NCBI GenBank assembly: GCA_003576845.1
Contig: QEVJ01000006.1
Span: 1-64,000, forward strand
Direction of reading: 5' to 3'
From: Planctomycetota bacterium
GTDB taxonomy: Bacteria; Planctomycetota; Planctomycetia; Pirellulales; PLA5
Length of the DNA stretch: 64,000 nucleotides
Positions within the stretch are counted from its first letter, which is position 1, and each line of letters begins with the position of its first letter. The translations under genes were made by a program, and so were the position numbers. Below the pieces are notes generated by a model. That model was not told where the DNA came from. It searched no databases and saw only the letters and a program-made list of their open reading frames with translations. Shown here piece by piece: positions 1-64,000 of this stretch.

Positions 1-27
1 TATGGCCCGGTCCGAAAGTTCTGCAAC
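1..27 (+). repeat. Left terminal inverted repeat of the IS630 element
   Basis: Reads TATGGCCCGGTCCGAAAGTT and onward to base 27. It matches the reverse complement of 1029-1055 at 22 of 27 positions, including the outer ten bases. Confidence 0.85.
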
Positions 28-54
28 ACTGGTATTGACTGGAAATAGGTTTTA

Positions 55-1025
55 TTGGACAAGTCCGCCTCTATGGAAGGAGCGGTGTATTCGACATACG
101 AGATTCGTGAACGCGCGGTGCATGCGGTGCTGGGGGAAGCATTGCCTGTGACCGTCGTGGCGCGGGCGTTTGGAACGGATCGCAGTACCATTCATCGTTG
201 GTTGTCACGGTACCATGTTGCCGGTGGCGAGCAAGGGCTGTGTCGGGACGGCCGCGGACGCTCTCGGCGCTGGATCAACAGTCGCTGAAGTCGCTCGTAC
301 TGACGCCCGCATCACAATATGGCTATGAGACGGACTTCTGGACCACGCGGCGATTGATTCAAGTTATTGCGGCGGAGTTTGGTGTGACGATTTCCAAGCA
401 GACGGTGTTACGTCGGTTGCACGAAGCTGGTCTGACCTATCAAAAGCCGGAGCGCGAGTATTTCGAGTTGTCCCACGAGGAGCGTCAGGCATGGGTGCGT
501 CGCGTGGTGCCAAGGATTCGGGCGGCGGTGCGAAAACACCGAGCAATCCTGTATTTTCAGGACGAAGCGAACGTCTCGCTAACGGCGTTATTGGCAAAAA
601 CGTGGGCGCCCTGTGGACAAACACCCAAACAACGCGTCACAGGCAAGCGGGGCAGTGTGGCGGCATTGTCCGCCATCAGCCGTCGTGGCCAGTTGTTGTT
701 TCGGTTGTTACAAAAGCGCATCGCATCCGCGGAGGTCATTGACTTTCTCTCTCAAATGTTGATTTCCAAGGCCACAACCACGTTTATTGAACGGCAACGA
801 CGCCTGCACGTGTTTCACCTGCCCAAATACTCGCCGGACTGGAACCCCGACGAAAAGGTGTGGAATCACCTGAAGAATCAGGAACTCAAGGGACACCACG
901 CTCGCACGACATCCGAATTGTCCACACTGACACACAACAAACTGACCGCCATGTCACACGACCCCGAACTGCTCCGCGGCATCTACTTTCGCTGTTGTAC
1001 CGCCGAGATCCTTGACAACCTGTAA
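55..1025 (+). pseudogene. IS630-family DDE transposase, frameshifted and missing a catalytic Asp
   Basis: The N-terminal winged helix-turn-helix is read from 55 in one frame (STIHRWLSRY). The rest is read in another frame (GRPRTLSALD onward), so a frameshift lies near 240-255. The catalytic half keeps the first acidic motif (YFQDEA) and the last (YSPDWNPDEKVW). The middle stretch that normally carries D-x-x-x-x-H is absent: FLSQMLIS runs straight into KATTTFIERQ, consistent with an in-frame deletion of about 20 codons. With one of the three DDE acids gone the product cannot be active even if the frameshift were bypassed. Confidence 0.88.
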
Positions 1026-1028
1026 CCT

Positions 1029-1055
1029 GTTGCGAAACTTATGGTCCGGGCCATA
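1029..1055 (-). repeat. Right terminal inverted repeat of the IS630 element
   Basis: Starts four bases after the transposase stop codon and ends with CCGGGCCATA. It is the inverted partner of bases 1-27. Unique sequence begins at 1056. Confidence 0.85.
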
Positions 1056-1263
1056 ATGAAGGCAGCCTCGATCTCGATGAGTGATCTGCAGTCCAAAGCG
1101 ATACGGCGATTCGTGACCGGCGCCCAGCGGGCGGACTCGATGGCTGATTATCGTATTTCCCAGAATAAGGTAGAGCGCGTCGCTCGCTGGACGAGGCGAC
1201 GTTTGCCGTGCGGAGTTCAATACACACGTTGGCAAGGCCGAATCACATCGCGGTGTTCTTGGG

Positions 1264-1269
1264 TATAAT
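1264..1269 (+). promoter_or_regulatory. Possible -10 box upstream of the toxin-antitoxin pair
   Basis: A perfect TATAAT lies 84 bases before the antitoxin start in an otherwise GC-rich region (1056-1352) where I see no gene. No convincing -35 box is visible at the usual distance, so this is a weak call. Confidence 0.35.
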
Positions 1270-1352
1270 TCGCAAGAGCGATGCCGCGCTGCGATGGCAG
1301 CGTCCTTTGCTGGTTCCGTGAATGTCGGTTCGTTTGCCCGAGGAGTGATGCT

Positions 1353-1583
1353 ATGAGCGTGGACTTGTCTCCCGAAAACGAACAATTCATCGACCTCGTC
1401 GTCGCACAGGGCGCCTACTCCGATCGCAAGCAGGCACTCGACGAAGCGGTTCAACTCTTGCGCCGGCGCGAACGGCTGCGACAAGAGATCAACGAAGGGT
1501 TAGCCGGCGATTTTATTCCGGCCGAGGAGGTTCACGAGCGTCTGCGCAAGAAGGTTGCGGAAATCGAGAAGCGAATCAAATGA
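1353..1583 (+). CDS. ParD-like type II antitoxin
   Basis: A 76-residue acidic/basic helical protein starting MSVDLSPENEQFID, resembling CopG/ParD ribbon-helix-helix antitoxins: a short N-terminal beta strand, a helix with the A-Y-S-D-R-K-Q-A pattern, then a charged C-terminal tail that would wrap the toxin. The ATG at 1353 is preferred over an upstream in-frame start at 1281 because GAGGAG-like sequence (AGGAGTG, 1341-1347) sits just before it and the extra residues look non-coding. It overlaps the toxin start by four bases (ATGA), typical of translationally coupled toxin-antitoxin operons. The expected role is to bind and neutralise ParE and repress the operon. Confidence 0.72.
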   Translation: MSVDLSPENEQFIDLVVAQGAYSDRKQALDEAVQLLRRRERLRQEINEGLAGDFIPAEEVHERLRKKVAEIEKRIK

Positions 1584-1879
1584 GGACGCTGGGATATTCG
1601 GACGCTGCCGAGCGTGACATCGACCAAATCGTCGACTACATTGCTCGCGACAATCCTCGCGCCGCCGTTGCCTTCGCCCGGCGAATCGAGCGAACTTGTA
1701 CGCGCTTAGCGAGCTTCCCGGAACTCGGAACGGACCGAAGCTCGTTGGGCGAAGGCATTCGCGTCTTTTCCGTGGGTAATTGCGTCATTTAGTTTTGCAA
1801 GGAAGCCGATGATCGACTCTGGATTATCCGCGTAATTCACGGGGCTCGTGACAAGAGCCGTTACACGCTCGATGGATAG
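1580..1879 (+). pseudogene. ParE/RelE-family toxin interrupted by an in-frame TAG
   Basis: The reading frame opens with MRTLGYSDAAERDIDQI, a ParE-like N-terminus, and continues through ARRIERTCTRLASFPELGTD to GNCVI, where TAG occurs at 1790-1792. The same frame continues without further stops to TAG at 1877-1879 and encodes the conserved ParE C-terminus (RLWIIRVIHGARD), so full-length coding potential is present apart from the single amber codon. The shortened 70-residue product would lack the last two beta strands and the conserved RVxHGxRD segment, so it is probably a disarmed toxin beside an intact antitoxin. A sequencing error is the main alternative. Confidence 0.75.
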
Positions 1880-1924
1880 GGTCGACAGCGGCGCCGAAGA
1901 AAAAGTATCGTGGAGCAAATCGCT

Positions 1925-3439
1925 ATGCGTCGTCGAGATTTTCTTGCCACCGCCGCCGTGGCGAGCGTTGCCCCTTCGATCCTTGCCCGCCGCGGATGGG
2001 GCGACAGCCACGCCCAACACGCTCAACAGCACCACGACAAGACGATCCACGCCACGCCCGCCGACGCGATGAAGGCCCCGCGCGAGACGTTGGCGTTTTT
2101 GCCGTGCATCCGGGTGGGCATGGAAGGCGAGGCGACCAAGAAACCGGACTATCTCGCCGTCGTCGACGTCGATCCGCACTCGGATAGCTACTCGAAGGTC
2201 GTCGCGCGGCTCGACATGCCGCACGTCGGAGACGAGTTGCACCACTACGGCTGGAACGCCTGCGCAAGCTGCCACGGCGAGCGCGAGCGGCGATATCTGA
2301 TCGTGCCCGGCCTCGCGTCGAGCCGCATTCACGTGATCGACGTGGCCGACCCGCGCAAGCCGAAGTTGCAAAAGGTCGTTTCGGCGGAAGAAGTGAAGAA
2401 GACCGGCCTGTCCGCGCCGCATACCGTGCATTGCCTCTCCGACGGTCGGCTCATGCTGTCGATGCTCGGCGATGCGGACGGGAATGCACCTGGCGGGTTC
2501 TTGCTGCTCGACGACGAGTTCAACGTCGCCGGCCGCTGGGAAAAAAACGAGAACGACGCACCGGACATGCGCGTGCGGCCGCCGAAGCCCGGCATGAAGT
2601 TCAATTACGACTTCTGGTACCAGCCGCGGCACAATGCGATGATCTCCAGCGAATGGGCGGCGCCGAACACCGTTCGCCAGGGCTTCAAGGTGGAAGATGT
2701 CAAAGCGGGCAAATACGGCCAGCGGCTCGTCGTTTGGAATTGGGAAAAGCAAACGATCGACCACACGATCGACCTCGGCGCCGAAGGATTGATCCCGCTC
2801 GAAGTCCGATTTCACCATAATCCCGACAGTGCCCACGGCTTCGTCGGCGCGGCGCTGTCGAGCTCGATGTGGCACTTTCACAAAGCCGCCGGCGACGCAA
2901 ACCAGTCGGCCAAGCCCGGCCGATGGACGGCGGAGAAGGTCATTCAAGTCGACCCGGTCGAAGTCGAAGGCTGGCCGTTCCCCGTGCCGGGCTTGATTAC
3001 CGATCTCGTCCTCTCGATGGACGATCGGTGGCTGTATTTTTCGAACTGGCTGCACGGCGACATTCGCCAATACGACGTAAGCGACCCGGCCAAACCGAAG
3101 CTGACCGGCCAGGTGTGGCTCGGCGGCGTGCTCGGCGCGAAGGGCGGCACGAAACCGGATGCCGGCTACGTCGGCGGGCCGCAAATGCTCCAGCTTAGCC
3201 TCGACGGCAAGCGGCTCTACGTCACCAGCTCGCTGTACAGCGTTTGGGACAACCAGTTCTATCCCGACATGGCGAAGCGCGGCTCGTTCCTGCGGCAAAT
3301 CGACTGCGACACGACCAAGGGCGGACTTGCGCTCAACGAAAAGTTTCACGTCGACTTTGGCCAGGAACCGGGCGGACCGTCGCGGGCGCACGAAATCCGT
3401 TTTCCCGGCGGCGATTCGACCTCCGACATTTGGGTCTGA
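1925..3439 (+). CDS. Selenium-binding protein 56 family (methanethiol-oxidase-like), Tat-exported
   Basis: A 504-residue protein of the SBP56/SELENBP1 family, some bacterial and human members of which oxidise methanethiol to formaldehyde, sulfide and peroxide. It begins MRRRDFLATAAVAS, a twin-arginine signal, so it should fold in the cytoplasm and be exported. Family landmarks appear in order: NACASCHGERERR near residue 110, HTVHCLSDG, LGDADGN, the NYDFWYQPRHN/SEWAAPN block, RFHHNPDSAHGFVG, FSNWLHGDIRQYD, QLSLDGKRLYVTSSLYS and the C-terminal HEIRFPGGDSTSDIW. The start at 1925 is chosen over 1910 because GGAG precedes it. It stands alone, 22 bases before the next gene. Confidence 0.93.
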   Translation: MRRRDFLATAAVASVAPSILARRGWGDSHAQHAQQHHDKTIHATPADAMKAPRETLAFLPCIRVGMEGEATKKPDYLAVVDVDPHSDSYSKVVARLDMPHVGDELHHYGWNACASCHGERERRYLIVPGLASSRIHVIDVADPRKPKLQKVVSAEEVKKTGLSAPHTVHCLSDGRLMLSMLGDADGNAPGGFLLLDDEFNVAGRWEKNENDAPDMRVRPPKPGMKFNYDFWYQPRHNAMISSEWAAPNTVRQGFKVEDVKAGKYGQRLVVWNWEKQTIDHTIDLGAEGLIPLEVRFHHNPDSAHGFVGAALSSSMWHFHKAAGDANQSAKPGRWTAEKVIQVDPVEVEGWPFPVPGLITDLVLSMDDRWLYFSNWLHGDIRQYDVSDPAKPKLTGQVWLGGVLGAKGGTKPDAGYVGGPQMLQLSLDGKRLYVTSSLYSVWDNQFYPDMAKRGSFLRQIDCDTTKGGLALNEKFHVDFGQEPGGPSRAHEIRFPGGDSTSDIWV

Positions 3440-3461
3440 GCCATTTGGATTTGTGCCGCCG

Positions 3462-4208
3462 ATGCCGCGAAAGTTCGACGTCGTCGTCTCGCCGGTCCGC
3501 GAAGTGTCGCTCGTGGGCCGCGCGGACTTGTCGTACTGCCGCGAGCGTCTCGCGCCGCACGCTCTCCACGCGACCGAAATCGAAGGTCGCGGGGAAATGC
3601 TGCTTTCGGCGTGCGAAGCCCGATTCAAAGGCGTGCGTATTCGCGAACTCTCGCTGTCGATCTTCGTGGCGCGCGAAGCGGGTAGTTCCGCCCGCGACGG
3701 GGCGCTGTTGCTGCGTGCGTTCAACTCGATCCGCTTCTTTGCGTGGGTCGAGCGGACGCTGTTTCGCACGCCGTATTATTGCGGACGCATCGCCGTGTCG
3801 CCGGACCCGCCCGTGTCCATAAGGTTGGGCGACGACGACAACTCCATCGTGCGGGCGACGATGGGCGATACAGATTCCGCGAAGCCCCTAGCGATTCCGG
3901 CCGTCGCCGACGGCTGGCAGGGACCGATATTCCTTCCCGATTTGCACGATGCAGCCGCCCCGGCCGCGCGCTTGTTCTACGGCAGCCTGACCGGCGACAC
4001 GCGCACTATTCCTTTCCATGCGAAGTGCGATGTCTTTCGGCTCGGCCCGACGGCCAGCGACCCGATCGCTCCGCTGCTGACCGACGCGCGGTTCGAGCCG
4101 GCCGCGTGGATCGTTCGCGCGGCCGCGACGCACGGCAAGTCGAAGACGATCCGCCGCACGCCGGGCGAGGAATTCGCCGGTTTTGCCGACGGAAAGATCG
4201 TGACCTGA
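3462..4208 (+). CDS. DUF2071/acetoacetate-decarboxylase-like protein
   Basis: A 248-residue soluble protein. It matches the general layout of the YqjF/DUF2071 branch of the acetoacetate decarboxylase superfamily: an N-terminal domain, then IRELSLSIFVAR, GALLLRAFNSIRFFAW and LFRTPYYCGRIAV, in place of the usual E-x-N-x-R-x-Y-V and F-x-L-P-Y blocks. No decarboxylase active-site lysine is obvious, so an enzymatic role is not claimed. ATG 3462 is used; GTG 3453 is possible. It follows the SBP56 gene by 22 bases and may share its transcript. The fold assignment is from pattern recognition only and is moderately sure. Confidence 0.6.
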   Translation: MPRKFDVVVSPVREVSLVGRADLSYCRERLAPHALHATEIEGRGEMLLSACEARFKGVRIRELSLSIFVAREAGSSARDGALLLRAFNSIRFFAWVERTLFRTPYYCGRIAVSPDPPVSIRLGDDDNSIVRATMGDTDSAKPLAIPAVADGWQGPIFLPDLHDAAAPAARLFYGSLTGDTRTIPFHAKCDVFRLGPTASDPIAPLLTDARFEPAAWIVRAAATHGKSKTIRRTPGEEFAGFADGKIVT

Positions 4209-4275
4209 CGTGCCGCCGCGCCGCCCGTCTTTGCCGCGCCGGGCTGACACCGGCCCGAGGCCCGAGTATCTTGAA

Positions 4276-5892
4276 ATGAGGGCGTCGACGAGTGAACGTA
4301 AACCGATCGATTGCCTCGATGGCACGGATCCGGCAAGGCAACAGCGCGAGGGCAACGTGAGCGGCGAACGGGACGACGATCGAAAGTCTTCGGACGAGGC
4401 GCCGAAGTCCGCGCGGCCCGTTGAAGGCGAAAGCGCGAAGCCGTTGCCCAAAGCGCTCGCCGTGCCGCCGCGGGACGAGTCGGCCGATGCCGCGGGGAGG
4501 TGGAAAGTCGACCCGACGATGATGCCGGCAGCGGCGACGGTATACGGTGCATCGCACGGCCAGGCGGAAACCACGGTCGTGGAATTGCCCTCGGCGAGCG
4601 GGCACCGGCGTATGCGCGGTCTTTTGGTGCCGCTCGTTGTCGGCGTCGTCGGGCTTGCCGCGACGATCGTGCTCGCCCTCGTGACGCAAAAGCAACAACG
4701 GGAAGCCGCCGAAGAGAAGGAACGCGAAATCGCCGCCGCAAAGGCGATCGAGGAAAAGCCGGAGCCGATCCCCGACGCGTCGGAATTGATTTAGGCGATA
4801 CGCCAGGGCGATCACCACCGGATTCGCAGTCTGCTCGCCAAGAAGGCCAACCCCAACCAGGAAGTCGACGGAACCACGCCGTTGCTGGCGTCGGTGGCGC
4901 GGGGCGATGCAATCGCCGCGCAGTTGTTGCTGTCCGCGGGAGCGGAACCAAACCGCACTGCCCCCGATGTACCGACGCCGCTGCTCGCGGCGATCGAAAA
5001 GGCCGACGTGGAAATGGCGACGGCTCTGCTTGCGGGCGGGGCCAACCCGAATCTCGCCGCCGGACGCGTCGGCCCGCCGCTCGTCTTGGCCGCCCGAAAG
5101 GGCAATTTGCCGTTGATGACGTTGCTGCTCGAGCGCAAGGCCGACCCCAACGGCAAATCGTCCGCCGGCGACACGGCCCTCATGCTCGCCGCCCGGTTGG
5201 GCAAGACCGAGCTCGTCGTTCCGCTCCTCGAATCCGGCGCCGACGTCAACGCGGCGAACGGCAACCAAATGACGCCGCTCATGTACGCCCTCGACATCAA
5301 TCGGCCCGATGTCGCGAAGTTGCTCGTCGACAAAGGCGCCGATCCGCTGGCGCGCCGAGCCGACGGCGACAGTCCGCTGCTCATCGCACTGACGAAGAAC
5401 CAGCTTGCGAACTATCGGCTGTTCGACGAAGCGGCCGGCGACGCGAAACCGCGGCTGCCGGGCGACGCGGGTCCCGTGCCGTGGAAGTATTTGTCCGAGA
5501 TCGCGCCGTCCGAACCCGCGACGGCGGCCAAGATCCCGGCGGCGATGCCGAAAGTGAAGAATCTCGACACGCCGCACGGCCTGTGGCTCGCTCCGCCCGA
5601 AGACAAGAAGCCGAGCCGCGCGGCCTATATGCTCGACAAGAAGTTCCGCTTCTTTCAAGGCTTCGTCGCCGTGGCCGACACCGGCGCGATGAAGGGCGAG
5701 CAAACCGTCACGTTTCGCATCGTCGGCGACGGCAAGGAACTGTGGAAATCGGCCGAGCTGCAACGCGCCGGGGATCATCGCAACTTCCGCGTCGACGTTT
5801 CGGAGGTCGCCAAGCTCGAACTCTTCGTCGATTGCAAAGCCGAAGCCGCCGGCGCGGACGCCGTGTGGTTCGAGCCGAAGTTGGTCAATTGA
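4276..5892 (+). pseudogene. Membrane ankyrin-repeat protein with C-terminal NPCBM domain, split by TAG at 4792
   Basis: One continuous reading frame of about 538 codons is broken only by TAG at 4792-4794, between SELI and AIRQGDHHRI, where ankyrin repeats would read SELI-Q-AIRQGD; a CAG-to-TAG change would explain it. Order: a polar N-terminal region, one transmembrane helix (GLLVPLVVGVVGLAATIVLA), a charged stretch, about six ankyrin repeats (GTTPLLASVARGD, GDTALMLAARLGKTE, NQMTPLMYALDINRP), then an NPCBM-type beta domain (FRIVGDGKELWKS, LELFVDCKAEAAG, AVWFEPKL). The N-terminal start could be ATG 4276 or GTG 4357, the latter with GAGGG before it. The 3' part could be re-initiated at ATG 4882, giving a soluble ankyrin-NPCBM protein. 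It lies 10 bases before the next gene. Confidence 0.75.
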
Positions 5893-5902
5893 AGAACCGC
5901 CG

Positions 5903-6532
5903 ATGCGCAAACGACCGACGACGATCCCGGCCTTGCCCGCCGCGTTCTACGACCGCGACCCAATCCACGTCGCTCGGGAGTTGATCGGCAAGCGACTCGT
6001 TCGCCGCACGGATGACGGCCTCACCGCCGGCTGGATCGTGGAGACCGAAGCGTATCTGGCGTGCAACGATCCGGCCTGTCATGCCGCCCGCGGCAAGACC
6101 CGCCGCAATGCCGCGATGTTCGGTCCGCCCGGCACGGCTTACGTTTACGCGATTCACTCGCGGTGGTGCTTCAACGTCGTCACCGAGCGCGAGGGAACGC
6201 CGAGCGCGGTCCTGATCCGCGCCATCGAGCCGACGTTGGGCCGCGACTTGATGGCCGGGCGCCGCGGCGTCGACAGACCGCACGAATTCGCCCGAGGTCC
6301 GGCGAAACTCTGCGCCGCGCTGGCGATCGACCGCACGTTCGACGGGCACGATCTCACCCGCGGCAAGGCCTTGTGGATCGAAGATTTCATGTCCGGCGCC
6401 GAACGCTTTGCGGTCGCCGTGTCGCCGCGAATTGGCATTTCCTCGGCTCGGGAGCTTCCGCTACGCTTCTTCGCGGCCGACAATCGGTACGTTAGCCGGC
6501 CGGCGTGGTCCCGGCAGTTTGCCGGCCGCTGA
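5903..6532 (+). CDS. 3-methyladenine DNA glycosylase (AAG/Mpg family)
   Basis: A 209-residue base-excision repair enzyme of the AAG family, which flips out and removes alkylated or deaminated purines. Family motifs are intact: ARELIGKRLVRR, IVETEAYL with the catalytic Glu, DPACHAARGKTRRNAAMFGP, GTAYVYAIHSRWCFNVVTE, AVLIRAIEP, FARGPAKLCAALAID and the PRIGIS segment near the C-terminus. Length is normal for bacterial members. It begins 10 bases after the ankyrin gene and may be co-transcribed with it, although no functional link is evident. Confidence 0.93.
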   Translation: MRKRPTTIPALPAAFYDRDPIHVARELIGKRLVRRTDDGLTAGWIVETEAYLACNDPACHAARGKTRRNAAMFGPPGTAYVYAIHSRWCFNVVTEREGTPSAVLIRAIEPTLGRDLMAGRRGVDRPHEFARGPAKLCAALAIDRTFDGHDLTRGKALWIEDFMSGAERFAVAVSPRIGISSARELPLRFFAADNRYVSRPAWSRQFAGR

Positions 6533-6578
6533 GGACGGCGCCGTCGCCGCGCATTTTGCCGACGAGAGGAGTTTCGAC

Positions 6579-7595
6579 GTGCGATCGATCGCGTTCGCTT
6601 TGGCGTTGGGCCTTGCGGGACTGACCTCGACGGCACTTGCCGACACTGAGGATGATCCCCAGAAGCCACCCGCCGCCGGTCAACCGGCGGAGCAAGCGAC
6701 GGATCAAACCGAAGACACGCCGGTGCCGCCGACGGTGGCCGAGCGGGCGGTGCTCACGCAGGTCTACGCCGCCGACGCATTCTTCGAAGGACCGGCGTGG
6801 GATCCCGCGTCAGGCAAGCTCTACTTCACGGCCTTCGTCGGCTCGAATACGCAGATTCTGCGCCTCGATCGGCCCAGCCGTGCTACGGTGTGGCTCGACA
6901 AGAGCGAAGGCGCCAACGGCACGTTTCTCGCCGCCAACGGAAGGCTTCTCGCCGCGCAGGCGTTCGGGCACCGGCTGATGAGCTACGCCATCGGGCCACA
7001 GGGACCGTCGGACACGGCCGTGCTCGCCGCCGACAAGAACTGGCGCCAGCCCAACGACGTTTGCCAGGCGCCCAACGGCAACATCTATTTCACCGACCCG
7101 GACTTCCGCGACCGCAAGTCGAGCGCGGTTTACCTGCTGCGGCCGGACGGCAGTCTGCAAAAAGTGATTACGAACATGCCCGTGCCGAACGGCGTGATCG
7201 CGTCGCTCGATGGCAAGACGCTGTACGTTGGCGACAGTCACGAGAGCCTTTGGCGCAGCTACAACATCGCCGCGGACGGCGCCGTCGACGAAGGCAAAGT
7301 CTTCTTCGATCCGAAAACCGAAAGCCGCCGCGAACCCGACGGCATGACCATCGACGCCCATGGGAACCTGTATTTCACGGGCCGCGGCGGCGTGTGGGTC
7401 GTCGCGCCCGACGGCAAGTCGCTCGGCCTGATTCCCACGACGGAGTTTGCGACGAACGCGACGTTCGGCGGCGCGGACGGCAAGTCGCTCTACATCACCT
7501 GCGACAAGCGAGTCTACTCGCTCCAGATGAAGGTCGCCGGCGGCCAATTCGCCGCGAAGCCGGATAAGCCCATCCCCCCGACCCCCGATCCCTGA
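6579..7595 (+). CDS. Exported SMP-30/gluconolactonase-like beta-propeller hydrolase
   Basis: A 338-residue protein of the SMP-30/LRE family, six-bladed propellers that use a divalent metal to hydrolyse sugar lactones. A Sec signal (IAFALALGLAGLTSTALA) follows the GTG start at 6579, which has GAGAGGA eight bases upstream; an ATG at 6408 would overlap the previous gene and is rejected. Family features: FFEGPAWDPASGKLYF near residue 70 (metal-binding Glu), NWRQPNDVCQAPNGNIYFTD, MPVPNGVIASLDGKTLYVGD and REPDGMTIDAHGNLYFTG. The stop codon lies inside a C-rich heptad array (7575-7602). It is convergent with the LuxR gene, 10 bases away. Confidence 0.88.
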   Translation: MRSIAFALALGLAGLTSTALADTEDDPQKPPAAGQPAEQATDQTEDTPVPPTVAERAVLTQVYAADAFFEGPAWDPASGKLYFTAFVGSNTQILRLDRPSRATVWLDKSEGANGTFLAANGRLLAAQAFGHRLMSYAIGPQGPSDTAVLAADKNWRQPNDVCQAPNGNIYFTDPDFRDRKSSAVYLLRPDGSLQKVITNMPVPNGVIASLDGKTLYVGDSHESLWRSYNIAADGAVDEGKVFFDPKTESRREPDGMTIDAHGNLYFTGRGGVWVVAPDGKSLGLIPTTEFATNATFGGADGKSLYITCDKRVYSLQMKVAGGQFAAKPDKPIPPTPDP

Positions 7596-7602
7596 CCCCC
7601 GG
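7575..7602. repeat. Heptad array CCCCCGA-type, overlapping a stop codon
   Basis: Four consecutive 7-mers (CCCCCGA, CCCCCGA, TCCCTGA, CCCCCGG). The third supplies the TGA stop of the SMP-30 gene. The opposite strand has four G-tracts separated by 3-nt loops, a canonical G-quadruplex pattern. Related arrays occur at 25929-26000 and elsewhere in the window. Confidence 0.8.
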
Positions 7603-7605
7603 GGC

Positions 7606-8334
7606 CTACGACGGAATCAACTGTTCGCGAATCGCCAGCCGCACCAGGTCGACCGTGCGATGGACGTTGAGCTTCCGCATGAATCGCGTTTTGTGATTGT
7701 CCACCGTGCTCGGCGAAAGATTGAGCTGCTCGGCACAGTCCTTGACAGTCGCGCCTTGCACGATGAGCAGCAACACGTCGAGTTCGCGCTGCGAGAGCGT
7801 TTCCAGCGGCGTGTAGCGGAACGCCGGCGCGAGCCGCAGCCCGTCCGCCGTCGCCGCAATCCGCGCCGCGATCTCCGCGCAAAACGAAGTTTCCCCGGCG
7901 GCCGCCAGACGGATCGCATTGGCGATCGCGCTTGTCGCTTCGTGCCGCGTGTGATAACCCGCAACGCCGAGCCGCAAACCTTCGCGGACGTGGGCGATAC
8001 ACACGCGTTCGTCGAGCAAAACCGCGCGAGGCCGGCCGTTCGCGGTCCGAATTCGCCGCAACAGTCGGAACGCTCCGCGGTCCGCGAGCATCGCGCTCGA
8101 CAGCACCACCTCGGGTCGATGTTTCGATGCCAGGTCGGCTCCGGCCGCGTCGTCGCTCGCCGTCGCACAGACGCGGATGTCGGGCTGCCGCTGAAGTTCC
8201 GCCGCCAGCAACTCCGCCACCAGCGTTTGATTTTCGACGATCAACACGCCGAGTCGCCCTGCCGCCGGACGCCCGTCGATGGGGTCGCGAATCATGATTC
8301 CGCTCGCACCGTAACGGAGGCGCCGAACGGACAC
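7606..8334 (-). CDS. LuxR/NarL-type regulator with a degenerate receiver domain
   Basis: A 242-residue protein. The C-terminal third is an ordinary GerE-type helix-turn-helix (LSQRELDVLLLIVQG, VKDCAEQLNLSPSTVDNHK, RKLNVHRTVDLVRLAI). The N-terminal half has the receiver fold (LGVLIVENQTLVAELLAAEL) but the acidic pair is E-N, and the position of the phospho-accepting Asp reads PEVVLSSAML, with Ser. The switch Lys region reads GYHTRHE. It therefore probably works without phosphorylation. The start is GTG 8334 or ATG 8298; neither has a strong ribosome site. No histidine kinase is adjacent. It lies 174 bases downstream of the RraA-like gene. Confidence 0.85.
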   Translation of the reverse strand: MSVRRLRYGASGIMIRDPIDGRPAAGRLGVLIVENQTLVAELLAAELQRQPDIRVCATASDDAAGADLASKHRPEVVLSSAMLADRGAFRLLRRIRTANGRPRAVLLDERVCIAHVREGLRLGVAGYHTRHEATSAIANAIRLAAAGETSFCAEIAARIAATADGLRLAPAFRYTPLETLSQRELDVLLLIVQGATVKDCAEQLNLSPSTVDNHKTRFMRKLNVHRTVDLVRLAIREQLIPS

Positions 8335-8508
8335 CCGCCGTTCGGCCGCGGATCGTGGGCGATTGCCCTAATCCGCGTGCGAGCAATGAGAACCATCGGG
8401 GGTGACAACTGGTTGTCACCGCGCCCTGCGGTTCTGCCGCGTTTTCGAGAATTCGCGCCGGGACAAGCCAGCCGTGGCGTCCCCTCGGAAGAACTTGATC
8501 TGAAACCG

Positions 8509-9240
8509 CTAGCCGCTCGGGTTGCGCACACGTTCCGCGAGTTTCGCCACAACGGCAGAAAACTCCTTCCGCCTGGCCGTCAGTTCAGCGACGCTCTTGG
8601 GACCGGCCGCGCGAACGTAGTCGAGCACGATCGACTCAGCCGCGGCAAACTCGGCCGCGATTTCGGCCACGTCGGCGGCAATGTCGACGGGAATGTTCGT
8701 CACGCCGTTGGCGTCGCCGTGCAGCAGATCGCTCTCGTTGACGACCAATCCACCGACGCGAACCGGCAAGCCGATGTGCAAAATGTGGCAGTAGGCGTGC
8801 GAGCAGATCGTGCCGCCGGTGAAGACGGGATAGTCGAGTGCTTGAACTTGCAGCAGGTCGCGGCCCGCACCGCTGGTGATCAATCCAGCCGAGCCGAACG
8901 CCTTGTAGACCGAGCACATTACTTCGCCGAACGTCGCGGCGACCGGCGGATCGTCCAAGTCCTGAAACACGACCACCGCCGGTCCGGGCAGCGCGGCGAA
9001 TCGTTCGGCCTGCTTCTCCATCGAGCCGTAAGCATCCCCGCCGGCCGGAGGAGCGTCGCTGCGAAAAGCGGCCGTCGCCGCGAAACCGACCATCGGCGGC
9101 AAGTTCGGATGGGCCGCGCGGATTCGCCCATCCATGTAGCCAGCATTGCGAGGGCGGATGTCGAACAACTCGATGACGTTGCAGATGGTCGGCGTGTCGA
9201 ATTTGGCCAGTTTGGCGAGCGTGGCGGGAGTCATGGGCAT
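8509..9240 (-). CDS. RraA/HMG-aldolase family protein
   Basis: A 243-residue protein of the RraA fold, which includes 4-hydroxy-4-methyl-2-oxoglutarate aldolase, oxaloacetate decarboxylases and the RNase E inhibitor RraA. Visible landmarks: FDTPTICNVIELF near the N-terminus, SAGLITSGAGRDLLQVQALDYPVF (the conserved Gly-x-x-R-D segment), VRVGGLVV and LLHGDANGVTNIP, the usual metal/pyruvate-binding GD-x-G-V box. An enzymatic role in decarboxylation or aldol cleavage of a keto acid is more likely than RNase inhibition, but the substrate is unknown. It is divergent from the alpha-2-macroglobulin gene. Confidence 0.85.
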   Translation of the reverse strand: MPMTPATLAKLAKFDTPTICNVIELFDIRPRNAGYMDGRIRAAHPNLPPMVGFAATAAFRSDAPPAGGDAYGSMEKQAERFAALPGPAVVVFQDLDDPPVAATFGEVMCSVYKAFGSAGLITSGAGRDLLQVQALDYPVFTGGTICSHAYCHILHIGLPVRVGGLVVNESDLLHGDANGVTNIPVDIAADVAEIAAEFAAAESIVLDYVRAAGPKSVAELTARRKEFSAVVAKLAERVRNPSG

Positions 9241-9412
9241 CGGCGAGCGAACGGCAAGGGAAATTGGCGACCGGCGACGAAGCCCAATGTACCAAAGACG
9301 GCACCCGGGGTTCAGCCGTCCCGTTTTCGGCGATAATCAAGGACCCGCGGCGATACCGGCGGCAACGTACATTTTCCAAGAGATTTGGCCGCAAAAGTCG
9401 CGAGTCGCCGCG

Positions 9413-9441
9413 GGAACTTTCCGGCCCGTCCTGGCGTCTAC
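9413..9441 (+). promoter_or_regulatory. ECF-sigma (RpoE-like) promoter for the alpha-2-macroglobulin gene
   Basis: GGAACTT (9413-9419), a 16-base spacer and GTCTAC (9436-9441) match the classic RpoE/ECF consensus GGAACTT-N16-GTCTAA at all but the last base. It points toward the gene starting at 9620, giving a leader of about 170 nt. The rest of the 379-bp intergenic region 9241-9619 contains no gene that I can recognise. The promoter suggests that the macroglobulin is induced by envelope stress. Confidence 0.7.
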
Positions 9442-9619
9442 ACTGAGAGAACGCTGCGAGGGCGGTGCGCAAAGCGTGCTCGACGCTTGCGGCCCGCTTG
9501 CTCTAAACTGCGTCGGACGAACGGATTACTTTCATTGTGTCGACCGTCGGCGGACGTCGATTGCCGCGCGTGAATTGCCCGGCAATCGCTCGCCGCATCA
9601 ACTTTCTTGGATCGGTTTC

Positions 9620-12600
9620 ATGTCCAGCAAAACCCGTCAGTTCAGCGTCCTGGCCCTGTTTCTCGCCATTGTCGTGGGGTCGGTCGTCATGTCGGAAGAA
9701 GCGCCGCCGGCCGACCAGCGGGCAACCGCCCAAAAGGCGTTCGAGAAGGGGAACTTCCGCGACGCTTACAACATCTTCTCGAAGCTCGCGCTCGATCCCA
9801 AGGACGATCCCAAGCTCGTGGGCGTCGACTTGACGCAGGCCCTCGTGTGCCTGAACCAGCTTGGCCGGCAAACGGAAATCGACGAGTTCCGCGAAGGCGT
9901 AATCGCCGCGCACGGCAAGAACTGGCGGCTCCTGCAAACCGCCGCGCAGTCGTACTTGCAGCAGCCGCAATTCGGCTTCATCGTCGCCGGCAAGTTCGAG
10001 CGCGGCCACCATCGCGGCGGCGGCGAAATGGTCAACTCCGTCGAACGCGACCGCGCCCGGGCGATGCAGCTCATGCAGCAGGGTATGGAAGCGGCCCGCG
10101 CCGACGACGACAAGCAGGCGGCGTCGCAGTATCTGTTCGAGTTCGCCGGATTGCTGCTCAACAACCGCGGGCATTACGACGCCTGGCGGCTCCAAGTGCT
10201 CACCGATCTCTCGACGCTGCCGGACTACGACCAGGGTTATTATTACTATCGCTACGGTCAGGAATACCCCGGCGCGCCGGTCGACGAAGACGGCAAGCCG
10301 GTCTATCACCAACTGCCCAAGACTTGGGAAGCGTCCAAGACCGACGGCGAGCGGTGGCGATGGCTCTTGTCGCAGGCGGCCGAAATCGCGCCCAATCGCC
10401 GCACCGAGATTCGCAAGCACTTCGCCGATTTTCTCTGGGGCCAGTTCGGCGTGCAAACGATGGGCGAGTACGGTCGCATCTTCGGCCGCTTTGCCGACGA
10501 CGGTCCGACGAAGGACGACGACACGAAAAAAGACGAAAGCGGCACCTACGCCCTCCACACGCTCGGCGAAGACGAGACGATCGCCAAGCTGGCCAACGGC
10601 ATCAAGCGGTTCAAGCTGCCCGACGAGTTCAACTTCATCAAGATTTACCGCGAGGTCGCGGACGCGGGCAAGGACACGTTCTGCGAGCAGAGCCTGACGC
10701 AGCTTTGTCAGGTCTTCGAGAATCGCCGCCAGTACCCCAAGGCGGCCGATCTGTGGCGGCGGGCGATCAAGGAGTACGGCCCAGGCGACAACAACTGGCG
10801 GCAACTGCGGCTCGATCAGATCGTCGGCAACTGGGGCCGCTTCGAGCCGGACACGACCAAGCCCGCGGGCAAAGGCGCGACGTTCGACTTCCGCTTCCGC
10901 AACGGCAAGGAAGTGGCCTTCGAGGCCCACGCCGTCGCCGTCGACAAGCTGCTCGACGATGTAAAAGCCTACATCCGCACGCGCCCGCAGCGGCTTGAAT
11001 GGGAAAAGCTCAACATCCAGGACATCGGCTATCGCCTGATTCACAAGGACGAGAAGAAGTACCTCGGCGCGAAAGTCGCCGAGTGGAAGCTCGATCTCGA
11101 CCCGCGCGAGAACCACTTCGACAAGCGGATCACGGTCACGACGCCGCTGCAAAAGCCCGGCGCCTATCTCGTCCGCGCCAAAATGGCAGACAGCGGGGAC
11201 GCGAAGGGCAACACGAACTTCATCGTCCTCTGGATCGCCGACACGGCCATCGTCAAGAAGCCGATCCAAGACCACTCGATGTACTTCGTCGCCGATGCGA
11301 TAAGCGGCGTGCCGGTCGAAAAGGCGAACGTCGAGTTCTTCGGCTATCGCCAGCGCCACGTCCGCAACAATGTTTTCGAAATCGACATCAAGAACTTCGC
11401 CGAGTTCACGAGCGCCGAGGGCCAGGTGCGGCTCAAGAAGGATCGCCAACCGGAAGATTACCAATGGCTCGTCATTGCCCGGACGCAGGGCGGCCGCTTC
11501 TCGTTCCTCGGGTTCGACAACGTCTGGTACGCAGCCTATCAGGACGGGGCGTACAACGAGAAGAAGGTGTTCGCGATCAGCGACCGGCCGGTATATCGCC
11601 CGGCACAGCCGGTGAAGTTCAACTTCTGGACCGGGCGAGCAAGGTACGACGCCCCGGAGGACAAGAGCGAGTTCGCCGGACTGAACGCGACGCTCCAAGT
11701 CAACAATCCCAAGGGCGAGAAGGTTCTCGAAAAACAGTACAAGCTCGACGAGTACGGCGGCTTGCACGACGAGTGGATGCTGCCGGCCGACGCCACGCTC
11801 GGGCAATACTACGCGCAGATCATCGTCCACCGCGGCGGAAACAACGACTTCGGCGGCTATCTCCAGTTCCGCGTCGAAGAGTACAAAAAGCCCGAGTTCG
11901 AGGTGACGGTCGACGCGCCGAAGGAGCCGGTGAAGCTCGGCGAGAAGATCAAGGCCAAGATCACGGCGAAGTATTACTTCGGCTCGCCGGTCACGGAAGC
12001 GAAGGTCAAGTACAAGGTTCTCCGCAGCAGCCACAACGCCGAGTGGTTCCCATACGCGCCATGGGACTGGTTTTACGGCCCGGGCTATTGGTGGTGGAGC
12101 TACGACTACGTCTGGTATCCGGGCTGGCGCGAATGGGGTTGCATGCGGCCGTATCCGTGGTGGCGCGGCGCACGCTGGGAGCAGCCGGAGCTAGTCGTGG
12201 AGCACGAAGCGGAAATCGGCGATGACGGCACGCTCGAAGTCGAGATCGACACGGGTCCCGCCGCGGCGGTCCACGGCGACGAGGACCACAAGTATTCGAT
12301 CACGGCCGAAGTGGTCGACCAATCGCGGCGAACGATCGTCGGTACGGGCGATGTGCTCGTGGCCCGCAAGCCATTCAAGGTCTATGCCTGGATCGACCGC
12401 GGCTACGTGAAGACAGGCGACACGATTACGGCGAGCTTCAACGCCCAAACGCTCGACCAGAAACCGGTCAAGGGTGCGGGCACGCTGCGGCTCTTGAAGA
12501 TCGCGTACAAGAACGGCGACGATCCCCAGCCGGAAGAAACCGAAGTCGGTAAGTGGGACCTGCCCACCGGCGAGGACGGCCGCGCGAGCCAGAAGATCAC

Positions 12601-15600
12601 GATGCGCGAGCCGGGCCAATATCGCCTGTCGTACACCGTCACCGACGCCAAGGAGAACAAGATCGAAGGCGGCTATGTGTTCACCGTCATCGGCCAAGGT
12701 TTTGACGGCGAGAACGCGCGGTTCAATGACCTGGAACTCATTCCCGACAAGCGCGAGTATCAGCCGGGCGACGTCGTGAAGCTGCAAATCAACACGAACC
12801 GCGCGGGCGGAACGGTGCTGCTGTTCATGCGGCCGGTGAACGGCGTTTGCCCGCCGCCGAAGCTCATCAAGCTCTCCGGCAAGACGCACGTCGAGGACGT
12901 GGCGGTCGTCAAGAACGACATGCCGAACTTCTTCGTCGAGGCGGTCACGGTTTCCGGAGGCCGCGTGTTCAGCGAGGCCAAGGAAATCGTCGTCCCGCCC
13001 GAAAAGCGGATCGTCAACGTCGACATCAAGCCCTCGGCAGCAGAATACAAGCCGGGCGAGAAGGCCAAGTTCGTCGTCAAGGTCACGGATCAAGCCGGCA
13101 AGCCGTTCATCGGCTCGACGGTCATCACGATGTACGACAAGGCCGTCGAGTACATCTCCGGCGGGACGAACGTGCCGGACATCAAGGAGTTCTTCTGGAA
13201 GTGGCGGCGGCACTATCACAGCTACGTCGAGCACAACCTGTCGCGGTATGTCTACACGATCGTCCCGCCGAAGGCCGCGGGCATGGGCGACTTGGGCGTG
13301 TTCGGCGGATCGGTGGCCGACGAGCTCGAAGATCGCGCGGAATTGAAGGATGCGGCCAAACCGCAGTCGGCGACGCGGTACGCGCGCGATGGACGCGGCT
13401 TCGGCGGTGGCGGACCAATGGCGCCCGGCGCGCCGATGGCCGAAGCGGCGGCGGCGGACGGCGCGCTCGCTTTGGAAGGCAATGCTTTACGCAAGGGGGA
13501 GGCCGACAAGGCGGGCGGCGAGGGCGGCCCAGGCGGAACTCTTGCGACGCCCACCGTGCGCGAAAAATTCGCCGACACGGCCTATTGGGCGGCCGGTATC
13601 ACGACCAACAACGACGGCGTGGCCGAAATCTCGCTCGACATGCCGGAGAACCTCACCACGTGGAAGTGCAAGGTCTGGTCGCTCGGCCACGGCTCGAAGG
13701 TCGGCGAAGCGGCCACCGAAGTCATCACGCGGAAGAACGTGATCGTTCGCTTGCAGGCCCCGCGGTTCTTCGTGCAGAAGGACGAAGTCGTGCTGTCGGC
13801 GAACGTGCACAACTACTTGAAGGCGGACAAGGCGATCCGCGTCGTGCTCAAACTCGACGGCGATACGCTCTCGCCGCTGGAAGAGCTGACCCGCACGATT
13901 CAGGTCAAGGCGGGCGGCGAGCAGCGGGTCGATTGGCGCGTCCGGGCCGTTCGCGAGGGCGAAGCGACGATCCAGATGCAAGCCCTCGCCGACGAAGAGT
14001 CGGACGCCACGCAAATGAAGTTCCCGGTCTACATCCACGGCTTCGCCAAGACCGAGTCGTACTCGGGCGCGATCCGGCCGGACGACAAGGCGGGCGAGTT
14101 CACCGTCCGCGTTCCCGAAGAGCGCCGGCCCGAGCAATCGCGGCTGGAAGTCCGCTATTCGCCGACGCTCGCCGGAGCGATGGTCGACGCGCTGCCGTAT
14201 CTGGCCGACTATCCCTACGGCTGCACGGAGCAGACGCTCAACCGCTTCCTGCCCACCGTGATTACGCAAAAAGTCCTGCTCGACATGAAGCTCGACTTGA
14301 AAGCGATCCAGGAAAAACGCACGAACCTCAACGCGCAAGAGATCGGCGACGACGTCGAACGCGCCCAGGGCTGGAAGCGGTTCGACCGCAATCCGGTGTT
14401 CGACGTCGACGAAGTCAAGACGATGGTCAAGAGCGGCGTCGACAAGCTGACCGAAATGCAGCTTTCCGACGGCGGCTGGGGCTGGTTCAGCGGCTACTAC
14501 GAGCAGAGCACGCCGCACACGACGGCCGTGGTCGTGCACGGGTTGCAAGTCGCCCAAGCCAACGACGTCGCCCTCGTGCCCGGTATCCTCGACCGCGGCG
14601 TGAAGTGGCTCGAAAACTATCAGAACGAGCAGGTCCGCCGCATCAAGAACGCGCCGACGAAGACGAATCCATGGAAGGACCGCGCCGACGAAATCGACGC
14701 CTTCGTGTTCATGGTCCTCACCGACGCGGGCGTGAAAAACGCCGACATGCTCGGCTTCCTCGATCGCGACCGCGTGAAGCTGGCCGCGTACGCCAAGGCG
14801 CTCTTGGGCCTCGCGTGCGAAAAGCTCGGCGAGAAGGACAAGCTCGCCGCGGTGATGGAGAACCTCGACCAATACGTCGTCTACGACGACGAAAACCAGA
14901 CGGCCTATCTCAAGCTGCCCGCCGACAACTACTGGTGGTACTGGTACGGCAGCGAGAACGAGGCGATGGCCTATTACCTCAAGCTGCTCGCCAAGCTCGA
15001 TCCCAAGAGCAAGACGGCTTCGGGCCTGGTGAAGTACCTGCTCAACAACCGCAAGCACGCGACCTATTGGAACTCGACCCGCGACACGGCGTTGTGCATT
15101 GAAGCAATGGCCGACTATCTCAAGGCCAGCGGCGAAGCGCGGCCCGACATGACGATCGAAGTCTGGGTCGACGGCAAGAAGGTCAAGGACGCCAAAATCA
15201 CGTCCGAAAACCTGTTCACGTTCGACAACAAGTTCGTGCTCGAAGGCGAAGCCGTTCGGGCAGGAACCTACAAGGTCGAACTCAAGAAGTCCGGCACGGG
15301 GCCGCTGTACTACAACGGCTATCTCACCAACTTCACGCTCGAAGACCCGATTACGAAAGCCGGGCTGGAGATCAAGGTCCAGCGCCGCTACTACAAGCTG
15401 GTTCGCGTCGAGAAGAGCATCAAGGCCCAAGGCTCGCGCGGACAGGCCGTCGATCAGAAGGTCGAAAAGTACGACCGCGTGCCGCTCGACAATCTCGCGA
15501 CGGTCAAGAGCGGCGACGTGCTCGAAATCGAACTCGAAATCGAGAGCAAGAACGATTACGAGTACATCATCTTCGAGGACATGAAAGCGGCCGGCTGCGA

Positions 15601-15838
15601 ACCCTACGACGTCCGCAGCGGCTACGGCGGCAAGGGCTTGCCCGCCTACATCGAGCTCCGCGACAACCGCGTCGCCCTGTTCCTCCGCCAACTCGCCCGC
15701 GGAAAGCACAGCATCGCGTACAAGATGCGCGCCGAAATCCCCGGCACGTTCAGCGCGCTGCCGACGAAGGCTTCGGCGATGTACGCGCCGGAGTTGAAGG
15801 CGAATTCGGATGAGCTGAAGATCAGGATTGAGGATTGA
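9620..15838 (+). CDS. Bacterial alpha-2-macroglobulin family protein with thioester
   Basis: A 2072-residue exported protease-trap protein. After a signal sequence (VLALFLAIVVGSVV) comes a TPR-like region, then MG-type beta domains (PVYRPAQPVKFNFW, VEEYKKPEFEVTVDAP). A Trp/Tyr-rich insert lies near residues 805-854 and a Gly/Ala/Pro-rich bait-like linker near 1250-1310. The A2M signature follows (ENLTTWKCKVWSLG), then the thioester PYGCTEQ with Cys1535 and Gln1538, a helical TED domain and a C-terminal receptor-like domain. ATG 9620 is used; extending upstream would add 158 residues of non-coding character and swallow the promoter. The family is thought to trap foreign proteases in the periplasm. 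No pbpC-type partner gene is adjacent. The TGA stop lies in a heptad repeat. Confidence 0.93.
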   Translation: MSSKTRQFSVLALFLAIVVGSVVMSEEAPPADQRATAQKAFEKGNFRDAYNIFSKLALDPKDDPKLVGVDLTQALVCLNQLGRQTEIDEFREGVIAAHGKNWRLLQTAAQSYLQQPQFGFIVAGKFERGHHRGGGEMVNSVERDRARAMQLMQQGMEAARADDDKQAASQYLFEFAGLLLNNRGHYDAWRLQVLTDLSTLPDYDQGYYYYRYGQEYPGAPVDEDGKPVYHQLPKTWEASKTDGERWRWLLSQAAEIAPNRRTEIRKHFADFLWGQFGVQTMGEYGRIFGRFADDGPTKDDDTKKDESGTYALHTLGEDETIAKLANGIKRFKLPDEFNFIKIYREVADAGKDTFCEQSLTQLCQVFENRRQYPKAADLWRRAIKEYGPGDNNWRQLRLDQIVGNWGRFEPDTTKPAGKGATFDFRFRNGKEVAFEAHAVAVDKLLDDVKAYIRTRPQRLEWEKLNIQDIGYRLIHKDEKKYLGAKVAEWKLDLDPRENHFDKRITVTTPLQKPGAYLVRAKMADSGDAKGNTNFIVLWIADTAIVKKPIQDHSMYFVADAISGVPVEKANVEFFGYRQRHVRNNVFEIDIKNFAEFTSAEGQVRLKKDRQPEDYQWLVIARTQGGRFSFLGFDNVWYAAYQDGAYNEKKVFAISDRPVYRPAQPVKFNFWTGRARYDAPEDKSEFAGLNATLQVNNPKGEKVLEKQYKLDEYGGLHDEWMLPADATLGQYYAQIIVHRGGNNDFGGYLQFRVEEYKKPEFEVTVDAPKEPVKLGEKIKAKITAKYYFGSPVTEAKVKYKVLRSSHNAEWFPYAPWDWFYGPGYWWWSYDYVWYPGWREWGCMRPYPWWRGARWEQPELVVEHEAEIGDDGTLEVEIDTGPAAAVHGDEDHKYSITAEVVDQSRRTIVGTGDVLVARKPFKVYAWIDRGYVKTGDTITASFNAQTLDQKPVKGAGTLRLLKIAYKNGDDPQPEETEVGKWDLPTGEDGRASQKITMREPGQYRLSYTVTDAKENKIEGGYVFTVIGQGFDGENARFNDLELIPDKREYQPGDVVKLQINTNRAGGTVLLFMRPVNGVCPPPKLIKLSGKTHVEDVAVVKNDMPNFFVEAVTVSGGRVFSEAKEIVVPPEKRIVNVDIKPSAAEYKPGEKAKFVVKVTDQAGKPFIGSTVITMYDKAVEYISGGTNVPDIKEFFWKWRRHYHSYVEHNLSRYVYTIVPPKAAGMGDLGVFGGSVADELEDRAELKDAAKPQSATRYARDGRGFGGGGPMAPGAPMAEAAAADGALALEGNALRKGEADKAGGEGGPGGTLATPTVREKFADTAYWAAGITTNNDGVAEISLDMPENLTTWKCKVWSLGHGSKVGEAATEVITRKNVIVRLQAPRFFVQKDEVVLSANVHNYLKADKAIRVVLKLDGDTLSPLEELTRTIQVKAGGEQRVDWRVRAVREGEATIQMQALADEESDATQMKFPVYIHGFAKTESYSGAIRPDDKAGEFTVRVPEERRPEQSRLEVRYSPTLAGAMVDALPYLADYPYGCTEQTLNRFLPTVITQKVLLDMKLDLKAIQEKRTNLNAQEIGDDVERAQGWKRFDRNPVFDVDEVKTMVKSGVDKLTEMQLSDGGWGWFSGYYEQSTPHTTAVVVHGLQVAQANDVALVPGILDRGVKWLENYQNEQVRRIKNAPTKTNPWKDRADEIDAFVFMVLTDAGVKNADMLGFLDRDRVKLAAYAKALLGLACEKLGEKDKLAAVMENLDQYVVYDDENQTAYLKLPADNYWWYWYGSENEAMAYYLKLLAKLDPKSKTASGLVKYLLNNRKHATYWNSTRDTALCIEAMADYLKASGEARPDMTIEVWVDGKKVKDAKITSENLFTFDNKFVLEGEAVRAGTYKVELKKSGTGPLYYNGYLTNFTLEDPITKAGLEIKVQRRYYKLVRVEKSIKAQGSRGQAVDQKVEKYDRVPLDNLATVKSGDVLEIELEIESKNDYEYIIFEDMKAAGCEPYDVRSGYGGKGLPAYIELRDNRVALFLRQLARGKHSIAYKMRAEIPGTFSALPTKASAMYAPELKANSDELKIRIED

Positions 15839-15842
15839 GGAT
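15824..15842 (+). repeat. AGGATTG heptad repeat over the alpha-2-macroglobulin stop codon
   Basis: AGGATTG, AGGATTG, AGGAT in tandem. The TGA at 15836-15838 is formed by the second unit. It is the same 7-bp period as the arrays at 7575, 25023, 25962 and 62828. Confidence 0.7.
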
Positions 15843-16004
15843 GTTGGCCTTTGGTTGGCTTCGGCTTCCAAAGCCGCCCCTGGGTTAGGCTCGGAGACAC
15901 TGGCCGCTTCCATCTCGAACATCGAAGCATGCAAGCAACTTTCCGTTCATCCGGCCGGCCGATGTGACCGACTGCCCCAGTGTGCGGTTGCCGCCTAGAT
16001 TTCG

Positions 16005-16313
16005 TCATTCATTTTCCGAGACGCAGGGCATCCCGCCGTTGCCGACGTACCGCGCACGCGGCCGGAATGGTCGAGAGGGTGCTCCGCCCGTCTCGCACAC
16101 GTGGGCAAACGTCCGCTCGGCCACTTCGCTCCGCTTGCGTTGCAACGCCTTGCCGCGCTCGCCGCGCGTGCGACGCCGCGTCGCATACACGGCCGCTTTG
16201 TACTCCGGCGGTTTGTCGGTCCACGTGTTGTCGTGTTTGCGCTGCGGCTCCGGAATGTACGTGCGCATGCGGCGTGTGTTCGGCGAACGTCGCGAGGTCG
16301 CGGATCGCTCCTT
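16005..16313 (-). pseudogene. C-terminal remnant of a DDE transposase (IS5/IS1182-like)
   Basis: Reading on the minus strand, IRDLATFAEH in one frame continues in another as RTYIPEPQRK, KPPEYKAAVYATRRR, RGERGKALQRKRSEVAERTF and AHVCETGGA. This is the tail of DDE transposases in which R-G-E-x-x-E-R-x-F-A-H precedes L-R-G. The frameshift near 16270, the lack of an N-terminal catalytic part and the loss of homology after ETGGA show a fossil. It abuts the next remnant directly. The surrounding 15839-16743 intergenic region contains no intact gene. Confidence 0.65.
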
Positions 16314-16702
16314 TCAAAGGGGGCCAATCACGCCGGCGTGGCGTCGCACCCCGCGGAGCTTGAGCAAGAGCTTTAACACTCTCGAACGTGCGCGCAGTCC
16401 GCGCGAGCCGGCCTCAAGCGCCTCGTCGATCGCAATCAACATTTCACCGCCAGATCGCGGAATGCCTTCCCCTCGCGGCCATCGGCCATTCGTCCGTGCG
16501 GCTGCGACGCGTCGGCCCAGGCGAGGATTGATCCAACCGAGAGCTTGGGAGCGCTTAAACGGTGGTGAACCGACGCCCACAGTGGCGTTACGAGACGCCG
16601 CTGTGCCGCCTCCGTCTGATCGCTCGGCAGCTTGGCAGGGCTCTCCATAGCGACTAGGTTGGGAACGCGGGCTGGCTCCACTCGCCGGTTATAGTTCAAC
16701 AT
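16314..16702 (-). pseudogene. Frameshifted gene with a planctomycete AWADAH-type repeat domain
   Basis: ATG 16702 opens a frame with LSVGSILAWADA. The continuation RTNGRWPRGEGIPRSGGE and IDEALEAGSRGL, then KLLLKLRGVRRHAGV, is in another frame, so a single frameshift lies near 16500-16510. The pattern ILAWADAH-x-R-T-x-x-W-P-...-I-DEAL-x-x-G-x-RGL-...-LA-LL-x-x-x-RGVR is one that I recognise from proteins widespread in planctomycetes, of unknown function. Only one repeat unit remains here. The stop at 16314 touches the transposase remnant. Confidence 0.55.
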
Positions 16703-16743
16703 TCAATCCCGTCCGTAGCGTGGACCTCTGGGGGAGAACGAAC

Positions 16744-17733
16744 ATGCGTGGCCGACTTATTGCAAGATCGCGGAGTCCTTGGGCTATCCTGATCGTCATC
16801 GCGATATCCGCTCCGGTGATGGCCGACGAACCGAGCGCAAAACGCTTCGCGCGATTTCGCGGCGACGATGGCGAGGCTTTTGGACTCGTGGAAGGCGACC
16901 GTATTCGCCAGATCGACGGGGATCTTTTCGGGACTTGGAAGGCGACCGATAAGCTGCTGCCACTCTCGGCGGTAACGCTGCTTGCGCCGTCGCCGCGCCC
17001 GACGCAGGTGCTTGCGCTGGCCGGCAACTACAAAAGCCACCTCGGCGCGGGCGACATCGTCACGACCGTTACGACGACGACCAAGATCACCACGAACCCT
17101 CAGACCGGCAAATCGGAGACGGAAAGCACGAGCAAGGTCGACACCGAGAAGCCGGGCGAGATTCCCACCAAGTTCCAAATGCCACAGCTTTTTTTCAAGA
17201 GTCCGTCGAGCGTGATCGGAACCGGCGACGACATCGTCATTCCGCGGGGAACGGACGACGTGCATTTCGAGGGAGAGCTGGTGATCGTGATTGGCAAGCA
17301 AGCTAAGAATGCCGACGAGCGTAAGGCGCTCGAGTGCATTTTGGGGGTCACATGCGGCAACGACGTGAGTGCACGCGACTGGCAGAAGAACGATGTCCAG
17401 TGGTGGCGTGCCAAGGGTTGCGATACGTTCGGCCCGATCGGTCCGTACATCGTCTCCGGCATCAACTACGACGACCTGCGACTTGTACTTCGCGTGAACG
17501 GCAAGACGATGCAAGACGAACGTACCAGTCAGCTCATCCAGAACGTGCCCAAGATCGTCAGTTTTGTTAGTAGCCACATCACGCTTCATCCGGGCGACTT
17601 GATTTTTACGGGCACGCCAGGCAAGACCTCCGCCATCCAGCCGGGCGACAAAGTCGAGGTGGAGATAGAAGGGATCGGCACGCTTACGAACTCCGTCGTC
17701 GCCGCGTCGCCTACGGCCGTTCGGAGCAAATGA
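16744..17733 (+). CDS. Exported fumarylacetoacetate-hydrolase (FAH) family protein
   Basis: A 329-residue protein. The FAH fold covers hydrolases, decarboxylases and hydratases that act on C-C or keto bonds of diketo or keto-deoxy acids using Mg2+. Metal-ligand motifs are present: HFEGELVIVIGK and GVTCGNDVSARDWQ, followed by GCDTFGPIGPYIV and LIFTGTPGKTSA. Unusually it carries a Sec signal (AILIVIAISAPVMA), and a Thr-rich insert of about 33 residues lies near residues 107-139. ATG 16744 is preferred because GGGGGAG lies eight bases upstream; the ATG at 16720 precedes that site. It is the first gene of a sugar-acid-type cluster, 63 bases before the ManD-like gene. Confidence 0.88.
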   Translation: MRGRLIARSRSPWAILIVIAISAPVMADEPSAKRFARFRGDDGEAFGLVEGDRIRQIDGDLFGTWKATDKLLPLSAVTLLAPSPRPTQVLALAGNYKSHLGAGDIVTTVTTTTKITTNPQTGKSETESTSKVDTEKPGEIPTKFQMPQLFFKSPSSVIGTGDDIVIPRGTDDVHFEGELVIVIGKQAKNADERKALECILGVTCGNDVSARDWQKNDVQWWRAKGCDTFGPIGPYIVSGINYDDLRLVLRVNGKTMQDERTSQLIQNVPKIVSFVSSHITLHPGDLIFTGTPGKTSAIQPGDKVEVEIEGIGTLTNSVVAASPTAVRSK

Positions 17734-17796
17734 ACGACGGAGCACAAACGGAACGCAGTGCCATGACGTAAACCAACTCGCTTTCGGGAGCGAACC

Positions 17797-19149
17797 ATGG
17801 ACCGACGATCGTGGATCGAGAACTGTGCAAGGGCCGCGGGTGCGGCGAGCATCGTGGGCGGCCTGCAACTCGCACTGCCGCGGCGCGGTTGGTCCGCCGA
17901 AGCTCAACCGAAGGAGAATCGCGACACGAAGCCGCTGACCATCACCGACATCAAAACGATACTTACGGCCCCCGCCAAGATTCGCCTCGTTGTCGTCAAG
18001 GTGCTCACGAGTGAACCGGGATTGCACGGCGTCGGTTGCGCCACGTTTACCCAACGTGCCCGAGTCGTCGAGACGGCAATCGACAGGTATTTGCGTCCGT
18101 TCTTGGTCGGCAAGAATGCCCTCGATATCCAAGACATCTTCCAGTCTTCGTACCTCAGTTCCTACTGGCGCAACGGCCCCGTGCTCAACAATGCGATCTC
18201 TGGCGTCGACATGGCGCTCTGGGACATCCTCGGGAAGCGCGCGGGAGTCCCGGTGTATCAATTATTCGGCGGACGATGCCGCAAAGCCGTCGATACGTAT
18301 CGACATGCCAGCGGTGCGTCGTTCGAAGAGGTGGCGGACAAAGTCGCCGCCCTCGTCGCGGAAGGCCAGCGGCACGTCCGCGTGCAGATGAGCGTCGAAG
18401 GCTTGGCAACCTACGGCGCAGGACGTCAACCCGGCGCGCCCGAAGACGACCGCCGCCCGCAAGTCTGGGATCCAAAGCCCTACGTTCTAATGGTCCCCAA
18501 GCTGTTCGAGCATCTGCGCAAGAAGTTCGGGGACAAGGTCGAACTTTTGCACGACGTCCACGAGCGTGTCCCGCCGATCCTCGGTGTGCAGCTCGTCAAG
18601 GACTTGGAGCAATTCCGCCCGTTCTTCGTGGAAGACCCGTTCAGTCCCGAGGACATCGGCTATTTCAAGCACCTCCGCCAACAAGCCAGCACGCCGATCG
18701 CCATGGGCGAACTATTCAACAGTCCGCACGAATGGCTCGGCCTCGTCAGCGACCGACTGATCGACTTCATTCGCGTCCACATCTCGCAGATGGGCGGACT
18801 GACGATGGCCAAGAAGATGGCGGCGATGTGCGAGTTTTTCTCCGTCCGCACGGCATGGCACGGCCCCGGGGACACCTCGCCAGTCGGCCACGCCGCGAAC
18901 GTCCATCTCGACTTGGCCGCGCCCAACTTCGGCATTCAAGAAGCGCGCGTCTTCACCGACGCCGAACGCGAAGTTTTCCCCGGTTGTCCCGAACTCAAGG
19001 ACGGCTACCTCTGGGCCAACGACCAGCCCGGCCTCGGAATCGACATCGACGAAAAAGCGGCCGCCAAATACCCGATCCAGGACGATCCACCGTTCGACTT
19101 CCGCTGGGGCGAACTCCGCAGAGCCGATGGAACGGTCACGAAACCGTAA
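17797..19149 (+). CDS. ManD/RspA-type enolase-superfamily sugar-acid dehydratase
   Basis: A 450-residue enolase-superfamily member closest in motif to the D-mannonate dehydratase (ManD/RspA) subgroup. Motifs in order: FTQRARVVETAIDRYL, SSYWRNGPVLNNAISGVDMA, LWDILGKRAG, PVYQLFGGRCR, HVRVQMS, LLHDVHERVPP (metal Asp and base His), FFVEDPFSPED, IAMGELFNSPHEW, IRVHISQMGG and WHGPGDTSPVGHAANVHLDL. It would dehydrate a hexonate to a 2-keto-3-deoxy acid. The N-terminus (MDRRSWIENCARAAGAASI) looks like a Tat signal, odd for a normally cytoplasmic enzyme. CGGGAG precedes the start. The subgroup includes members with little ManD activity, so the substrate is uncertain. Confidence 0.88.
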   Translation: MDRRSWIENCARAAGAASIVGGLQLALPRRGWSAEAQPKENRDTKPLTITDIKTILTAPAKIRLVVVKVLTSEPGLHGVGCATFTQRARVVETAIDRYLRPFLVGKNALDIQDIFQSSYLSSYWRNGPVLNNAISGVDMALWDILGKRAGVPVYQLFGGRCRKAVDTYRHASGASFEEVADKVAALVAEGQRHVRVQMSVEGLATYGAGRQPGAPEDDRRPQVWDPKPYVLMVPKLFEHLRKKFGDKVELLHDVHERVPPILGVQLVKDLEQFRPFFVEDPFSPEDIGYFKHLRQQASTPIAMGELFNSPHEWLGLVSDRLIDFIRVHISQMGGLTMAKKMAAMCEFFSVRTAWHGPGDTSPVGHAANVHLDLAAPNFGIQEARVFTDAEREVFPGCPELKDGYLWANDQPGLGIDIDEKAAAKYPIQDDPPFDFRWGELRRADGTVTKP

Positions 19150-19239
19150 CGCACACGCGCCATTTACTGCGGAAGCGGAGCCGGCGGGCGGTGTTGCCGC
19201 GCGGTCCTGGCCGTGCTTTCCTAACGTAGGGTCCGAACG

Positions 19240-20190
19240 ATGATGCAACTTGGTTTTGTCAGCGCGATCCTTCCCGACGCTACGTTGGAGGAGGTGCTCT
19301 CGACGGCTTACGCCCTGGGCTACGACTGCGTGGAGGTGATGTGCTGGCCGCCGGGAAAGGCCGAGCGGCGGTACGCGGGCATAACCCATATCGACGCGAC
19401 AGACTTCGACCAGAAGCAATCCGGTCGCGTGCAGGCGCTGGTCGAACGCTACGGTGTGACAATCAGCGCGTTGGGCTATTATCCAAACCCGCTGGCGCCG
19501 GACCCGCAGGAAGCGGATGCGGCGGCAGCCCATTTGCGGCGGGTGATCGAGACGGCGGCCATGCTTGGGTTAAGCGGCGTGAATACGTTCGTCGGCCGCG
19601 ATTGGACCAAGTCGATTGACGGCAACTGGCAGCGGTTCCTGGATACTTGGATTCCACTCGTCGAGTTTGCGGAGCAACTCGCTGTGCGGATCGGCATCGA
19701 AAACTGTCCGATGCTGTTCACGGACGACGAATGGCCGGGCGGCAAGAACCTGGCGGCGAGTCCGGCCATTTGGCGGCGAATGTTCGCGGCGATTCCGAGT
19801 TCGTCGTTCGGGCTGAATTTCGATCCGTCGCACTTGGTTTGGCAACAGATGGACTATCTGACCCCGCTGGTCGAGTTTTCCGAGCGGCTGTTTCACATTC
19901 ATGCCAAGGACGTGCGCGTCGATCGGCATCGTCTCGACGACGTAGGGATTCTGGCAACGCCGCTGCGGTATCACACGCCGAAACTGCCGGGCATGGGCGA
20001 AATAAACTGGGGCAAGTTCATCTCGGTATTGGGCGACACCGGCTATTGCGGGCCGGTCTGCGTCGAGGTGGAGGACCGTACCTTCGAGGGCACGCCCGAG
20101 TCGCGGCGGCTGGCGCTGCGGCAGAGTTGCACATACTTGCGGAATTTCTTGCCGGCGCCAGAGCGAACGTGCCGGGGAGCGACGACATGA
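19240..20190 (+). CDS. Sugar phosphate isomerase/epimerase (xylose-isomerase-like TIM barrel)
   Basis: A 316-residue member of the AP-endonuclease-2/xylose-isomerase-like TIM-barrel family, cytoplasmic. Metal-binding blocks typical of the family: [36 protein letters not shown] (Glu), [13 protein letters not shown] (Asp, His), [12 protein letters not shown] (His-x-Lys-Asp) and [13 protein letters not shown] (Glu). It would isomerise or epimerise a sugar or sugar acid derivative made in this cluster. It follows the ManD-like gene by 90 bases and overlaps deoC by four bases (ATGA), so the two are translationally coupled. Confidence 0.9.
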
Positions 20191-20882
20191 ACTACACGTA
20201 CTTACAGATCGCCAAAACGATCGACCATTCGTTGCTCAATCCATCGCTGTCGGCCGACGAATTGGAATCCGGCATTCAGCTTGCGCTCGATTACGACGTC
20301 GCGAGCGTGTGCATTATGCCGTACTACCTGAAGCGATGCGCAGATCGACTGGCGGGGAGCGGAGTGCGGGCATCGACGACGATCGGCTTTCCGCATGGCG
20401 GGCACACGACCGACGTCAAGCGAGCCGAAGCCGAGCGGGCAATCGCGGACGGCTGCGAGGAACTCGACATGGTGATCAACATCTCGCAGGCACTTAGCGG
20501 TAGCTGGGAATACGTGACGGCGGATATTGCGGCGGTGGTCGAAGTCGCCCACGGTGCGGGCCAAAAGGTGAAGGTAATCTTCGAGAACGCCTATTTGGGC
20601 AACGCGGAGAAGATTCGGCTGTGCGAAATCTGCGGCGAATTGCGGGTCGATTGGGTCAAGACGTCGACGGGCTATGCGCCCAGCGGGGCGACGCTGGACG
20701 ATTTGCGGCTGATGCGGTGTCATGCACCGGAGCACGTTCAAGTCAAAGCGGCAGGCGGCGTGCGCGATTTGGATAGATTGCTGGAAGTGCGCGTAATCGG
20801 CGTCTCGCGCGTGGGGGCGAGCCGCACGAAAGAGATGCTCGACGAGTGCCGCCGGCGGCTAGGGTTGACCGGAATCCGATGA
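20187..20882 (+). CDS. deoC: Deoxyribose-phosphate aldolase
   Basis: A 231-residue class I aldolase of the DeoC family, which cleaves 2-deoxyribose-5-phosphate to acetaldehyde and glyceraldehyde-3-phosphate. Schiff-base Lys158 ([14 protein letters not shown]) and the proton-relay Lys187 (VKAAGGVRD) are both present, with the Asp of EELDMVINI. The start overlaps the previous stop (ATGA at 20187), a coupled arrangement that ties it to the isomerase. In this setting it may cleave a deoxy sugar phosphate from acidic sugars rather than from nucleosides. A strong terminator follows directly. Confidence 0.93.
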
Positions 20883-20884
20883 GG

Positions 20885-20952
20885 AACAAGAACGCTCTCT
20901 GGGGGTCACGGAAATCGCCGAGAGCACGAGCCTCCGGCGTTCTTGTTTTTTT
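20885..20952 (+). terminator. Rho-independent terminator after deoC
   Basis: AACAAGAACGC (20885-20895) pairs with GCGTTCTTGTT (20937-20947), with an inner GCTCTC/GAGAGC helix, and runs into a T-stretch ending at 20952. It begins two bases after the deoC stop and closes the catabolic cluster. Confidence 0.85.
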
Positions 20953-21150
20953 CGCGAAATCTCGCAAGGACCTAATCCTCGCGGACCAATGCCTTGACCG
21001 CGCTCGTCGGTTCGCCTCCATGCTTCACCGCGTCGATAAGCTTTGCCAAACGCACCGTGCTCAGCCGCCCCCCCTCTTAGCAAACAATCCGAACTTTTTC
21101 GTAAACCGTGTCCTGCACGCCGCCGCGGCGATCCTCAATCTTCATCGGGT

Positions 21151-21178
21151 TGCACTTTGCAAAGACTCTGATAGGATG
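21151..21178 (+). promoter_or_regulatory. Possible sigma-70-type promoter in the region before RNase Y
   Basis: TTGCAC (21151-21156), a 16-base spacer and TAGGAT (21173-21178). It is the best such match in the roughly 980-bp stretch 20953-21928, which has no gene that I can support. An open frame at 21423-21668 with GAGG upstream (MDFLVLIVRTVLEFC) could be a small hydrophobic protein, but codon content does not convince me. Confidence 0.3.
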
Positions 21179-21928
21179 AGGATAACCCAAGGTTAGCCAG
21201 CCGGTGGTGGGCGGAGGCATCCCCATTGGACGCATCCTGCACGCTATTGGTTCGCGCTTTCGGCGGGTATCGAGAAACTACTTTTTGACGCATCATTGCC
21301 CTGAGGCTTGGCCACTTTGCGGGACGAGCCGTCGCAGGGGACAAGACGACGAAGTTTCCGAGATTGACGTGACCGTTGGGGTTAAGCTTTTACGAACCCG
21401 CGACCGGCGAGGAACGACGATGGACTTCTTGGTATTGATCGTTCGCACTGTGCTCGAGTTTTGTACGCCCAGTGCGATGCGCCAGGAAGCCCCTTGTCCG
21501 CGGCGAGACATCCGCCGCGACGTGCCGGAACGAGCGACGAACGACCGGCGCGAGGCGGGGTTCGGTTGGATGAACGTGGCGTCGATGCACGAATCGCGGC
21601 ATGTCGGGCCGGCCTCTACCGCCGTGCCCAGCATGTTGGACAATCGAGCGACGCGGCGGGGCTCTTAGCGCGACGCCGGGACGATGCCGCGCGCACACGC
21701 TCGCCTCGGACCGGCCGAAAACCCTATTAGGCGGAACCGCAACTCGGCTCGCACGGGCCAGCGCGGTCGGCAGGACGACCGACCGCGGACCGTGCGAATT
21801 GCGGCTTGTCTCTTTCTCGACGGCACAGGCCGTTCGTGCGTTAGCGCGATTCGCGCAGCACGGCGGCGGTTCTGGCCGCGACCGGTCTCGCCTCGGGCAG
21901 CGTGCCAAATTCGCGAGGGAGCGTGCCC

Positions 21929-23515
<1,587 letters not shown>

Positions 23516-23583
23516 GCGCACTTGAGGTGTGGCGGGCGCGAAATATCTGGCTCGTCTTTGCTAGCAAAGTTGGTTAGTTTTTC

Positions 23584-23719
23584 AACGCAGAGGGCGCAGA
23601 GGTCGCGCAGAGTACGCAGAGAAAGTCGACGATGCAACACGTGACGCTTGACCGTCCGTCAATGTTTCGATGACGAGCATTCTCTGCGACCTCTGCGAAA
23701 CCTCCGCGCCCTCTGCGTT
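23584..23719. repeat. Inverted repeat family A, copy 1 (GCAGAG-rich arms)
   Basis: Arms of about 40 nt (from 23584 and 23680-23719) match at roughly 35 of 40 positions around a loop of about 57 nt. They are built from ACGCAGAG-like units. It fills most of the 287-bp gap between rny and metG, which converge, and could act as a bidirectional terminator or be a MITE-like dispersed repeat. Related copies lie at 30795-30888 and 34745-34835. Confidence 0.8.
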
Positions 23720-23802
23720 AAAGAAGGTACCAACTCATTTTTGCGTTGAGGCGCCGACTCTTGAGGGACTCGGCCGCGCGCGATCTAGTTACTCCTCGTT
23801 AC

Positions 23803-25923
23803 TCAATGCACCCGCTGCCCCGGAACGGCGCCGTTGTCGGGACTGAGCAAATAGACTTCCGCCCCGCCCGGGCCGCTGGCGCAGACCATGCCTTCGCTTA
23901 GGCCAAACTTCATTTGCCGCGGGGCGAGATTGGCGACGATGATGACGAGCCGGCCGACGAGTTGCTCCGGTTGATAGGCGGCTTTGATGCCGGCGAAGAC
24001 CGTGCGCTTCACGTCGCCGCCGAGACTGACCGTGAGCTTCAACAGTTTGCGGGCTTCGGGGACGTCTTCCGCCGAAAGAATGCGGGCGACGCGAAGATCG
24101 ACTTTTGCGAAGTCGTCGATCGAGCACTCGGAGGTGAGCGGTTCGGCGGCGAGGGCGGCTGCAGAATCTTGCTGGGCCGTGTCGCTCGGCACAGGCGGAG
24201 CCAGTGGCAGCCCGGCGGGCGTCGTTGCGGCGGCTTCTTCGCGGCTTTCTTCGATCATCTTCTGAACTTCCTCGGGGGTGACACGTTTGAGCATGTGTTG
24301 AAACGGACGGACCGGCACGTCCACAAGCGGCTCGCTGGCGTCGGTCCATTTTGTGATCGGCCGATCGAACAACTCGCCGGCCTGCTGAGCAAGCCGCGGC
24401 AGCACCGGCGCGAGATACACGGCAAGCTGCCGGAACAAGTTGAGCGCGACCGTACAGACCTCCTGCAACCGCGCCGCTTGGGCCGGGTCCTTCTTCAAGT
24501 TCCACGGCGCGTTCTCTTCGACGAACGGGTTTGCCCGATCGGCGAGCGCCATGATGAGCCGCATCGCGCGGTTGTAGTCGCATTCTTCGTAAGCGGCCGC
24601 GATCGCCTCGCCTTCTGCGGCCGCGTGCGCGAACAGTCCGCCGTCGTCGGGATATCTGGCCGATAAGCCGGTCGTCTTCACGAAGCCCGCACAGCGGCTG
24701 GCGAGATTCACGACCTTGCCGACGAGATCGGCGTTGCCCTTGGCGACGAACTCTTCGAGGTTCATGTCGAGATCGTCGACGCGCGGGGTGAGCTTCGAGG
24801 CGTAGTAATAGCGCAAGAACGACGGGTCGAGATGATTGAGGTACGTCGCCGCGCGGACGAACGTGCCCTTGCTCTTCGACATCTTCTCGCCGTTGACGGT
24901 CAAAAAACCGTGAATGTGGACCTTCTCCGGCAACTGGTAGCCGGCGGTCTTGAGCATGCCGGGCCAGAAGAGCGTGTGGAAGTAAGTGATGTCTTTGCCG
25001 ATGAAGTGGTGAACCTCGGGAGAGGTTGGAGGTTGGAGGTTAGAGGTTGGAGGTTGGGCGCTTTCGTTGATTGTGCCCTCGCGCGGCCACCACGATTCGA
25101 ACTTCTCGCCCGTCTTGTCGCACCATTGGCGGAGCGACGCCATGTAGCCGATCGGGGCGTCGAACCAGACGTACCAGTAGTTCCCGGGACTGTCGGGAAT
25201 CTCGAAGCCGAAATACGGCGCGGGGCGCGAAACGTCCCAATCGCGGAGCGGCTCGCCGAGGAAATGGCCCTTCAAGTAGTTGGCGATTTCCGGTTGGAGG
25301 TGGTTGCCGCTTTGGGTCCATGTGTCGAGAAAGGCGTGCAGCTTCTCGAGTTCGATGAACAAGTGCGCCGCACTCCGCACTTCCGGCGACGTGCCGCTGA
25401 GCGTGCTCGTCGGGTTAATCAAGTCCGCGGGACTGTACGTCGAGCCGCACTTGTCGCAGCTATCGCCGTATTGATCCGCCGCGCCGCATTTGGGGCACGT
25501 CCCCTTTACGAACCGGTCGGCCAGGAACGTTCCCGCCACGGGATCGTAAAGCTGGCTCACGTCCGCCGCGCGCACGAGACCCGCCGCGCGGATAGACTGC
25601 CAAATCTCGCCGCAAAGCTGGCGGTTCTCTGGGCTGTTCGTGCTCCCGTAGTTGTCGAACGCGATGTCGAACGCGGCAAAATCGCGCTCGTGGGCAGCCT
25701 GCATATCGGCGATCAGGACCTCTTCGCTGCGGCCCTCCTGCCGGGCGCGGATCATGATCGCGGTGCCATGCGTGTCGTCGGCACAGAGATAAATGCAACG
25801 ATTGCCACGGAGCTTCTGAAAGCGAACCCAGATGTCGGTCTGGATGTACTCGACCAGATGGCCCAGGTGGATGTGGCCGTTGGCATAGGGAAGCGCGGCG
25901 GTGACGAGGATCTGGCGAGGCAT
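23803..25923 (-). CDS. metG: Methionyl-tRNA synthetase
   Basis: A 706-residue class I synthetase that charges tRNA-Met. Motifs: [11 protein letters not shown] near residues 12-22, a four-Cys zinc knuckle ([18 protein letters not shown]), KMSKSKG at residue 347 and a C-terminal tRNA-binding (EMAP/Trbp111-like) domain ([16 protein letters not shown]-type loop) used for dimerisation. ATG 25923 is chosen because [16 protein letters not shown] is the canonical start; the frame stays open upstream through repeat DNA. Odd feature: a proline-rich stretch at about residues 287-301 ([15 protein letters not shown]) is encoded by a five-copy AGGTTGG array. Confidence 0.95.
25023..25057. repeat. Five-copy AGGTTGG heptad array inside metG
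   Basis: Five tandem heptads (one variant, AGGTTAG) lie within the metG coding sequence and encode a Pro/Thr/Ser/Asn-rich insert ahead of the EVHHFIGKD motif. The same kind of array is otherwise intergenic in this window. Confidence 0.85.
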
Positions 25924-25928
25924 GAACA

Positions 25929-26000
25929 GGGGGCAGGTTTCAGGGATCGGGGGTCGGGGTCGGGATTCGGGATTCGGGATTCGGGATTCGGGGAGACAGG
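25929..26000. repeat. G-rich heptad block upstream of metG (G-quadruplex motif)
   Basis: Four exact GGGATTC units at 25962-25989, preceded by GGGATCGGGGGTCGGGGTC and followed by GGGG, give at least seven G-tracts with short loops on the plus strand. The array begins only a few bases before the metG ATG, so it is transcribed as C-rich leader. It lies in the 480-bp gap between divergent metG and the thioredoxin-protease gene; the remainder (26001-26403) holds a short ACCATCGC tandem near 26093-26110 and no gene that I can see. Confidence 0.8.
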
Positions 26001-26403
26001 ATTCAGGAGATGGGAGGTTGGCTCGACGGCTTTGGGCCGCATTGTACGGCACCGCGGCGACTGCGACGAGGCGAAACAGCCATGCCCGGCGTACCATCGC
26101 ACCATCGCACGACGACCCTCCTGTCTCCCCGCGACTTTGGAACGCAACCTGCCTTAACGCACTGCCGGCCAGCAGGCCGCGATCCCGCGTCGTGGCCGGG
26201 CGGCGACGCCTAAAGCGTTTCGGCGCGGGCGGTTGCCGCCAATGTTGGCCGAACACGTCCGGTCCGCAAGATGCGCTCCGAACGTGTAAAATCCGCCGTT
26301 GCGGCGGTAAAACCTACATGCGGCCCGGCAGGGAAGACTTCGGGCCGCGCGCCTCGGGCATGGAAGTTCCGAGGACCATTACCCGCATCCAAGGAGGGAT
26401 GTC

Positions 26404-27942
26404 ATGCTCGCGCTCTGCACCGCGGCGACGCTGCTCGTCGCCGCCGCCGGCCCAGCCGCCAACAGCCCAGCCGCCAACGACGTCGTCCTGCTCGATTTCA
26501 CGGCTTCGTGGTGTGGCCCGTGTCAACGGATGGCTCCTATCGTGGCACAACTCGAATCGTCGGGAATGCCGGTCCGCAAGGTCGACTACGACACCCAACA
26601 GGCCCTAGTGCAGCAATATCGCGTGACGGGCGTGCCGACGTTTGTGCTCTTGGTCAATGGCCGCGAAGTGGATCGGACCGTCGGCGCGACCAGCTACGAA
26701 CACCTGGCGGGCATGTTCGCCAAGGCGGGATCAACGACTGCCCGAGCGCTCGCCCGGAACCCAGACGCTGCCGGACAAAGTCAGGTTCGCGGCCAATCGC
26801 CCGACGCCGCTGTGCGAGGACCGGCAACGGGCGCCGCAAGCCAAGCCGCCCCACCGACGTTCGCGCAACCTGCGAACTCCGAATCGCCCGCGGCGCCCGC
26901 AACGCCGATCCTGCCCGCCCGGCTCGAAGGTACGGGTCTCTCGGCGCCGCCATCCGCCGCGCGAAACGCCAATCCTGGCGACGCTTCCGCGACCACGACC
27001 GATCTGGCCAACCGCCTCGTCCAAAGCACGGTCCGCCTCCGCGTACAGGACGCGAGCGGCTTCGGCAACGGCTCCGGGACGATCATCGACACGCACGACG
27101 ACGAAGCTCTCGTCCTCACCTGCGGCCACATCTTCCGCGACAGCCAAGGCAAAGGTCCGATCCTCGTCGACGTGTTCGCCGGCCGCGGTGCGACGGGCGT
27201 ACCCGGGCAATTGATTCGCTACGACCTAGAAACCGACGTGGCAATTGTCAGTTTCAAACCGGGCGTGGCGGTGACTCCGGTTCCGGTCGCGGCAAAAGGG
27301 ACGAAAATCGCCCGCGGCGACGCGGCGCTGAGCGTCGGCTGCGACCACGGCGACGCCCCCGCCGCTCGACCGACCCAAATCACGTCCACCCGCAAGTTTC
27401 TCGGACCCGATCACGTGATGACTGCCGGCGAACCGGCTCAAGGCCGCAGCGGCGGCGGCTTGTTCAACGACCGCGGCGAACTGATCGGCGTTTGCAACGC
27501 GGCCGACCCGCAAGACCGCGAAGGCATGTACGCCGCGCTGAGCACGATCCACGCCCTGCTCGACCAGGCGAACCTCTCATTCGTCTATCAGGGCGGCGAA
27601 CCCGGATTGGCGGACGGGGCGACTTCTGCCGTCTTCAACACCCCGCCGGCCATGCCGCGCGAAACGCCGATCGAACGATCGACCGTCGTTCAAGCGGGCG
27701 GTGTCGGGTCGATTCCGACTGGCGCCGAGGCGGCCGAGGTCGTTTGTGTCGTTCGCAACCTCACCGACCCGCAAGCCAAGAGCAAAGTCATCGTCCTCGA
27801 TCGCGTCTCGCCGCAATTCCTCGCCCAAATCGAGCGCGAATCGGCCACGCAGCTCGCGCGGCGCGAGACGTCGCTGCGAACGAGCGTGCAGCCGCCGACG
27901 GCAAGCGGCTGGGTCCCCACGTGGCGGTCGCCGCCACGATAA
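26404..27942 (+). CDS. Thioredoxin domain fused to a trypsin-like serine protease
   Basis: A 512-residue exported or anchored protein. After a short hydrophobic N-terminus (LCTAATLLVAAAG) comes a thioredoxin domain with FTASWCGPC (Cys37, Cys40) and the cis-Pro loop TGVPTFVLL. Then follows a Pro/Ala/Gln-rich linker, then a chymotrypsin-fold protease: CGHIF (His242), LETDVAIV (Asp278) and QGRSGGGL (Ser349), a complete triad. The C-terminal 110 residues are low in recognisable motifs and no PDZ domain is seen. A perfect AAGGAGGG precedes ATG 26404. The pairing suggests a protease coupled to disulfide exchange in the periplasm; that function is inferred. Confidence 0.88.
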   Translation: MLALCTAATLLVAAAGPAANSPAANDVVLLDFTASWCGPCQRMAPIVAQLESSGMPVRKVDYDTQQALVQQYRVTGVPTFVLLVNGREVDRTVGATSYEHLAGMFAKAGSTTARALARNPDAAGQSQVRGQSPDAAVRGPATGAASQAAPPTFAQPANSESPAAPATPILPARLEGTGLSAPPSAARNANPGDASATTTDLANRLVQSTVRLRVQDASGFGNGSGTIIDTHDDEALVLTCGHIFRDSQGKGPILVDVFAGRGATGVPGQLIRYDLETDVAIVSFKPGVAVTPVPVAAKGTKIARGDAALSVGCDHGDAPAARPTQITSTRKFLGPDHVMTAGEPAQGRSGGGLFNDRGELIGVCNAADPQDREGMYAALSTIHALLDQANLSFVYQGGEPGLADGATSAVFNTPPAMPRETPIERSTVVQAGGVGSIPTGAEAAEVVCVVRNLTDPQAKSKVIVLDRVSPQFLAQIERESATQLARRETSLRTSVQPPTASGWVPTWRSPPR

Positions 27943-27989
27943 GCGCGAGCGTCCGGTGCGTGCGAGCGCCGAGAGAGCTCGCCGGCGAG

Positions 27990-29243
27990 TCATGCTCGCT
28001 CGGCCAGCGCGTCGCCGGTCCGCACGTGCTCCGGGCGCACGCCGACGCCCACTAGATACGCCGGCAAGCGCCGCAGCAGCCGACAGCGCCGCAACAGACG
28101 CACGAGCAGCGGCACCCTCAACGGTTCCCGCGCGGCCAAGGTGCGCCCGATGACTCGGTCTTGAACGAGAACTTGCAACCATTGCGTCAATCGGGTCGGC
28201 AGTTCGCGCCGTCGTTGTACGCAGTCGAGCATCGTAGAATCCAGGCGATGCTCGCGCAACGGCTTTGCCAGAATGTTGGCGGCGGCCACGGCGTCTTGAA
28301 TCGCCAGGTTGATGCCGACGCCGCCCACCGGCGACATCGCATGGGCCGCGTCGCCGATGCACAGCAATCCCGCGCGATGCCAACGCTTCAGGCGATCGAC
28401 CTTCACGGTCAGCAGCTTGATCGCATCCCAATCGCCGAGTTCGCCCACACGGTCTTTCAGAAAAGGTACGATTTCGGCAATCGTTTGGCGGAATGCCGCC
28501 AGGCCGCGGCGCCGCACCTCGTCGTAGCCGCCTTTGGGAATGACGAACCCGCACTGCCAGTAGTCGCCTCGATAGATCATCACGAAGATGCGCCCGCGGT
28601 CGAAGCGTCCCGCCGGGGTCTCGGGATCGTCGGCCCGACGCGAGATGCGCATCCATAGCACGTCGATCGGCGCCCCGAGATCGACGACCGGTAGCCGGGC
28701 CTCGGCGCGCACCCGCGAGCTCCGCCCGTCGGCGGCGACGACCAGGTCGGCGCGCACTTCGAGCGAACTTTGCGGCGTCGACGCGCGAACGCCCACGATC
28801 CGGCTGTTTTCCACGAGCAACCCGTCGGCTTCCGTCCGCATCCTCAAGCGAAACGTGGGATACTTGACTGCCTCCGACGCGAGGAAGTCGAGAAAGTCCC
28901 ACTGCGGCATGAGCACGAGGTACCGGCATCGCGTCCGCAGTTGCGAAAAATCGGCGATCGGGACTAGTTCGCCGCCAAAGTACGCGTGAAGCTCTTTGAT
29001 CTCTTGATGCGGCCGAGAAAGGAATTCCTCGACGAGCCCCAGTTCGGCGACGACGTTGAGCGTCGACGGATGAATCGTATCGCCGCGAAAGTCGCGCAAG
29101 AAATCGGCGTGCTTTTCCAAAACGACGACGTCGACGCCGGCCCGCGCGAGCAACAGCCCCAGCATCATCCCCGCGGGGCCGCCGCCGGCGATGCAACACG
29201 CACACTGCAATCGCTCGACGTTTCCCGTGCTTCGTCCCGTCAA
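27990..29243 (-). CDS. FAD-dependent monooxygenase (PHBH/UbiH-like)
   Basis: A 417-residue flavoprotein of the aromatic-ring hydroxylase group. The N-terminal dinucleotide fold reads CCIAGGGPAGMMLGLLLARAG, the middle has the DG-like segment VVAADGRSSRVR, and the second FAD motif is LCIGDAAHAMSPVGGVGINL. FRGDTIHPSTLNVVAELGL is the conserved R-x-x-x-H-P block of this family. The start is TTG 29243, supported by GGGAGG six bases upstream. It is convergent with the thioredoxin-protease gene and follows the sulfatase by 93 bases on the same strand. Substrate unknown. Confidence 0.9.
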   Translation of the reverse strand: MTGRSTGNVERLQCACCIAGGGPAGMMLGLLLARAGVDVVVLEKHADFLRDFRGDTIHPSTLNVVAELGLVEEFLSRPHQEIKELHAYFGGELVPIADFSQLRTRCRYLVLMPQWDFLDFLASEAVKYPTFRLRMRTEADGLLVENSRIVGVRASTPQSSLEVRADLVVAADGRSSRVRAEARLPVVDLGAPIDVLWMRISRRADDPETPAGRFDRGRIFVMIYRGDYWQCGFVIPKGGYDEVRRRGLAAFRQTIAEIVPFLKDRVGELGDWDAIKLLTVKVDRLKRWHRAGLLCIGDAAHAMSPVGGVGINLAIQDAVAAANILAKPLREHRLDSTMLDCVQRRRELPTRLTQWLQVLVQDRVIGRTLAAREPLRVPLLVRLLRRCRLLRRLPAYLVGVGVRPEHVRTGDALAERA

Positions 29244-29336
29244 GCAGCGCCTCCCGCGTTAATTGCGTTAACGTCCCTTCCCCCAGCCATGCGCCTTGCC
29301 GTCAACATGCGCCGCCGGTTTGCTCTACGTACCACC

Positions 29337-30767
29337 TCACTCCTTCGGTTCCCTCGCGCCGTCCGCGGAAAGCCGCTTCCACCAATCGGGGCCTTCGGCC
29401 TCGACGGCGGCGCTGTGTTTCACCAGTTGCGCGCGCAACTCGGCAAATCGCCGCGGGTCCTTCTCCTTGAGATCCGTCGATTCTTTCGGGTCGTCCTTGA
29501 GATTGTACAGCTCGAACTCGGTCAGCTCGGCATTGGCTAGGATTTTCCAATCGCCGACGCGCATGGCGATCTTGGCGTTCGGCGCCATGTGCAGCCGCCA
29601 GTACAACGGCATCGTGCGCTCGACGCGCGTCGCCTTGCCCGCGAGCACATCGAGCACGTTCACGCCGTCGAGCGTGCGGTCGGCGGGCGGCTTCACTCCC
29701 GCCGCGGCGAGCATCGTCGGAAACACGTCGCTGCCGACGATCGGCACGTCGCAGGTCTTCCCCGGCGGGATTCTGCCGGGCCAGCGGGCGATGCCGGGCA
29801 CGCGAATCCCGCCTTCGTGTAGGTCGCGCTTTCTTCCCCGCAAGCCGCCGGTCGAACCCCGGCCCGGCGTTTTCACTCCGTCGCCTTCTGGTCCGTTGTC
29901 GGACGTAAAAACCACGAACGTGTCGTCGGCGAGCTTTTCCTCGTCGAGCGTCCGCATGAGCTTGCCGAATGCCGCGTCCATCTGTGTGACGTTCGCGAAG
30001 TACTCCCGCTCGACGTCGTCCTTCGCGTCCGGATAGCGGGCCTTGAACTTCGGGTCCGACTTGATCGGATAATGCGGCTCGTGCGTCCACACGGCCAGAA
30101 AAAAGGGCTTCGTCTTGTCGCGGCGGTTCTTGAGCCAGGCAATCGCCTCGTCCGCCACCAGCGCCGCGGAATAGCCTTCCATCGGACCCACACGCTTGCC
30201 GTTGCGGGCAAAGTTCCGCGGGTTCTCGTGCGACGGCGCCGCGTTATTCTGCGTCGCCAGCCACCAGTCGTAGCCGTGATCGCCGGGCTGCGGCTGGGCC
30301 GGATTGTTGAACAGGCCGTTCAAGTGCCACTTTCCGCTGTGGCACGTCGCATAGCCCGCGTCGCGCAGCAACCTGGGCAGCGTCACCTCGCTCGTCCGCA
30401 GATGCACCGGCGAGCCCTGTGCGATCCACGTATACACGCCGTTGCGGTGCGGCGTCCGTCCCGTGAGCAGCGCCGACCGCGACGGACTGCACACGCCGCT
30501 CGCCGCGTAACATTGCGTCAGGCGCACGCCCTGCTTTGCGAAGGCGTCCAAATGCGGCGTCTGGATCGCGGGATGACCGTAGAATCCCAAGTCGCCGTAG
30601 CCTAAATCGTCGGCCAGGAAGAGCACGAGGTTGGGCCTGCGGGCCTCGACCGCACGCGCGTCGCCGGCGCCCGCGAGTAGGAACGCCAACGTCGCCGCCG
30701 CGGCGAAAACGCCCGTCGCGATCGCCCATCGAGAACCGCGTGTTCCTTCTGCGGTCGAGAACTGCAT
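29337..30767 (-). CDS. Exported arylsulfatase-type sulfatase
   Basis: A 476-residue sulfatase that removes sulfate esters, probably from sulfated polysaccharide. It has a signal peptide (FAAAATLAFLLAGAGDARA), metal Asps in LFLADDLGYGD, and the formylglycine site Cys93 in GVCSPSRSALLTGR, so a formylglycine-generating enzyme must act on it. Further: HSGKWHL, HEPHYPI and VFTSDNGPEGDG. ATG 30767 is chosen because GGGAG lies upstream and a signal peptide follows; an in-frame ATG at 30887 is created by an inverted repeat and would add 40 residues of repeat-encoded sequence. Confidence 0.92.
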   Translation of the reverse strand: MQFSTAEGTRGSRWAIATGVFAAAATLAFLLAGAGDARAVEARRPNLVLFLADDLGYGDLGFYGHPAIQTPHLDAFAKQGVRLTQCYAASGVCSPSRSALLTGRTPHRNGVYTWIAQGSPVHLRTSEVTLPRLLRDAGYATCHSGKWHLNGLFNNPAQPQPGDHGYDWWLATQNNAAPSHENPRNFARNGKRVGPMEGYSAALVADEAIAWLKNRRDKTKPFFLAVWTHEPHYPIKSDPKFKARYPDAKDDVEREYFANVTQMDAAFGKLMRTLDEEKLADDTFVVFTSDNGPEGDGVKTPGRGSTGGLRGRKRDLHEGGIRVPGIARWPGRIPPGKTCDVPIVGSDVFPTMLAAAGVKPPADRTLDGVNVLDVLAGKATRVERTMPLYWRLHMAPNAKIAMRVGDWKILANAELTEFELYNLKDDPKESTDLKEKDPRRFAELRAQLVKHSAAVEAEGPDWWKRLSADGAREPKE

Positions 30768-30794
30768 GGAAATTGCTCCCAGATGGACCGCAAA

Positions 30795-30888
30795 GATGAA
30801 CCGCAAAGGCGCAGAGACGCAGAGACGGTACCGATCGAACGCGTTTCTTCTGAGAATTCTCTGCGTCTCTGCGCCTTTGCGGTTCATC
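30795..30888. repeat. Inverted repeat family A, copy 2 (perfect 31-nt arms)
   Basis: Arms 30795-30825 and 30858-30888 are exact reverse complements of 31 nt around a 32-nt loop. The arm reads GATGAACCGCAAAGGCGCAG and onward. It lies just upstream of the sulfatase and carries an in-frame ATG on the minus strand. Confidence 0.9.
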
Positions 30889-30974
30889 GCGACCGTCGGT
30901 TGCGGTCAACGGCCGACCTGGCGTAAACGTGCCGCCAAATATCAAGGTCCTACTACTGTACCCGATGAACCCAA

Positions 30975-31012
30975 CAAAAAAACCGTGCCACTCCCAGCGG
31001 GAATGGCACGGT
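30975..31012 (-). terminator. Rho-independent terminator for the PEP-CTERM gene
   Basis: On the minus strand, ACCGTGCCA pairs with TGGCACGGT, with an inner TCCC/GGGA helix, followed directly by a run of seven T. It sits about 30 bases past the stop codon at 31044. Confidence 0.88.
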
Positions 31013-31043
31013 CGAGACAGTTTATCTTGGCAACAGTCGCCCG

Positions 31044-32678
31044 TTACGCCCGGGCCGTCCTGCGCCGACGCAAGAGTGCCAAGCCCAATGCGCCGCACGT
31101 CGCCAGCACCCAGGCGCTCGGTTCGGGGACGAACTGGACGTTGACGTTGTCGATATCGTGGAAGTCGGCTGCACCGCCCGTGCGAGCGGCGAAGGCCGCG
31201 CGAGCGCCGCCGTCGAACAAGACGCCCGGCACGAAGAAGTCCGAGAACGGCACGCTGATCGAGCCGTCTGTGCCGTCGGTCACGGCGACGGTAACGTTAA
31301 CGCCGCCTGGGACTTCCGTCACGGCCACGTCGGCGTGATGGAATGCGCCGGCTGCGAGGTTGATCTCGGCGAGCGGGATCGTAACTTCGGCGACCGTTGC
31401 CCCGTTCCAGTGGATGCTGACCGCGTTGCCCACGTTGCCGACGCAATCGGCGCAGAAGTCCGGTTGGCCAGCGCCGCCGGAGAACGTATCGAACGCGATG
31501 CCCAGGGCATTCGCGAAGTTCGGTTCTTCGAAGGCCTGATAACCGTCGGGCAACGAGTTGCCGGTCGTACCGTAGTCCGCTGCGTCGAGCAACATGAAGG
31601 CAGCGCCGTCGGCTCGGGCCGCCGCGCCTGTGTCGGTCACGCGAACGTCGAACGACGCAACAATCTGCTGCGTATTGGTCGAGGTCTGGTCAAAAACGAT
31701 CGACGAAGCCTGTCCGCCTCCCTCGGTCGTCAAGCGCATGACACCGGGCTGTACGCCCGTGGCCCCGGGAACTTCAGGCGTCAGGAGCGGCTCAAAGCCG
31801 TGATTCTTGGGAGTAAACGGCGTGCCGCCCATGAGCGTCGGCGACTGGACTTCGAAATCCTCGAAATAGGTCTGCGTGCCGGCGCCGCTGATGTGCGTGG
31901 CTTCGACGTTGTCGATCGCCTGGCGGTTCCAAGCGCCGCCCGTGCGGGCTCCGAAGGCCATGCGGCCTTCATAGGGCGTCAGGCCCGGAATCAAAACGTC
32001 GCTGAAGGCGGGCAAGAACGTGCTGCCGCCGCCGAACGTGTCGTCGAGCACGACGGTCACGCGCGAGCCGCCTTCGCCGGGCGAGTTAACGACTTGCATG
32101 AAGGCGGTAATGACCAGGCCGCTTTCCAGTTGGAACGTTCCGTCGAGCGACACGGAGTTGCCGACCTGCGCGCCGTTGAAGTGCAGCGACACGGAACCTT
32201 CCGCGTTCGCGTCACCCCCGCCGTTGTTGAACGTGTCAAAACCAACGCCGAGCGAACCGAGGAGATTGGGCTCTTCGCCAAACGTCGGATTCAACGGCGA
32301 CGGGCCCGTCGTGCCGTGCAACGCCGTATCGAGATAGGCAAAGCCGAAACCGTCGGCGCCGCCGTTCCCCGCCTGATCGACGCGGAGTTGGAACACGATG
32401 TCCAGTTCGTCGTAGGCGCCGTCAAATACGTCGTTGAAGAAGACCGTGCCCTGCAGGCTGCCCGCAGCGGGCGTAAGCTGCATGAACTGCCCGTCCCAAC
32501 CACCGGTAGCCTGAATACTGGCCGGTCCGCCGGTCACAAACTGCGCCGGAGCGGGAAAATCACCTATGAATGTCTGATTGACATCTGCCGCGGAGAGATT
32601 CCCCGCAAAACTGCCGAGAGTTGCGCACAGCGCAAGAGCCACGCATCTAGACTGCCATAGTCTAAATTTCGCCGACAT
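31044..32678 (-). CDS. PEP-CTERM surface protein with two lectin-like domains
   Basis: A 544-residue exported protein. A signal peptide (CVALALCATLGSFAGNLSAA) is followed by two homologous beta domains of about 230 residues, an internal duplication seen in LGVGFDTFNNGGG/LGIAFDTFSGGAG and RMAFGARTGG/RAAFAARTGG. DGFGFAYLD and DGAAFMLLD are reminiscent of bacterial L-type lectins. The C-terminus is a PEP-CTERM sorting signal: VPEPSAWVLATCGALGLALL then RRRR, the substrate of an exosortase not in this window. AGGTGG precedes the ATG. It is probably displayed on the surface or in extracellular matrix and binds carbohydrate; that role is inferred. Confidence 0.85.
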   Translation of the reverse strand: MSAKFRLWQSRCVALALCATLGSFAGNLSAADVNQTFIGDFPAPAQFVTGGPASIQATGGWDGQFMQLTPAAGSLQGTVFFNDVFDGAYDELDIVFQLRVDQAGNGGADGFGFAYLDTALHGTTGPSPLNPTFGEEPNLLGSLGVGFDTFNNGGGDANAEGSVSLHFNGAQVGNSVSLDGTFQLESGLVITAFMQVVNSPGEGGSRVTVVLDDTFGGGSTFLPAFSDVLIPGLTPYEGRMAFGARTGGAWNRQAIDNVEATHISGAGTQTYFEDFEVQSPTLMGGTPFTPKNHGFEPLLTPEVPGATGVQPGVMRLTTEGGGQASSIVFDQTSTNTQQIVASFDVRVTDTGAAARADGAAFMLLDAADYGTTGNSLPDGYQAFEEPNFANALGIAFDTFSGGAGQPDFCADCVGNVGNAVSIHWNGATVAEVTIPLAEINLAAGAFHHADVAVTEVPGGVNVTVAVTDGTDGSISVPFSDFFVPGVLFDGGARAAFAARTGGAADFHDIDNVNVQFVPEPSAWVLATCGALGLALLRRRRTARA

Positions 32679-32848
32679 TAGCCACCTCGAAGTAAAACTC
32701 TAAGGAGAGGAACATTTTTCCCGCGATTGCCTACTTTACCTACGCGGAGGTATCGCCGTCAAGAACCTGGCCTAGAAAAAAGAAAAAATCTTTCGCGAGG
32801 ACGCGAGGGCGTTTAAGCTAGAACCTACCACCAGCAGTGAGAGGCGAG

Positions 32849-32923
32849 CTGTAGGAGGCGAATCCTTTCGCCGATTGTCGGTCCGTGCTGTCCCCAATCG
32901 GCGAAAGGATTCGCCTCCTACAG
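32849..32923. repeat. Inverted repeat family B, copy 1 (perfect 28-nt arms)
   Basis: Arms 32849-32876 and 32896-32923 are exact reverse complements; the arm contains TAGGAGGCGAATCCTTTCGC. The loop is 19 nt. It lies between the divergent PEP-CTERM and CRTAC1 genes. A second copy with a different loop is at 60493-60575. Confidence 0.92.
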
Positions 32924-32958
32924 CCAGAAAAGCGCACCCGGCCCGCACGAGACCACCC

Positions 32959-34749
32959 GTGTTCGACCTAAGAAACGCCCTAATTCTCGTCGGATTCTCC
33001 TGCTTGACCCCGCTGTTGGCCGGGGGGTGTGCCGATTCTCAAACGCCGGACGGCTCGGATTCCGCCCCGTCGTTTTCGCTCGATGCTCGAACGGCGGACC
33101 CGATAGCCGGCCCCAAGCTGTTCGTCGACGCGACGGGCGAGCTGGGAATCGACTGCGTGCACGATCCCGGCTTCTCGGGCGCTCCTTACGCCATGCCCCG
33201 GATCGTAGGTAGCGGCGGCGGCGTGCTCGATTTCGACAACGACGGGCGGCTCGACCTCTACCTGTTGCAAAACGGCGGCGACGCGAGCAAATCCACGAGC
33301 CGGCTCTATCGCCAGGATGACACCGGCAAGTTCGTCGACGTGAGCGCCGGTTCCGGACTCGACCTCAAGGTGCAAGGGATGGGCTTCGCCGCGGGCGACG
33401 TGGATAACGACGGCCGCGTCGACGTCCTCATCACCGAGTACGGCCGCTCCCGCCTGTTCCTCAACCAAAGCGACGGCGCCAAGCCCAAATTCGTCGCAGC
33501 GAGCGACGCGGGCATCGAAAACCGCATGTGGGGCACTTCCTGCTGTTTCGTCGACTACGACCGCGACGGTTGGCTCGATATCGTCCTGGTCAACTACGTC
33601 GACTACGACCCGTCGCGATGGTGCGCCGATGCTCGGGGGCGACAGGAATTTTGCGGGCCGGATAACTTTCCGGGGCGCGTGACGAAGCTGTTTCGCAACC
33701 TGAGCGGCCGAGCGACGAACCACAAGCCGATTCGCTTCGAGGACGTCACGGTCGCCGCGGGCCTGGCCACGCATCCCGGTCCGGGCTTGGGCGTGTTCTG
33801 CGCCGACTTCAGCGGCGATCGCTGGCCCGACATCTTCGTCGCCAACGACGGCAAGCCCAACCACCTTTGGATCAACCAGAAAGACGGCACGTTCAAGGAA
33901 GAAGGGCTACTCAGCGGCATCTCGACGAACGCGATGGGCAAGGCCGAAGCCAACATGGGCATCGCCGTCGGCGACGTCGACGGAAACGGCTTGTTCGACG
34001 TGTTCGTCACGCATCTGACCAGCGAAACGCACACGATGTGGATGCAGGACACGCGGGGGTTCTTTCAAGATCGCACCGTGGCCGCCGGCGTGACCGCCGC
34101 GTGGCGCGGAACGGGCTTCGGCACGATCATGGCCGACTTCGACAACAACGGCGCGGTCGATCTCGCGCTCGTCAACGGCAAAGTCGAACGCGGCGAGAGC
34201 GGACCGGACGCGCCGACGAAGCTCGACGCCTTCTGGTCGCCGTATGCCGAGCGGAATCAAGTCCTTCTCAACGACGGCCGCGGCGGGCTACGCGACGTTT
34301 CGGCGGCGAACGCGCCATTTTCCGGACTTGCCGCCGTGTCGCGGGGGCTAATTTGTGCCGATCTCGACAATGACGGCGGGCTCGACCTCGTCGTTACCCG
34401 CATCGCCCAGGGCGTGGCCGTTTATCGCAACGTGGCGCCGAATCGCGGGCATTGGCTCCGCGTGCGGGCGGTCGACCCGGCACTCCATCGCGACGCCTAC
34501 GGCGCGGAGATTCACCTCCGCGTCGGCGAGCGCAAGCAGATGAGTTGGATCAATCCCGGGTATAGTTACTTATGCAGCAACGACCCGCGAGCGCATTTCG
34601 GTCTCGGCGCGGCGGAACGCTACGACGCGCTTACCATCATCTGGCCGGATGGCGTCGAAGAATCGTTCCCCGGCGGCGCGGCCGACCGCGAAGTCGTCCT
34701 GCGGCGCGGCGAAGGTCAACTCGTCCAACCGGCGGCGGGTGCGCGATGA
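32959..34749 (+). CDS. CRTAC1-family lipoprotein (FG-GAP/VCBS repeats, ASPIC/UnbV)
   Basis: A 596-residue protein. GTG 32959 begins a lipoprotein signal (ALILVGFSCLTPLLAGGC, lipid Cys24); starting further upstream would place the repeat arm in the protein and bury the signal. The body is a beta-propeller of VCBS/FG-GAP repeats with calcium loops (LDFDNDGRLDLYLL, GDVDNDGRVDVLI, DYDRDGWLDIVLV, ADLDNDGGLDLVV). It ends in an ASPIC/UnbV domain (NRGHWLRVRAV, YSYLCSNDPRAHFGLG, IIWPDGVEESFPGG). Its last codons overlap the start of the following TPR gene (ATGA), so the two are translationally coupled and probably work together at the membrane. The molecular function of the family in bacteria is unknown. 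Confidence 0.88.
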   Translation: MFDLRNALILVGFSCLTPLLAGGCADSQTPDGSDSAPSFSLDARTADPIAGPKLFVDATGELGIDCVHDPGFSGAPYAMPRIVGSGGGVLDFDNDGRLDLYLLQNGGDASKSTSRLYRQDDTGKFVDVSAGSGLDLKVQGMGFAAGDVDNDGRVDVLITEYGRSRLFLNQSDGAKPKFVAASDAGIENRMWGTSCCFVDYDRDGWLDIVLVNYVDYDPSRWCADARGRQEFCGPDNFPGRVTKLFRNLSGRATNHKPIRFEDVTVAAGLATHPGPGLGVFCADFSGDRWPDIFVANDGKPNHLWINQKDGTFKEEGLLSGISTNAMGKAEANMGIAVGDVDGNGLFDVFVTHLTSETHTMWMQDTRGFFQDRTVAAGVTAAWRGTGFGTIMADFDNNGAVDLALVNGKVERGESGPDAPTKLDAFWSPYAERNQVLLNDGRGGLRDVSAANAPFSGLAAVSRGLICADLDNDGGLDLVVTRIAQGVAVYRNVAPNRGHWLRVRAVDPALHRDAYGAEIHLRVGERKQMSWINPGYSYLCSNDPRAHFGLGAAERYDALTIIWPDGVEESFPGGAADREVVLRRGEGQLVQPAAGAR

Positions 34750-34835
34750 ACCGCAAAGCAGCAAAGACGCAAAGACGTTCCGTAAGCGACATTCATAAGT
34801 GCCGTCTTTGCTCCTTTGCGCCATTGCGGTTGATT
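34745..34835. repeat. Inverted repeat family A, copy 3, overlapping a gene start
   Basis: Imperfect arms from 34745 and 34803-34835 (about 25 of 33 matching) of the GATGAACCGCAAAG type. Its ATGA provides both the stop of the CRTAC1 gene and the start of the TPR gene. Confidence 0.75.
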
Positions 34836-36323
34836 TCCACCCGCTCGGGCGCGATCCTGGCGGTGCTGGTGCTCGCCGCGTCGGGTTGCGGCAGGCCCGT
34901 TTCGCGGGAAGCGGCGTACGAGCCTCTGGCGCTCTCGCTGAAGCACGCGGACATGCTCGGCGACCCGCCTGCCCCGCCGAAGCTCGATTTCGTCGACGTC
35001 GACCGGGCCGTGGTCGCGGCGATTCAAAGGGCGGAGGAGGGCGTTCGCAAGAATCCGGATTCGGCGGATGCCTGGGGCAAGCTGGGGATGGTCCTGCTGG
35101 CTCACGAATTCGACGAGGCGGCCGCGGCGTGCTTGGCGCAGACGGAAATCTTGCAGCCGGACGAGCCGCGCTGGCCGTTTTTGCAGGGCATGGCGGTCCT
35201 TCGTTGGCGGCCGGGCGACGCCGTGCCGCTGTTGGAACGGGCCGTGAAACGGTTGCCGCCGCTCGGGACCTCCGCCGCGACCGAATCGGCGTCGCTGTCG
35301 GAAGCGCAGAAGGCCGCGGGCGCGAGCGCCATTCGCTTGCGACTCTTCGAGTTGTACGTGGAACTCGACCGGCCGAAGGACGCCGAAGCGCCGCTGCGGC
35401 AGTTTCTCAAGACCGATCCCGAAAACGGCCGCGCCCACCTGATCGCGGCGCGGATCGCGCTTCGCGGCGGGCGTTTGGAAGAATGTCTCCGCGAGGTGGA
35501 ACTCGCCGGATACGCACGGCCCGCGCAAAAACCGGTTCACGAATTGAGGGCCGAAGCCTTTAGCCGCCAAGGGCGCAAGACCGATGCGGAAGCCGAACGC
35601 CGCATGGCCGCGGGCGTCGCCCAAGTCGCCTGGCCGGGACCCTACGACGACGATCTCGATAGCCTGCGAACGGGACTCAAGGTCGCCCTCAGCCGGGCCG
35701 ACCGCTACTACGTCAACGGCAAGCCGCAAGCATCGATTGACGTGCTCAACGACGTGGTTAAGGAGTATCCCGAGTCCGAATGGGCGTGGATTCTCCTCGG
35801 CCGCGCGCAGATCAAGCTCCGGCGGCTCGACGAGGCCCAGGCGTCGCTCGAAAAGGCATTGGCGATCTCGCCGAAATCGGCCGACGCGCTGTTTCGTATG
35901 GGCGTCGTCCACTTCGTCCGCGGCGAGTATGCCGAAGCGGCCGAGTGGTATCGCAAGGTGATCGAACAGAAGGCCGATCACCCCGTGGCGCTCTACAACC
36001 TCGGGCAATGCGCTCGCCACCTTAAGCAACCCGACGTCGCGGCCGATTACTTTCGCCAGGCGATCGCCTGCGCCCCCGATAACTTCGAGCTGCTGTTCGC
36101 TCTCGGCGCCTTGCTCGCGGACGAAGGAAAGACCGAAGAAGGCCGCCGGTACCTCGAACAAGCCAAGAAACTCAGTCCGCGCGACCCGAGAGTGCTCGAG
36201 CGGCTCTACGAACTGGACCGGCGCGGCGCGAAGGGCGAGGAAGGTGAATCTCGACCGACCGACGGGACTCACGAACCGCGTCCTGCGGGCACTTCTACGC
36301 CGCAAGCCAGGCCGGCGGATTGA
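34746..36323 (+). CDS. TPR-repeat lipoprotein coupled to CRTAC1
   Basis: A 525-residue protein. From ATG 34746 (overlapping the CRTAC1 stop) the first 28 residues are encoded by an inverted repeat. A TTG at 34830 would start a more ordinary lipoprotein signal: SGAILAVLVLAASGC, lipid Cys48 (Cys20 from TTG). The rest is TPR helices: NPDSADAWGKLGMVLL, ENGRAHLIAARIALRGG, SEWAWILLGRAQIKLRR, SADALFRMGVVHFVRGEYAE, HPVALYNLGQCARHLKQPD and NFELLFALGALLADEGK. It is a likely scaffold partner of the adjacent FG-GAP protein. It converges with the next CRTAC1 gene, 53 bases away. Confidence 0.88.
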   Translation: MNRKAAKTQRRSVSDIHKCRLCSFAPLRLISTRSGAILAVLVLAASGCGRPVSREAAYEPLALSLKHADMLGDPPAPPKLDFVDVDRAVVAAIQRAEEGVRKNPDSADAWGKLGMVLLAHEFDEAAAACLAQTEILQPDEPRWPFLQGMAVLRWRPGDAVPLLERAVKRLPPLGTSAATESASLSEAQKAAGASAIRLRLFELYVELDRPKDAEAPLRQFLKTDPENGRAHLIAARIALRGGRLEECLREVELAGYARPAQKPVHELRAEAFSRQGRKTDAEAERRMAAGVAQVAWPGPYDDDLDSLRTGLKVALSRADRYYVNGKPQASIDVLNDVVKEYPESEWAWILLGRAQIKLRRLDEAQASLEKALAISPKSADALFRMGVVHFVRGEYAEAAEWYRKVIEQKADHPVALYNLGQCARHLKQPDVAADYFRQAIACAPDNFELLFALGALLADEGKTEEGRRYLEQAKKLSPRDPRVLERLYELDRRGAKGEEGESRPTDGTHEPRPAGTSTPQARPAD

Positions 36324-36376
36324 TTCGAGTTCGCGTCGCGGCCGCGGCGTCGCGGAATCTCCGCGTCCTCGGCCGT

Positions 36377-38257
36377 TCACTCGCCCTCGCGCACCGTCGT
36401 CGTGCCGTCGAGGTTCCACTTCGGCACGTCTTGCTTTGTGCCGTCGGGCCACACGACGCGAACCGATTCGACCATTGGCGACTTGCCGAGTCCAACGGTG
36501 ACCGGCAATTCCACCTGCGACAAGTAGCTGCGCGTCGGCATGACCTGATGGGCATAAGTCCTGCCGCCGCGGCGGACTTCGATCCAGGCCCCGATGGCGT
36601 CGCGATTGCTCTTCGTGCCGACGAGCTTGAACCGCAGCCAATGCCGGCCGAGCTGCTGGTCGTTCCTCAACAACAGCGGACGGCCGGCGATTTGCGTCAG
36701 CACCACGTCGAGGTCGCCGTCGCCGTCGATATCGGCATACGCCGCGCCGCGCCCAACGATCGGCTCGAACAGGTCCGCGCCCGCGGCGGATTTATCGACG
36801 GACACCAACTCGGTCGCGCTCGCCGCTCCGGCATTCCAAAACAATCGGGCGCTCTGGCGATAGCGTTGGCTCGATTGGACCTTCTCGATTTCTTCTTCGA
36901 GATGACCGTTGGCCGAGAGCACGTCGAGCCGGCCGTCGAGGTCGTAGTCGAAGAAAAACGTGCCGAACGAAAGGTCGAGCCGCGTGGGCGGGCCGAAGCC
37001 GGTCGCCACCGCTTCGTCGGTAAACGCGAGCGCGGGCTTGGGGGCTACGAATAGGGCCGACATTTCATTGGCGAAGTTGCCGATCGCCACGCCGAGCGCG
37101 TCGTCGCCCCGATAGCGAGCCGCGTCGATGCCCATCGCTCCGCGGGCGTTGCCCGAGCTATCGAACCCGATGCTCGCCGTGGCGCCGCATTCGACGAACG
37201 TGCCGTTGTGCTGGTTGTGGAACAAGAAGTTCTGCACGGTGTCGTTGGCGACGAAGACGTCGATCCACCCGTCGCGGTCGACGTCGGCGAAGGTGAGGCC
37301 GAGACTCTTGCCGACCGGAACGCCGGTGGCGCGGTTGACGACCCGAACGCCGGCCGCCGCGGAAACGTCGCTAAACTTCCCGTTGCCGTCGTTGCGGAAG
37401 AGGACCGGCTGAGAGCCCGCGAAGCTCAGCGGCGGTCCGTATGCCCGGCCGATGCCGGTGAGCTTGAACGATTGCGCGAGGTCGATTTCGCGCGACCAGG
37501 CGACGTAGTTGCAGACGAACAAGTCGAGATCGCCGTCGTTGTCGTAGTCGAAGAAGCCGCAACTGGTGCTCCAGGCGTCGTCGGCGCCGGCGACACCCGC
37601 TGCCTTCGTCACATCTTCGAAGCGGCCGTTGCCGAGATTGCGAAACAAATGATTCAGCCCGACAGCGGAGAGATACACGTCGACGAAGCCGTCGTTGTCG
37701 TAATCGCCCACGGTCACGCCCATGCCGTAGCAAGTGACGGCCAGGCCGGACTCGGCGGATATGTCCGCGAACTTACCGTTGCCGTCGTTGCGATAAAGCG
37801 CCGCCGTGGGCGGCGTCGCCGACTTCGCGGACTCGTCCCACGGCCAGTAACACGAGTTGACCAGGAGCAAGTCCTGGTCGCCGTCGTTGTCGTAGTCGAA
37901 GAACGCGCAGCCTCCGCCCATCGTCTCGGGCAGGAGCTTTTCGCCTTTGGCGCCGTTGACGTGCGTGAAGGCGATGCCGGCTTCGGCAGCAATGTTCTTG
38001 AACGCAACCGGTTCGATCGCCGATCGATCGACGACGCGCGCCGCGGCCGGTGTCGATTCCGACTGCCGAATTTCCGATGGTTTCTCCCCGCGCCGCTGCC
38101 ACCAAACGGCCGCCGCGACCAACGCCGCGATGGCGAGAATCACAAGCAGCGAACGGCGAAACGCGCGGCCGATCACCGCGTCGTCGGCCGCGTCTTCGGG
38201 ATCGGGCATTGTGGGCGGCGGCGGTGAGGATGCCGCGGGCTGATTCAAGTCGCTCAC
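36377..38257 (-). CDS. Membrane-anchored CRTAC1-family protein (FG-GAP, ASPIC/UnbV)
   Basis: A 626-residue protein with a short cytoplasmic tail, one transmembrane helix (LLVILAIAALVAAAVWW, about residues 37-53), then VCBS/FG-GAP repeats (FFDYDNDGDQDLLLV, GDYDNDGFVDVYL, FFDYDNDGDLDLFV, ADVDRDGWIDVFVAND, DIDGDGDLDVVLT) and a C-terminal ASPIC/UnbV domain (GRHWLRFKLVGTKSNRDAIG, VRVVWPDGTKQDV). The start GTG overlaps the stop of the upstream cytochrome gene (GTGA), which shows translational coupling. It is homologous to the lipoprotein at 32959 but anchored differently. It probably lies in the periplasm next to the multihaem protein. Confidence 0.9.
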   Translation of the reverse strand: MSDLNQPAASSPPPPTMPDPEDAADDAVIGRAFRRSLLVILAIAALVAAAVWWQRRGEKPSEIRQSESTPAAARVVDRSAIEPVAFKNIAAEAGIAFTHVNGAKGEKLLPETMGGGCAFFDYDNDGDQDLLLVNSCYWPWDESAKSATPPTAALYRNDGNGKFADISAESGLAVTCYGMGVTVGDYDNDGFVDVYLSAVGLNHLFRNLGNGRFEDVTKAAGVAGADDAWSTSCGFFDYDNDGDLDLFVCNYVAWSREIDLAQSFKLTGIGRAYGPPLSFAGSQPVLFRNDGNGKFSDVSAAAGVRVVNRATGVPVGKSLGLTFADVDRDGWIDVFVANDTVQNFLFHNQHNGTFVECGATASIGFDSSGNARGAMGIDAARYRGDDALGVAIGNFANEMSALFVAPKPALAFTDEAVATGFGPPTRLDLSFGTFFFDYDLDGRLDVLSANGHLEEEIEKVQSSQRYRQSARLFWNAGAASATELVSVDKSAAGADLFEPIVGRGAAYADIDGDGDLDVVLTQIAGRPLLLRNDQQLGRHWLRFKLVGTKSNRDAIGAWIEVRRGGRTYAHQVMPTRSYLSQVELPVTVGLGKSPMVESVRVVWPDGTKQDVPKWNLDGTTTVREGE

Positions 38258-41196
38258 CGGCCACCTCCCGCATCCACGCTTGCATTAGCGCCGGCGGCAT
38301 CGCTCGCTTGCGCGTTCGTTCGCACTTTGGCATCTTTGTCCGCGACGGTCGTCGGTCCCAATCCCGGAGCGCCCGACCGGTGAAGCGAGTAGATCACGAC
38401 CTTTTCCGCCGCGCGATCTGCCGCCGGATAACGCTTCCGCGCTTTGGCAATTGCCGAATCGCGTGCATTGTCGTCCAGCTTGTAGCGCTCGTGATATGCG
38501 GCGTGTTCGGCCGACCGCTTTTCATCGCCAAGCGCCCGATAGAGCAGCGACAAGTTGTAGTGAGCCGTTACGTTCTCCGAATCGAGCTTAAGGGTCTTCT
38601 CGAACTGCGCGGCCGCTTCGCGCAAAAGCGCCTCGCGTTCGGAGGCACTTGCCGGATCGCGTTCGAGCATCTTGGCCCGATCGAAGAGCGTTTCGCCGAG
38701 CAGGTTGATGACGTCGTAATCGAGGCTAAAGTCGTAGCCCCGCTCGATCATCACCGGGGTGCGGTCTTCGAGCACACTGCGGAAGTTTTTCTCTGCCTCG
38801 GCCAAATGGCCCTGTTGGCGATTCACGAGGCCCGAGAGCCAGGCGACGGTCCACGGCGGCGCGGGCGGATCGGCCTTCGCGGCCCGCTCCAGGGCCTCGA
38901 CGGCGCGGTCCAAGTCGCCCTCGGCGTAGTGCACACGGCCCAAATTCAACGCGCCGTCGTACCTCGCGAGCTTTTCCACCTCCGCGAATGCTTCGCCGGC
39001 CTGCCGCAATTCGGCCGGACCTTTGAGCAGCAGCCCGATGCCGTAGTCGTTCCAGCGTTCCCACATGGGCGTCGCCGGCGCGGGAGCGTCGTCGACAACG
39101 CCTTCGCCGGAGCCTTCGGGAGCGATCCGAAACTCGATGCGGTCCGCGGCAATCGTCGTAATCGGCAGATCGTTTTTGTACGGCTCGCCGCGCTTGTGGC
39201 CGCGAATCGGCACGTCGTTCGGCTTCGCCGCCGTCGTCACGAACTCCATGTACCGCGCGTCGAACTTGCGGTATTGCAGCTTCACCTCGACCGACAAAGC
39301 GCCGGCGGCGTCGGCAGGCACGTCGAGTCCGAGATGCAACGTCGCCGCCGCCCCTGGCGGAATCTGATTGTTATAGAGCGGCACGAAAATGTCCTGCGGA
39401 TTCCGGCGGTCGATGCGGTTTCCTTCGCGGTCGAGCATGAACACGTTGACGAAGTGCGTCCACGGATCGACGGTGCTGCTCTGGTCGAGCGCGCCGAGCC
39501 GGCCGACGACGCGGTCGCCGTTCTTCACCGTCACGTCGAGCCAAACTTCGTTCGAGTCGACCGTGCCTTGCGTGAACGGGTGCCCCAGCTTGAGCGTGCG
39601 GAGCACGACATCGAGCAAATACTTCTTGCCGGGATGGACCGCGGGAACGCGCGGCCGCAGCGGCGCGGTCAAGCGGCCGTCGATGTCGCCGCCCTCGCGC
39701 AGACCAAAAATGTCGGCCCGCAGCGTGCCCTTGAGGAACTCCTCGTGGGCCTTGACGACCTCGGGTTTGTCGCGCAAGTGAGCGATGCCGGTATTGGCGG
39801 CCGGAAACAAATGGTTGTGGACCGACAACTCCTTCGCGTCGTCGAAATACTTCGCCCCGAAGTCCCTTGACTCGGCCAGCGGCATGTGGCACGCGGCGCA
39901 GTTGTCCTTGGTCTTCGGCGGGTAGTAGAACGCGCTGGCCCGATGCCCCGACACGCCGGACAGCAGATACGTGTCGTAATGGTTTTGGCCGCGGACGAAC
40001 TTGTAGTCGTTGAGGGCTTCCGGCAAATGCACCTTGTGGCACGTCGAGCAGAACTCCGCCGTGCGGTGGAACGGCTTCAAGAAGGTCTTCTTGTGGAATT
40101 CCGGTTTCGCTTTGACCATCTGCTTGTTGATCCACAGCAGCGCCGGATTGTCGCTGAACGCGAACGGGTAGTGGAGCGGCTCTTCGATCGTAAAGTCGGC
40201 GTTGCCGCGGGTCGAGTTGACGTTGGTGATTGCGTGGCAAACGGTGCAGGTGATCCCCTGATGCGCCGTCGGGTCGGCCACGTCGTCGTAGTGCGGATCG
40301 TCGAACGCTCCGCTGAAAAACGGCACCGGATCGTGGCAACCCGCGCACCAGCGGGCCCGCTTCACGTCGCCCTGTTTCTTCTGCGAGAACTCGCGCGTTT
40401 CGCGGACGCTGGCGAGATAGGCCGGATTGTTGAACGAGCTGAAGCGATGCACGCTGTCCGACCATTGGGCGTGGACATCGGCGTGACATTCCTTGCAATA
40501 GGCGTCGTTCATGAGCGCAGCGGCCGGAATGAAGTCGCCGGTCGACGTGCGGGCGAGCGACGGTTGGAAATATCGTTCGCCCTCGCTCGGGCCGACCGCA
40601 AACCAGGCCCGCGGGTCGGTGCGATGCGAGACGAGCATCACGGCACACGCGACGCCCACGACGCCGGCATACGCAAACCCGACGCGCCATTTGATCCTCG
40701 GCCCGGCGAGACGATGCAGCCAGTAAAGCCAGCCCACCGCCAGCGGCGAGAGGATATGGAGCCAGTAGACGATCGCCCGTGCGGCCGGCTCGCGAAGCTG
40801 CAACAGCGCCGAGTCGCCCAGCCGCATCAACAGCACGCCGGAGAGGAGCAGCACGAGCGACGCGGCGAGCAAGGCATATCCGGCCCGCAGAGCGCGGCGA
40901 TTCTTGCGTCTGCGGGTGTTGTAGACGTGTACTCCCGCAAATACGACGAACGGCCCGATGAGCAACAAACCGAGCGCGAGGTGCGCGAGGAACATGTACT
41001 GATAGAAGTAGTTCTGGTACGTTTCTCCGGCGAGCGCTTCGAGCACGGTCACGCTCAACAGATAAACGCTGTTCGCCGACAGCAACGCGACGAGAATCAA
41101 CACGGCGGTCAGCAGCCACCGTAACCGCGGCCCAACGGCGGGAATGTACTTGGCTCGTGGTTTCGCGACTGCAGGACTTTCGACGACGGACGCCAT
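38254..41196 (-). CDS. Multihaem c-type cytochrome with five TM helices and C-terminal TPRs
   Basis: A 980-residue fusion. Residues 26-190 contain five hydrophobic helices with His residues (AHLALG, GVHVYN, WLHILSP, WLHRLAG) that could ligate b-type haem. Then five CXXCH haem-c sites follow: CKECH 234, CAGCH 284, CTVCH 317, CSTCH 383 and CAACH 433, in a cytochrome c554-like layout with extra His. A beta-rich middle follows, then TPRs from about residue 730 (ALNLGRVHYAEGDLDRAVEAL, VTAHYNLSLLYRALGDEKRS). ATG 41196 is chosen; starting at 41352 would add 52 unlikely residues. It overlaps the CRTAC1 gene start. It could move electrons between the quinone pool and periplasmic partners. Confidence 0.87.
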   Translation of the reverse strand: MASVVESPAVAKPRAKYIPAVGPRLRWLLTAVLILVALLSANSVYLLSVTVLEALAGETYQNYFYQYMFLAHLALGLLLIGPFVVFAGVHVYNTRRRKNRRALRAGYALLAASLVLLLSGVLLMRLGDSALLQLREPAARAIVYWLHILSPLAVGWLYWLHRLAGPRIKWRVGFAYAGVVGVACAVMLVSHRTDPRAWFAVGPSEGERYFQPSLARTSTGDFIPAAALMNDAYCKECHADVHAQWSDSVHRFSSFNNPAYLASVRETREFSQKKQGDVKRARWCAGCHDPVPFFSGAFDDPHYDDVADPTAHQGITCTVCHAITNVNSTRGNADFTIEEPLHYPFAFSDNPALLWINKQMVKAKPEFHKKTFLKPFHRTAEFCSTCHKVHLPEALNDYKFVRGQNHYDTYLLSGVSGHRASAFYYPPKTKDNCAACHMPLAESRDFGAKYFDDAKELSVHNHLFPAANTGIAHLRDKPEVVKAHEEFLKGTLRADIFGLREGGDIDGRLTAPLRPRVPAVHPGKKYLLDVVLRTLKLGHPFTQGTVDSNEVWLDVTVKNGDRVVGRLGALDQSSTVDPWTHFVNVFMLDREGNRIDRRNPQDIFVPLYNNQIPPGAAATLHLGLDVPADAAGALSVEVKLQYRKFDARYMEFVTTAAKPNDVPIRGHKRGEPYKNDLPITTIAADRIEFRIAPEGSGEGVVDDAPAPATPMWERWNDYGIGLLLKGPAELRQAGEAFAEVEKLARYDGALNLGRVHYAEGDLDRAVEALERAAKADPPAPPWTVAWLSGLVNRQQGHLAEAEKNFRSVLEDRTPVMIERGYDFSLDYDVINLLGETLFDRAKMLERDPASASEREALLREAAAQFEKTLKLDSENVTAHYNLSLLYRALGDEKRSAEHAAYHERYKLDDNARDSAIAKARKRYPAADRAAEKVVIYSLHRSGAPGLGPTTVADKDAKVRTNAQASDAAGANASVDAGGGR

Positions 41197-41301
41197 AGAC
41201 TGGCCTTTGGGAAATGACGGCTCCGTCCGCGAAAGAGAGGAGTTCGGCGCGTCCCGCGTCCGGGCGGAACACCGCGCCGTCAAGGAAACCTTGAGTTTTT
41301 C

Positions 41302-41311
41302 TAGTATACTA
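41302..41311. promoter_or_regulatory. AT-rich palindrome in the divergent promoter region
   Basis: TAGTATACTA is the only AT-rich island in the 158-bp gap between the divergent cytochrome (minus) and nitrilase (plus) genes. It contains TATACT on both strands and so could serve as a -10 element either way. No matching -35 box is clear. Confidence 0.35.
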
Positions 41312-41354
41312 TCGCCGTACCGCATATCCATCGCCGCCGCGATGCATTTCATCC

Positions 41355-42386
41355 ATGCCCGACCGCTATTACGCCGCTGCCTGCCAGTTCGACCTGCCCA
41401 ACCCGACCTCGCGCGACCAGATCGCCGAGCGGGTCAGCCGGGTGCTCGCCGTCGTGGAACAGGCGGTGCAAGGCTACGCACCGTTTTTCGACGTGCGGTT
41501 GCTGGCATTTCCGGAGTTCACGCATGCCGCGCCGATCTACGCGACCGCGGCGGAAATCGCCGACCGGCTCGCCGTGCCGATTCCGAACGAGCACACCGAT
41601 CGCTACGCGGCCAAGGCCCGCAAGTTGGGTGTGTTTATCCAGACCGGCACGTTCCTGGAGATCGACGCCCGCTGGCCCGGGCACGTGTTCAACACGACCT
41701 GTCTCATCGGACCCGACGGCTTGCTTTCGCGCTATCGCAAAGTACATCCGTGGGTGCCGTGGGAAGTGCATACCAGCCCGCACGACCTGCCGGGCTACGA
41801 CGAGCCGTTGTTCCCGGTCACGGAAACGGAGATCGGCCGCTTGGGCGCGGCGATTTGTTACGACTGGCTGTTCCCGGAGGCGATCCGGCAACTCGGCCTG
41901 GCCGGGGCGGAGGTGTTGATCCGCGTTTCCGCCTACATGGACCCCTGGGGCACCGCCGCGCCGCTCGACTGGTGGACGCTCGCCAATCGGATGCGGGCGA
42001 TCGAGAATATGGCGTATGTCGTGGCCGCCAATCAGGCCGCCAGCCGCGAGCACTATCCGCCGTTCAGTTGGCCCGGCGGGAGCATGATCGTCGACTTCGA
42101 CGGCCGGATTCTCGCGCAGGCCGATCCCGGGCCGGTCGAGAAGTTCTTGGTGGGGCCGATCGACCTTGCGGCGCTGCGGCACGAGCGCGAACGGCGGCGA
42201 GGGCACCATCTGCTGGCCCACTTGCGCACGGAAACCTATGCCGCGTATCGCCACGCCCTCTACCCCGCTGGAACTGCCCGGAGCACACCTCCGACGGCCG
42301 AATCGAACGTAAACGCGCATGCGGCGGCGAAAGCGGCGTTGGCAAGTCTCCAAACGAAACGCGATTGGGATTCGCGGTCAATATGA
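41355..42386 (+). CDS. Carbon-nitrogen hydrolase (nitrilase superfamily)
   Basis: A 343-residue cytoplasmic amidohydrolase. The Glu-Lys-Cys catalytic triad is intact: LAFPEF (Glu54), SRYRKVHPW (Lys129) and GAAICYDWLFPE (Cys168). NRMRAIENMAYVVAANQA and GGSMIVDFDGRILAQA are the usual C-terminal blocks. It would hydrolyse an amide, carbamoyl or nitrile bond; substrate unknown. The last 40 residues are Ala/Ser-rich and extend beyond the usual family end. It is followed after 40 bases by the large TPR/FG-GAP gene on the same strand, so the two may be co-transcribed. Confidence 0.9.
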   Translation: MPDRYYAAACQFDLPNPTSRDQIAERVSRVLAVVEQAVQGYAPFFDVRLLAFPEFTHAAPIYATAAEIADRLAVPIPNEHTDRYAAKARKLGVFIQTGTFLEIDARWPGHVFNTTCLIGPDGLLSRYRKVHPWVPWEVHTSPHDLPGYDEPLFPVTETEIGRLGAAICYDWLFPEAIRQLGLAGAEVLIRVSAYMDPWGTAAPLDWWTLANRMRAIENMAYVVAANQAASREHYPPFSWPGGSMIVDFDGRILAQADPGPVEKFLVGPIDLAALRHERERRRGHHLLAHLRTETYAAYRHALYPAGTARSTPPTAESNVNAHAAAKAALASLQTKRDWDSRSI

Positions 42387-42426
42387 CGACGGTGTTGCTC
42401 GGTAGGATCGGACAAGGACACATGCG

Positions 42427-45400
42427 ATGATACGGCGAACTCGCACTCGCAATCGCAGATCGGCTTGGCTCGTGTGCACGCGGCTCTCGTATGCACTGAT
42501 CGTGCTCGCCACCGCGGCATCCTGCACGCGCAAGCCTGAGCCAGAACCCGAGGGCACGAACGCGGGTCCGGCGAAAAGTAAGAGGGCGACGACGTTCGAC
42601 GAGTATACCGCCGAGCGTAACCGCGCCGCGGCGCTCATGGGGCAGTACGAATACGCAAAGGCGGTCGAGATCTACGACGCGCTGGCCACGCAAGAGTTTG
42701 CCGGCGGCGACCACGAAACCGATCGGGCGATCGCCACCCTCAACCGCCAGCAGCCGGGTGACACGCGACGCGCCCTCGATATCCTGCAAAAGGTGATTGG
42801 CGACGCAAACGTAACATGGTCCCCGATACGCGCCCGCTATTGTGCCGGTCTGTTGCTGATCTACGAACGCCGGACCGACGAAGCGATCGAGCACTTGCGC
42901 TATGTGACCGAGAACGATCCCAACGACGGTTATGCGGCGTGCTGGCTGGGCCAGTGCCTGCTCGCGACCGGCAAAATCGAAGAGGCGGGAAAAGAATATC
43001 GCCGCGCGGTCGAGGTCGATCCTTACCTACGCAGTGGGTATTACGGGCTCGCCCAAGTGTTGCAGAGGCAAGGCAAACGGGACGACGCGCAGAAGGTGCT
43101 CGACGTGTTCGAGCGGCTCAAGGACAACCCGCAGGCGCGGCTGGCGGATTTCAAGTACATGCGGATGGGACCGAAGGCGGAGATTCGGCCCGTCGATACG
43201 ATTTCGCAGATTCGGGGCCAGGAGATTCCAGAGGTTCGGCCGCAGGGACGGATTTTCGCCGAGCCGACGGCATTGCCGCTCGTTGCGCCGCTCGCGGCGC
43301 CGTGGCAATGGTCTGATGCGGCAGCACGGCCCGCCGGCCACGATGCCGGCAAGCCCGATTCGCGGCGTGTGTGCCCGAGCATTACCGTTTGCGACATCAA
43401 CGGCGACGGCAAACTCGATCTGTTTGCCGCGGCCGCGCTCGTCCGCGACGGGCAAACGGCTAATGCCATTTTGCTGGCCGAGGGCGACAAGTTCCGCATC
43501 GACACCGGCCAGCCGCTCGCGGCGGTGTCCGATGTGCGGGCCGCACTGTGGGGCGATTACGACAACGACGGCCGCATGGACGTTTATCTCTGCCGCCGCG
43601 GACCGAACCCGCTTTGGCGGCAAGACGCCGTCGGCAAATGGAGCGACGTCACTGAGGCGACGAAGACGGCGAGCGGCGACCACGACACGGTCGACGGCAT
43701 GATGTTCGACGCCGATCACGACGGCGACCTTGACCTCTTCGTTGTCAACGCCGACGGGCCGAACGAGCTGTTGAGCAACAACCTCGACGGAACGTTTCGC
43801 CCGATCGCAGCCGAGCAAGGCATCGCCGGAGACGGACGCCCCTCGCGTCAGGTCATCGCAGCGGACCTGGACAACGACCGCGATCTCGATCTCATCGTGC
43901 TGCACGACGAACCGCCGCACGACGTGTTCCTCAATGATCGGCTGTGGAACTATCGCCTGGCCGACAACTGGCAGGAATTGTGCAAGACGCCGATTCAGAC
44001 GGCGCTTGCCTTGCATAGCAGCACGAAATCTCCGTGGAGATTCAGGCCCGGCGCCGGAATGCTCAGCGACTTATATGGGCACCACGAGGTCGACGGCAGC
44101 GCGCTGGATCGCGTGGAGGTATTGACCGCAGCCGGCGGTACGTTGCGTCGTTGGATGAGCGAGCGCGAAGGAGTTAGGTGGATCGGCGATTCGGATTTGC
44201 GCGGCGGCGATGCAAACGTCCCGGTCCCCGATGTCAGAAAAAGTGTCGACTTATCGTGGGCCGTCGCCGATGTCGTGGGCGTCGGCGAATACCATGTAAT
44301 CGCACGCCACGACGGCAGCGCCGGCATTTGGTCGGCCACCCTCGATGCACCGGACTCTATGGAGAAGCTCGACGGCCTCGCCGAATGTTGGGCGCTGTGC
44401 AACTTCGACGTCGCCACCGGCCCCGCCATCGTCGATTTACCGCCTGGACAACCGCCGCGGATTTGGCGGCCTGGGCCGGGGCGGTTTCCCTTCGTTGGCC
44501 TCACGCTCAGCGGACACGACAAGAAATCGGATCAAATGCGAAGCAACGCCTCGGGAATCGGTGCGGCGCTCTCCGTGCGCATCGGCCGACATTGGACGGC
44601 CGTCGACGCGATCCGAACTTCGACCGCGCCCGGCCAAAGCCTGCAACCGCTGGCCATCGGCACGCGCGGCGCGAAACGGATCGATTTCGTCAACATCACG
44701 TGGCCCGACGGCGTGTATCAGACGGAAATGGACCTCGAAGCGGGCAAGCTTCACCGTATCGAAGAAATTCAGCGGCAATTGTCGAGTTGCCCGGTGCTGT
44801 TTGCGTGGAACGGTCGCGAGTTTGCGTTCGTGACCGACCTGCTCGGCGTGGGCGGATTGGGCTTCAATATCGGTCGCGGCGAATATGCGACGCCGCGCCC
44901 ATGGGAGAACCTGCTGTTGCCGGCGGGCGTGCTTACTCCGCTTGATGGCCGCCACGTGCTGAAGCTTGGCGAACCAATGGAAGAGGTCTGTTATCTCGAT
45001 GCGCTCAGGCTGGTGGCGTACGACCTGCCGCCGGGTTGGAACGTGACGCTCGACGAGCGCTTCGGCGAAACGCCGCCGATGCCGACCGGCCGAGCGTTGT
45101 TCTATCGCCGCTCGTTGGAGCCGGCGCGTGCCATGGACACGCGCGGTGCGGACGTAACGGAGCTTCTTCGCCGCGTCGATCGCCGTGCCGTCTCACCCGG
45201 CGAACCGGATCGGCGATTTCTCGGCCGGACGCAGCCGCATCGCGTCACAATCGAATTCGCCGAACCGCTCGACGCGACCGATGGCGAACCGGTGCTTATC
45301 CTCGACGGCTGGATCGAATACCCGTACTCGCAAACGATGTTCGCCGCGTGGCAAGCGGGCGCGGCATACGAATCGGCGACGCTCGAAGCCCGCGGCGACG

Positions 45401-46011
45401 ACGGCGCGTGGCACGTCGTTCACGAGCGATTTGGGTATCCGGCCGGGATGCCGCGGGAAATGGCGTTGCCGATCGACAAAACAAGGCTACCGCGAGGCAC
45501 GACGGCGTTGCGGCTCTCTGCAAACGTCGAAGTGTATTGGGACGCCGCGCGGGTTGCATTCGCCGAGCCGTGCCAGCAAGCCAGGCGAACCGAATTGCCA
45601 CTGGCTTCGGCGCGGCTGAGCGCGGTCGGCTTTCCCCGGCGCACGACGCATGCCCAGCGACGCCCGCGTTACGATTATGCTCACCGCACGCCGGCTTGGG
45701 ACACGCGGCACGCGGCGGGCACGTACACGTCGTTCGGACCAGTCGAGCCGCTGTTGGCCGACGTCGACGACGCCGTGGCGATCTTCGGCCCCGGCGAAGA
45801 GGTTCATGCCGAGTTCGCTGCGCAGGAACTGCCACTTGCCGAGGGCTGGTCGCGCCGCCACGTCCTCGAATCGCACGGTTGGTGCAAAGACATGGACCTC
45901 TTCACTCGCGACGGCGAAACGGTCGAACCGCTGCCGCGGCGCGATCCCGACCTACCGCCGAGCAAAAAAACCGACGCGCTGCACCGCGAGTTCAACACTC
46001 GTGCGCATTAG
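42427..46011 (+). CDS. Large TPR + FG-GAP + ASPIC/UnbV fusion lipoprotein
   Basis: A 1194-residue protein combining in one chain what the two neighbouring loci encode as separate genes. A lipoprotein signal (ALIVLATAASC, lipid Cys33) is followed by TPRs (residues about 60-240: YEYAKAVEIYDALATQ, DGYAACWLGQCLLATGK, RSGYYGLAQVLQRQGKRDDA) and VCBS/FG-GAP repeats (about 315-500: CDINGDGKLDLFAA, GDYDNDGRMDVYL, DADHDGDLDLFVV). An ASPIC/UnbV-like block (IGAALSVRIGRHW, VNITWPDGVYQTEMD) lies near 690-770. The last 420 residues (from NGREFAFVTDLLGVGGLG) form a beta-rich region of no recognised family. AAGGA precedes the ATG. Confidence 0.85.
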   Translation: MIRRTRTRNRRSAWLVCTRLSYALIVLATAASCTRKPEPEPEGTNAGPAKSKRATTFDEYTAERNRAAALMGQYEYAKAVEIYDALATQEFAGGDHETDRAIATLNRQQPGDTRRALDILQKVIGDANVTWSPIRARYCAGLLLIYERRTDEAIEHLRYVTENDPNDGYAACWLGQCLLATGKIEEAGKEYRRAVEVDPYLRSGYYGLAQVLQRQGKRDDAQKVLDVFERLKDNPQARLADFKYMRMGPKAEIRPVDTISQIRGQEIPEVRPQGRIFAEPTALPLVAPLAAPWQWSDAAARPAGHDAGKPDSRRVCPSITVCDINGDGKLDLFAAAALVRDGQTANAILLAEGDKFRIDTGQPLAAVSDVRAALWGDYDNDGRMDVYLCRRGPNPLWRQDAVGKWSDVTEATKTASGDHDTVDGMMFDADHDGDLDLFVVNADGPNELLSNNLDGTFRPIAAEQGIAGDGRPSRQVIAADLDNDRDLDLIVLHDEPPHDVFLNDRLWNYRLADNWQELCKTPIQTALALHSSTKSPWRFRPGAGMLSDLYGHHEVDGSALDRVEVLTAAGGTLRRWMSEREGVRWIGDSDLRGGDANVPVPDVRKSVDLSWAVADVVGVGEYHVIARHDGSAGIWSATLDAPDSMEKLDGLAECWALCNFDVATGPAIVDLPPGQPPRIWRPGPGRFPFVGLTLSGHDKKSDQMRSNASGIGAALSVRIGRHWTAVDAIRTSTAPGQSLQPLAIGTRGAKRIDFVNITWPDGVYQTEMDLEAGKLHRIEEIQRQLSSCPVLFAWNGREFAFVTDLLGVGGLGFNIGRGEYATPRPWENLLLPAGVLTPLDGRHVLKLGEPMEEVCYLDALRLVAYDLPPGWNVTLDERFGETPPMPTGRALFYRRSLEPARAMDTRGADVTELLRRVDRRAVSPGEPDRRFLGRTQPHRVTIEFAEPLDATDGEPVLILDGWIEYPYSQTMFAAWQAGAAYESATLEARGDDGAWHVVHERFGYPAGMPREMALPIDKTRLPRGTTALRLSANVEVYWDAARVAFAEPCQQARRTELPLASARLSAVGFPRRTTHAQRRPRYDYAHRTPAWDTRHAAGTYTSFGPVEPLLADVDDAVAIFGPGEEVHAEFAAQELPLAEGWSRRHVLESHGWCKDMDLFTRDGETVEPLPRRDPDLPPSKKTDALHREFNTRAH

Positions 46012-46019
46012 GCGCGGGT

Positions 46020-46574
46020 TCAGGGAGATCGTCCCTTGAGCAGTCCGTCGTGCCACAACAGCCCGACCAGGCTCTTCGCGTCCTGCACTTCGCCTGTGCG
46101 CACGAGCCGCATGGCTTCATCCCAGGCGACCACGGCCCGCTCGATCTCTTCGCCTTCCTCCAACTCGGTTTCGCCGAGGACGAGATCGCGGGCGACGAAC
46201 AGGTGCATCCGTTCGTTCAAGATGCCCGGCGACATGAAGAACTCGCACGCCCGCTCGATTCTTCCGGCGCGATAACCGGTTTCTTCGACCAATTCGCGCT
46301 CGGCGCACAGCGTCGGGTCTTCGCCGTGTTCGAGCGTGCCCGCCGGAAGTTCCAATAGCGCGCGGCCGACCGCCACACGATAATTGCGAATCAGGCACAC
46401 GTGGCTGTCATCGACGAGGGGCAGGATGGTCACCGCGCCGGGATGTTCGACGATCTCGCGTGCCACCACCGTTCCGGAGGGGAGCCGCCGATAACGCCGC
46501 ACCACGCGAAACCGGCTCGCGTGGAGCAGGTCTTCGTCTTCGGGAACACTCGGGTCGTTCGACTTCGCGTCCAT
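46020..46574 (-). CDS. Nudix hydrolase (ADP-ribose pyrophosphatase-like)
   Basis: A 184-residue protein with a complete Nudix box, G-T-L-E-H-G-E-x7-R-E-L-V-E-E-T-G-Y, the Mg2+ site for cleaving nucleoside diphosphates linked to another moiety. LLELPAGTLEHGEDP preceding the box and FFMSPGILNERMHLFVARDL after it are typical of ADP-ribose/ADP-sugar pyrophosphatases. ATG 46574 has GTGGAG upstream; the open frame extends to 47087 but that part overlaps the divergent M50 gene and is not coding. It converges with the fusion lipoprotein gene, eight bases apart. Confidence 0.92.
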   Translation of the reverse strand: MDAKSNDPSVPEDEDLLHASRFRVVRRYRRLPSGTVVAREIVEHPGAVTILPLVDDSHVCLIRNYRVAVGRALLELPAGTLEHGEDPTLCAERELVEETGYRAGRIERACEFFMSPGILNERMHLFVARDLVLGETELEEGEEIERAVVAWDEAMRLVRTGEVQDAKSLVGLLWHDGLLKGRSP

Positions 46575-46793
46575 AGCAACTCCACGGGACGAATCGTCCA
46601 GGCTTTCGCGACGTTGCCAGCGCCGCGCGAGCGCCGCAACTTGCGCCGCCGCCCGGATTTCAATTGCTTCCGGATTGGCCGACTGATACCATAATACGAA
46701 GGCGACGGCCAGCGCGAGCGACCCAAGCGGGAAGTGCTGCCGCCGCGATGCCGGCGCACCGCGTGACAGCAAAGCCGCCGTGGAGCAAGCGGT

Positions 46794-47834
46794 ATGCGAG
46801 ACTGGTCGTTTTGGAGCGTGAGCCTCGGTCGCTTTGCCGGTGTTCAAGTCCGGCTCCATGCCTTCTTCTTGCTCTTTGCGCTGGCCATTCTTTTTATGGC
46901 CTCGGGCGATGCAAGCGCCGCGTTGCTCGGCCCGTGCGCGCTCGCACTCGCCGTGCTCTTGGTGAGCGTGCTCCTGCACGAGTTGGCCCACGGCATCGCC
47001 GCCCAGCGCGTGGGCGGGCACGTCGACGAGCTGGTTCTCGGTCCGTTCGGCGGACTGTCGCCCATGGCCGTTCCGGCGCAGCCGCAATTGCAGTTGATCG
47101 TGGCCGTCGCGGGTCCGCTGGTCAACATGGCCCTGGTCTTCGTGTCGATGATGTGTTTGCTGATCGCCGGGCGCGACGACGACGTGCCCAATCTGTTGAG
47201 CGTGATCTTCAAGGGCGACTTGACCGCCGATCCGTGGGGGCTAACGGCGGTCAAGCTCCTGTTCTGGATCAATTGGGTGCTGTTGCTCGCGAATCTTCTC
47301 CCCGCTCCGCCATTCGACGGCGGCGTGGTGCTGCGGTCGATCCTCTGGCCGTTCGTAGGCTATCGGCAAGCCGTGTTGCTCGTCGCCCGGGTGGCGAAGA
47401 TCACGGCGGCGGTGCTGTGCGTGGCGGCGTGGTTCGTGCCGGCGCCGCCGCCCGAGTTGCAGGTTCCGCCGCTTTGGCTACCGATCGTGATGGTCGCGCT
47501 GGTGCTTTACTTTAGCGCGAAGGCCGAGGTCGAGCGTTTGCGGGAACGCGAATTGAGCGAGGAGTGGCTCGGCTTCGACTTCTCCCAGCAATTTGCCGAC
47601 GACGAAGAACCCCCGGAGCCGCGTCGCCGCGACCCGGGGATCATCCAGCGGTGGCTCGAACGCCGCCGCGCCACCCGGCTGCGCCGCAAGCAGCTCGAAG
47701 AGGAAGAAGAGGAGTGGCGGGCGGACGACATTCTCGCCCGGCTGCACACGTTCGGCATCAAGTCGCTCTCGGCGGAAGACCGGGCGATCCTCCAGCGCGT
47801 CAGCCAGCGCTATCGCAACCGGCTCAATCACTGA
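46794..47834 (+). CDS. M50-family membrane metalloprotease (site-2 protease type)
   Basis: A 346-residue intramembrane zinc protease. HELAH (His62, Glu63, His66) sits in a transmembrane helix, and the second ligand motif NLLPAPPFDGG lies in a later helix; about six hydrophobic segments are visible (HAFFLLFALAILFMA, LALAVLLVSVLLHEL, LIVAVAGPLVNMALVFV, LPIVMVALVLYF). The C-terminal 90 residues are hydrophilic and charged with an EEEEE run, unlike short bacterial members. No PDZ domain is visible, so it is not an RseP orthologue. It would release a membrane-bound regulator; the target is unknown. Confidence 0.9.
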   Translation: MRDWSFWSVSLGRFAGVQVRLHAFFLLFALAILFMASGDASAALLGPCALALAVLLVSVLLHELAHGIAAQRVGGHVDELVLGPFGGLSPMAVPAQPQLQLIVAVAGPLVNMALVFVSMMCLLIAGRDDDVPNLLSVIFKGDLTADPWGLTAVKLLFWINWVLLLANLLPAPPFDGGVVLRSILWPFVGYRQAVLLVARVAKITAAVLCVAAWFVPAPPPELQVPPLWLPIVMVALVLYFSAKAEVERLRERELSEEWLGFDFSQQFADDEEPPEPRRRDPGIIQRWLERRRATRLRRKQLEEEEEEWRADDILARLHTFGIKSLSAEDRAILQRVSQRYRNRLNH

Positions 47835-47888
47835 CGGGCGGCCGTTGCTGTGGCGGGGCGCGGATTCGCTCGAATCGGAGGCATAACC

Positions 47889-48995
47889 GTGCGACGGCTG
47901 CGGGTGACGATTGCGGTGCTGGCCATCGGCGCGGCGTGGGGTGACGCCGCGTGCTGCCGCTTCGCTCGGGCCGACGAGTCGCCGTCGAAGATCAAGTCGG
48001 ACGAGCGGGTCGTCTTCTTTCCGGCGAATGCGCGGCTTGCGGATCAAGGCGCGGTTTGGGAAGCCCGCGTGCATGGCTGGATCTTCGAACCGGAGCAAGG
48101 CGACTTACTGCGGGCGGTGGCGGTCGACGAGTTGCGTAAGATGCTCGATCTCGATCCCAAGGAGACGGCCACGAAAACCTTCGAGAGCCGCGTGCGGCTG
48201 TTTCTCGTCGACAACGAGCGCGGCAAGCGGGTCGGCATACGATTGGCTGGCGAGACGTTCGTCTCGGACGAGTCGGCGGCGGATGGGCATTTCGCGATCG
48301 CCGTTCGCATCCCGGTGGAAAAGATTGCCGGCGAGCTCAAGACCAGCCGCATCGTTCGCTATCGCGCCGTGCTTGACGGCGACGACCGGCGCTCGTTTGC
48401 CGGCGAACTGCATTGCCTCGCGCCGGAGGGCGTGTCGATCGTCAGCGACATCGACGACACTATCAAAGTGACGGAGGTGACGTCCAAACTATCGCTCGTG
48501 CGGAACACGTTCTTTCGCGAGTTCCGCGCCGTCGACGGCATGGCCGACATCTACCAGCGGTGGGCCAAACAGGGCTACGACTTTCACTACGTCTCGGCCG
48601 CGCCGTGGCAGCTTTACGAGCCGCTTCGCGAATTCGCCTCCGCAGTAAAGTTTCCCGCCGGCACGTACCATCTCAAGCGGATGCGGCTCAAGGACGAGAC
48701 GCTCTTCAATCTGTTTGCCGATCCGGTCGAGTACAAGCTGGCAATCCTGGAGCCGATGTTCGCCCAATATCCCGAGCGCAAGTTCGTGCTCGTCGGCGAC
48801 TCCGGCGAAAAAGACCCCGAAATCTACGGCCATCTCGCGCGACGCTATCCGGGACAGGTCGAAGCGATCTTCATTCGCGACGTGACCGGCGAGAAACGCG
48901 ACTCGGAGCGGTACGAGAAGGCACTCGAAGGTGTGCTCGGGGGCAAATGGCACGTGTTCGGGGAACCCGCCACGATTACTTGGCCGAAAAAGTAA
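47889..48995 (+). CDS. App1-family (DUF2183) phosphatase, exported
   Basis: A 368-residue protein. The C-terminal half is the App1 catalytic domain, first known from yeast phosphatidate phosphatase App1: VSIVSDIDDTIKVTEVTSK carries the HAD-like D-x-D-x-T motif, followed by FHYVSAAPWQLYEPL, GTYHLKRMRLKD and FVLVGDSGEKDPEIYG. The N-terminal half is a beta domain. GTG 47889 with GGAGG eight bases upstream begins a signal-like segment (VTIAVLAIGAAWGDAACC), so it may act outside the cytoplasm. It starts 54 bases after the M50 gene, probably in one operon. The lipid substrate is inferred from the family only. Confidence 0.88.
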   Translation: MRRLRVTIAVLAIGAAWGDAACCRFARADESPSKIKSDERVVFFPANARLADQGAVWEARVHGWIFEPEQGDLLRAVAVDELRKMLDLDPKETATKTFESRVRLFLVDNERGKRVGIRLAGETFVSDESAADGHFAIAVRIPVEKIAGELKTSRIVRYRAVLDGDDRRSFAGELHCLAPEGVSIVSDIDDTIKVTEVTSKLSLVRNTFFREFRAVDGMADIYQRWAKQGYDFHYVSAAPWQLYEPLREFASAVKFPAGTYHLKRMRLKDETLFNLFADPVEYKLAILEPMFAQYPERKFVLVGDSGEKDPEIYGHLARRYPGQVEAIFIRDVTGEKRDSERYEKALEGVLGGKWHVFGEPATITWPKK

Positions 48996-49040
48996 CGTGG
49001 TGGGGTCTCCGCAGCGCGCCCGGCGATGCGCGATCGGCCG

Positions 49041-50576
49041 TTACCAGCGATACTCGATCGACACCTCGACGCCCCGCAGGAGCATGTCCGCGCTGCGGAA
49101 GACGTGCGTCGGGCGGGCGTCTCCTTGCAGCGTGCCGCCGATCTGCGTTTCGTTGATCGTGGTGTCGATCTGCTGACCGGGGCGAGCGACGTCGTCCAGG
49201 TACATGATCCGAAAGCCCACGCCCAGTTCCAGGCGATCCAGAAGCGCGTACTTGGCCGTGATCGAACCTTCGGGAATCGCCATGAACGTGTCGCGCGTGT
49301 AGCGGCCCATGTTCGTGGGCAAGGCGAGCAGGCCGCCCGGCTCGAAGGCCGTCGTGCCGAGCGACGCAATTTGCGTGTTGCCGTCGATGGTGACGACTTG
49401 ATGGTTGTTGCCGAGGCCGACTTTCGCCATCGCCTCGAACGCCCAGCGGCTCCTGAACCATTCGAGCGACAGGCCGACTTCGCCGCCGTGGAAATCGTTG
49501 CGGACGTCGAAGATGTCGGTGCTCGACCGGAGCGTCGGCGCGAGTAGACCGCCACCGGGATCGAAAAACGAATCGCGGATCACGAGGCTTTCGTCAACCT
49601 GCACGAAGCGATAGCCGCCGAACACGTCGAGCCGCACGTCGCGCTCGAAGTCGCCCCAGACGACGTGCCGAAACGTGAGTCCGGCCGACTGCATCGAGCT
49701 TTGCGATTCGATGTCGATCGTGCCATCGAGGTCGACGGTCGCGCCTGGGCGCACGAAGTCCGGAAAGGCGAGCACCGCGGCGTCCTGTTGGCCCGTTGTA
49801 ACGTTGAAGAATGGCCGGGCGAGAATCTGCGCGTTGGGATCGTTCTGGAACGACTCGCTGGCGGAAAACCGCGTCGCTTCGTCGGCGAGTGCCCAATAGT
49901 CGCCTTCGAGGGCCATGAACTGCCCGTCGACGAGCCACCAGCCGAGTTTGATCTGGCCGCCGCTGCGGTGCCCGTCGTCGATTTGCTCGTTGCCGAAGAG
50001 CACGGTAGCGGCGGGAAGGACGCCGGCCGCGGCTTGCGGTGTTCCGGCAGGGCTCGTCGTGACGAGAGCGGGTACGTCGTAGCCATCCGCCCACAGCGAC
50101 AGGTACGATAGCCGCGCCCACCACCGCGACGGCTCCGCGACTTGTTCGTCCAAGCCGCCCGCATCGCCGCAGGGGACTTCCACCATCGGCCGCGGAATAT
50201 GCGGGTCGAACGGCGGCGTGGCGTAGCACCAGTCGGGCAGCGTCCGCTCGGGCCGGTCGCCCCAGGCTTTTTGCCGCATCAACGCGTCGGCCTGAAGGAG
50301 GGCCGGGTCGGATGGGTCGAACGTGTATGTTCCGTCGGGATTCTTGGTCGCAGTGGGTGGGGCGCTCGGCGTTGGACGCGATTCGGGTGGCGCGGCGAAC
50401 GCATCCTCGGCCGGCGGCGGTGCGAGCTGCGGTTGCTCGGCCGCGATCGGCTCGTTGCCGATGACGACCTGGGCAAGGGCCGGCGCCCCGAGCGCCGCCC
50501 ACAGCACGCCGGCTGAGAGCAGGCCGCCGAGCGGCTTTGCGGTTCTAAGCAGATTGCGAAAGCGATTTCGTCGCAT
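49041..50576 (-). CDS. BBP7-family outer-membrane beta-barrel protein
   Basis: A 511-residue protein of a family restricted to planctomycetes. A signal peptide (LLSAGVLWAALGAPALAQ) is followed by a Pro/Ala-rich low-complexity region to about residue 90, then a barrel region. WWARLSYLSLWADGYDVPALVTTSP is its typical first strand, LFGNEQIDDGHRSGGQIKLGWW the next, and the rest shows alternating aromatic strands (FGGYRFVQVDESL, LELGVGFRIMYLDDV) ending in Trp (VEVSIEYRW), like many outer-membrane barrels. It stands alone between convergent App1 and divergent UDG genes. ATG 50576 precedes the signal; the frame is open upstream to 50774 without coding character. Confidence 0.85.
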   Translation of the reverse strand: MRRNRFRNLLRTAKPLGGLLSAGVLWAALGAPALAQVVIGNEPIAAEQPQLAPPPAEDAFAAPPESRPTPSAPPTATKNPDGTYTFDPSDPALLQADALMRQKAWGDRPERTLPDWCYATPPFDPHIPRPMVEVPCGDAGGLDEQVAEPSRWWARLSYLSLWADGYDVPALVTTSPAGTPQAAAGVLPAATVLFGNEQIDDGHRSGGQIKLGWWLVDGQFMALEGDYWALADEATRFSASESFQNDPNAQILARPFFNVTTGQQDAAVLAFPDFVRPGATVDLDGTIDIESQSSMQSAGLTFRHVVWGDFERDVRLDVFGGYRFVQVDESLVIRDSFFDPGGGLLAPTLRSSTDIFDVRNDFHGGEVGLSLEWFRSRWAFEAMAKVGLGNNHQVVTIDGNTQIASLGTTAFEPGGLLALPTNMGRYTRDTFMAIPEGSITAKYALLDRLELGVGFRIMYLDDVARPGQQIDTTINETQIGGTLQGDARPTHVFRSADMLLRGVEVSIEYRW

Positions 50577-50860
50577 GGCAAATCGACCTGCGTTCGCGCG
50601 AGCGGCGCCCCCAGCGCCCGTGGCGCATCTAAGGGTTGTATCGGCCGGGCAAACTGTTTCGGTTGGCCGAATTCTGCCAGCTACCGAGAGATTGACCTCT
50701 GCGGCGTGGGGAGATGGGAAGGACGGGATGACTTTGGCGCCCGCTCGAAGTGGGGCGGTTGCCAAGATTCGCATGTCGCGCTTATCGTGGCAGCGGGCCG
50801 CAATGAACCACCCGCCGCGTCCGAAGGCGCCATCAATTCCCCTTGAGCTTCGAGCGACCC

Positions 50861-51550
50861 GTGAGCGACCAACGCGCCTGGAACGCCCTCAACCGCCGCA
50901 TCATCGCTTGCCGGCGCTGTCCGCGATTGATCGCCTATTGCCGGCAAGTCGCGGCGACGAAGCGGGCGAGTTTCGCAGATTGGACGTATTGGGGGCGGCC
51001 CGTGCCAAACTTCGGCGATCCGCGAGCGCGGCTGCTCGTGGTCGGTCTCGCGCCCGCGGCTCATGGCGCGAACCGCACCGGGCGGATGTTCACGGGCGAC
51101 CGCAGCGGCGACTGGCTCTACCGGGCGCTCTATCGCGCGGGATTCGCGAACCAACCGACGTCCGAATCGGCAAACGACGGGCTTGCGTTGCGGGACTGTG
51201 CGATAACGGCCGTCTGTCATTGCGCTCCGCCGGAAAACAAGCCGTTGCCGTGCGAAATCGCCGCGTGCCGAGAGTGGTTGGACGCGACGTTCGACGCGAC
51301 CGGCCCGAAGGTGGTGGTTGCGCTCGGGCAAATTGCCTGGCGTGCAGCGGTCGATGCGCTGCGGCGGCGCGGCTGGCATTCGGGCCGGGTTCCCAAGTTT
51401 GCCCACGGCGCGCGCGTCGAACTCGCAGGCGGCCGCACGTTGCTGGGAAGTTATCACCCCAGCCAGCAAAACACGTTCACCGGCCGGCTGACCGAAAAGA
51501 TGTTCGACGACATTTTCGCGCTCGCGCGGACGCTGCTGCGCGACGGTTAG
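50861..51550 (+). CDS. Family 5 uracil-DNA glycosylase (UDGb)
   Basis: A 229-residue repair enzyme that removes uracil and related bases from DNA. Family-5 motifs: [20 protein letters not shown] (motif 1, lacking the catalytic Asp/Asn used by family 1, as is normal here) and [17 protein letters not shown] (motif 2). Four Cys for the iron-sulfur cluster are visible (CRRCPRL near the N-terminus; [18 protein letters not shown] mid-protein). GTG 50861 is used; TTG 50843 is an alternative. It lies about 165 bases before the kinase gene on the same strand. Confidence 0.93.
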
Positions 51551-51715
51551 TCGCGCGGACCAGTGAGGCGGACGGCGCGAAAACGGGGCAAGTCGGGCAA
51601 ACCGGGCGGCATCTTCCGACCGGGCGGCGCGTTGCTGGACGCGATGCTGCTAACGGTCGATGCAATCGGTAGCAATTCTCGTCTTGGGCCGGTTCCTCTT
51701 CTCGCACGGCGCCCG

Positions 51716-52696
51716 ATGGCCACGCGCAAGCTGAACGTTCGGTCTCGCGCTGCGCGCTCAGGCGGTTTGCCTTGGCTGGGTGGACTGATTTCGCCGCGAG
51801 AACCCGCGGCAGAAGAAGAAGTCGCATTTCCCGCGCCGCATCCTCCGCGCATCGGCGACTGGCGGCTGCTCGACGAAATCGGCCGCGGCGCGTGGACGCG
51901 GGTTCATCTCGCTCGGCCCGCCGAAGCCAGTCGCGCCCGCGCGGGTTGCTATGCGCTCAAGCTGCTCGACCCGGCGTGGGAGGGCGATCCGCTCGCCCTG
52001 GCGACTCTGCGCCGCGAGGCGCTCGTCGGCATGACCGTTTCCGACCCGCATCTCGTTTCGGTGCTCGCGGCGCACGTCCACGAATCGCCGTGCTATCTGG
52101 TGACGCCCTTTCTCCCGGGCACGACGCTTGCCGAACGCCTCCGTGGCGGTCGCTTGCCCATTCGCACGGCCATTTGGATCGCGCGGCAAATCGCCGAGGG
52201 CCTCGCGGCGCTGCACGACGCCGGCTGGCTGCATCGCGACGTCAAGCCCGCGAACATCGTGGTCTCGCCCTCGGGCCACGCGACGCTCGTCGACTTGGGA
52301 TTATGCGAAGAGCGCGACCGCGCCGCGTCGCTCGCCGCGCGCCGCGTTGCGGATCGTCCGATCGCCGGAACGTTCGACTACCTCGCGCCGGAAGCGACGA
52401 TGCCCGGCATGGCGTGTGGCCCGGTGAGCGATCTCTACAGTCTCGGCATCGTGCTGTTCGAGATGCTCGCGGGCCACTTGCCCTTTCGGGGAAGAACGGC
52501 GGGCGAGCTTGCCGAAAAGCACCGCCGCACGCCGCCGCCGGCAGTCGCGCAACTCCGCCCGGAGGTTTCCGCGGAAGTCGCGCAGTTCGTCCGCGAATTG
52601 CTAGCCAAACAACCGCTCCGCCGCCCAACCTCTGCCCGCGAAGTCGCCGCGCGGCTCGTGCGGCTGGAGATCGCGGCGCTCGCCAACCCGCCTTAG
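51716..52696 (+). CDS. Small soluble Ser/Thr protein kinase
   Basis: A 326-residue Hanks-type kinase. An Arg/Pro-rich N-terminal tail of about 40 residues is followed by the Gly-rich loop (LLDEIGRGAWTRVHLA), catalytic Lys (CYALKLLD), HRDVKPANIVV, DLGL in place of DFG, GTFDYLAPEA and DLYSLGIVLFEML, so all catalytic residues are present. Unlike most planctomycete kinases it has no transmembrane helix or sensor domain and ends right after the kinase fold. The N-terminal start is uncertain: GTG 51563 would add 51 residues. Substrate unknown. Confidence 0.88.
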   Translation: MATRKLNVRSRAARSGGLPWLGGLISPREPAAEEEVAFPAPHPPRIGDWRLLDEIGRGAWTRVHLARPAEASRARAGCYALKLLDPAWEGDPLALATLRREALVGMTVSDPHLVSVLAAHVHESPCYLVTPFLPGTTLAERLRGGRLPIRTAIWIARQIAEGLAALHDAGWLHRDVKPANIVVSPSGHATLVDLGLCEERDRAASLAARRVADRPIAGTFDYLAPEATMPGMACGPVSDLYSLGIVLFEMLAGHLPFRGRTAGELAEKHRRTPPPAVAQLRPEVSAEVAQFVRELLAKQPLRRPTSAREVAARLVRLEIAALANPP

Positions 52697-52777
52697 GACA
52701 ATCGGACCGAGCCGCCTTACGTGGTGGGCCTCACGATTGTTCAACTCAACCCGACGACCACGACGGAGCAAACGCGC

Positions 52778-54067
52778 CTATTTCCGCTGGTCGAGCGGGA
52801 CGAAATCCCGCGTCGTCGCGCCGGTGTAGATCTGCCGCGGGCGGTTGATCTTCTTGGTCGGCGACTGGATCATTTCGTAGTAATGCGCGATCCAGCCCGG
52901 CAGCCGGCCGATGGCGAACAGCACCGTGAACATGTTGTTCGGAATGCCGATCGCCCGATAGATGACGCCGGAGTAGAAATCGACGTTCGGATAGAGCTTC
53001 CGCTCGACGAAGTACGAATCGCTCAGGGCGACTTCTTCGAGCTGTTGGGCGATCTCGAAGATCGGGTCGTCGATCCCCTGCTTCTTCAAGAGCCGATGGC
53101 ACATTGCGCGGATGATCGTCGCCCGCGGGTCGTAGTTTTTGTAGACGCGGTGGCCGAAGCCCATCAAGCGGAACCCGCTGTCCTTTTTCTTCGCCAAGTC
53201 GACGTATTTCTTCACGTCGCAGCCGTCGGCGCGGATGTTTTCGAGCATTTCGACGCACGCCTGGTTGGCCCCGCCGTGAAGCGGTCCCCACAGGGCGCAG
53301 ATGCCGGCCGAAATCGAGGCGAACAGGTTCGAGTCGGCCGAGCCGACCGTGCGGACCGTCGACGTGCTGCAATTCTGCTCGTGGTCGGCGTGCACGATCA
53401 GCAGCAGGTTGAGGGCTTCGACGAAATCGGGATCGATCTCGTACGGCTCCGTCGGCACGGCGAACATCATCTGCAAGAAGTTCTCGCAATACGACAGGTC
53501 GTTCTGTGGATAGTTGAACGGCTGGCCCACCGATTTCTTGTAGCTATACGCGGCGATCGTCGGGAGCTTGGCCAGCAGCCGAAAGATGCAAATCTCGACC
53601 TGTCTGGGATCGCGCGAATTGAGCGAATCTTGGTAAAACGTCGACAGCGCCGAGACGACGCTGCTAAGAATCGCCATCGGGTGGGCGTCGCGGGGAAAGC
53701 CGTTGTAAAAGCTCCGCATCGCCTCGTGCAACATCGTGTGGTTCTGCACGGTCGTCCGAAACTTGTGCAACTGCTCCTTCGTCGGCAACTCGCCGTAGAT
53801 CAGCAGATACGAAACTTCGAGGAAGTCGCTCTTTTCGGCCAGCACCTCGATCGGATAGCCGCGGTAGCGGAGGATGCCCGCTTCGCCGTCGAGAAACGTC
53901 ACGGCGCTCTGCGTCGCGCCGGTGTTGACGAAACCGTCGTCGAGGGTGACGAGTCCGGTCTGGGCGCGGAGCTTCGAGATGTCCAATCCTCGCTCGCCTT
54001 CCGTGCCCACGACGACCGGGAGCTCGATTTGCTGGCCGTTGAACTTGAGCGTCGCCGCTTCGCCCAT
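52778..54067 (-). CDS. gltA: Citrate synthase
   Basis: A 429-residue type II citrate synthase, first enzyme of the TCA cycle, condensing acetyl-CoA and oxaloacetate. The catalytic residues are in place: His264 (GPLHGGANQA), His306 (MGFGHRVYKN) and Asp363 (NVDFYSGVIY). Length and the N-terminal beta domain match the Gram-negative type that can be inhibited by NADH. It is downstream of the second sulfatase on the same strand with a 116-bp gap, so a promoter of its own is likely. Confidence 0.96.
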   Translation of the reverse strand: MGEAATLKFNGQQIELPVVVGTEGERGLDISKLRAQTGLVTLDDGFVNTGATQSAVTFLDGEAGILRYRGYPIEVLAEKSDFLEVSYLLIYGELPTKEQLHKFRTTVQNHTMLHEAMRSFYNGFPRDAHPMAILSSVVSALSTFYQDSLNSRDPRQVEICIFRLLAKLPTIAAYSYKKSVGQPFNYPQNDLSYCENFLQMMFAVPTEPYEIDPDFVEALNLLLIVHADHEQNCSTSTVRTVGSADSNLFASISAGICALWGPLHGGANQACVEMLENIRADGCDVKKYVDLAKKKDSGFRLMGFGHRVYKNYDPRATIIRAMCHRLLKKQGIDDPIFEIAQQLEEVALSDSYFVERKLYPNVDFYSGVIYRAIGIPNNMFTVLFAIGRLPGWIAHYYEMIQSPTKKINRPRQIYTGATTRDFVPLDQRK

Positions 54068-54183
54068 GGAGAACTTCCCTTCCCAACGAGGATCGCTGCC
54101 GAAACCGGCAGTTTACCGCGCTGGCCGCGGGCTGGCAATTCGCGAGCCGGCAACGGAGCGAGCAGCGGCCCGCGCTCGTGGCT

Positions 54184-55674
54184 TTAGCGCCGCGGCCGTG
54201 CCGCTTCGGCCTGCGCGCTCGGATTCCAGCGGCCGTCCGCCGGCTGCGCGACTTCGAGCGGCGCCTTGTCCGCCCACGTCTCGCGGGCTTGCTGCATCCG
54301 GTCCCACAGCCGCCGCCGATGCTCGGCATACCGCTGATCGCCGGACAGGTCGCGGGTTTCCTCGGGATCGTCGGCCAGGTCGAAAAGCTGCGTCTTGTCG
54401 ATCTTCGGATAACGGATCAGCTTCCAGCGGGCGTCGCAGACGGCGCGCTGGACATCGCGATAGGCGGTGTAGATTTCGCGGCGGGCCGTCTTGTTGCGGC
54501 CCTCCACGATTTCCCGCAGGCTCTGTCCCTCGCTGCCCTTCGGCGGCGCGACGCCGCTCAGTTCGCCGAGCGTCGGAAACACGTCGAACAAGTAGCACAG
54601 GGCGGTGGTGCGGAGCCCGCCCTCGATTCCCGGCCCGGCGAAGATGAGCGGCGCGCGCATCGAGTGTTCGTAGAGATTCTGCTTCCCCATCAGGCCGTGA
54701 CTTCCGACGGCAAGTCCGTGGTCGCTGGCGAAGACGATGACCGTGTTGTTCGCGAGTCCGCGGCGATCGAGCTCGTCGAGGATTCTTCCCACCTGCGCGT
54801 CGACGAACGACACGGCGCGGTAGTAGTCGGCGAGATTCGCCCGCACCTGCTTTTCGGTGCGCGGCCAGGGCAGCAGCTTCTCGTCGCGGACGCTCATCTC
54901 GCCGTTGTCGAACGGGTGCAGCGGCAAGTAGTTGCCCGGGAGCGGGATTTTGGCGGCGTCATAGCGGATCGCGAAATCCTTGGGCACGACGCATGGATCG
55001 TGCGGCGCGTTGAAGGCCACGTAGCACAAGAACGGCCGCGTGCCGTCTTGCTTGCGGAGAAACGCGATCGCCGCGTCGGCGAACCGTTCGACGCTGTGCT
55101 TCTCCGTCGTCCTGGGCGGTGTGAGCTTCGCCGTCTTGTCGCCGGCGGCCGCGGGAACGACGTCGACGAGTCGGGCCGCGTTCGGGTCGGTCATCCCGCC
55201 GAGAAAAATCGCTTCGCCCGAGGAGAACACGCGGGCAAGCGCTTCGGGGCCGTTGTGCCATTTGCCGGTGACGAACGTGGCGTAGCCGGCCGCGGCAAAT
55301 TGCTCCGGCCAACTGGGCGTGCCGGCGAAGTTCTCCTTAATGCGAAAGAGCGACCGCCCGGTGAGCAACATGGCCCGCGAAGGCATACAGACGGCGCCGT
55401 GATGGCCGCCCATGCAATATGCCCGGCCGAAGACCGTTCCCCGCTCGACGAGCCGGTCGAGATTCGGCGTTTGGATGTGCTTGTTGCCGAGCGAGTGGAT
55501 CGTATCGGCCCGCTGGTCGTCGCTGAACAGGAATAGGACGTTGGGCCGCGGCGGTTTGGATTTGGCTTCGTCGGCCGACTGCGCCGCGGAACGCTCCACC
55601 GGGAACGTCGCGAATAGCGCCGCGACGATCGCAGCGAGTCCGATCGAACGCAACCAAGGCCGCACGTCGAACAT
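54184..55674 (-). CDS. Exported sulfatase (second copy type)
   Basis: A 496-residue sulfatase, unlike the one at 29337 in detail. A signal peptide (GLAAIVAALFATFPVERSAAQ) is followed by metal Asps in FLFSDDQRADT, the formylglycine Cys96 in GAVCMPSRAMLLTGRS, VTGKWHNG, VAFNAPHDPC and IVFASDHGLAVGSHGLMGKQ. The D-D-Q-R-A-D-T-I motif is typical of planctomycete iduronate/choline-sulfatase-like clades. ATG 55674 has GGAGGAGG upstream; the frame is open to 55776 but lacks a better start. It probably desulfates acidic polysaccharides. Confidence 0.93.
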   Translation of the reverse strand: MFDVRPWLRSIGLAAIVAALFATFPVERSAAQSADEAKSKPPRPNVLFLFSDDQRADTIHSLGNKHIQTPNLDRLVERGTVFGRAYCMGGHHGAVCMPSRAMLLTGRSLFRIKENFAGTPSWPEQFAAAGYATFVTGKWHNGPEALARVFSSGEAIFLGGMTDPNAARLVDVVPAAAGDKTAKLTPPRTTEKHSVERFADAAIAFLRKQDGTRPFLCYVAFNAPHDPCVVPKDFAIRYDAAKIPLPGNYLPLHPFDNGEMSVRDEKLLPWPRTEKQVRANLADYYRAVSFVDAQVGRILDELDRRGLANNTVIVFASDHGLAVGSHGLMGKQNLYEHSMRAPLIFAGPGIEGGLRTTALCYLFDVFPTLGELSGVAPPKGSEGQSLREIVEGRNKTARREIYTAYRDVQRAVCDARWKLIRYPKIDKTQLFDLADDPEETRDLSGDQRYAEHRRRLWDRMQQARETWADKAPLEVAQPADGRWNPSAQAEAARPRR

Positions 55675-55795
55675 GACAACCTCCTCCGCGCGGCGGCGCC
55701 GCGATCGCGGGTTATCGGGTCGCGACACGACGCGGCCGCGCGAGGAATACCCCGCGCGGCCGCATCCGTTCGACATTCGCTGGCATTCGCCGCGC

Positions 55796-58700
55796 TCAAT
55801 CGATCAGGCGACTGACCATGACGGCGCGGTGGATGTTGTTGATCTGCCCGGGCTGACAGGCGACGGGAATCGTGCGGTCGATCATATAGAACGCGCGATG
55901 CCGTTCGATATTTCCGGTATCCCAGCCGACCTCGGCGCCGAGGCGGAAACCGTCCGGATGCGCGTCGCTGGGCGGTGTCGGCTCCGCCTCGAACCGGCCC
56001 ACGGTGATCCACACCGCGAACACGTTCGATCGCGTCGTCGTGGTCGCCGCCATCCGCATCAAGCTTTGATAGTAGAAGTACGGATTGCGCTTCGGATAGG
56101 GCGGCGCATCGTCGCCGCCGGCCGCTTCATAGGCGAACAGCGGCTCGGACGACGTCCGCGACTTTTTGCGGAAAATCGTCACGTCGATCGGGCTGATCGA
56201 CCGGTTGGCATCGGGCACTTCCAGGTCCGCCCCGCCGTAGGAACGGAACGGCTTATCGAAACTGCCGGCGCCCGTGCTGCCCCGAGCGCTGTTGAGGTTG
56301 TTGAACACCTGCTCGCTGAGGCTTTTGTTGGGCTGGCTGGCGAGGACGGCCATCGGCGGCGCTTCCGACACCGCGTTGAGGTTCGTCCGGCCCGGCTCGC
56401 GATAGCTGGAAATCTTGTTGAAGAACGGCGGCCGCATGCCTTTGATCTCGGTGTAGTTTTGCGGATTTCCCGCCACTTCCGAGCCGACCCACGGCGAGGG
56501 GACGCCGACGAACTCGAACAGCATCGCCCAGTCCTGCGGACCCAAGATCGAGGTGCCGTCCTGTTCGCTGTAGTAGAAGTTCCGCAAGTGCGGGAAATGC
56601 CAGGTGTTGCTCGGCTGGCGGTAGATGTCGCGCGCCGCGCCGCCCCGCATCACGTTGTAGTCGCGAAGCAAGTCGAACGAGCGCCCGCGGGGAACGAGCA
56701 GCAGTTCCATTGGGTTGGCAAACGGCCGATTGAGGAATGTCAACCAAGGATAGGGAGTTCCGGTTTCGCCGCCCTCTCCGCCGAGCGCCTTGTTGCGACG
56801 GCCGAAGGAGTGTTGCAGTCCACCAGCGGGAACCTGACCGCCCTTATCTTCAACCAGCCACAACAAGCTCTTGAGCCGCAGTTTATTCTCGGCGGTGACG
56901 CCGCGTTCGCGGGAAACGAACTGCAGCGCGTCGGTTTGCGACTCGCTGTTGTAGACCGTCAGATCGGTCCACATGCCGTCGATCGTCCGGAACGGATTCT
57001 CGCTCAAGTGGAACGGCTTGGACGGATCGGCGAGCCGCTGGAGGTCGATCATCCGATAGCCGAGCGTCATGCCCGGCGTCGTTAGCTTGGCCGGCGACTC
57101 GTCGGTTCGCCACATGTCGAGCGGCCGGTCGAACGGCGGCTGATAGGCGCCGTCGTCCGCGGACCCCAAGCCCTTCAAGAACGCATGGGGCGTGTTCGTT
57201 CCCGGCTCCTTGATCAGGTCCGGATATCCCGCTTGCGCGGGGCGCCGCGGGTTATCGCTGCGGACGAAATAATCGTCGAACTCGGCGCCCGGTTCGGTGA
57301 CGCTGGCCGGATGCTCGTCCTGAACGTCGTTGGTTCCCGGCTTGCGCTGACCGTCGCACACGATCGCCACCGGCGGCAGGCCCGAAATCGGGTCCGCCCC
57401 GGGGCGTTGGCCCATGAAGTCCATGGCGCTTTGCGTCGGGTCCGGCGATGGAGTCAGCTTGATCTGGCGATTCTGGCCCATGTTCTGAATTCGCCGCGAA
57501 CCCACCACCGCGAACTGACCGGGGCGAATCGGTGCGATCGGCTGCACGGTCCGGCGGAAATAGTCCCACTGGTTACGCGTGCCGTCGCCGGGCAGATTCA
57601 CCGGCTTGTCGTCGAAATAGACCGTACGGGTGTAGCTGCCTTCCGACCGTTCGAGCGTCGACGTCGGCAGATCGTCCACGTTCGGAAAATCCTGGCGATG
57701 GAACTGGAATCGCCACACGGGCTTGGCGCTGTTCGCGTCGCCCTGGTTGAGCGGCGGCGAAAGCTGATCGAGCACCACGCCCGTGCTCAACTGGGTCGAG
57801 CGGCTGTGCTGATACAGCTCGCCCGAGAAGGCTTCCTTGTCGGTCCAGGGGTTGTACAGCTCGACGTAAATCCAGCCCTGCGGCTTCTTGCTCTGCGTCC
57901 GCTGGCCGCCGTCCTCGTTGATCCGCGTATCGTGGCCCACGAGGGCTTCGGTAATGATCAGCTCGGGCCGCTCGACGCCGAACACCGTTTGAGTATTCCA
58001 CGAGGGCTGGCCCAGCGCCGGCGGCAACCAGCCGTCGCCGTCGAACGGATTGAGGTCGTACGTGAACCGAGTCATGATGCAATCGCGATCGCGCATGTCG
58101 CAGACGTTCGTGCACCACTGGGCGACTTCCTTGCAGAACGTTTGATGCCGCAGGCCCTGCCAGTCGTACGTTTCGTCGCCCGGCGTGGCCACGGCGAGGA
58201 TCAGCACGTACAGGTTGCGGATGTAAACGTCGCGGACCTTGTTCTTGTCGCGCTGGATCGGGTCGTCGTTGAGCAAATAGCTGTCGGCGAAGCCCTGCAC
58301 CGGTTCGCCGTTTTCGCCTTCGCCCTTGGCGCCGAGGACGGCCCCGCCTTCGTCGATGATGCCGTTCTTGTTGTCGTCCAGGCCGTTGCCGAAGGGGCGA
58401 TTCAAGTCCATCCGCAAGCCGGCCCGCATTTCCGGCGGCACGTAAGCCTGCAAGAGCATCTGTTCTTCGCCGCCGGCTTTCTTGATCCGAGCGCGGAGAA
58501 TGTCGATGTACGACTTGGCGACGCGGGCCGCGTTGCCGCTCGAATTCGATTGCGAAAGCGTCAGCGCCCGGACCGTCTGCCGAACTTGCACGTTCGGCAC
58601 GGGCACGTCGAAGTTACCGGGCGAAATCCGGTACGGATAGTCGCGCAGATTCTCCGGCAACAAGTTCCAGAGCCGCGACGGCAAACCCGTCACGTCGCCG

Positions 58701-60412
58701 TCGTTGCGGCGAATGCACCGCTCGTATTCCGCGTAGGTAAACGGCGCATCGCGAGCCGCGGGCAGCGGGCCGCGCGGCGCGTTGCGCGACACGTCGAATT
58801 CATACGGCGACACCGAAGCGCCGTCCGCGCTCGACGGCGGCGGCTTGAGCCAGTCGACCTGGCCGGTCTTCGGGTCGATGTCGAGCGGATACGTGCTTCG
58901 CAACAGCGGCGGAGGCGAACCGAAGTCGCGGGCCATCGGATTGACCGGACGCCATTCCCAGTTCTCGGGATAGTTCAACTGCCGCGATTTGCGGAGCCGG
59001 TCTTGATCCTGCTTCGTGCCGGGCTGGCCGTCGGCGCCGTAGCGGCCGATCTCGTTCGGATTCACCTTCGAGCCGGCGCTCGGTTGGCCGAGCACCTTGC
59101 GGAACCAGCCGGGCGTGTCGGAGAGCGACGACGGATCGAGCTCGGCCGAACCCGTCGCTAACCCGTAACCGCCCTTGGGGCCTTCGCCGCCCTGTTGGGC
59201 CGCGTGCGACATGTTGCCGACCGTGTTGATGTCGATTCCGCCGTCGAGCGCGCGGACCTGAATCGCCACCAGGTGCTTGTACGTCTGCCCGTTCGCCGCG
59301 ACCTGCGCGGGCCAGCCCGGATCGATCCAGATGCTGTCCGGCCGCCCGTCGCGGTCGTTGTCGACGTCCCAGGGGCCTTCGGCCGGGTCGAAGCTTGGAT
59401 TCGAACCCGTAAAGTTCGGATTCTCCTCTTTCATCGGCCGCAGCATCGTCTTCTTCGACGCGCCGCTCTCGCGGATCAGCGCCGGACGATGAAACGACGG
59501 TACGACGGTTTGCGTCGGAGAGCCGGGCACGTAGCTGAGATACACGTTGTCGATGTCGGCGAAGTCGTATTCCTCATTCGCGCCGCCGAACAACAGGCCG
59601 TTGTCCGCTTTATCGACCCAATCGCGGAAGCTGCTGACGTTCTTGCCGAGCGTTTCGCCATAGTTGAGCGATTCGCGGAACTTGCCGGCGTCGCCTTCGC
59701 CGTCGAGACGGTGCGTCGTCTTGTTGTAGCCGACGCCCAGTCCGGAGAACGGCTGACCGTTGATCCAGAACCGGTCGCCGGCGGCGGGCATCACGCGCCG
59801 CGGCTCGTCGGCGACCCACGGCTTGACGCGGATCACGTCCGCGCCTTTCCCTTCGTCGCCGATGCCTTGCCAGATGATGTGCGTGGAGAGGCCGATGCCT
59901 TCGCCGTTGAGCAGCGTCATCACCGACCCGGCGAGATAGCCCATGTCCTCGATCCGCTCGCGGCCGAATGGCATGCCGGCGGTCGGTTGAATGCGAACTT
60001 CGAGAAACTCGCCGTTGGCCTTTTCTTCGATCGACACAATCGTGCCGCCGATGCCGAAGTGCCCGTACATGTCGCCGAGAATGTCGTGGAACACGAACGG
60101 CGAACGGGGATTGGTCGTGCCGACGAGCGTGTAGTACAGCGCCATGTCGGCGATTTCCTTGGGGTCAGTGCCGTAGTAGCCGCCGCCCTTGGTGATCGCA
60201 TAGGCCGACTTCTTCGCGCTTCCCGCCGAGACCACGTAGGTGATCGCGATCATCGAGAACAGCGAGAGCAGGCTGATGATGAGGAGCAAGATGACGCCGC
60301 GGCGCCCGGCGCGGAATCGCGTCTTGCGCCCCGACGGGTTACGCCGGGTTTTGCGTGAGCGCCGCGAAGTGGACCCGCCGATCGGCGGCCGAGCCTCGTG
60401 AACGTTCGACAT
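55796..60412 (-). CDS. Very large GspK-like pseudopilin/secretion protein
   Basis: A 1538-residue protein with a basic N-terminal tail (SRRSRKTRRNPSGRKTR) and one transmembrane helix (ILLLIISLLSLFSMIAITYV, about residues 41-60) of pilin type but lacking the usual Glu at +5. The long extracellular part has Ca-loop-like DxDxD segments (DVDNDRDGRPDSIWID, NGLDDNKNGIIDEGG) and SAM-like motifs (GIDINTVGNMSH). Its place after G-, H- and I-type pseudopilins argues for a GspK role at the pseudopilus tip, but it is several times longer than GspK (about 300 residues). Start ATG 60412 has AAGGGAGAAGG upstream. No GspJ homologue is seen in the cluster. Confidence 0.72.
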   Translation of the reverse strand: MSNVHEARPPIGGSTSRRSRKTRRNPSGRKTRFRAGRRGVILLLIISLLSLFSMIAITYVVSAGSAKKSAYAITKGGGYYGTDPKEIADMALYYTLVGTTNPRSPFVFHDILGDMYGHFGIGGTIVSIEEKANGEFLEVRIQPTAGMPFGRERIEDMGYLAGSVMTLLNGEGIGLSTHIIWQGIGDEGKGADVIRVKPWVADEPRRVMPAAGDRFWINGQPFSGLGVGYNKTTHRLDGEGDAGKFRESLNYGETLGKNVSSFRDWVDKADNGLLFGGANEEYDFADIDNVYLSYVPGSPTQTVVPSFHRPALIRESGASKKTMLRPMKEENPNFTGSNPSFDPAEGPWDVDNDRDGRPDSIWIDPGWPAQVAANGQTYKHLVAIQVRALDGGIDINTVGNMSHAAQQGGEGPKGGYGLATGSAELDPSSLSDTPGWFRKVLGQPSAGSKVNPNEIGRYGADGQPGTKQDQDRLRKSRQLNYPENWEWRPVNPMARDFGSPPPLLRSTYPLDIDPKTGQVDWLKPPPSSADGASVSPYEFDVSRNAPRGPLPAARDAPFTYAEYERCIRRNDGDVTGLPSRLWNLLPENLRDYPYRISPGNFDVPVPNVQVRQTVRALTLSQSNSSGNAARVAKSYIDILRARIKKAGGEEQMLLQAYVPPEMRAGLRMDLNRPFGNGLDDNKNGIIDEGGAVLGAKGEGENGEPVQGFADSYLLNDDPIQRDKNKVRDVYIRNLYVLILAVATPGDETYDWQGLRHQTFCKEVAQWCTNVCDMRDRDCIMTRFTYDLNPFDGDGWLPPALGQPSWNTQTVFGVERPELIITEALVGHDTRINEDGGQRTQSKKPQGWIYVELYNPWTDKEAFSGELYQHSRSTQLSTGVVLDQLSPPLNQGDANSAKPVWRFQFHRQDFPNVDDLPTSTLERSEGSYTRTVYFDDKPVNLPGDGTRNQWDYFRRTVQPIAPIRPGQFAVVGSRRIQNMGQNRQIKLTPSPDPTQSAMDFMGQRPGADPISGLPPVAIVCDGQRKPGTNDVQDEHPASVTEPGAEFDDYFVRSDNPRRPAQAGYPDLIKEPGTNTPHAFLKGLGSADDGAYQPPFDRPLDMWRTDESPAKLTTPGMTLGYRMIDLQRLADPSKPFHLSENPFRTIDGMWTDLTVYNSESQTDALQFVSRERGVTAENKLRLKSLLWLVEDKGGQVPAGGLQHSFGRRNKALGGEGGETGTPYPWLTFLNRPFANPMELLLVPRGRSFDLLRDYNVMRGGAARDIYRQPSNTWHFPHLRNFYYSEQDGTSILGPQDWAMLFEFVGVPSPWVGSEVAGNPQNYTEIKGMRPPFFNKISSYREPGRTNLNAVSEAPPMAVLASQPNKSLSEQVFNNLNSARGSTGAGSFDKPFRSYGGADLEVPDANRSISPIDVTIFRKKSRTSSEPLFAYEAAGGDDAPPYPKRNPYFYYQSLMRMAATTTTRSNVFAVWITVGRFEAEPTPPSDAHPDGFRLGAEVGWDTGNIERHRAFYMIDRTIPVACQPGQINNIHRAVMVSRLID

Positions 60413-60492
60413 GACCTTCTCCCTTTTCGAAGCGTGACGTTTGCCCCGGCCCACTTCGAACGCGGAAAGACTCTTCGAGAACCTCGATCGGA

Positions 60493-60575
60493 CTGTAGGA
60501 GGCGAATCCTTTCGCCGATGCAGTCGCTAAGCGGCGCCAAACGGTGCTGTCGGCGAAAGGATTCGCCTCCTACAG
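60493..60575. repeat. Inverted repeat family B, copy 2 (perfect 26-nt arms)
   Basis: Arms 60493-60518 and 60550-60575 are exact reverse complements and share the arm TAGGAGGCGAATCCTTTCGC with 32849-32923, with a 31-nt loop of different sequence. It fills the 323-bp gap (60413-60735) between the I-type and K-type pseudopilin genes, where GspJ might be expected. No gene is visible in that gap. Confidence 0.92.
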
Positions 60576-60735
60576 TTTCCGGTTTTCAATACATATTCGA
60601 ACAACGGCGCCGCGCGTTTGCCTCATTCTAACGGAGGGGCGGCGCTAAACGCAATCCGCAAGTTTTAATCCAGTTTCGCTATCGGCCACGGGCCAAAAAT
60701 CGCCCCGCGGACCTGCTCCTTTTTCTTGCCCAACG

Positions 60736-61776
60736 CTATTTCTTACCGGCCGTCGGGCTGGCCCCGGGGGCCCACATCGTCTGACCTTCGAGCTGAACCA
60801 TCTTTTCGATCACCGCCACGACGCTCTCGAACACGATCGCCTGCGGCTTGCTGCCGCTCGACTGCGAGTCCCAATCGGGGCCAAGCAGCGAGACGACCCG
60901 GTCGTTGCGGTCCTCGGCGACGGAGCCTTCGACCGTGCCGAGCCGATACCAGCGGAACAGCCGCGTTTCGTCGGTCAACAGAATCCACCGCCGCGGGCGG
61001 AGGAACTTCTTGGCGTCCTCCGGCGCGCCCTGCGGCATCGTCAACCGAAACTCGTTGCCGCCGAGCGAATCGGCCGACATCTTGATCGACCGCCGCGGCT
61101 CCTCGCCTGGCAGGTCGCGATAAAACACGATCACCGACATCAGGTACGTGTCGAGCTTGAACTCCGGGGCAAGCGTGCCGTTGGGCATCACCTGCATCGG
61201 CGAGAGCATCGCCATCCACGAGTAAAACGGATTCGTGAGCCGCCGCGGGCCGCTCGCGCCGACCTCGAACGCGCGCGGCGGCAGCGTCTGCTCGCGAGGC
61301 CGGAAGAAGTGCAAATTGTCCTGCCCGATGAACACCCGCTCGGCGACCGGGGACGGCATCTGCGGCGCGGTCTTGTTACTCTCGGTGGCCATTGCGGAGC
61401 GGACCGACAGCGTCTTCACTTCCAGATCCTGAATCGCCTGGCCCGACCCCGACGCGACCGTCAGCGGGTCGATCACGAACGTCTTGCCCGCGAACTCGGG
61501 ACGCATCACGCCCGTGTCCGGGTTGACGACGGCCTGTCCGCCGGATAGCCAGTTTTGGGGGTTCAAATACCCGCGGAGCTTCATTTCGCGAAAGGCCCGC
61601 AGCCCCGTTTCGGCCGAGCGGTGGGCGATCTGGGTTTTGACGACTTCGCTGTTGCCGACCGGAATCAGCGCGGCGACGCCGAGCAACCCGACCGACAGAA
61701 TGAAAATCGCCACGAGAATCTCGAGCAGGCTTACGCCGCGGGGCAATCGTCGGGAAATGCGTTTGCTTGGCGACAT
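60736..61776 (-). CDS. PilV/GspI-type pseudopilin
   Basis: A 346-residue protein with a class III prepilin signal: LPRGVSLLEILVAIFILSVG, cleavage after Gly with Glu at +5, methylated by prepilin peptidase. FIxSVGLLGVAALIPVG continues the helix. The C-terminal part is beta-rich (SVIVFYRDLPGEEP, FESVVAVIEKMVQLEGQ) and much longer than a normal GspI (about 120 residues). It starts two bases after the stop of the H-type gene, so the two are co-translated. It would form part of the pseudopilus tip. Confidence 0.85.
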   Translation of the reverse strand: MSPSKRISRRLPRGVSLLEILVAIFILSVGLLGVAALIPVGNSEVVKTQIAHRSAETGLRAFREMKLRGYLNPQNWLSGGQAVVNPDTGVMRPEFAGKTFVIDPLTVASGSGQAIQDLEVKTLSVRSAMATESNKTAPQMPSPVAERVFIGQDNLHFFRPREQTLPPRAFEVGASGPRRLTNPFYSWMAMLSPMQVMPNGTLAPEFKLDTYLMSVIVFYRDLPGEEPRRSIKMSADSLGGNEFRLTMPQGAPEDAKKFLRPRRWILLTDETRLFRWYRLGTVEGSVAEDRNDRVVSLLGPDWDSQSSGSKPQAIVFESVVAVIEKMVQLEGQTMWAPGASPTAGKK

Positions 61777-61778
61777 AA

Positions 61779-62735
61779 CTATCGTCCTCCCATGCCGAGC
61801 ATCTGTCTGGCCAACAGACGCGCGTCTTTCACGGAGCCGCCCCCGCCCTCGACCGTTACGATCGGGGCCGTGGTCACGAGTCCCGACAGATTGCCGATCG
61901 ACACCCACAGGTTCATGCGATCCTGGAGATTCTCGCTCGACGGGACCTTTTCGGCCCGGCCGAGCAGGATGTGAATCGGCCCCATCGGGATTTCGCTCGA
62001 CTTCTCGTTGAAGTACACCCGGTCGACGTGCCCGCTGGGCGAGAACATGATCACGATCCGGCGGTTGCCTTGCTGGTTGAACTCGGTGCCCGACGCGCCG
62101 ATGCCGGACTTCGTCATGTCGACGACGATGTTGCCGGTGAGTTGGACGGGGGCGCCGATCGCTTTGCGGGGCTTGCGGAGAATCTGGAAGGGCACGCTCA
62201 TCGGCGCGTCGCCGCTGGGCTTCGGCAAGAACGGCACGGACCGCGAAGTGAATTGGAGTTGCGACCCGCCGGCCGACGTGATTTCGTAAATCGGGTCTTG
62301 GAAGTTGAACCGGATGAAGTCGCCCTGCTCGATCAGCGACGTGTTCGCGCCGGTGAGTTCGCAGCTTCCGCCGGCGCGGATCAGCGCCCGGGCGTTGTCG
62401 GAATCGCCGGCGTAAATCGGCGGCGACTCGGCGAAGTAGAGCGTGCGGGAGGAGGGGGCCTGCGGATCGCTGTTTTCCGCCCGCTCGATCCACACGCCGA
62501 ACGGCCGGCCCGTTTCCACGGCCCGGGCTTTGGCCTGGTAGAACATCGTGGTAACGGCGCGGGCCGCCTCGCGCATCCGCCGCGATTCGAGCGCCGGGCG
62601 AATCGCCGTCAGAATCATGCCCGCCAGCAGCATCACGATCACCAGCACCACCATGATTTCAATCAACGTGAAACCACGGCGCGCGGCGAGCGGTGTATGA
62701 AAATCGACCGATTGCCTCAATTTGCCATGCAACAT
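61779..62735 (-). CDS. GspH-type pseudopilin
   Basis: A 318-residue protein with prepilin signal AARRGFTLIEIMVVLVIVML (cleavage after Gly, Glu at +5) and a GspH-like region (LESRRMREAARAVTTMFYQA, typical of the H subunit). ATG 62735 has GGAGG eight bases upstream; the open frame continues to 62813 without a better start. It lies 118 bases after the G-type gene and two bases before the I-type gene. Confidence 0.87.
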   Translation of the reverse strand: MLHGKLRQSVDFHTPLAARRGFTLIEIMVVLVIVMLLAGMILTAIRPALESRRMREAARAVTTMFYQAKARAVETGRPFGVWIERAENSDPQAPSSRTLYFAESPPIYAGDSDNARALIRAGGSCELTGANTSLIEQGDFIRFNFQDPIYEITSAGGSQLQFTSRSVPFLPKPSGDAPMSVPFQILRKPRKAIGAPVQLTGNIVVDMTKSGIGASGTEFNQQGNRRIVIMFSPSGHVDRVYFNEKSSEIPMGPIHILLGRAEKVPSSENLQDRMNLWVSIGNLSGLVTTAPIVTVEGGGGSVKDARLLARQMLGMGGR

Positions 62736-62827
62736 CGCACAACCTCCGACCGTCAACCGCGCAAAACCCCGAATTTCGCGGGCTTCCGCAGAATGCTCTG
62801 CGACCACCAGCAAACGCCATGCCCTCG

Positions 62828-62848
62828 CCTGAATCCTGTATCCCGAAT
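62828..62848. repeat. CCTGAAT-type heptads next to a stop codon
   Basis: CCTGAAT, CCTGTAT, CCCGAAT in tandem, ending five bases from the stop of the G-type pseudopilin gene (minus strand, 62854). It has the same 7-bp period as the other heptad arrays. Confidence 0.6.
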
Positions 62849-62853
62849 CCCAC

Positions 62854-63807
62854 CTACAACGGCATGTGATTGTGGATGTTGTCCCGCGAATTGTCGACGC
62901 CGTTTTCTTCGTAGCCGAATCCGTCTTCGTCCATCGGTTTGCCCATGTTGGCCTGCGTGTACGGACTGTTCATGTCGCCTTCGCGCTTATGGTGGATGTC
63001 CCATTTCTTGTCGCGCCCGGCCGAGTAGATCAGCGGGTAGAGCGCGAAGGCTTTGTCGTCGGTCATCAGCGAGTCGAACGGATCGTGATAGTCCTTGTTG
63101 CGCGGATTCATGCGGGCTTCTTCCGGCTGGAAGTCGGAGACGAAGCCCGGCGCCCAGCGAATGAAGCAGATCGGGTTTCCCCAGCCGTCGAGAAACTCGA
63201 ACATGCCGTCGCCGTCGACGTCGCCGATCTCACTGTCCTTGATCGAATCGCGAATGCTCTCTTCCTCGCCGAGCCGCGTGGTGAGAATCAGGTACAGGCA
63301 TTCGGCGTTCGCCAGATCGGAGAAATTGGCGCTTTCGCTCGCCTTCTTGCCGTCCTTGCTCTTGGCTTCGTTGATCCGCCGCTGATAGGCGCGGTTCGCC
63401 GCGGGGCGGACGATGCCGGTCGTCGGCTGGCCGGTGACTTCGCTCCAGGCCTGCGGCATTTCCATCCGCATCAACTCGCGCAACCCGCGCAACCGCAGCC
63501 GGGCGGCGGCGATCGGCGACGTGGCGGCGCTTGGACCTTGGCCTTCCTGCCATGTGATCCGCCGCGTTTCGTAGCTCACCCAGCGGGCGAGCAGCGCCTC
63601 GTTGAGCCGCTGGATCGTGGTTCTGGTTTTGCGTTCGAGAGCGTTGTTCCGCGCTCCGGCCAGGGCGAACAGCATCATCCCGGCGACGAGGGCGATGATC
63701 GTCACGACGATCAACAGCTCGATGAGCGTAAAACCGGCGTCGCGCCGCGGATCGGGCCGGAAGGCCGACCGTCCGCGCCGCCGCAGGTTACGAATGGCGA
63801 TGTTCAT
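62854..63807 (-). CDS. GspG-like major pseudopilin
   Basis: A 317-residue protein with prepilin signal DAGFTLIELLIVVTIIALVA and the following Ala/Met-rich helix. An acidic C-terminal region (IGDVDGDGMFEFLDGWGNP) resembles the Ca2+-binding W-G-x-P loop of GspG. It is about twice the length of classic GspG and has an extra helical middle region, as in planctomycete homologues. GGGAG lies upstream of ATG 63807. It is the first gene of the pseudopilin cluster; motor genes (GspE, GspF) are not in the window. Confidence 0.85.
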   Translation of the reverse strand: MNIAIRNLRRRGRSAFRPDPRRDAGFTLIELLIVVTIIALVAGMMLFALAGARNNALERKTRTTIQRLNEALLARWVSYETRRITWQEGQGPSAATSPIAAARLRLRGLRELMRMEMPQAWSEVTGQPTTGIVRPAANRAYQRRINEAKSKDGKKASESANFSDLANAECLYLILTTRLGEEESIRDSIKDSEIGDVDGDGMFEFLDGWGNPICFIRWAPGFVSDFQPEEARMNPRNKDYHDPFDSLMTDDKAFALYPLIYSAGRDKKWDIHHKREGDMNSPYTQANMGKPMDEDGFGYEENGVDNSRDNIHNHMPL

Positions 63808-63871
63808 GGTTCGAATCTCCCGCGAAACACCGTTTGCCGCGGCGTTTCCTTTAGCCCCCGGCCCTCACTTA

Positions 63872-63895
63872 GCCCCCGGTGAACACACCGGGGGC
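63872..63895. repeat. GC hairpin repeat family C, copy 1
   Basis: A 10-bp stem (GCCCCCGGTG/CACCGGGGGC) with loop AACA, flanked by TTA and AAT. A partial copy of the left arm lies at 63852-63861. Confidence 0.7.
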
Positions 63896-63958
63896 AATCG
63901 GCTCAAGTTCGTCGTTGCCCTCCGAAGCGGCGAGTCGTTCGGCGCGTTCGAGTCCATT

Positions 63959-63982
63959 GCCCCGCGTGTATTCACGCGGGGC
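63959..63982. repeat. GC hairpin repeat family C, copy 2 (inverted orientation)
   Basis: A 10-bp stem (GCCCCGCGTG/CACGCGGGGC) with loop TATT, flanked by ATT and TAAAT. It is the mirror-oriented relative of the hairpin at 63872. Together they occupy the last 130 bases of the window, where no gene is seen. Confidence 0.7.
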
Positions 63983-64000
63983 TAAATGACTGCGGCGCAT

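Follow-up and report, generated by a model that had tools for sequence, protein, structure and literature searches.

The planctomycete DNA analysed here, a stretch of 64,000 nucleotides (the window), carries a membrane cytochrome gene (D) and, directly downstream, a propeller gene (C). We consider it probable that these two encode a conserved membrane-anchored redox complex, with D as a quinone-linked di-haem b/penta-haem c protein, C as its CRTAC1 partner, and a big lipoprotein (E) and the products of two neighbouring genes (A and B) as accessories. The adjacency of D and C, their co-occurrence across genomes, the folds of their domains and the conservation of candidate haem ligands were observed directly, and it is very likely that the two proteins work together in a redox complex.

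All five genes claimed in a preliminary description of this DNA are real (Table 1), with codon-position GC like that of the other genes of the window, and the GTGA overlap joining D to C was confirmed. A carbon-nitrogen hydrolase gene, absent from that description, separates D from E. In Pfam searches, A and C each matched FG-GAP_3 (3.5e-40 and 1.6e-34) and a C-terminal UnbV_ASPIC domain (4.4e-18 and 2.2e-17), all above cut-off, while B matched TPR families, including TPR_19 at 8e-33, and D matched TPR_16 (1.4e-9) and Cytochrome_C554 (1.6e-6). The 1194-residue lipoprotein E had been described as a fusion of TPR and FG-GAP/UnbV parts. Its FG-GAP (FG-GAP_3, 5e-24) and TPR (TPR_2, 2.8e-10) regions hold up, and its UnbV match is borderline, at 21.4 bits against a cut-off of 23.4 in Pfam and 26.8 bits in a genome scan.

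Table 1. Genes, domains and other features of the locus, in window coordinates or protein residues.
Feature	Position	Strand	Description
A	32959..34749	+	FG-GAP/UnbV lipoprotein; accessory
Inverted-repeat element	34746..34834	none	At the A/B junction; carries ATGA
B	34830..36323	+	TPR lipoprotein; start probably TTG 34830, not ATG 34746
C	36377..38257	-	FG-GAP/UnbV propeller resembling CRTAC1; signal anchor at the N terminus; overlaps D (GTGA)
D	38254..41196	-	980-residue membrane protein: five TM helices, penta-haem c, Ig-like, C-terminal TPRs
D, residues 711-930	38407..39066	-	TPR superhelix; missing in some relatives
D, residues 490-700	39097..39729	-	All-beta Ig-like region; included in 5ze8 match
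D, residues 224-480	39757..40527	-	Penta-haem c domain; five CXXCH; 5ze8 fold match
D, CXXCH motifs	40483-40497, 40333-40347, 40234-40248, 40036-40050, 39886-39900	-	Motif scan
D, residues 23-191	40624..41130	-	Membrane domain; five TM helices, N-in/C-out
Carbon-nitrogen hydrolase	41355..42386	+	Oriented divergently to D; neighbourhood conserved at 7 other loci
E	42427..46011	+	Lipoprotein: TPR, FG-GAP propeller, weak UnbV, conserved beta-rich C-terminal domain
E, TPR region	about residues 57-232	+	Pfam
E, C-terminal beta-rich domain	about residues 790-1170	+	Strongly conserved

The membrane domain of D is di-haem-b-like. According to the D family profile it has five TM segments, whose loops follow the positive-inside rule and so place the haem domain outside. 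The second helix (residues 63-94) carries H72 and H90 and the fourth (137-163) H147 and H161, so that two His stand on each of two TM helices and on both sides of the membrane, in a b561-like manner. These four residues are invariant in 44 of 44 near relatives and in every distant relative aligned, and no other polar residue of this domain is conserved in a divergent D set. Their spacing, 18 for H72-H90 and 14 for H147-H161, would suit two bis-His b haems, one on each side of the membrane. Profile searches with the TM regions of relatives gave weak matches to DUF4405 in 9 of 14 (best 1.6e-5) and to the b561-type family Ni_hydr_CYTB in 6 of 14 (best 1e-4); in scans of whole proteins the latter scored 19.3 and 20.7, below the cut-off of 30.1. 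A PDB search with the D TM profile matched no solved di-haem b protein, and no quinone-site motif was identified in D.

Beyond the membrane, D continues as a multihaem cytochrome. The earlier characterisation of it as a five-CXXCH membrane cytochrome ending in TPRs was borne out by motif counts, Pfam and the TM profile. Eight CXXCH matches occur in the window, five of them in D, against 2.2 expected, and none of 100 shuffles reached eight. The haem Cys/Cys/His columns are kept in nearly all D relatives, with the five c-type motifs gathered in one domain, and His 250, 368, 462 and 539, candidate distal ligands for four of the five c haems, are invariant. We also noted that, of the D relatives at L179-L198, the TPR-less ones examined closely have a CX4CH first haem motif (CGTSGCH-like) instead of CXXCH. 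In the predicted model of D (pLDDT 84, pTM 0.81), residues 224-689 matched the c552 structure 5ze8 at rank 1 in a second structure aligner (Z 16.0, rmsd 3.5, 337 residues), while the Foldseek matches shown for whole D were TPR chains and the sequence match to 5ze8 was weak (4e-4). The penta-haem and Ig-like part is thereby placed close to the PHC family, to which ExtKL, GSU2801 and the cable-bacteria cytochromes belong. Against the ExtKL model NF040886, D reached 3e-4 and 19.3 bits, with a curated cut-off of 250; by sequence it is at most a relative of ExtKL and not ExtKL itself. The connection to redox chemistry proposed at the outset is strengthened by this fold together with the di-haem-b-like membrane domain.

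The pairing of D with a directly downstream C is a well-supported conserved unit. Among 119 genomes of the class, with C counted at an E-value of about 1e-98 or better, D is present in 72, C in 73 and E in 75; all three occur together in 69 and are jointly absent from 42, so that E shares the presence/absence profile of D and C. Pairwise Fisher tests gave 5e-24 to 1e-27, values that ignore phylogeny. One genus (g4) and three families (f2, f3 and f6) each contain genomes with all three genes and genomes with none, which indicates that joint gain or loss occurred repeatedly. Of the 74 D matches in these genomes, 65 have, by their coordinates, an adjoining C match, always downstream and on the same strand. 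Re-reading of individual loci gave the same picture: C lies directly 3' of D on the same strand at 45 of 50 loci, and at 58 of the 71 loci with room among 80 taken from GTDB genome contigs, leaving 5 and 13 loci, respectively, with no C downstream. Short overlaps of 4 or 1 bp between the genes occur 22 times in the first set and 21 times in the second. In the GTDB scan, D relatives turned up in at least 569 contig stretches, many from metagenome assemblies; by record titles, the 80 kept come mainly from planctomycetes and Verrucomicrobia, plus an Acidobacteriota MAG. Relatives of Rhodopirellula and Gimesia are among the titles of the scan.

Larger versions of the cluster were also seen. All six genes of the window recur in a MAG with the unchecked title Betaproteobacteria (L158), in the order hydrolase-E-D-C with convergent B-A, where E and A are 43-44% and 40-41% identical to their window counterparts. 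Another locus (L067) has C-D-hydrolase-E oriented as in the window. At L045, L046 and L077 the TPR, FG-GAP, D, C and E genes are co-directional, with a hydrolase on the opposite strand between D and C at L077. Two further loci (L102:2924-14812 and L134:756-14945) have a seven-CXXCH cytochrome near an FG-GAP gene, followed by E, a small ORF of about 290 aa, D and C; in L102 the heptahaem cytochrome has weak TPR matches, and the small ORF encodes an NHL-propeller.

The propeller proteins resemble a known fold. The C profile matched solved CRTAC1 (9etn_A) at 1.6e-28, and C has DxDxDG loops of the calcium-binding type. Most search matches of E cover its C-terminal domain, from about residue 790. 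The E model (pLDDT 62, pTM 0.53, from 10 sequences) is too poor to judge how the TPR and propeller parts pack together; the Foldseek matches shown for it were mainly CRTAC1, TPR chains and integrins, and its propeller resembles the CRTAC1 structure. Elsewhere we observed proteins of about 1270 residues with two tandem FG-GAP/UnbV units (L005:3208-7065 and L006:814-4587). At L010:6304-10272 and L008:8503-11661, an FG-GAP ORF is followed by an ORF in which UnbV is fused to an AhpC/TSA redoxin, with TPR as well in L010; these predicted fusions, at two places in the genome, are another link between UnbV and redox proteins.

A and B had been presented as a pair coupled by an ATGA overlap. We regard this coupling as doubtful, since the ATGA is part of an inverted-repeat element and B probably starts further downstream. 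The overlap lies in the left arm (34746-34777; right arm 34803-34834) of a degenerate copy of the perfect inverted repeat at 30795-30888, which has 31-bp arms, and an overlap within such a decayed repeat was rejected as proof of coupling. Six places in the genome match the core of the element exactly, and both arms of the perfect element together make up one of them. Translated from ATG 34746, B begins with translated repeat, and from the in-frame TTG at 34830 (LISTRSGAILAVLVLAASGC) it begins with a clean lipoprotein signal, making the TTG the more plausible start. The first ATG of a sulfatase-type ORF (29337-30887) also falls inside the perfect element, and for this reason its start is probably mis-set too.

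The preliminary description drew from the recurrence of TPR and FG-GAP parts a conserved physical partnership between them. If these were the true partners, D-C would belong to a periplasmic scaffold recognising a ligand, and they do recur together in A-B, in D-C, in E and at the co-directional loci described above, with the L102 heptahaem cytochrome as a further case near an FG-GAP gene. We nevertheless regard this as very unlikely. Distant D relatives in the phylum come in two forms, TPR-bearing and TPR-less, the latter comprising 17 genes without a TPR profile match, seven of which were also scanned with Pfam and likewise lack TPR. CRTAC1 lies downstream, within distance limits, in 10 of the 15 TPR-less relatives with room and, by the same strict rule, in 7 of 14 TPR-bearing ones; at two more TPR-less loci (L183 and L187) it is the next gene, with predicted reading frames beyond the limits. 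Because TPR-less relatives keep this neighbour, CRTAC1 tracks the core made of the membrane and penta-haem domains, to which TPRs are an optional addition, and the idea that FG-GAP needs TPR as its partner was rejected. This genome is rich in both repeats (107 TPR_16 matches and 13 UnbV genes), and most of its other UnbV genes have no TPR_16 neighbour, in a test within this one genome that had too few genes, and was too strongly affected by those of the window, to be relied on. The partnership thus stands for D with CRTAC1 and falls for TPR with FG-GAP. One may also suppose that the pairing is real for D-C alone, and that E, A, B and the hydrolase happen to lie nearby and share nothing beyond lineage bias. 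Planctomycetes are rich in UnbV genes, the hydrolase is present in a minority of loci, and E lies within 9 kb of D at just 12 of 50 and 13 of 71 loci. We think this rather unlikely, as E co-occurs with D-C even at a distance and the six genes come together again in the Betaproteobacteria-titled MAG.

The main rival to an electron-transfer role is a catalytic one. D might be an enzyme of the nitrogen or sulfur cycle that reduces or oxidises hydroxylamine, nitrite, NO or a similar small molecule at an open penta-haem site, and CRTAC1 would then have a structural role, as next to genes resembling hydrazine synthase. Beyond the window's clade the distal ligand of the fifth haem varies, H406 being replaced by E, D or Q in relatives, which may leave one c haem open. 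An open haem has been proposed for PHC proteins as well, and those of cable bacteria have been classed as potentially catalytic, with a penta-coordinate haem (PMC11976967). Within the window's own clade, however, conserved His 377, 406, 460 and 621 could fill the fifth site. A paralogous pair in this genome, D2-C2, directly adjoins an HZS-alpha-domain protein with three CXXCH motifs (L004:6091-14838, G000:C62), and a 2025 article reports CRTAC1 genes that lie between homologues of HZS alpha and of HZS beta-gamma (PMC12758564). HZS was rejected as a general neighbour of D-C, since most D-C loci have no HZS-like gene beside them; HZS-alpha domains occur in 27 of the 119 genomes, mostly away from D-C, and seven of the nine matches in this genome are in C48 and C227. 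Catalysis alone would also leave the di-haem-b-like membrane domain unexplained, and both roles could hold. A catalytic D seems to us fairly unlikely.

In the electron-transfer reading that we prefer, the five-helix domain of D probably binds two b haems, with H72 and H147 as ligands on the periplasmic side and H90 and H161 on the cytoplasmic side, and would exchange electrons with the quinone pool. The periplasmic penta-haem c and Ig-like domain, of the PHC/ExtKL/c552 fold, would then pass electrons to a periplasmic or outer partner, a direction that we infer. C would be made together with D and sit on its membrane and penta-haem core, which it would always accompany, and the TPRs of D and the lipoproteins E, A and B may be accessory docking parts added in a lineage-dependent manner. 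More tentatively, D-C may represent a widespread and undescribed quinone-linked respiratory complex, in which one chain unites a di-haem domain of b561 type with a penta-haem domain of PHC type, a CRTAC1 propeller is the subunit beside it, and optional TPR/propeller lipoproteins reach further out. If true, this would give a function to a bacterial branch of the CRTAC1/UnbV family, for whose proteins the literature searched offered no settled bacterial function, and would provide extracytoplasmic electron transfer with a new point of entry at the inner membrane, in planctomycetes and, going by record titles, in Verrucomicrobia and Acidobacteria. It would also mean that an unnamed electron-transfer module recurs throughout the GTDB contig stretches counted above. 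Through its strict tie to a membrane cytochrome of quinone type, one CRTAC1/UnbV branch has a function that can be tested directly, and this tie may explain why CRTAC1 genes also flank hydrazine-synthase-like genes.

Each domain of this system is known, and it is the combination of a di-haem-b-like domain, a PHC penta-haem domain, TPRs and a CRTAC1 partner that seems undescribed; a limited literature search did not find it in open-access papers, and the porin-cytochrome cluster of He et al. 2017 (PMC5615132) is different from D-C. In the HZS-alpha/beta-gamma clusters, a CRTAC1 gene stands beside haem proteins, as in D2-C2, whereas the window locus has no HZS subunit and the section of that article consulted does not describe D (PMC12758564). 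Quinol oxidases of the CbcL/MtoC/MtrH type unite a membrane b-haem and a multihaem c part in one chain (PMC6295460). D is like them in joining predicted membrane His ligands for b haem to multihaem c, a resemblance of layout only, and adds TPRs and a CRTAC1 partner. Proteins of the PHC family, namely Thermochromatium tepidum c552 (5ze8), Geobacter ExtKL, GSU2801 and the sPHC and lPHC of cable bacteria, have five c haems and an Ig-like part, as D does, and those of PMC11976967 are described with a signal peptide, Ig-like and truncated haemoglobin parts; in D a membrane domain of five helices precedes this part and TPRs follow it, and CRTAC1 is a partner. C, for its part, shares the FG-GAP propeller and UnbV domain of the human cartilage protein CRTAC1 (cartilage acidic protein 1, 9etn), and differs in its anchor to a bacterial membrane and its genetic link with a cytochrome.
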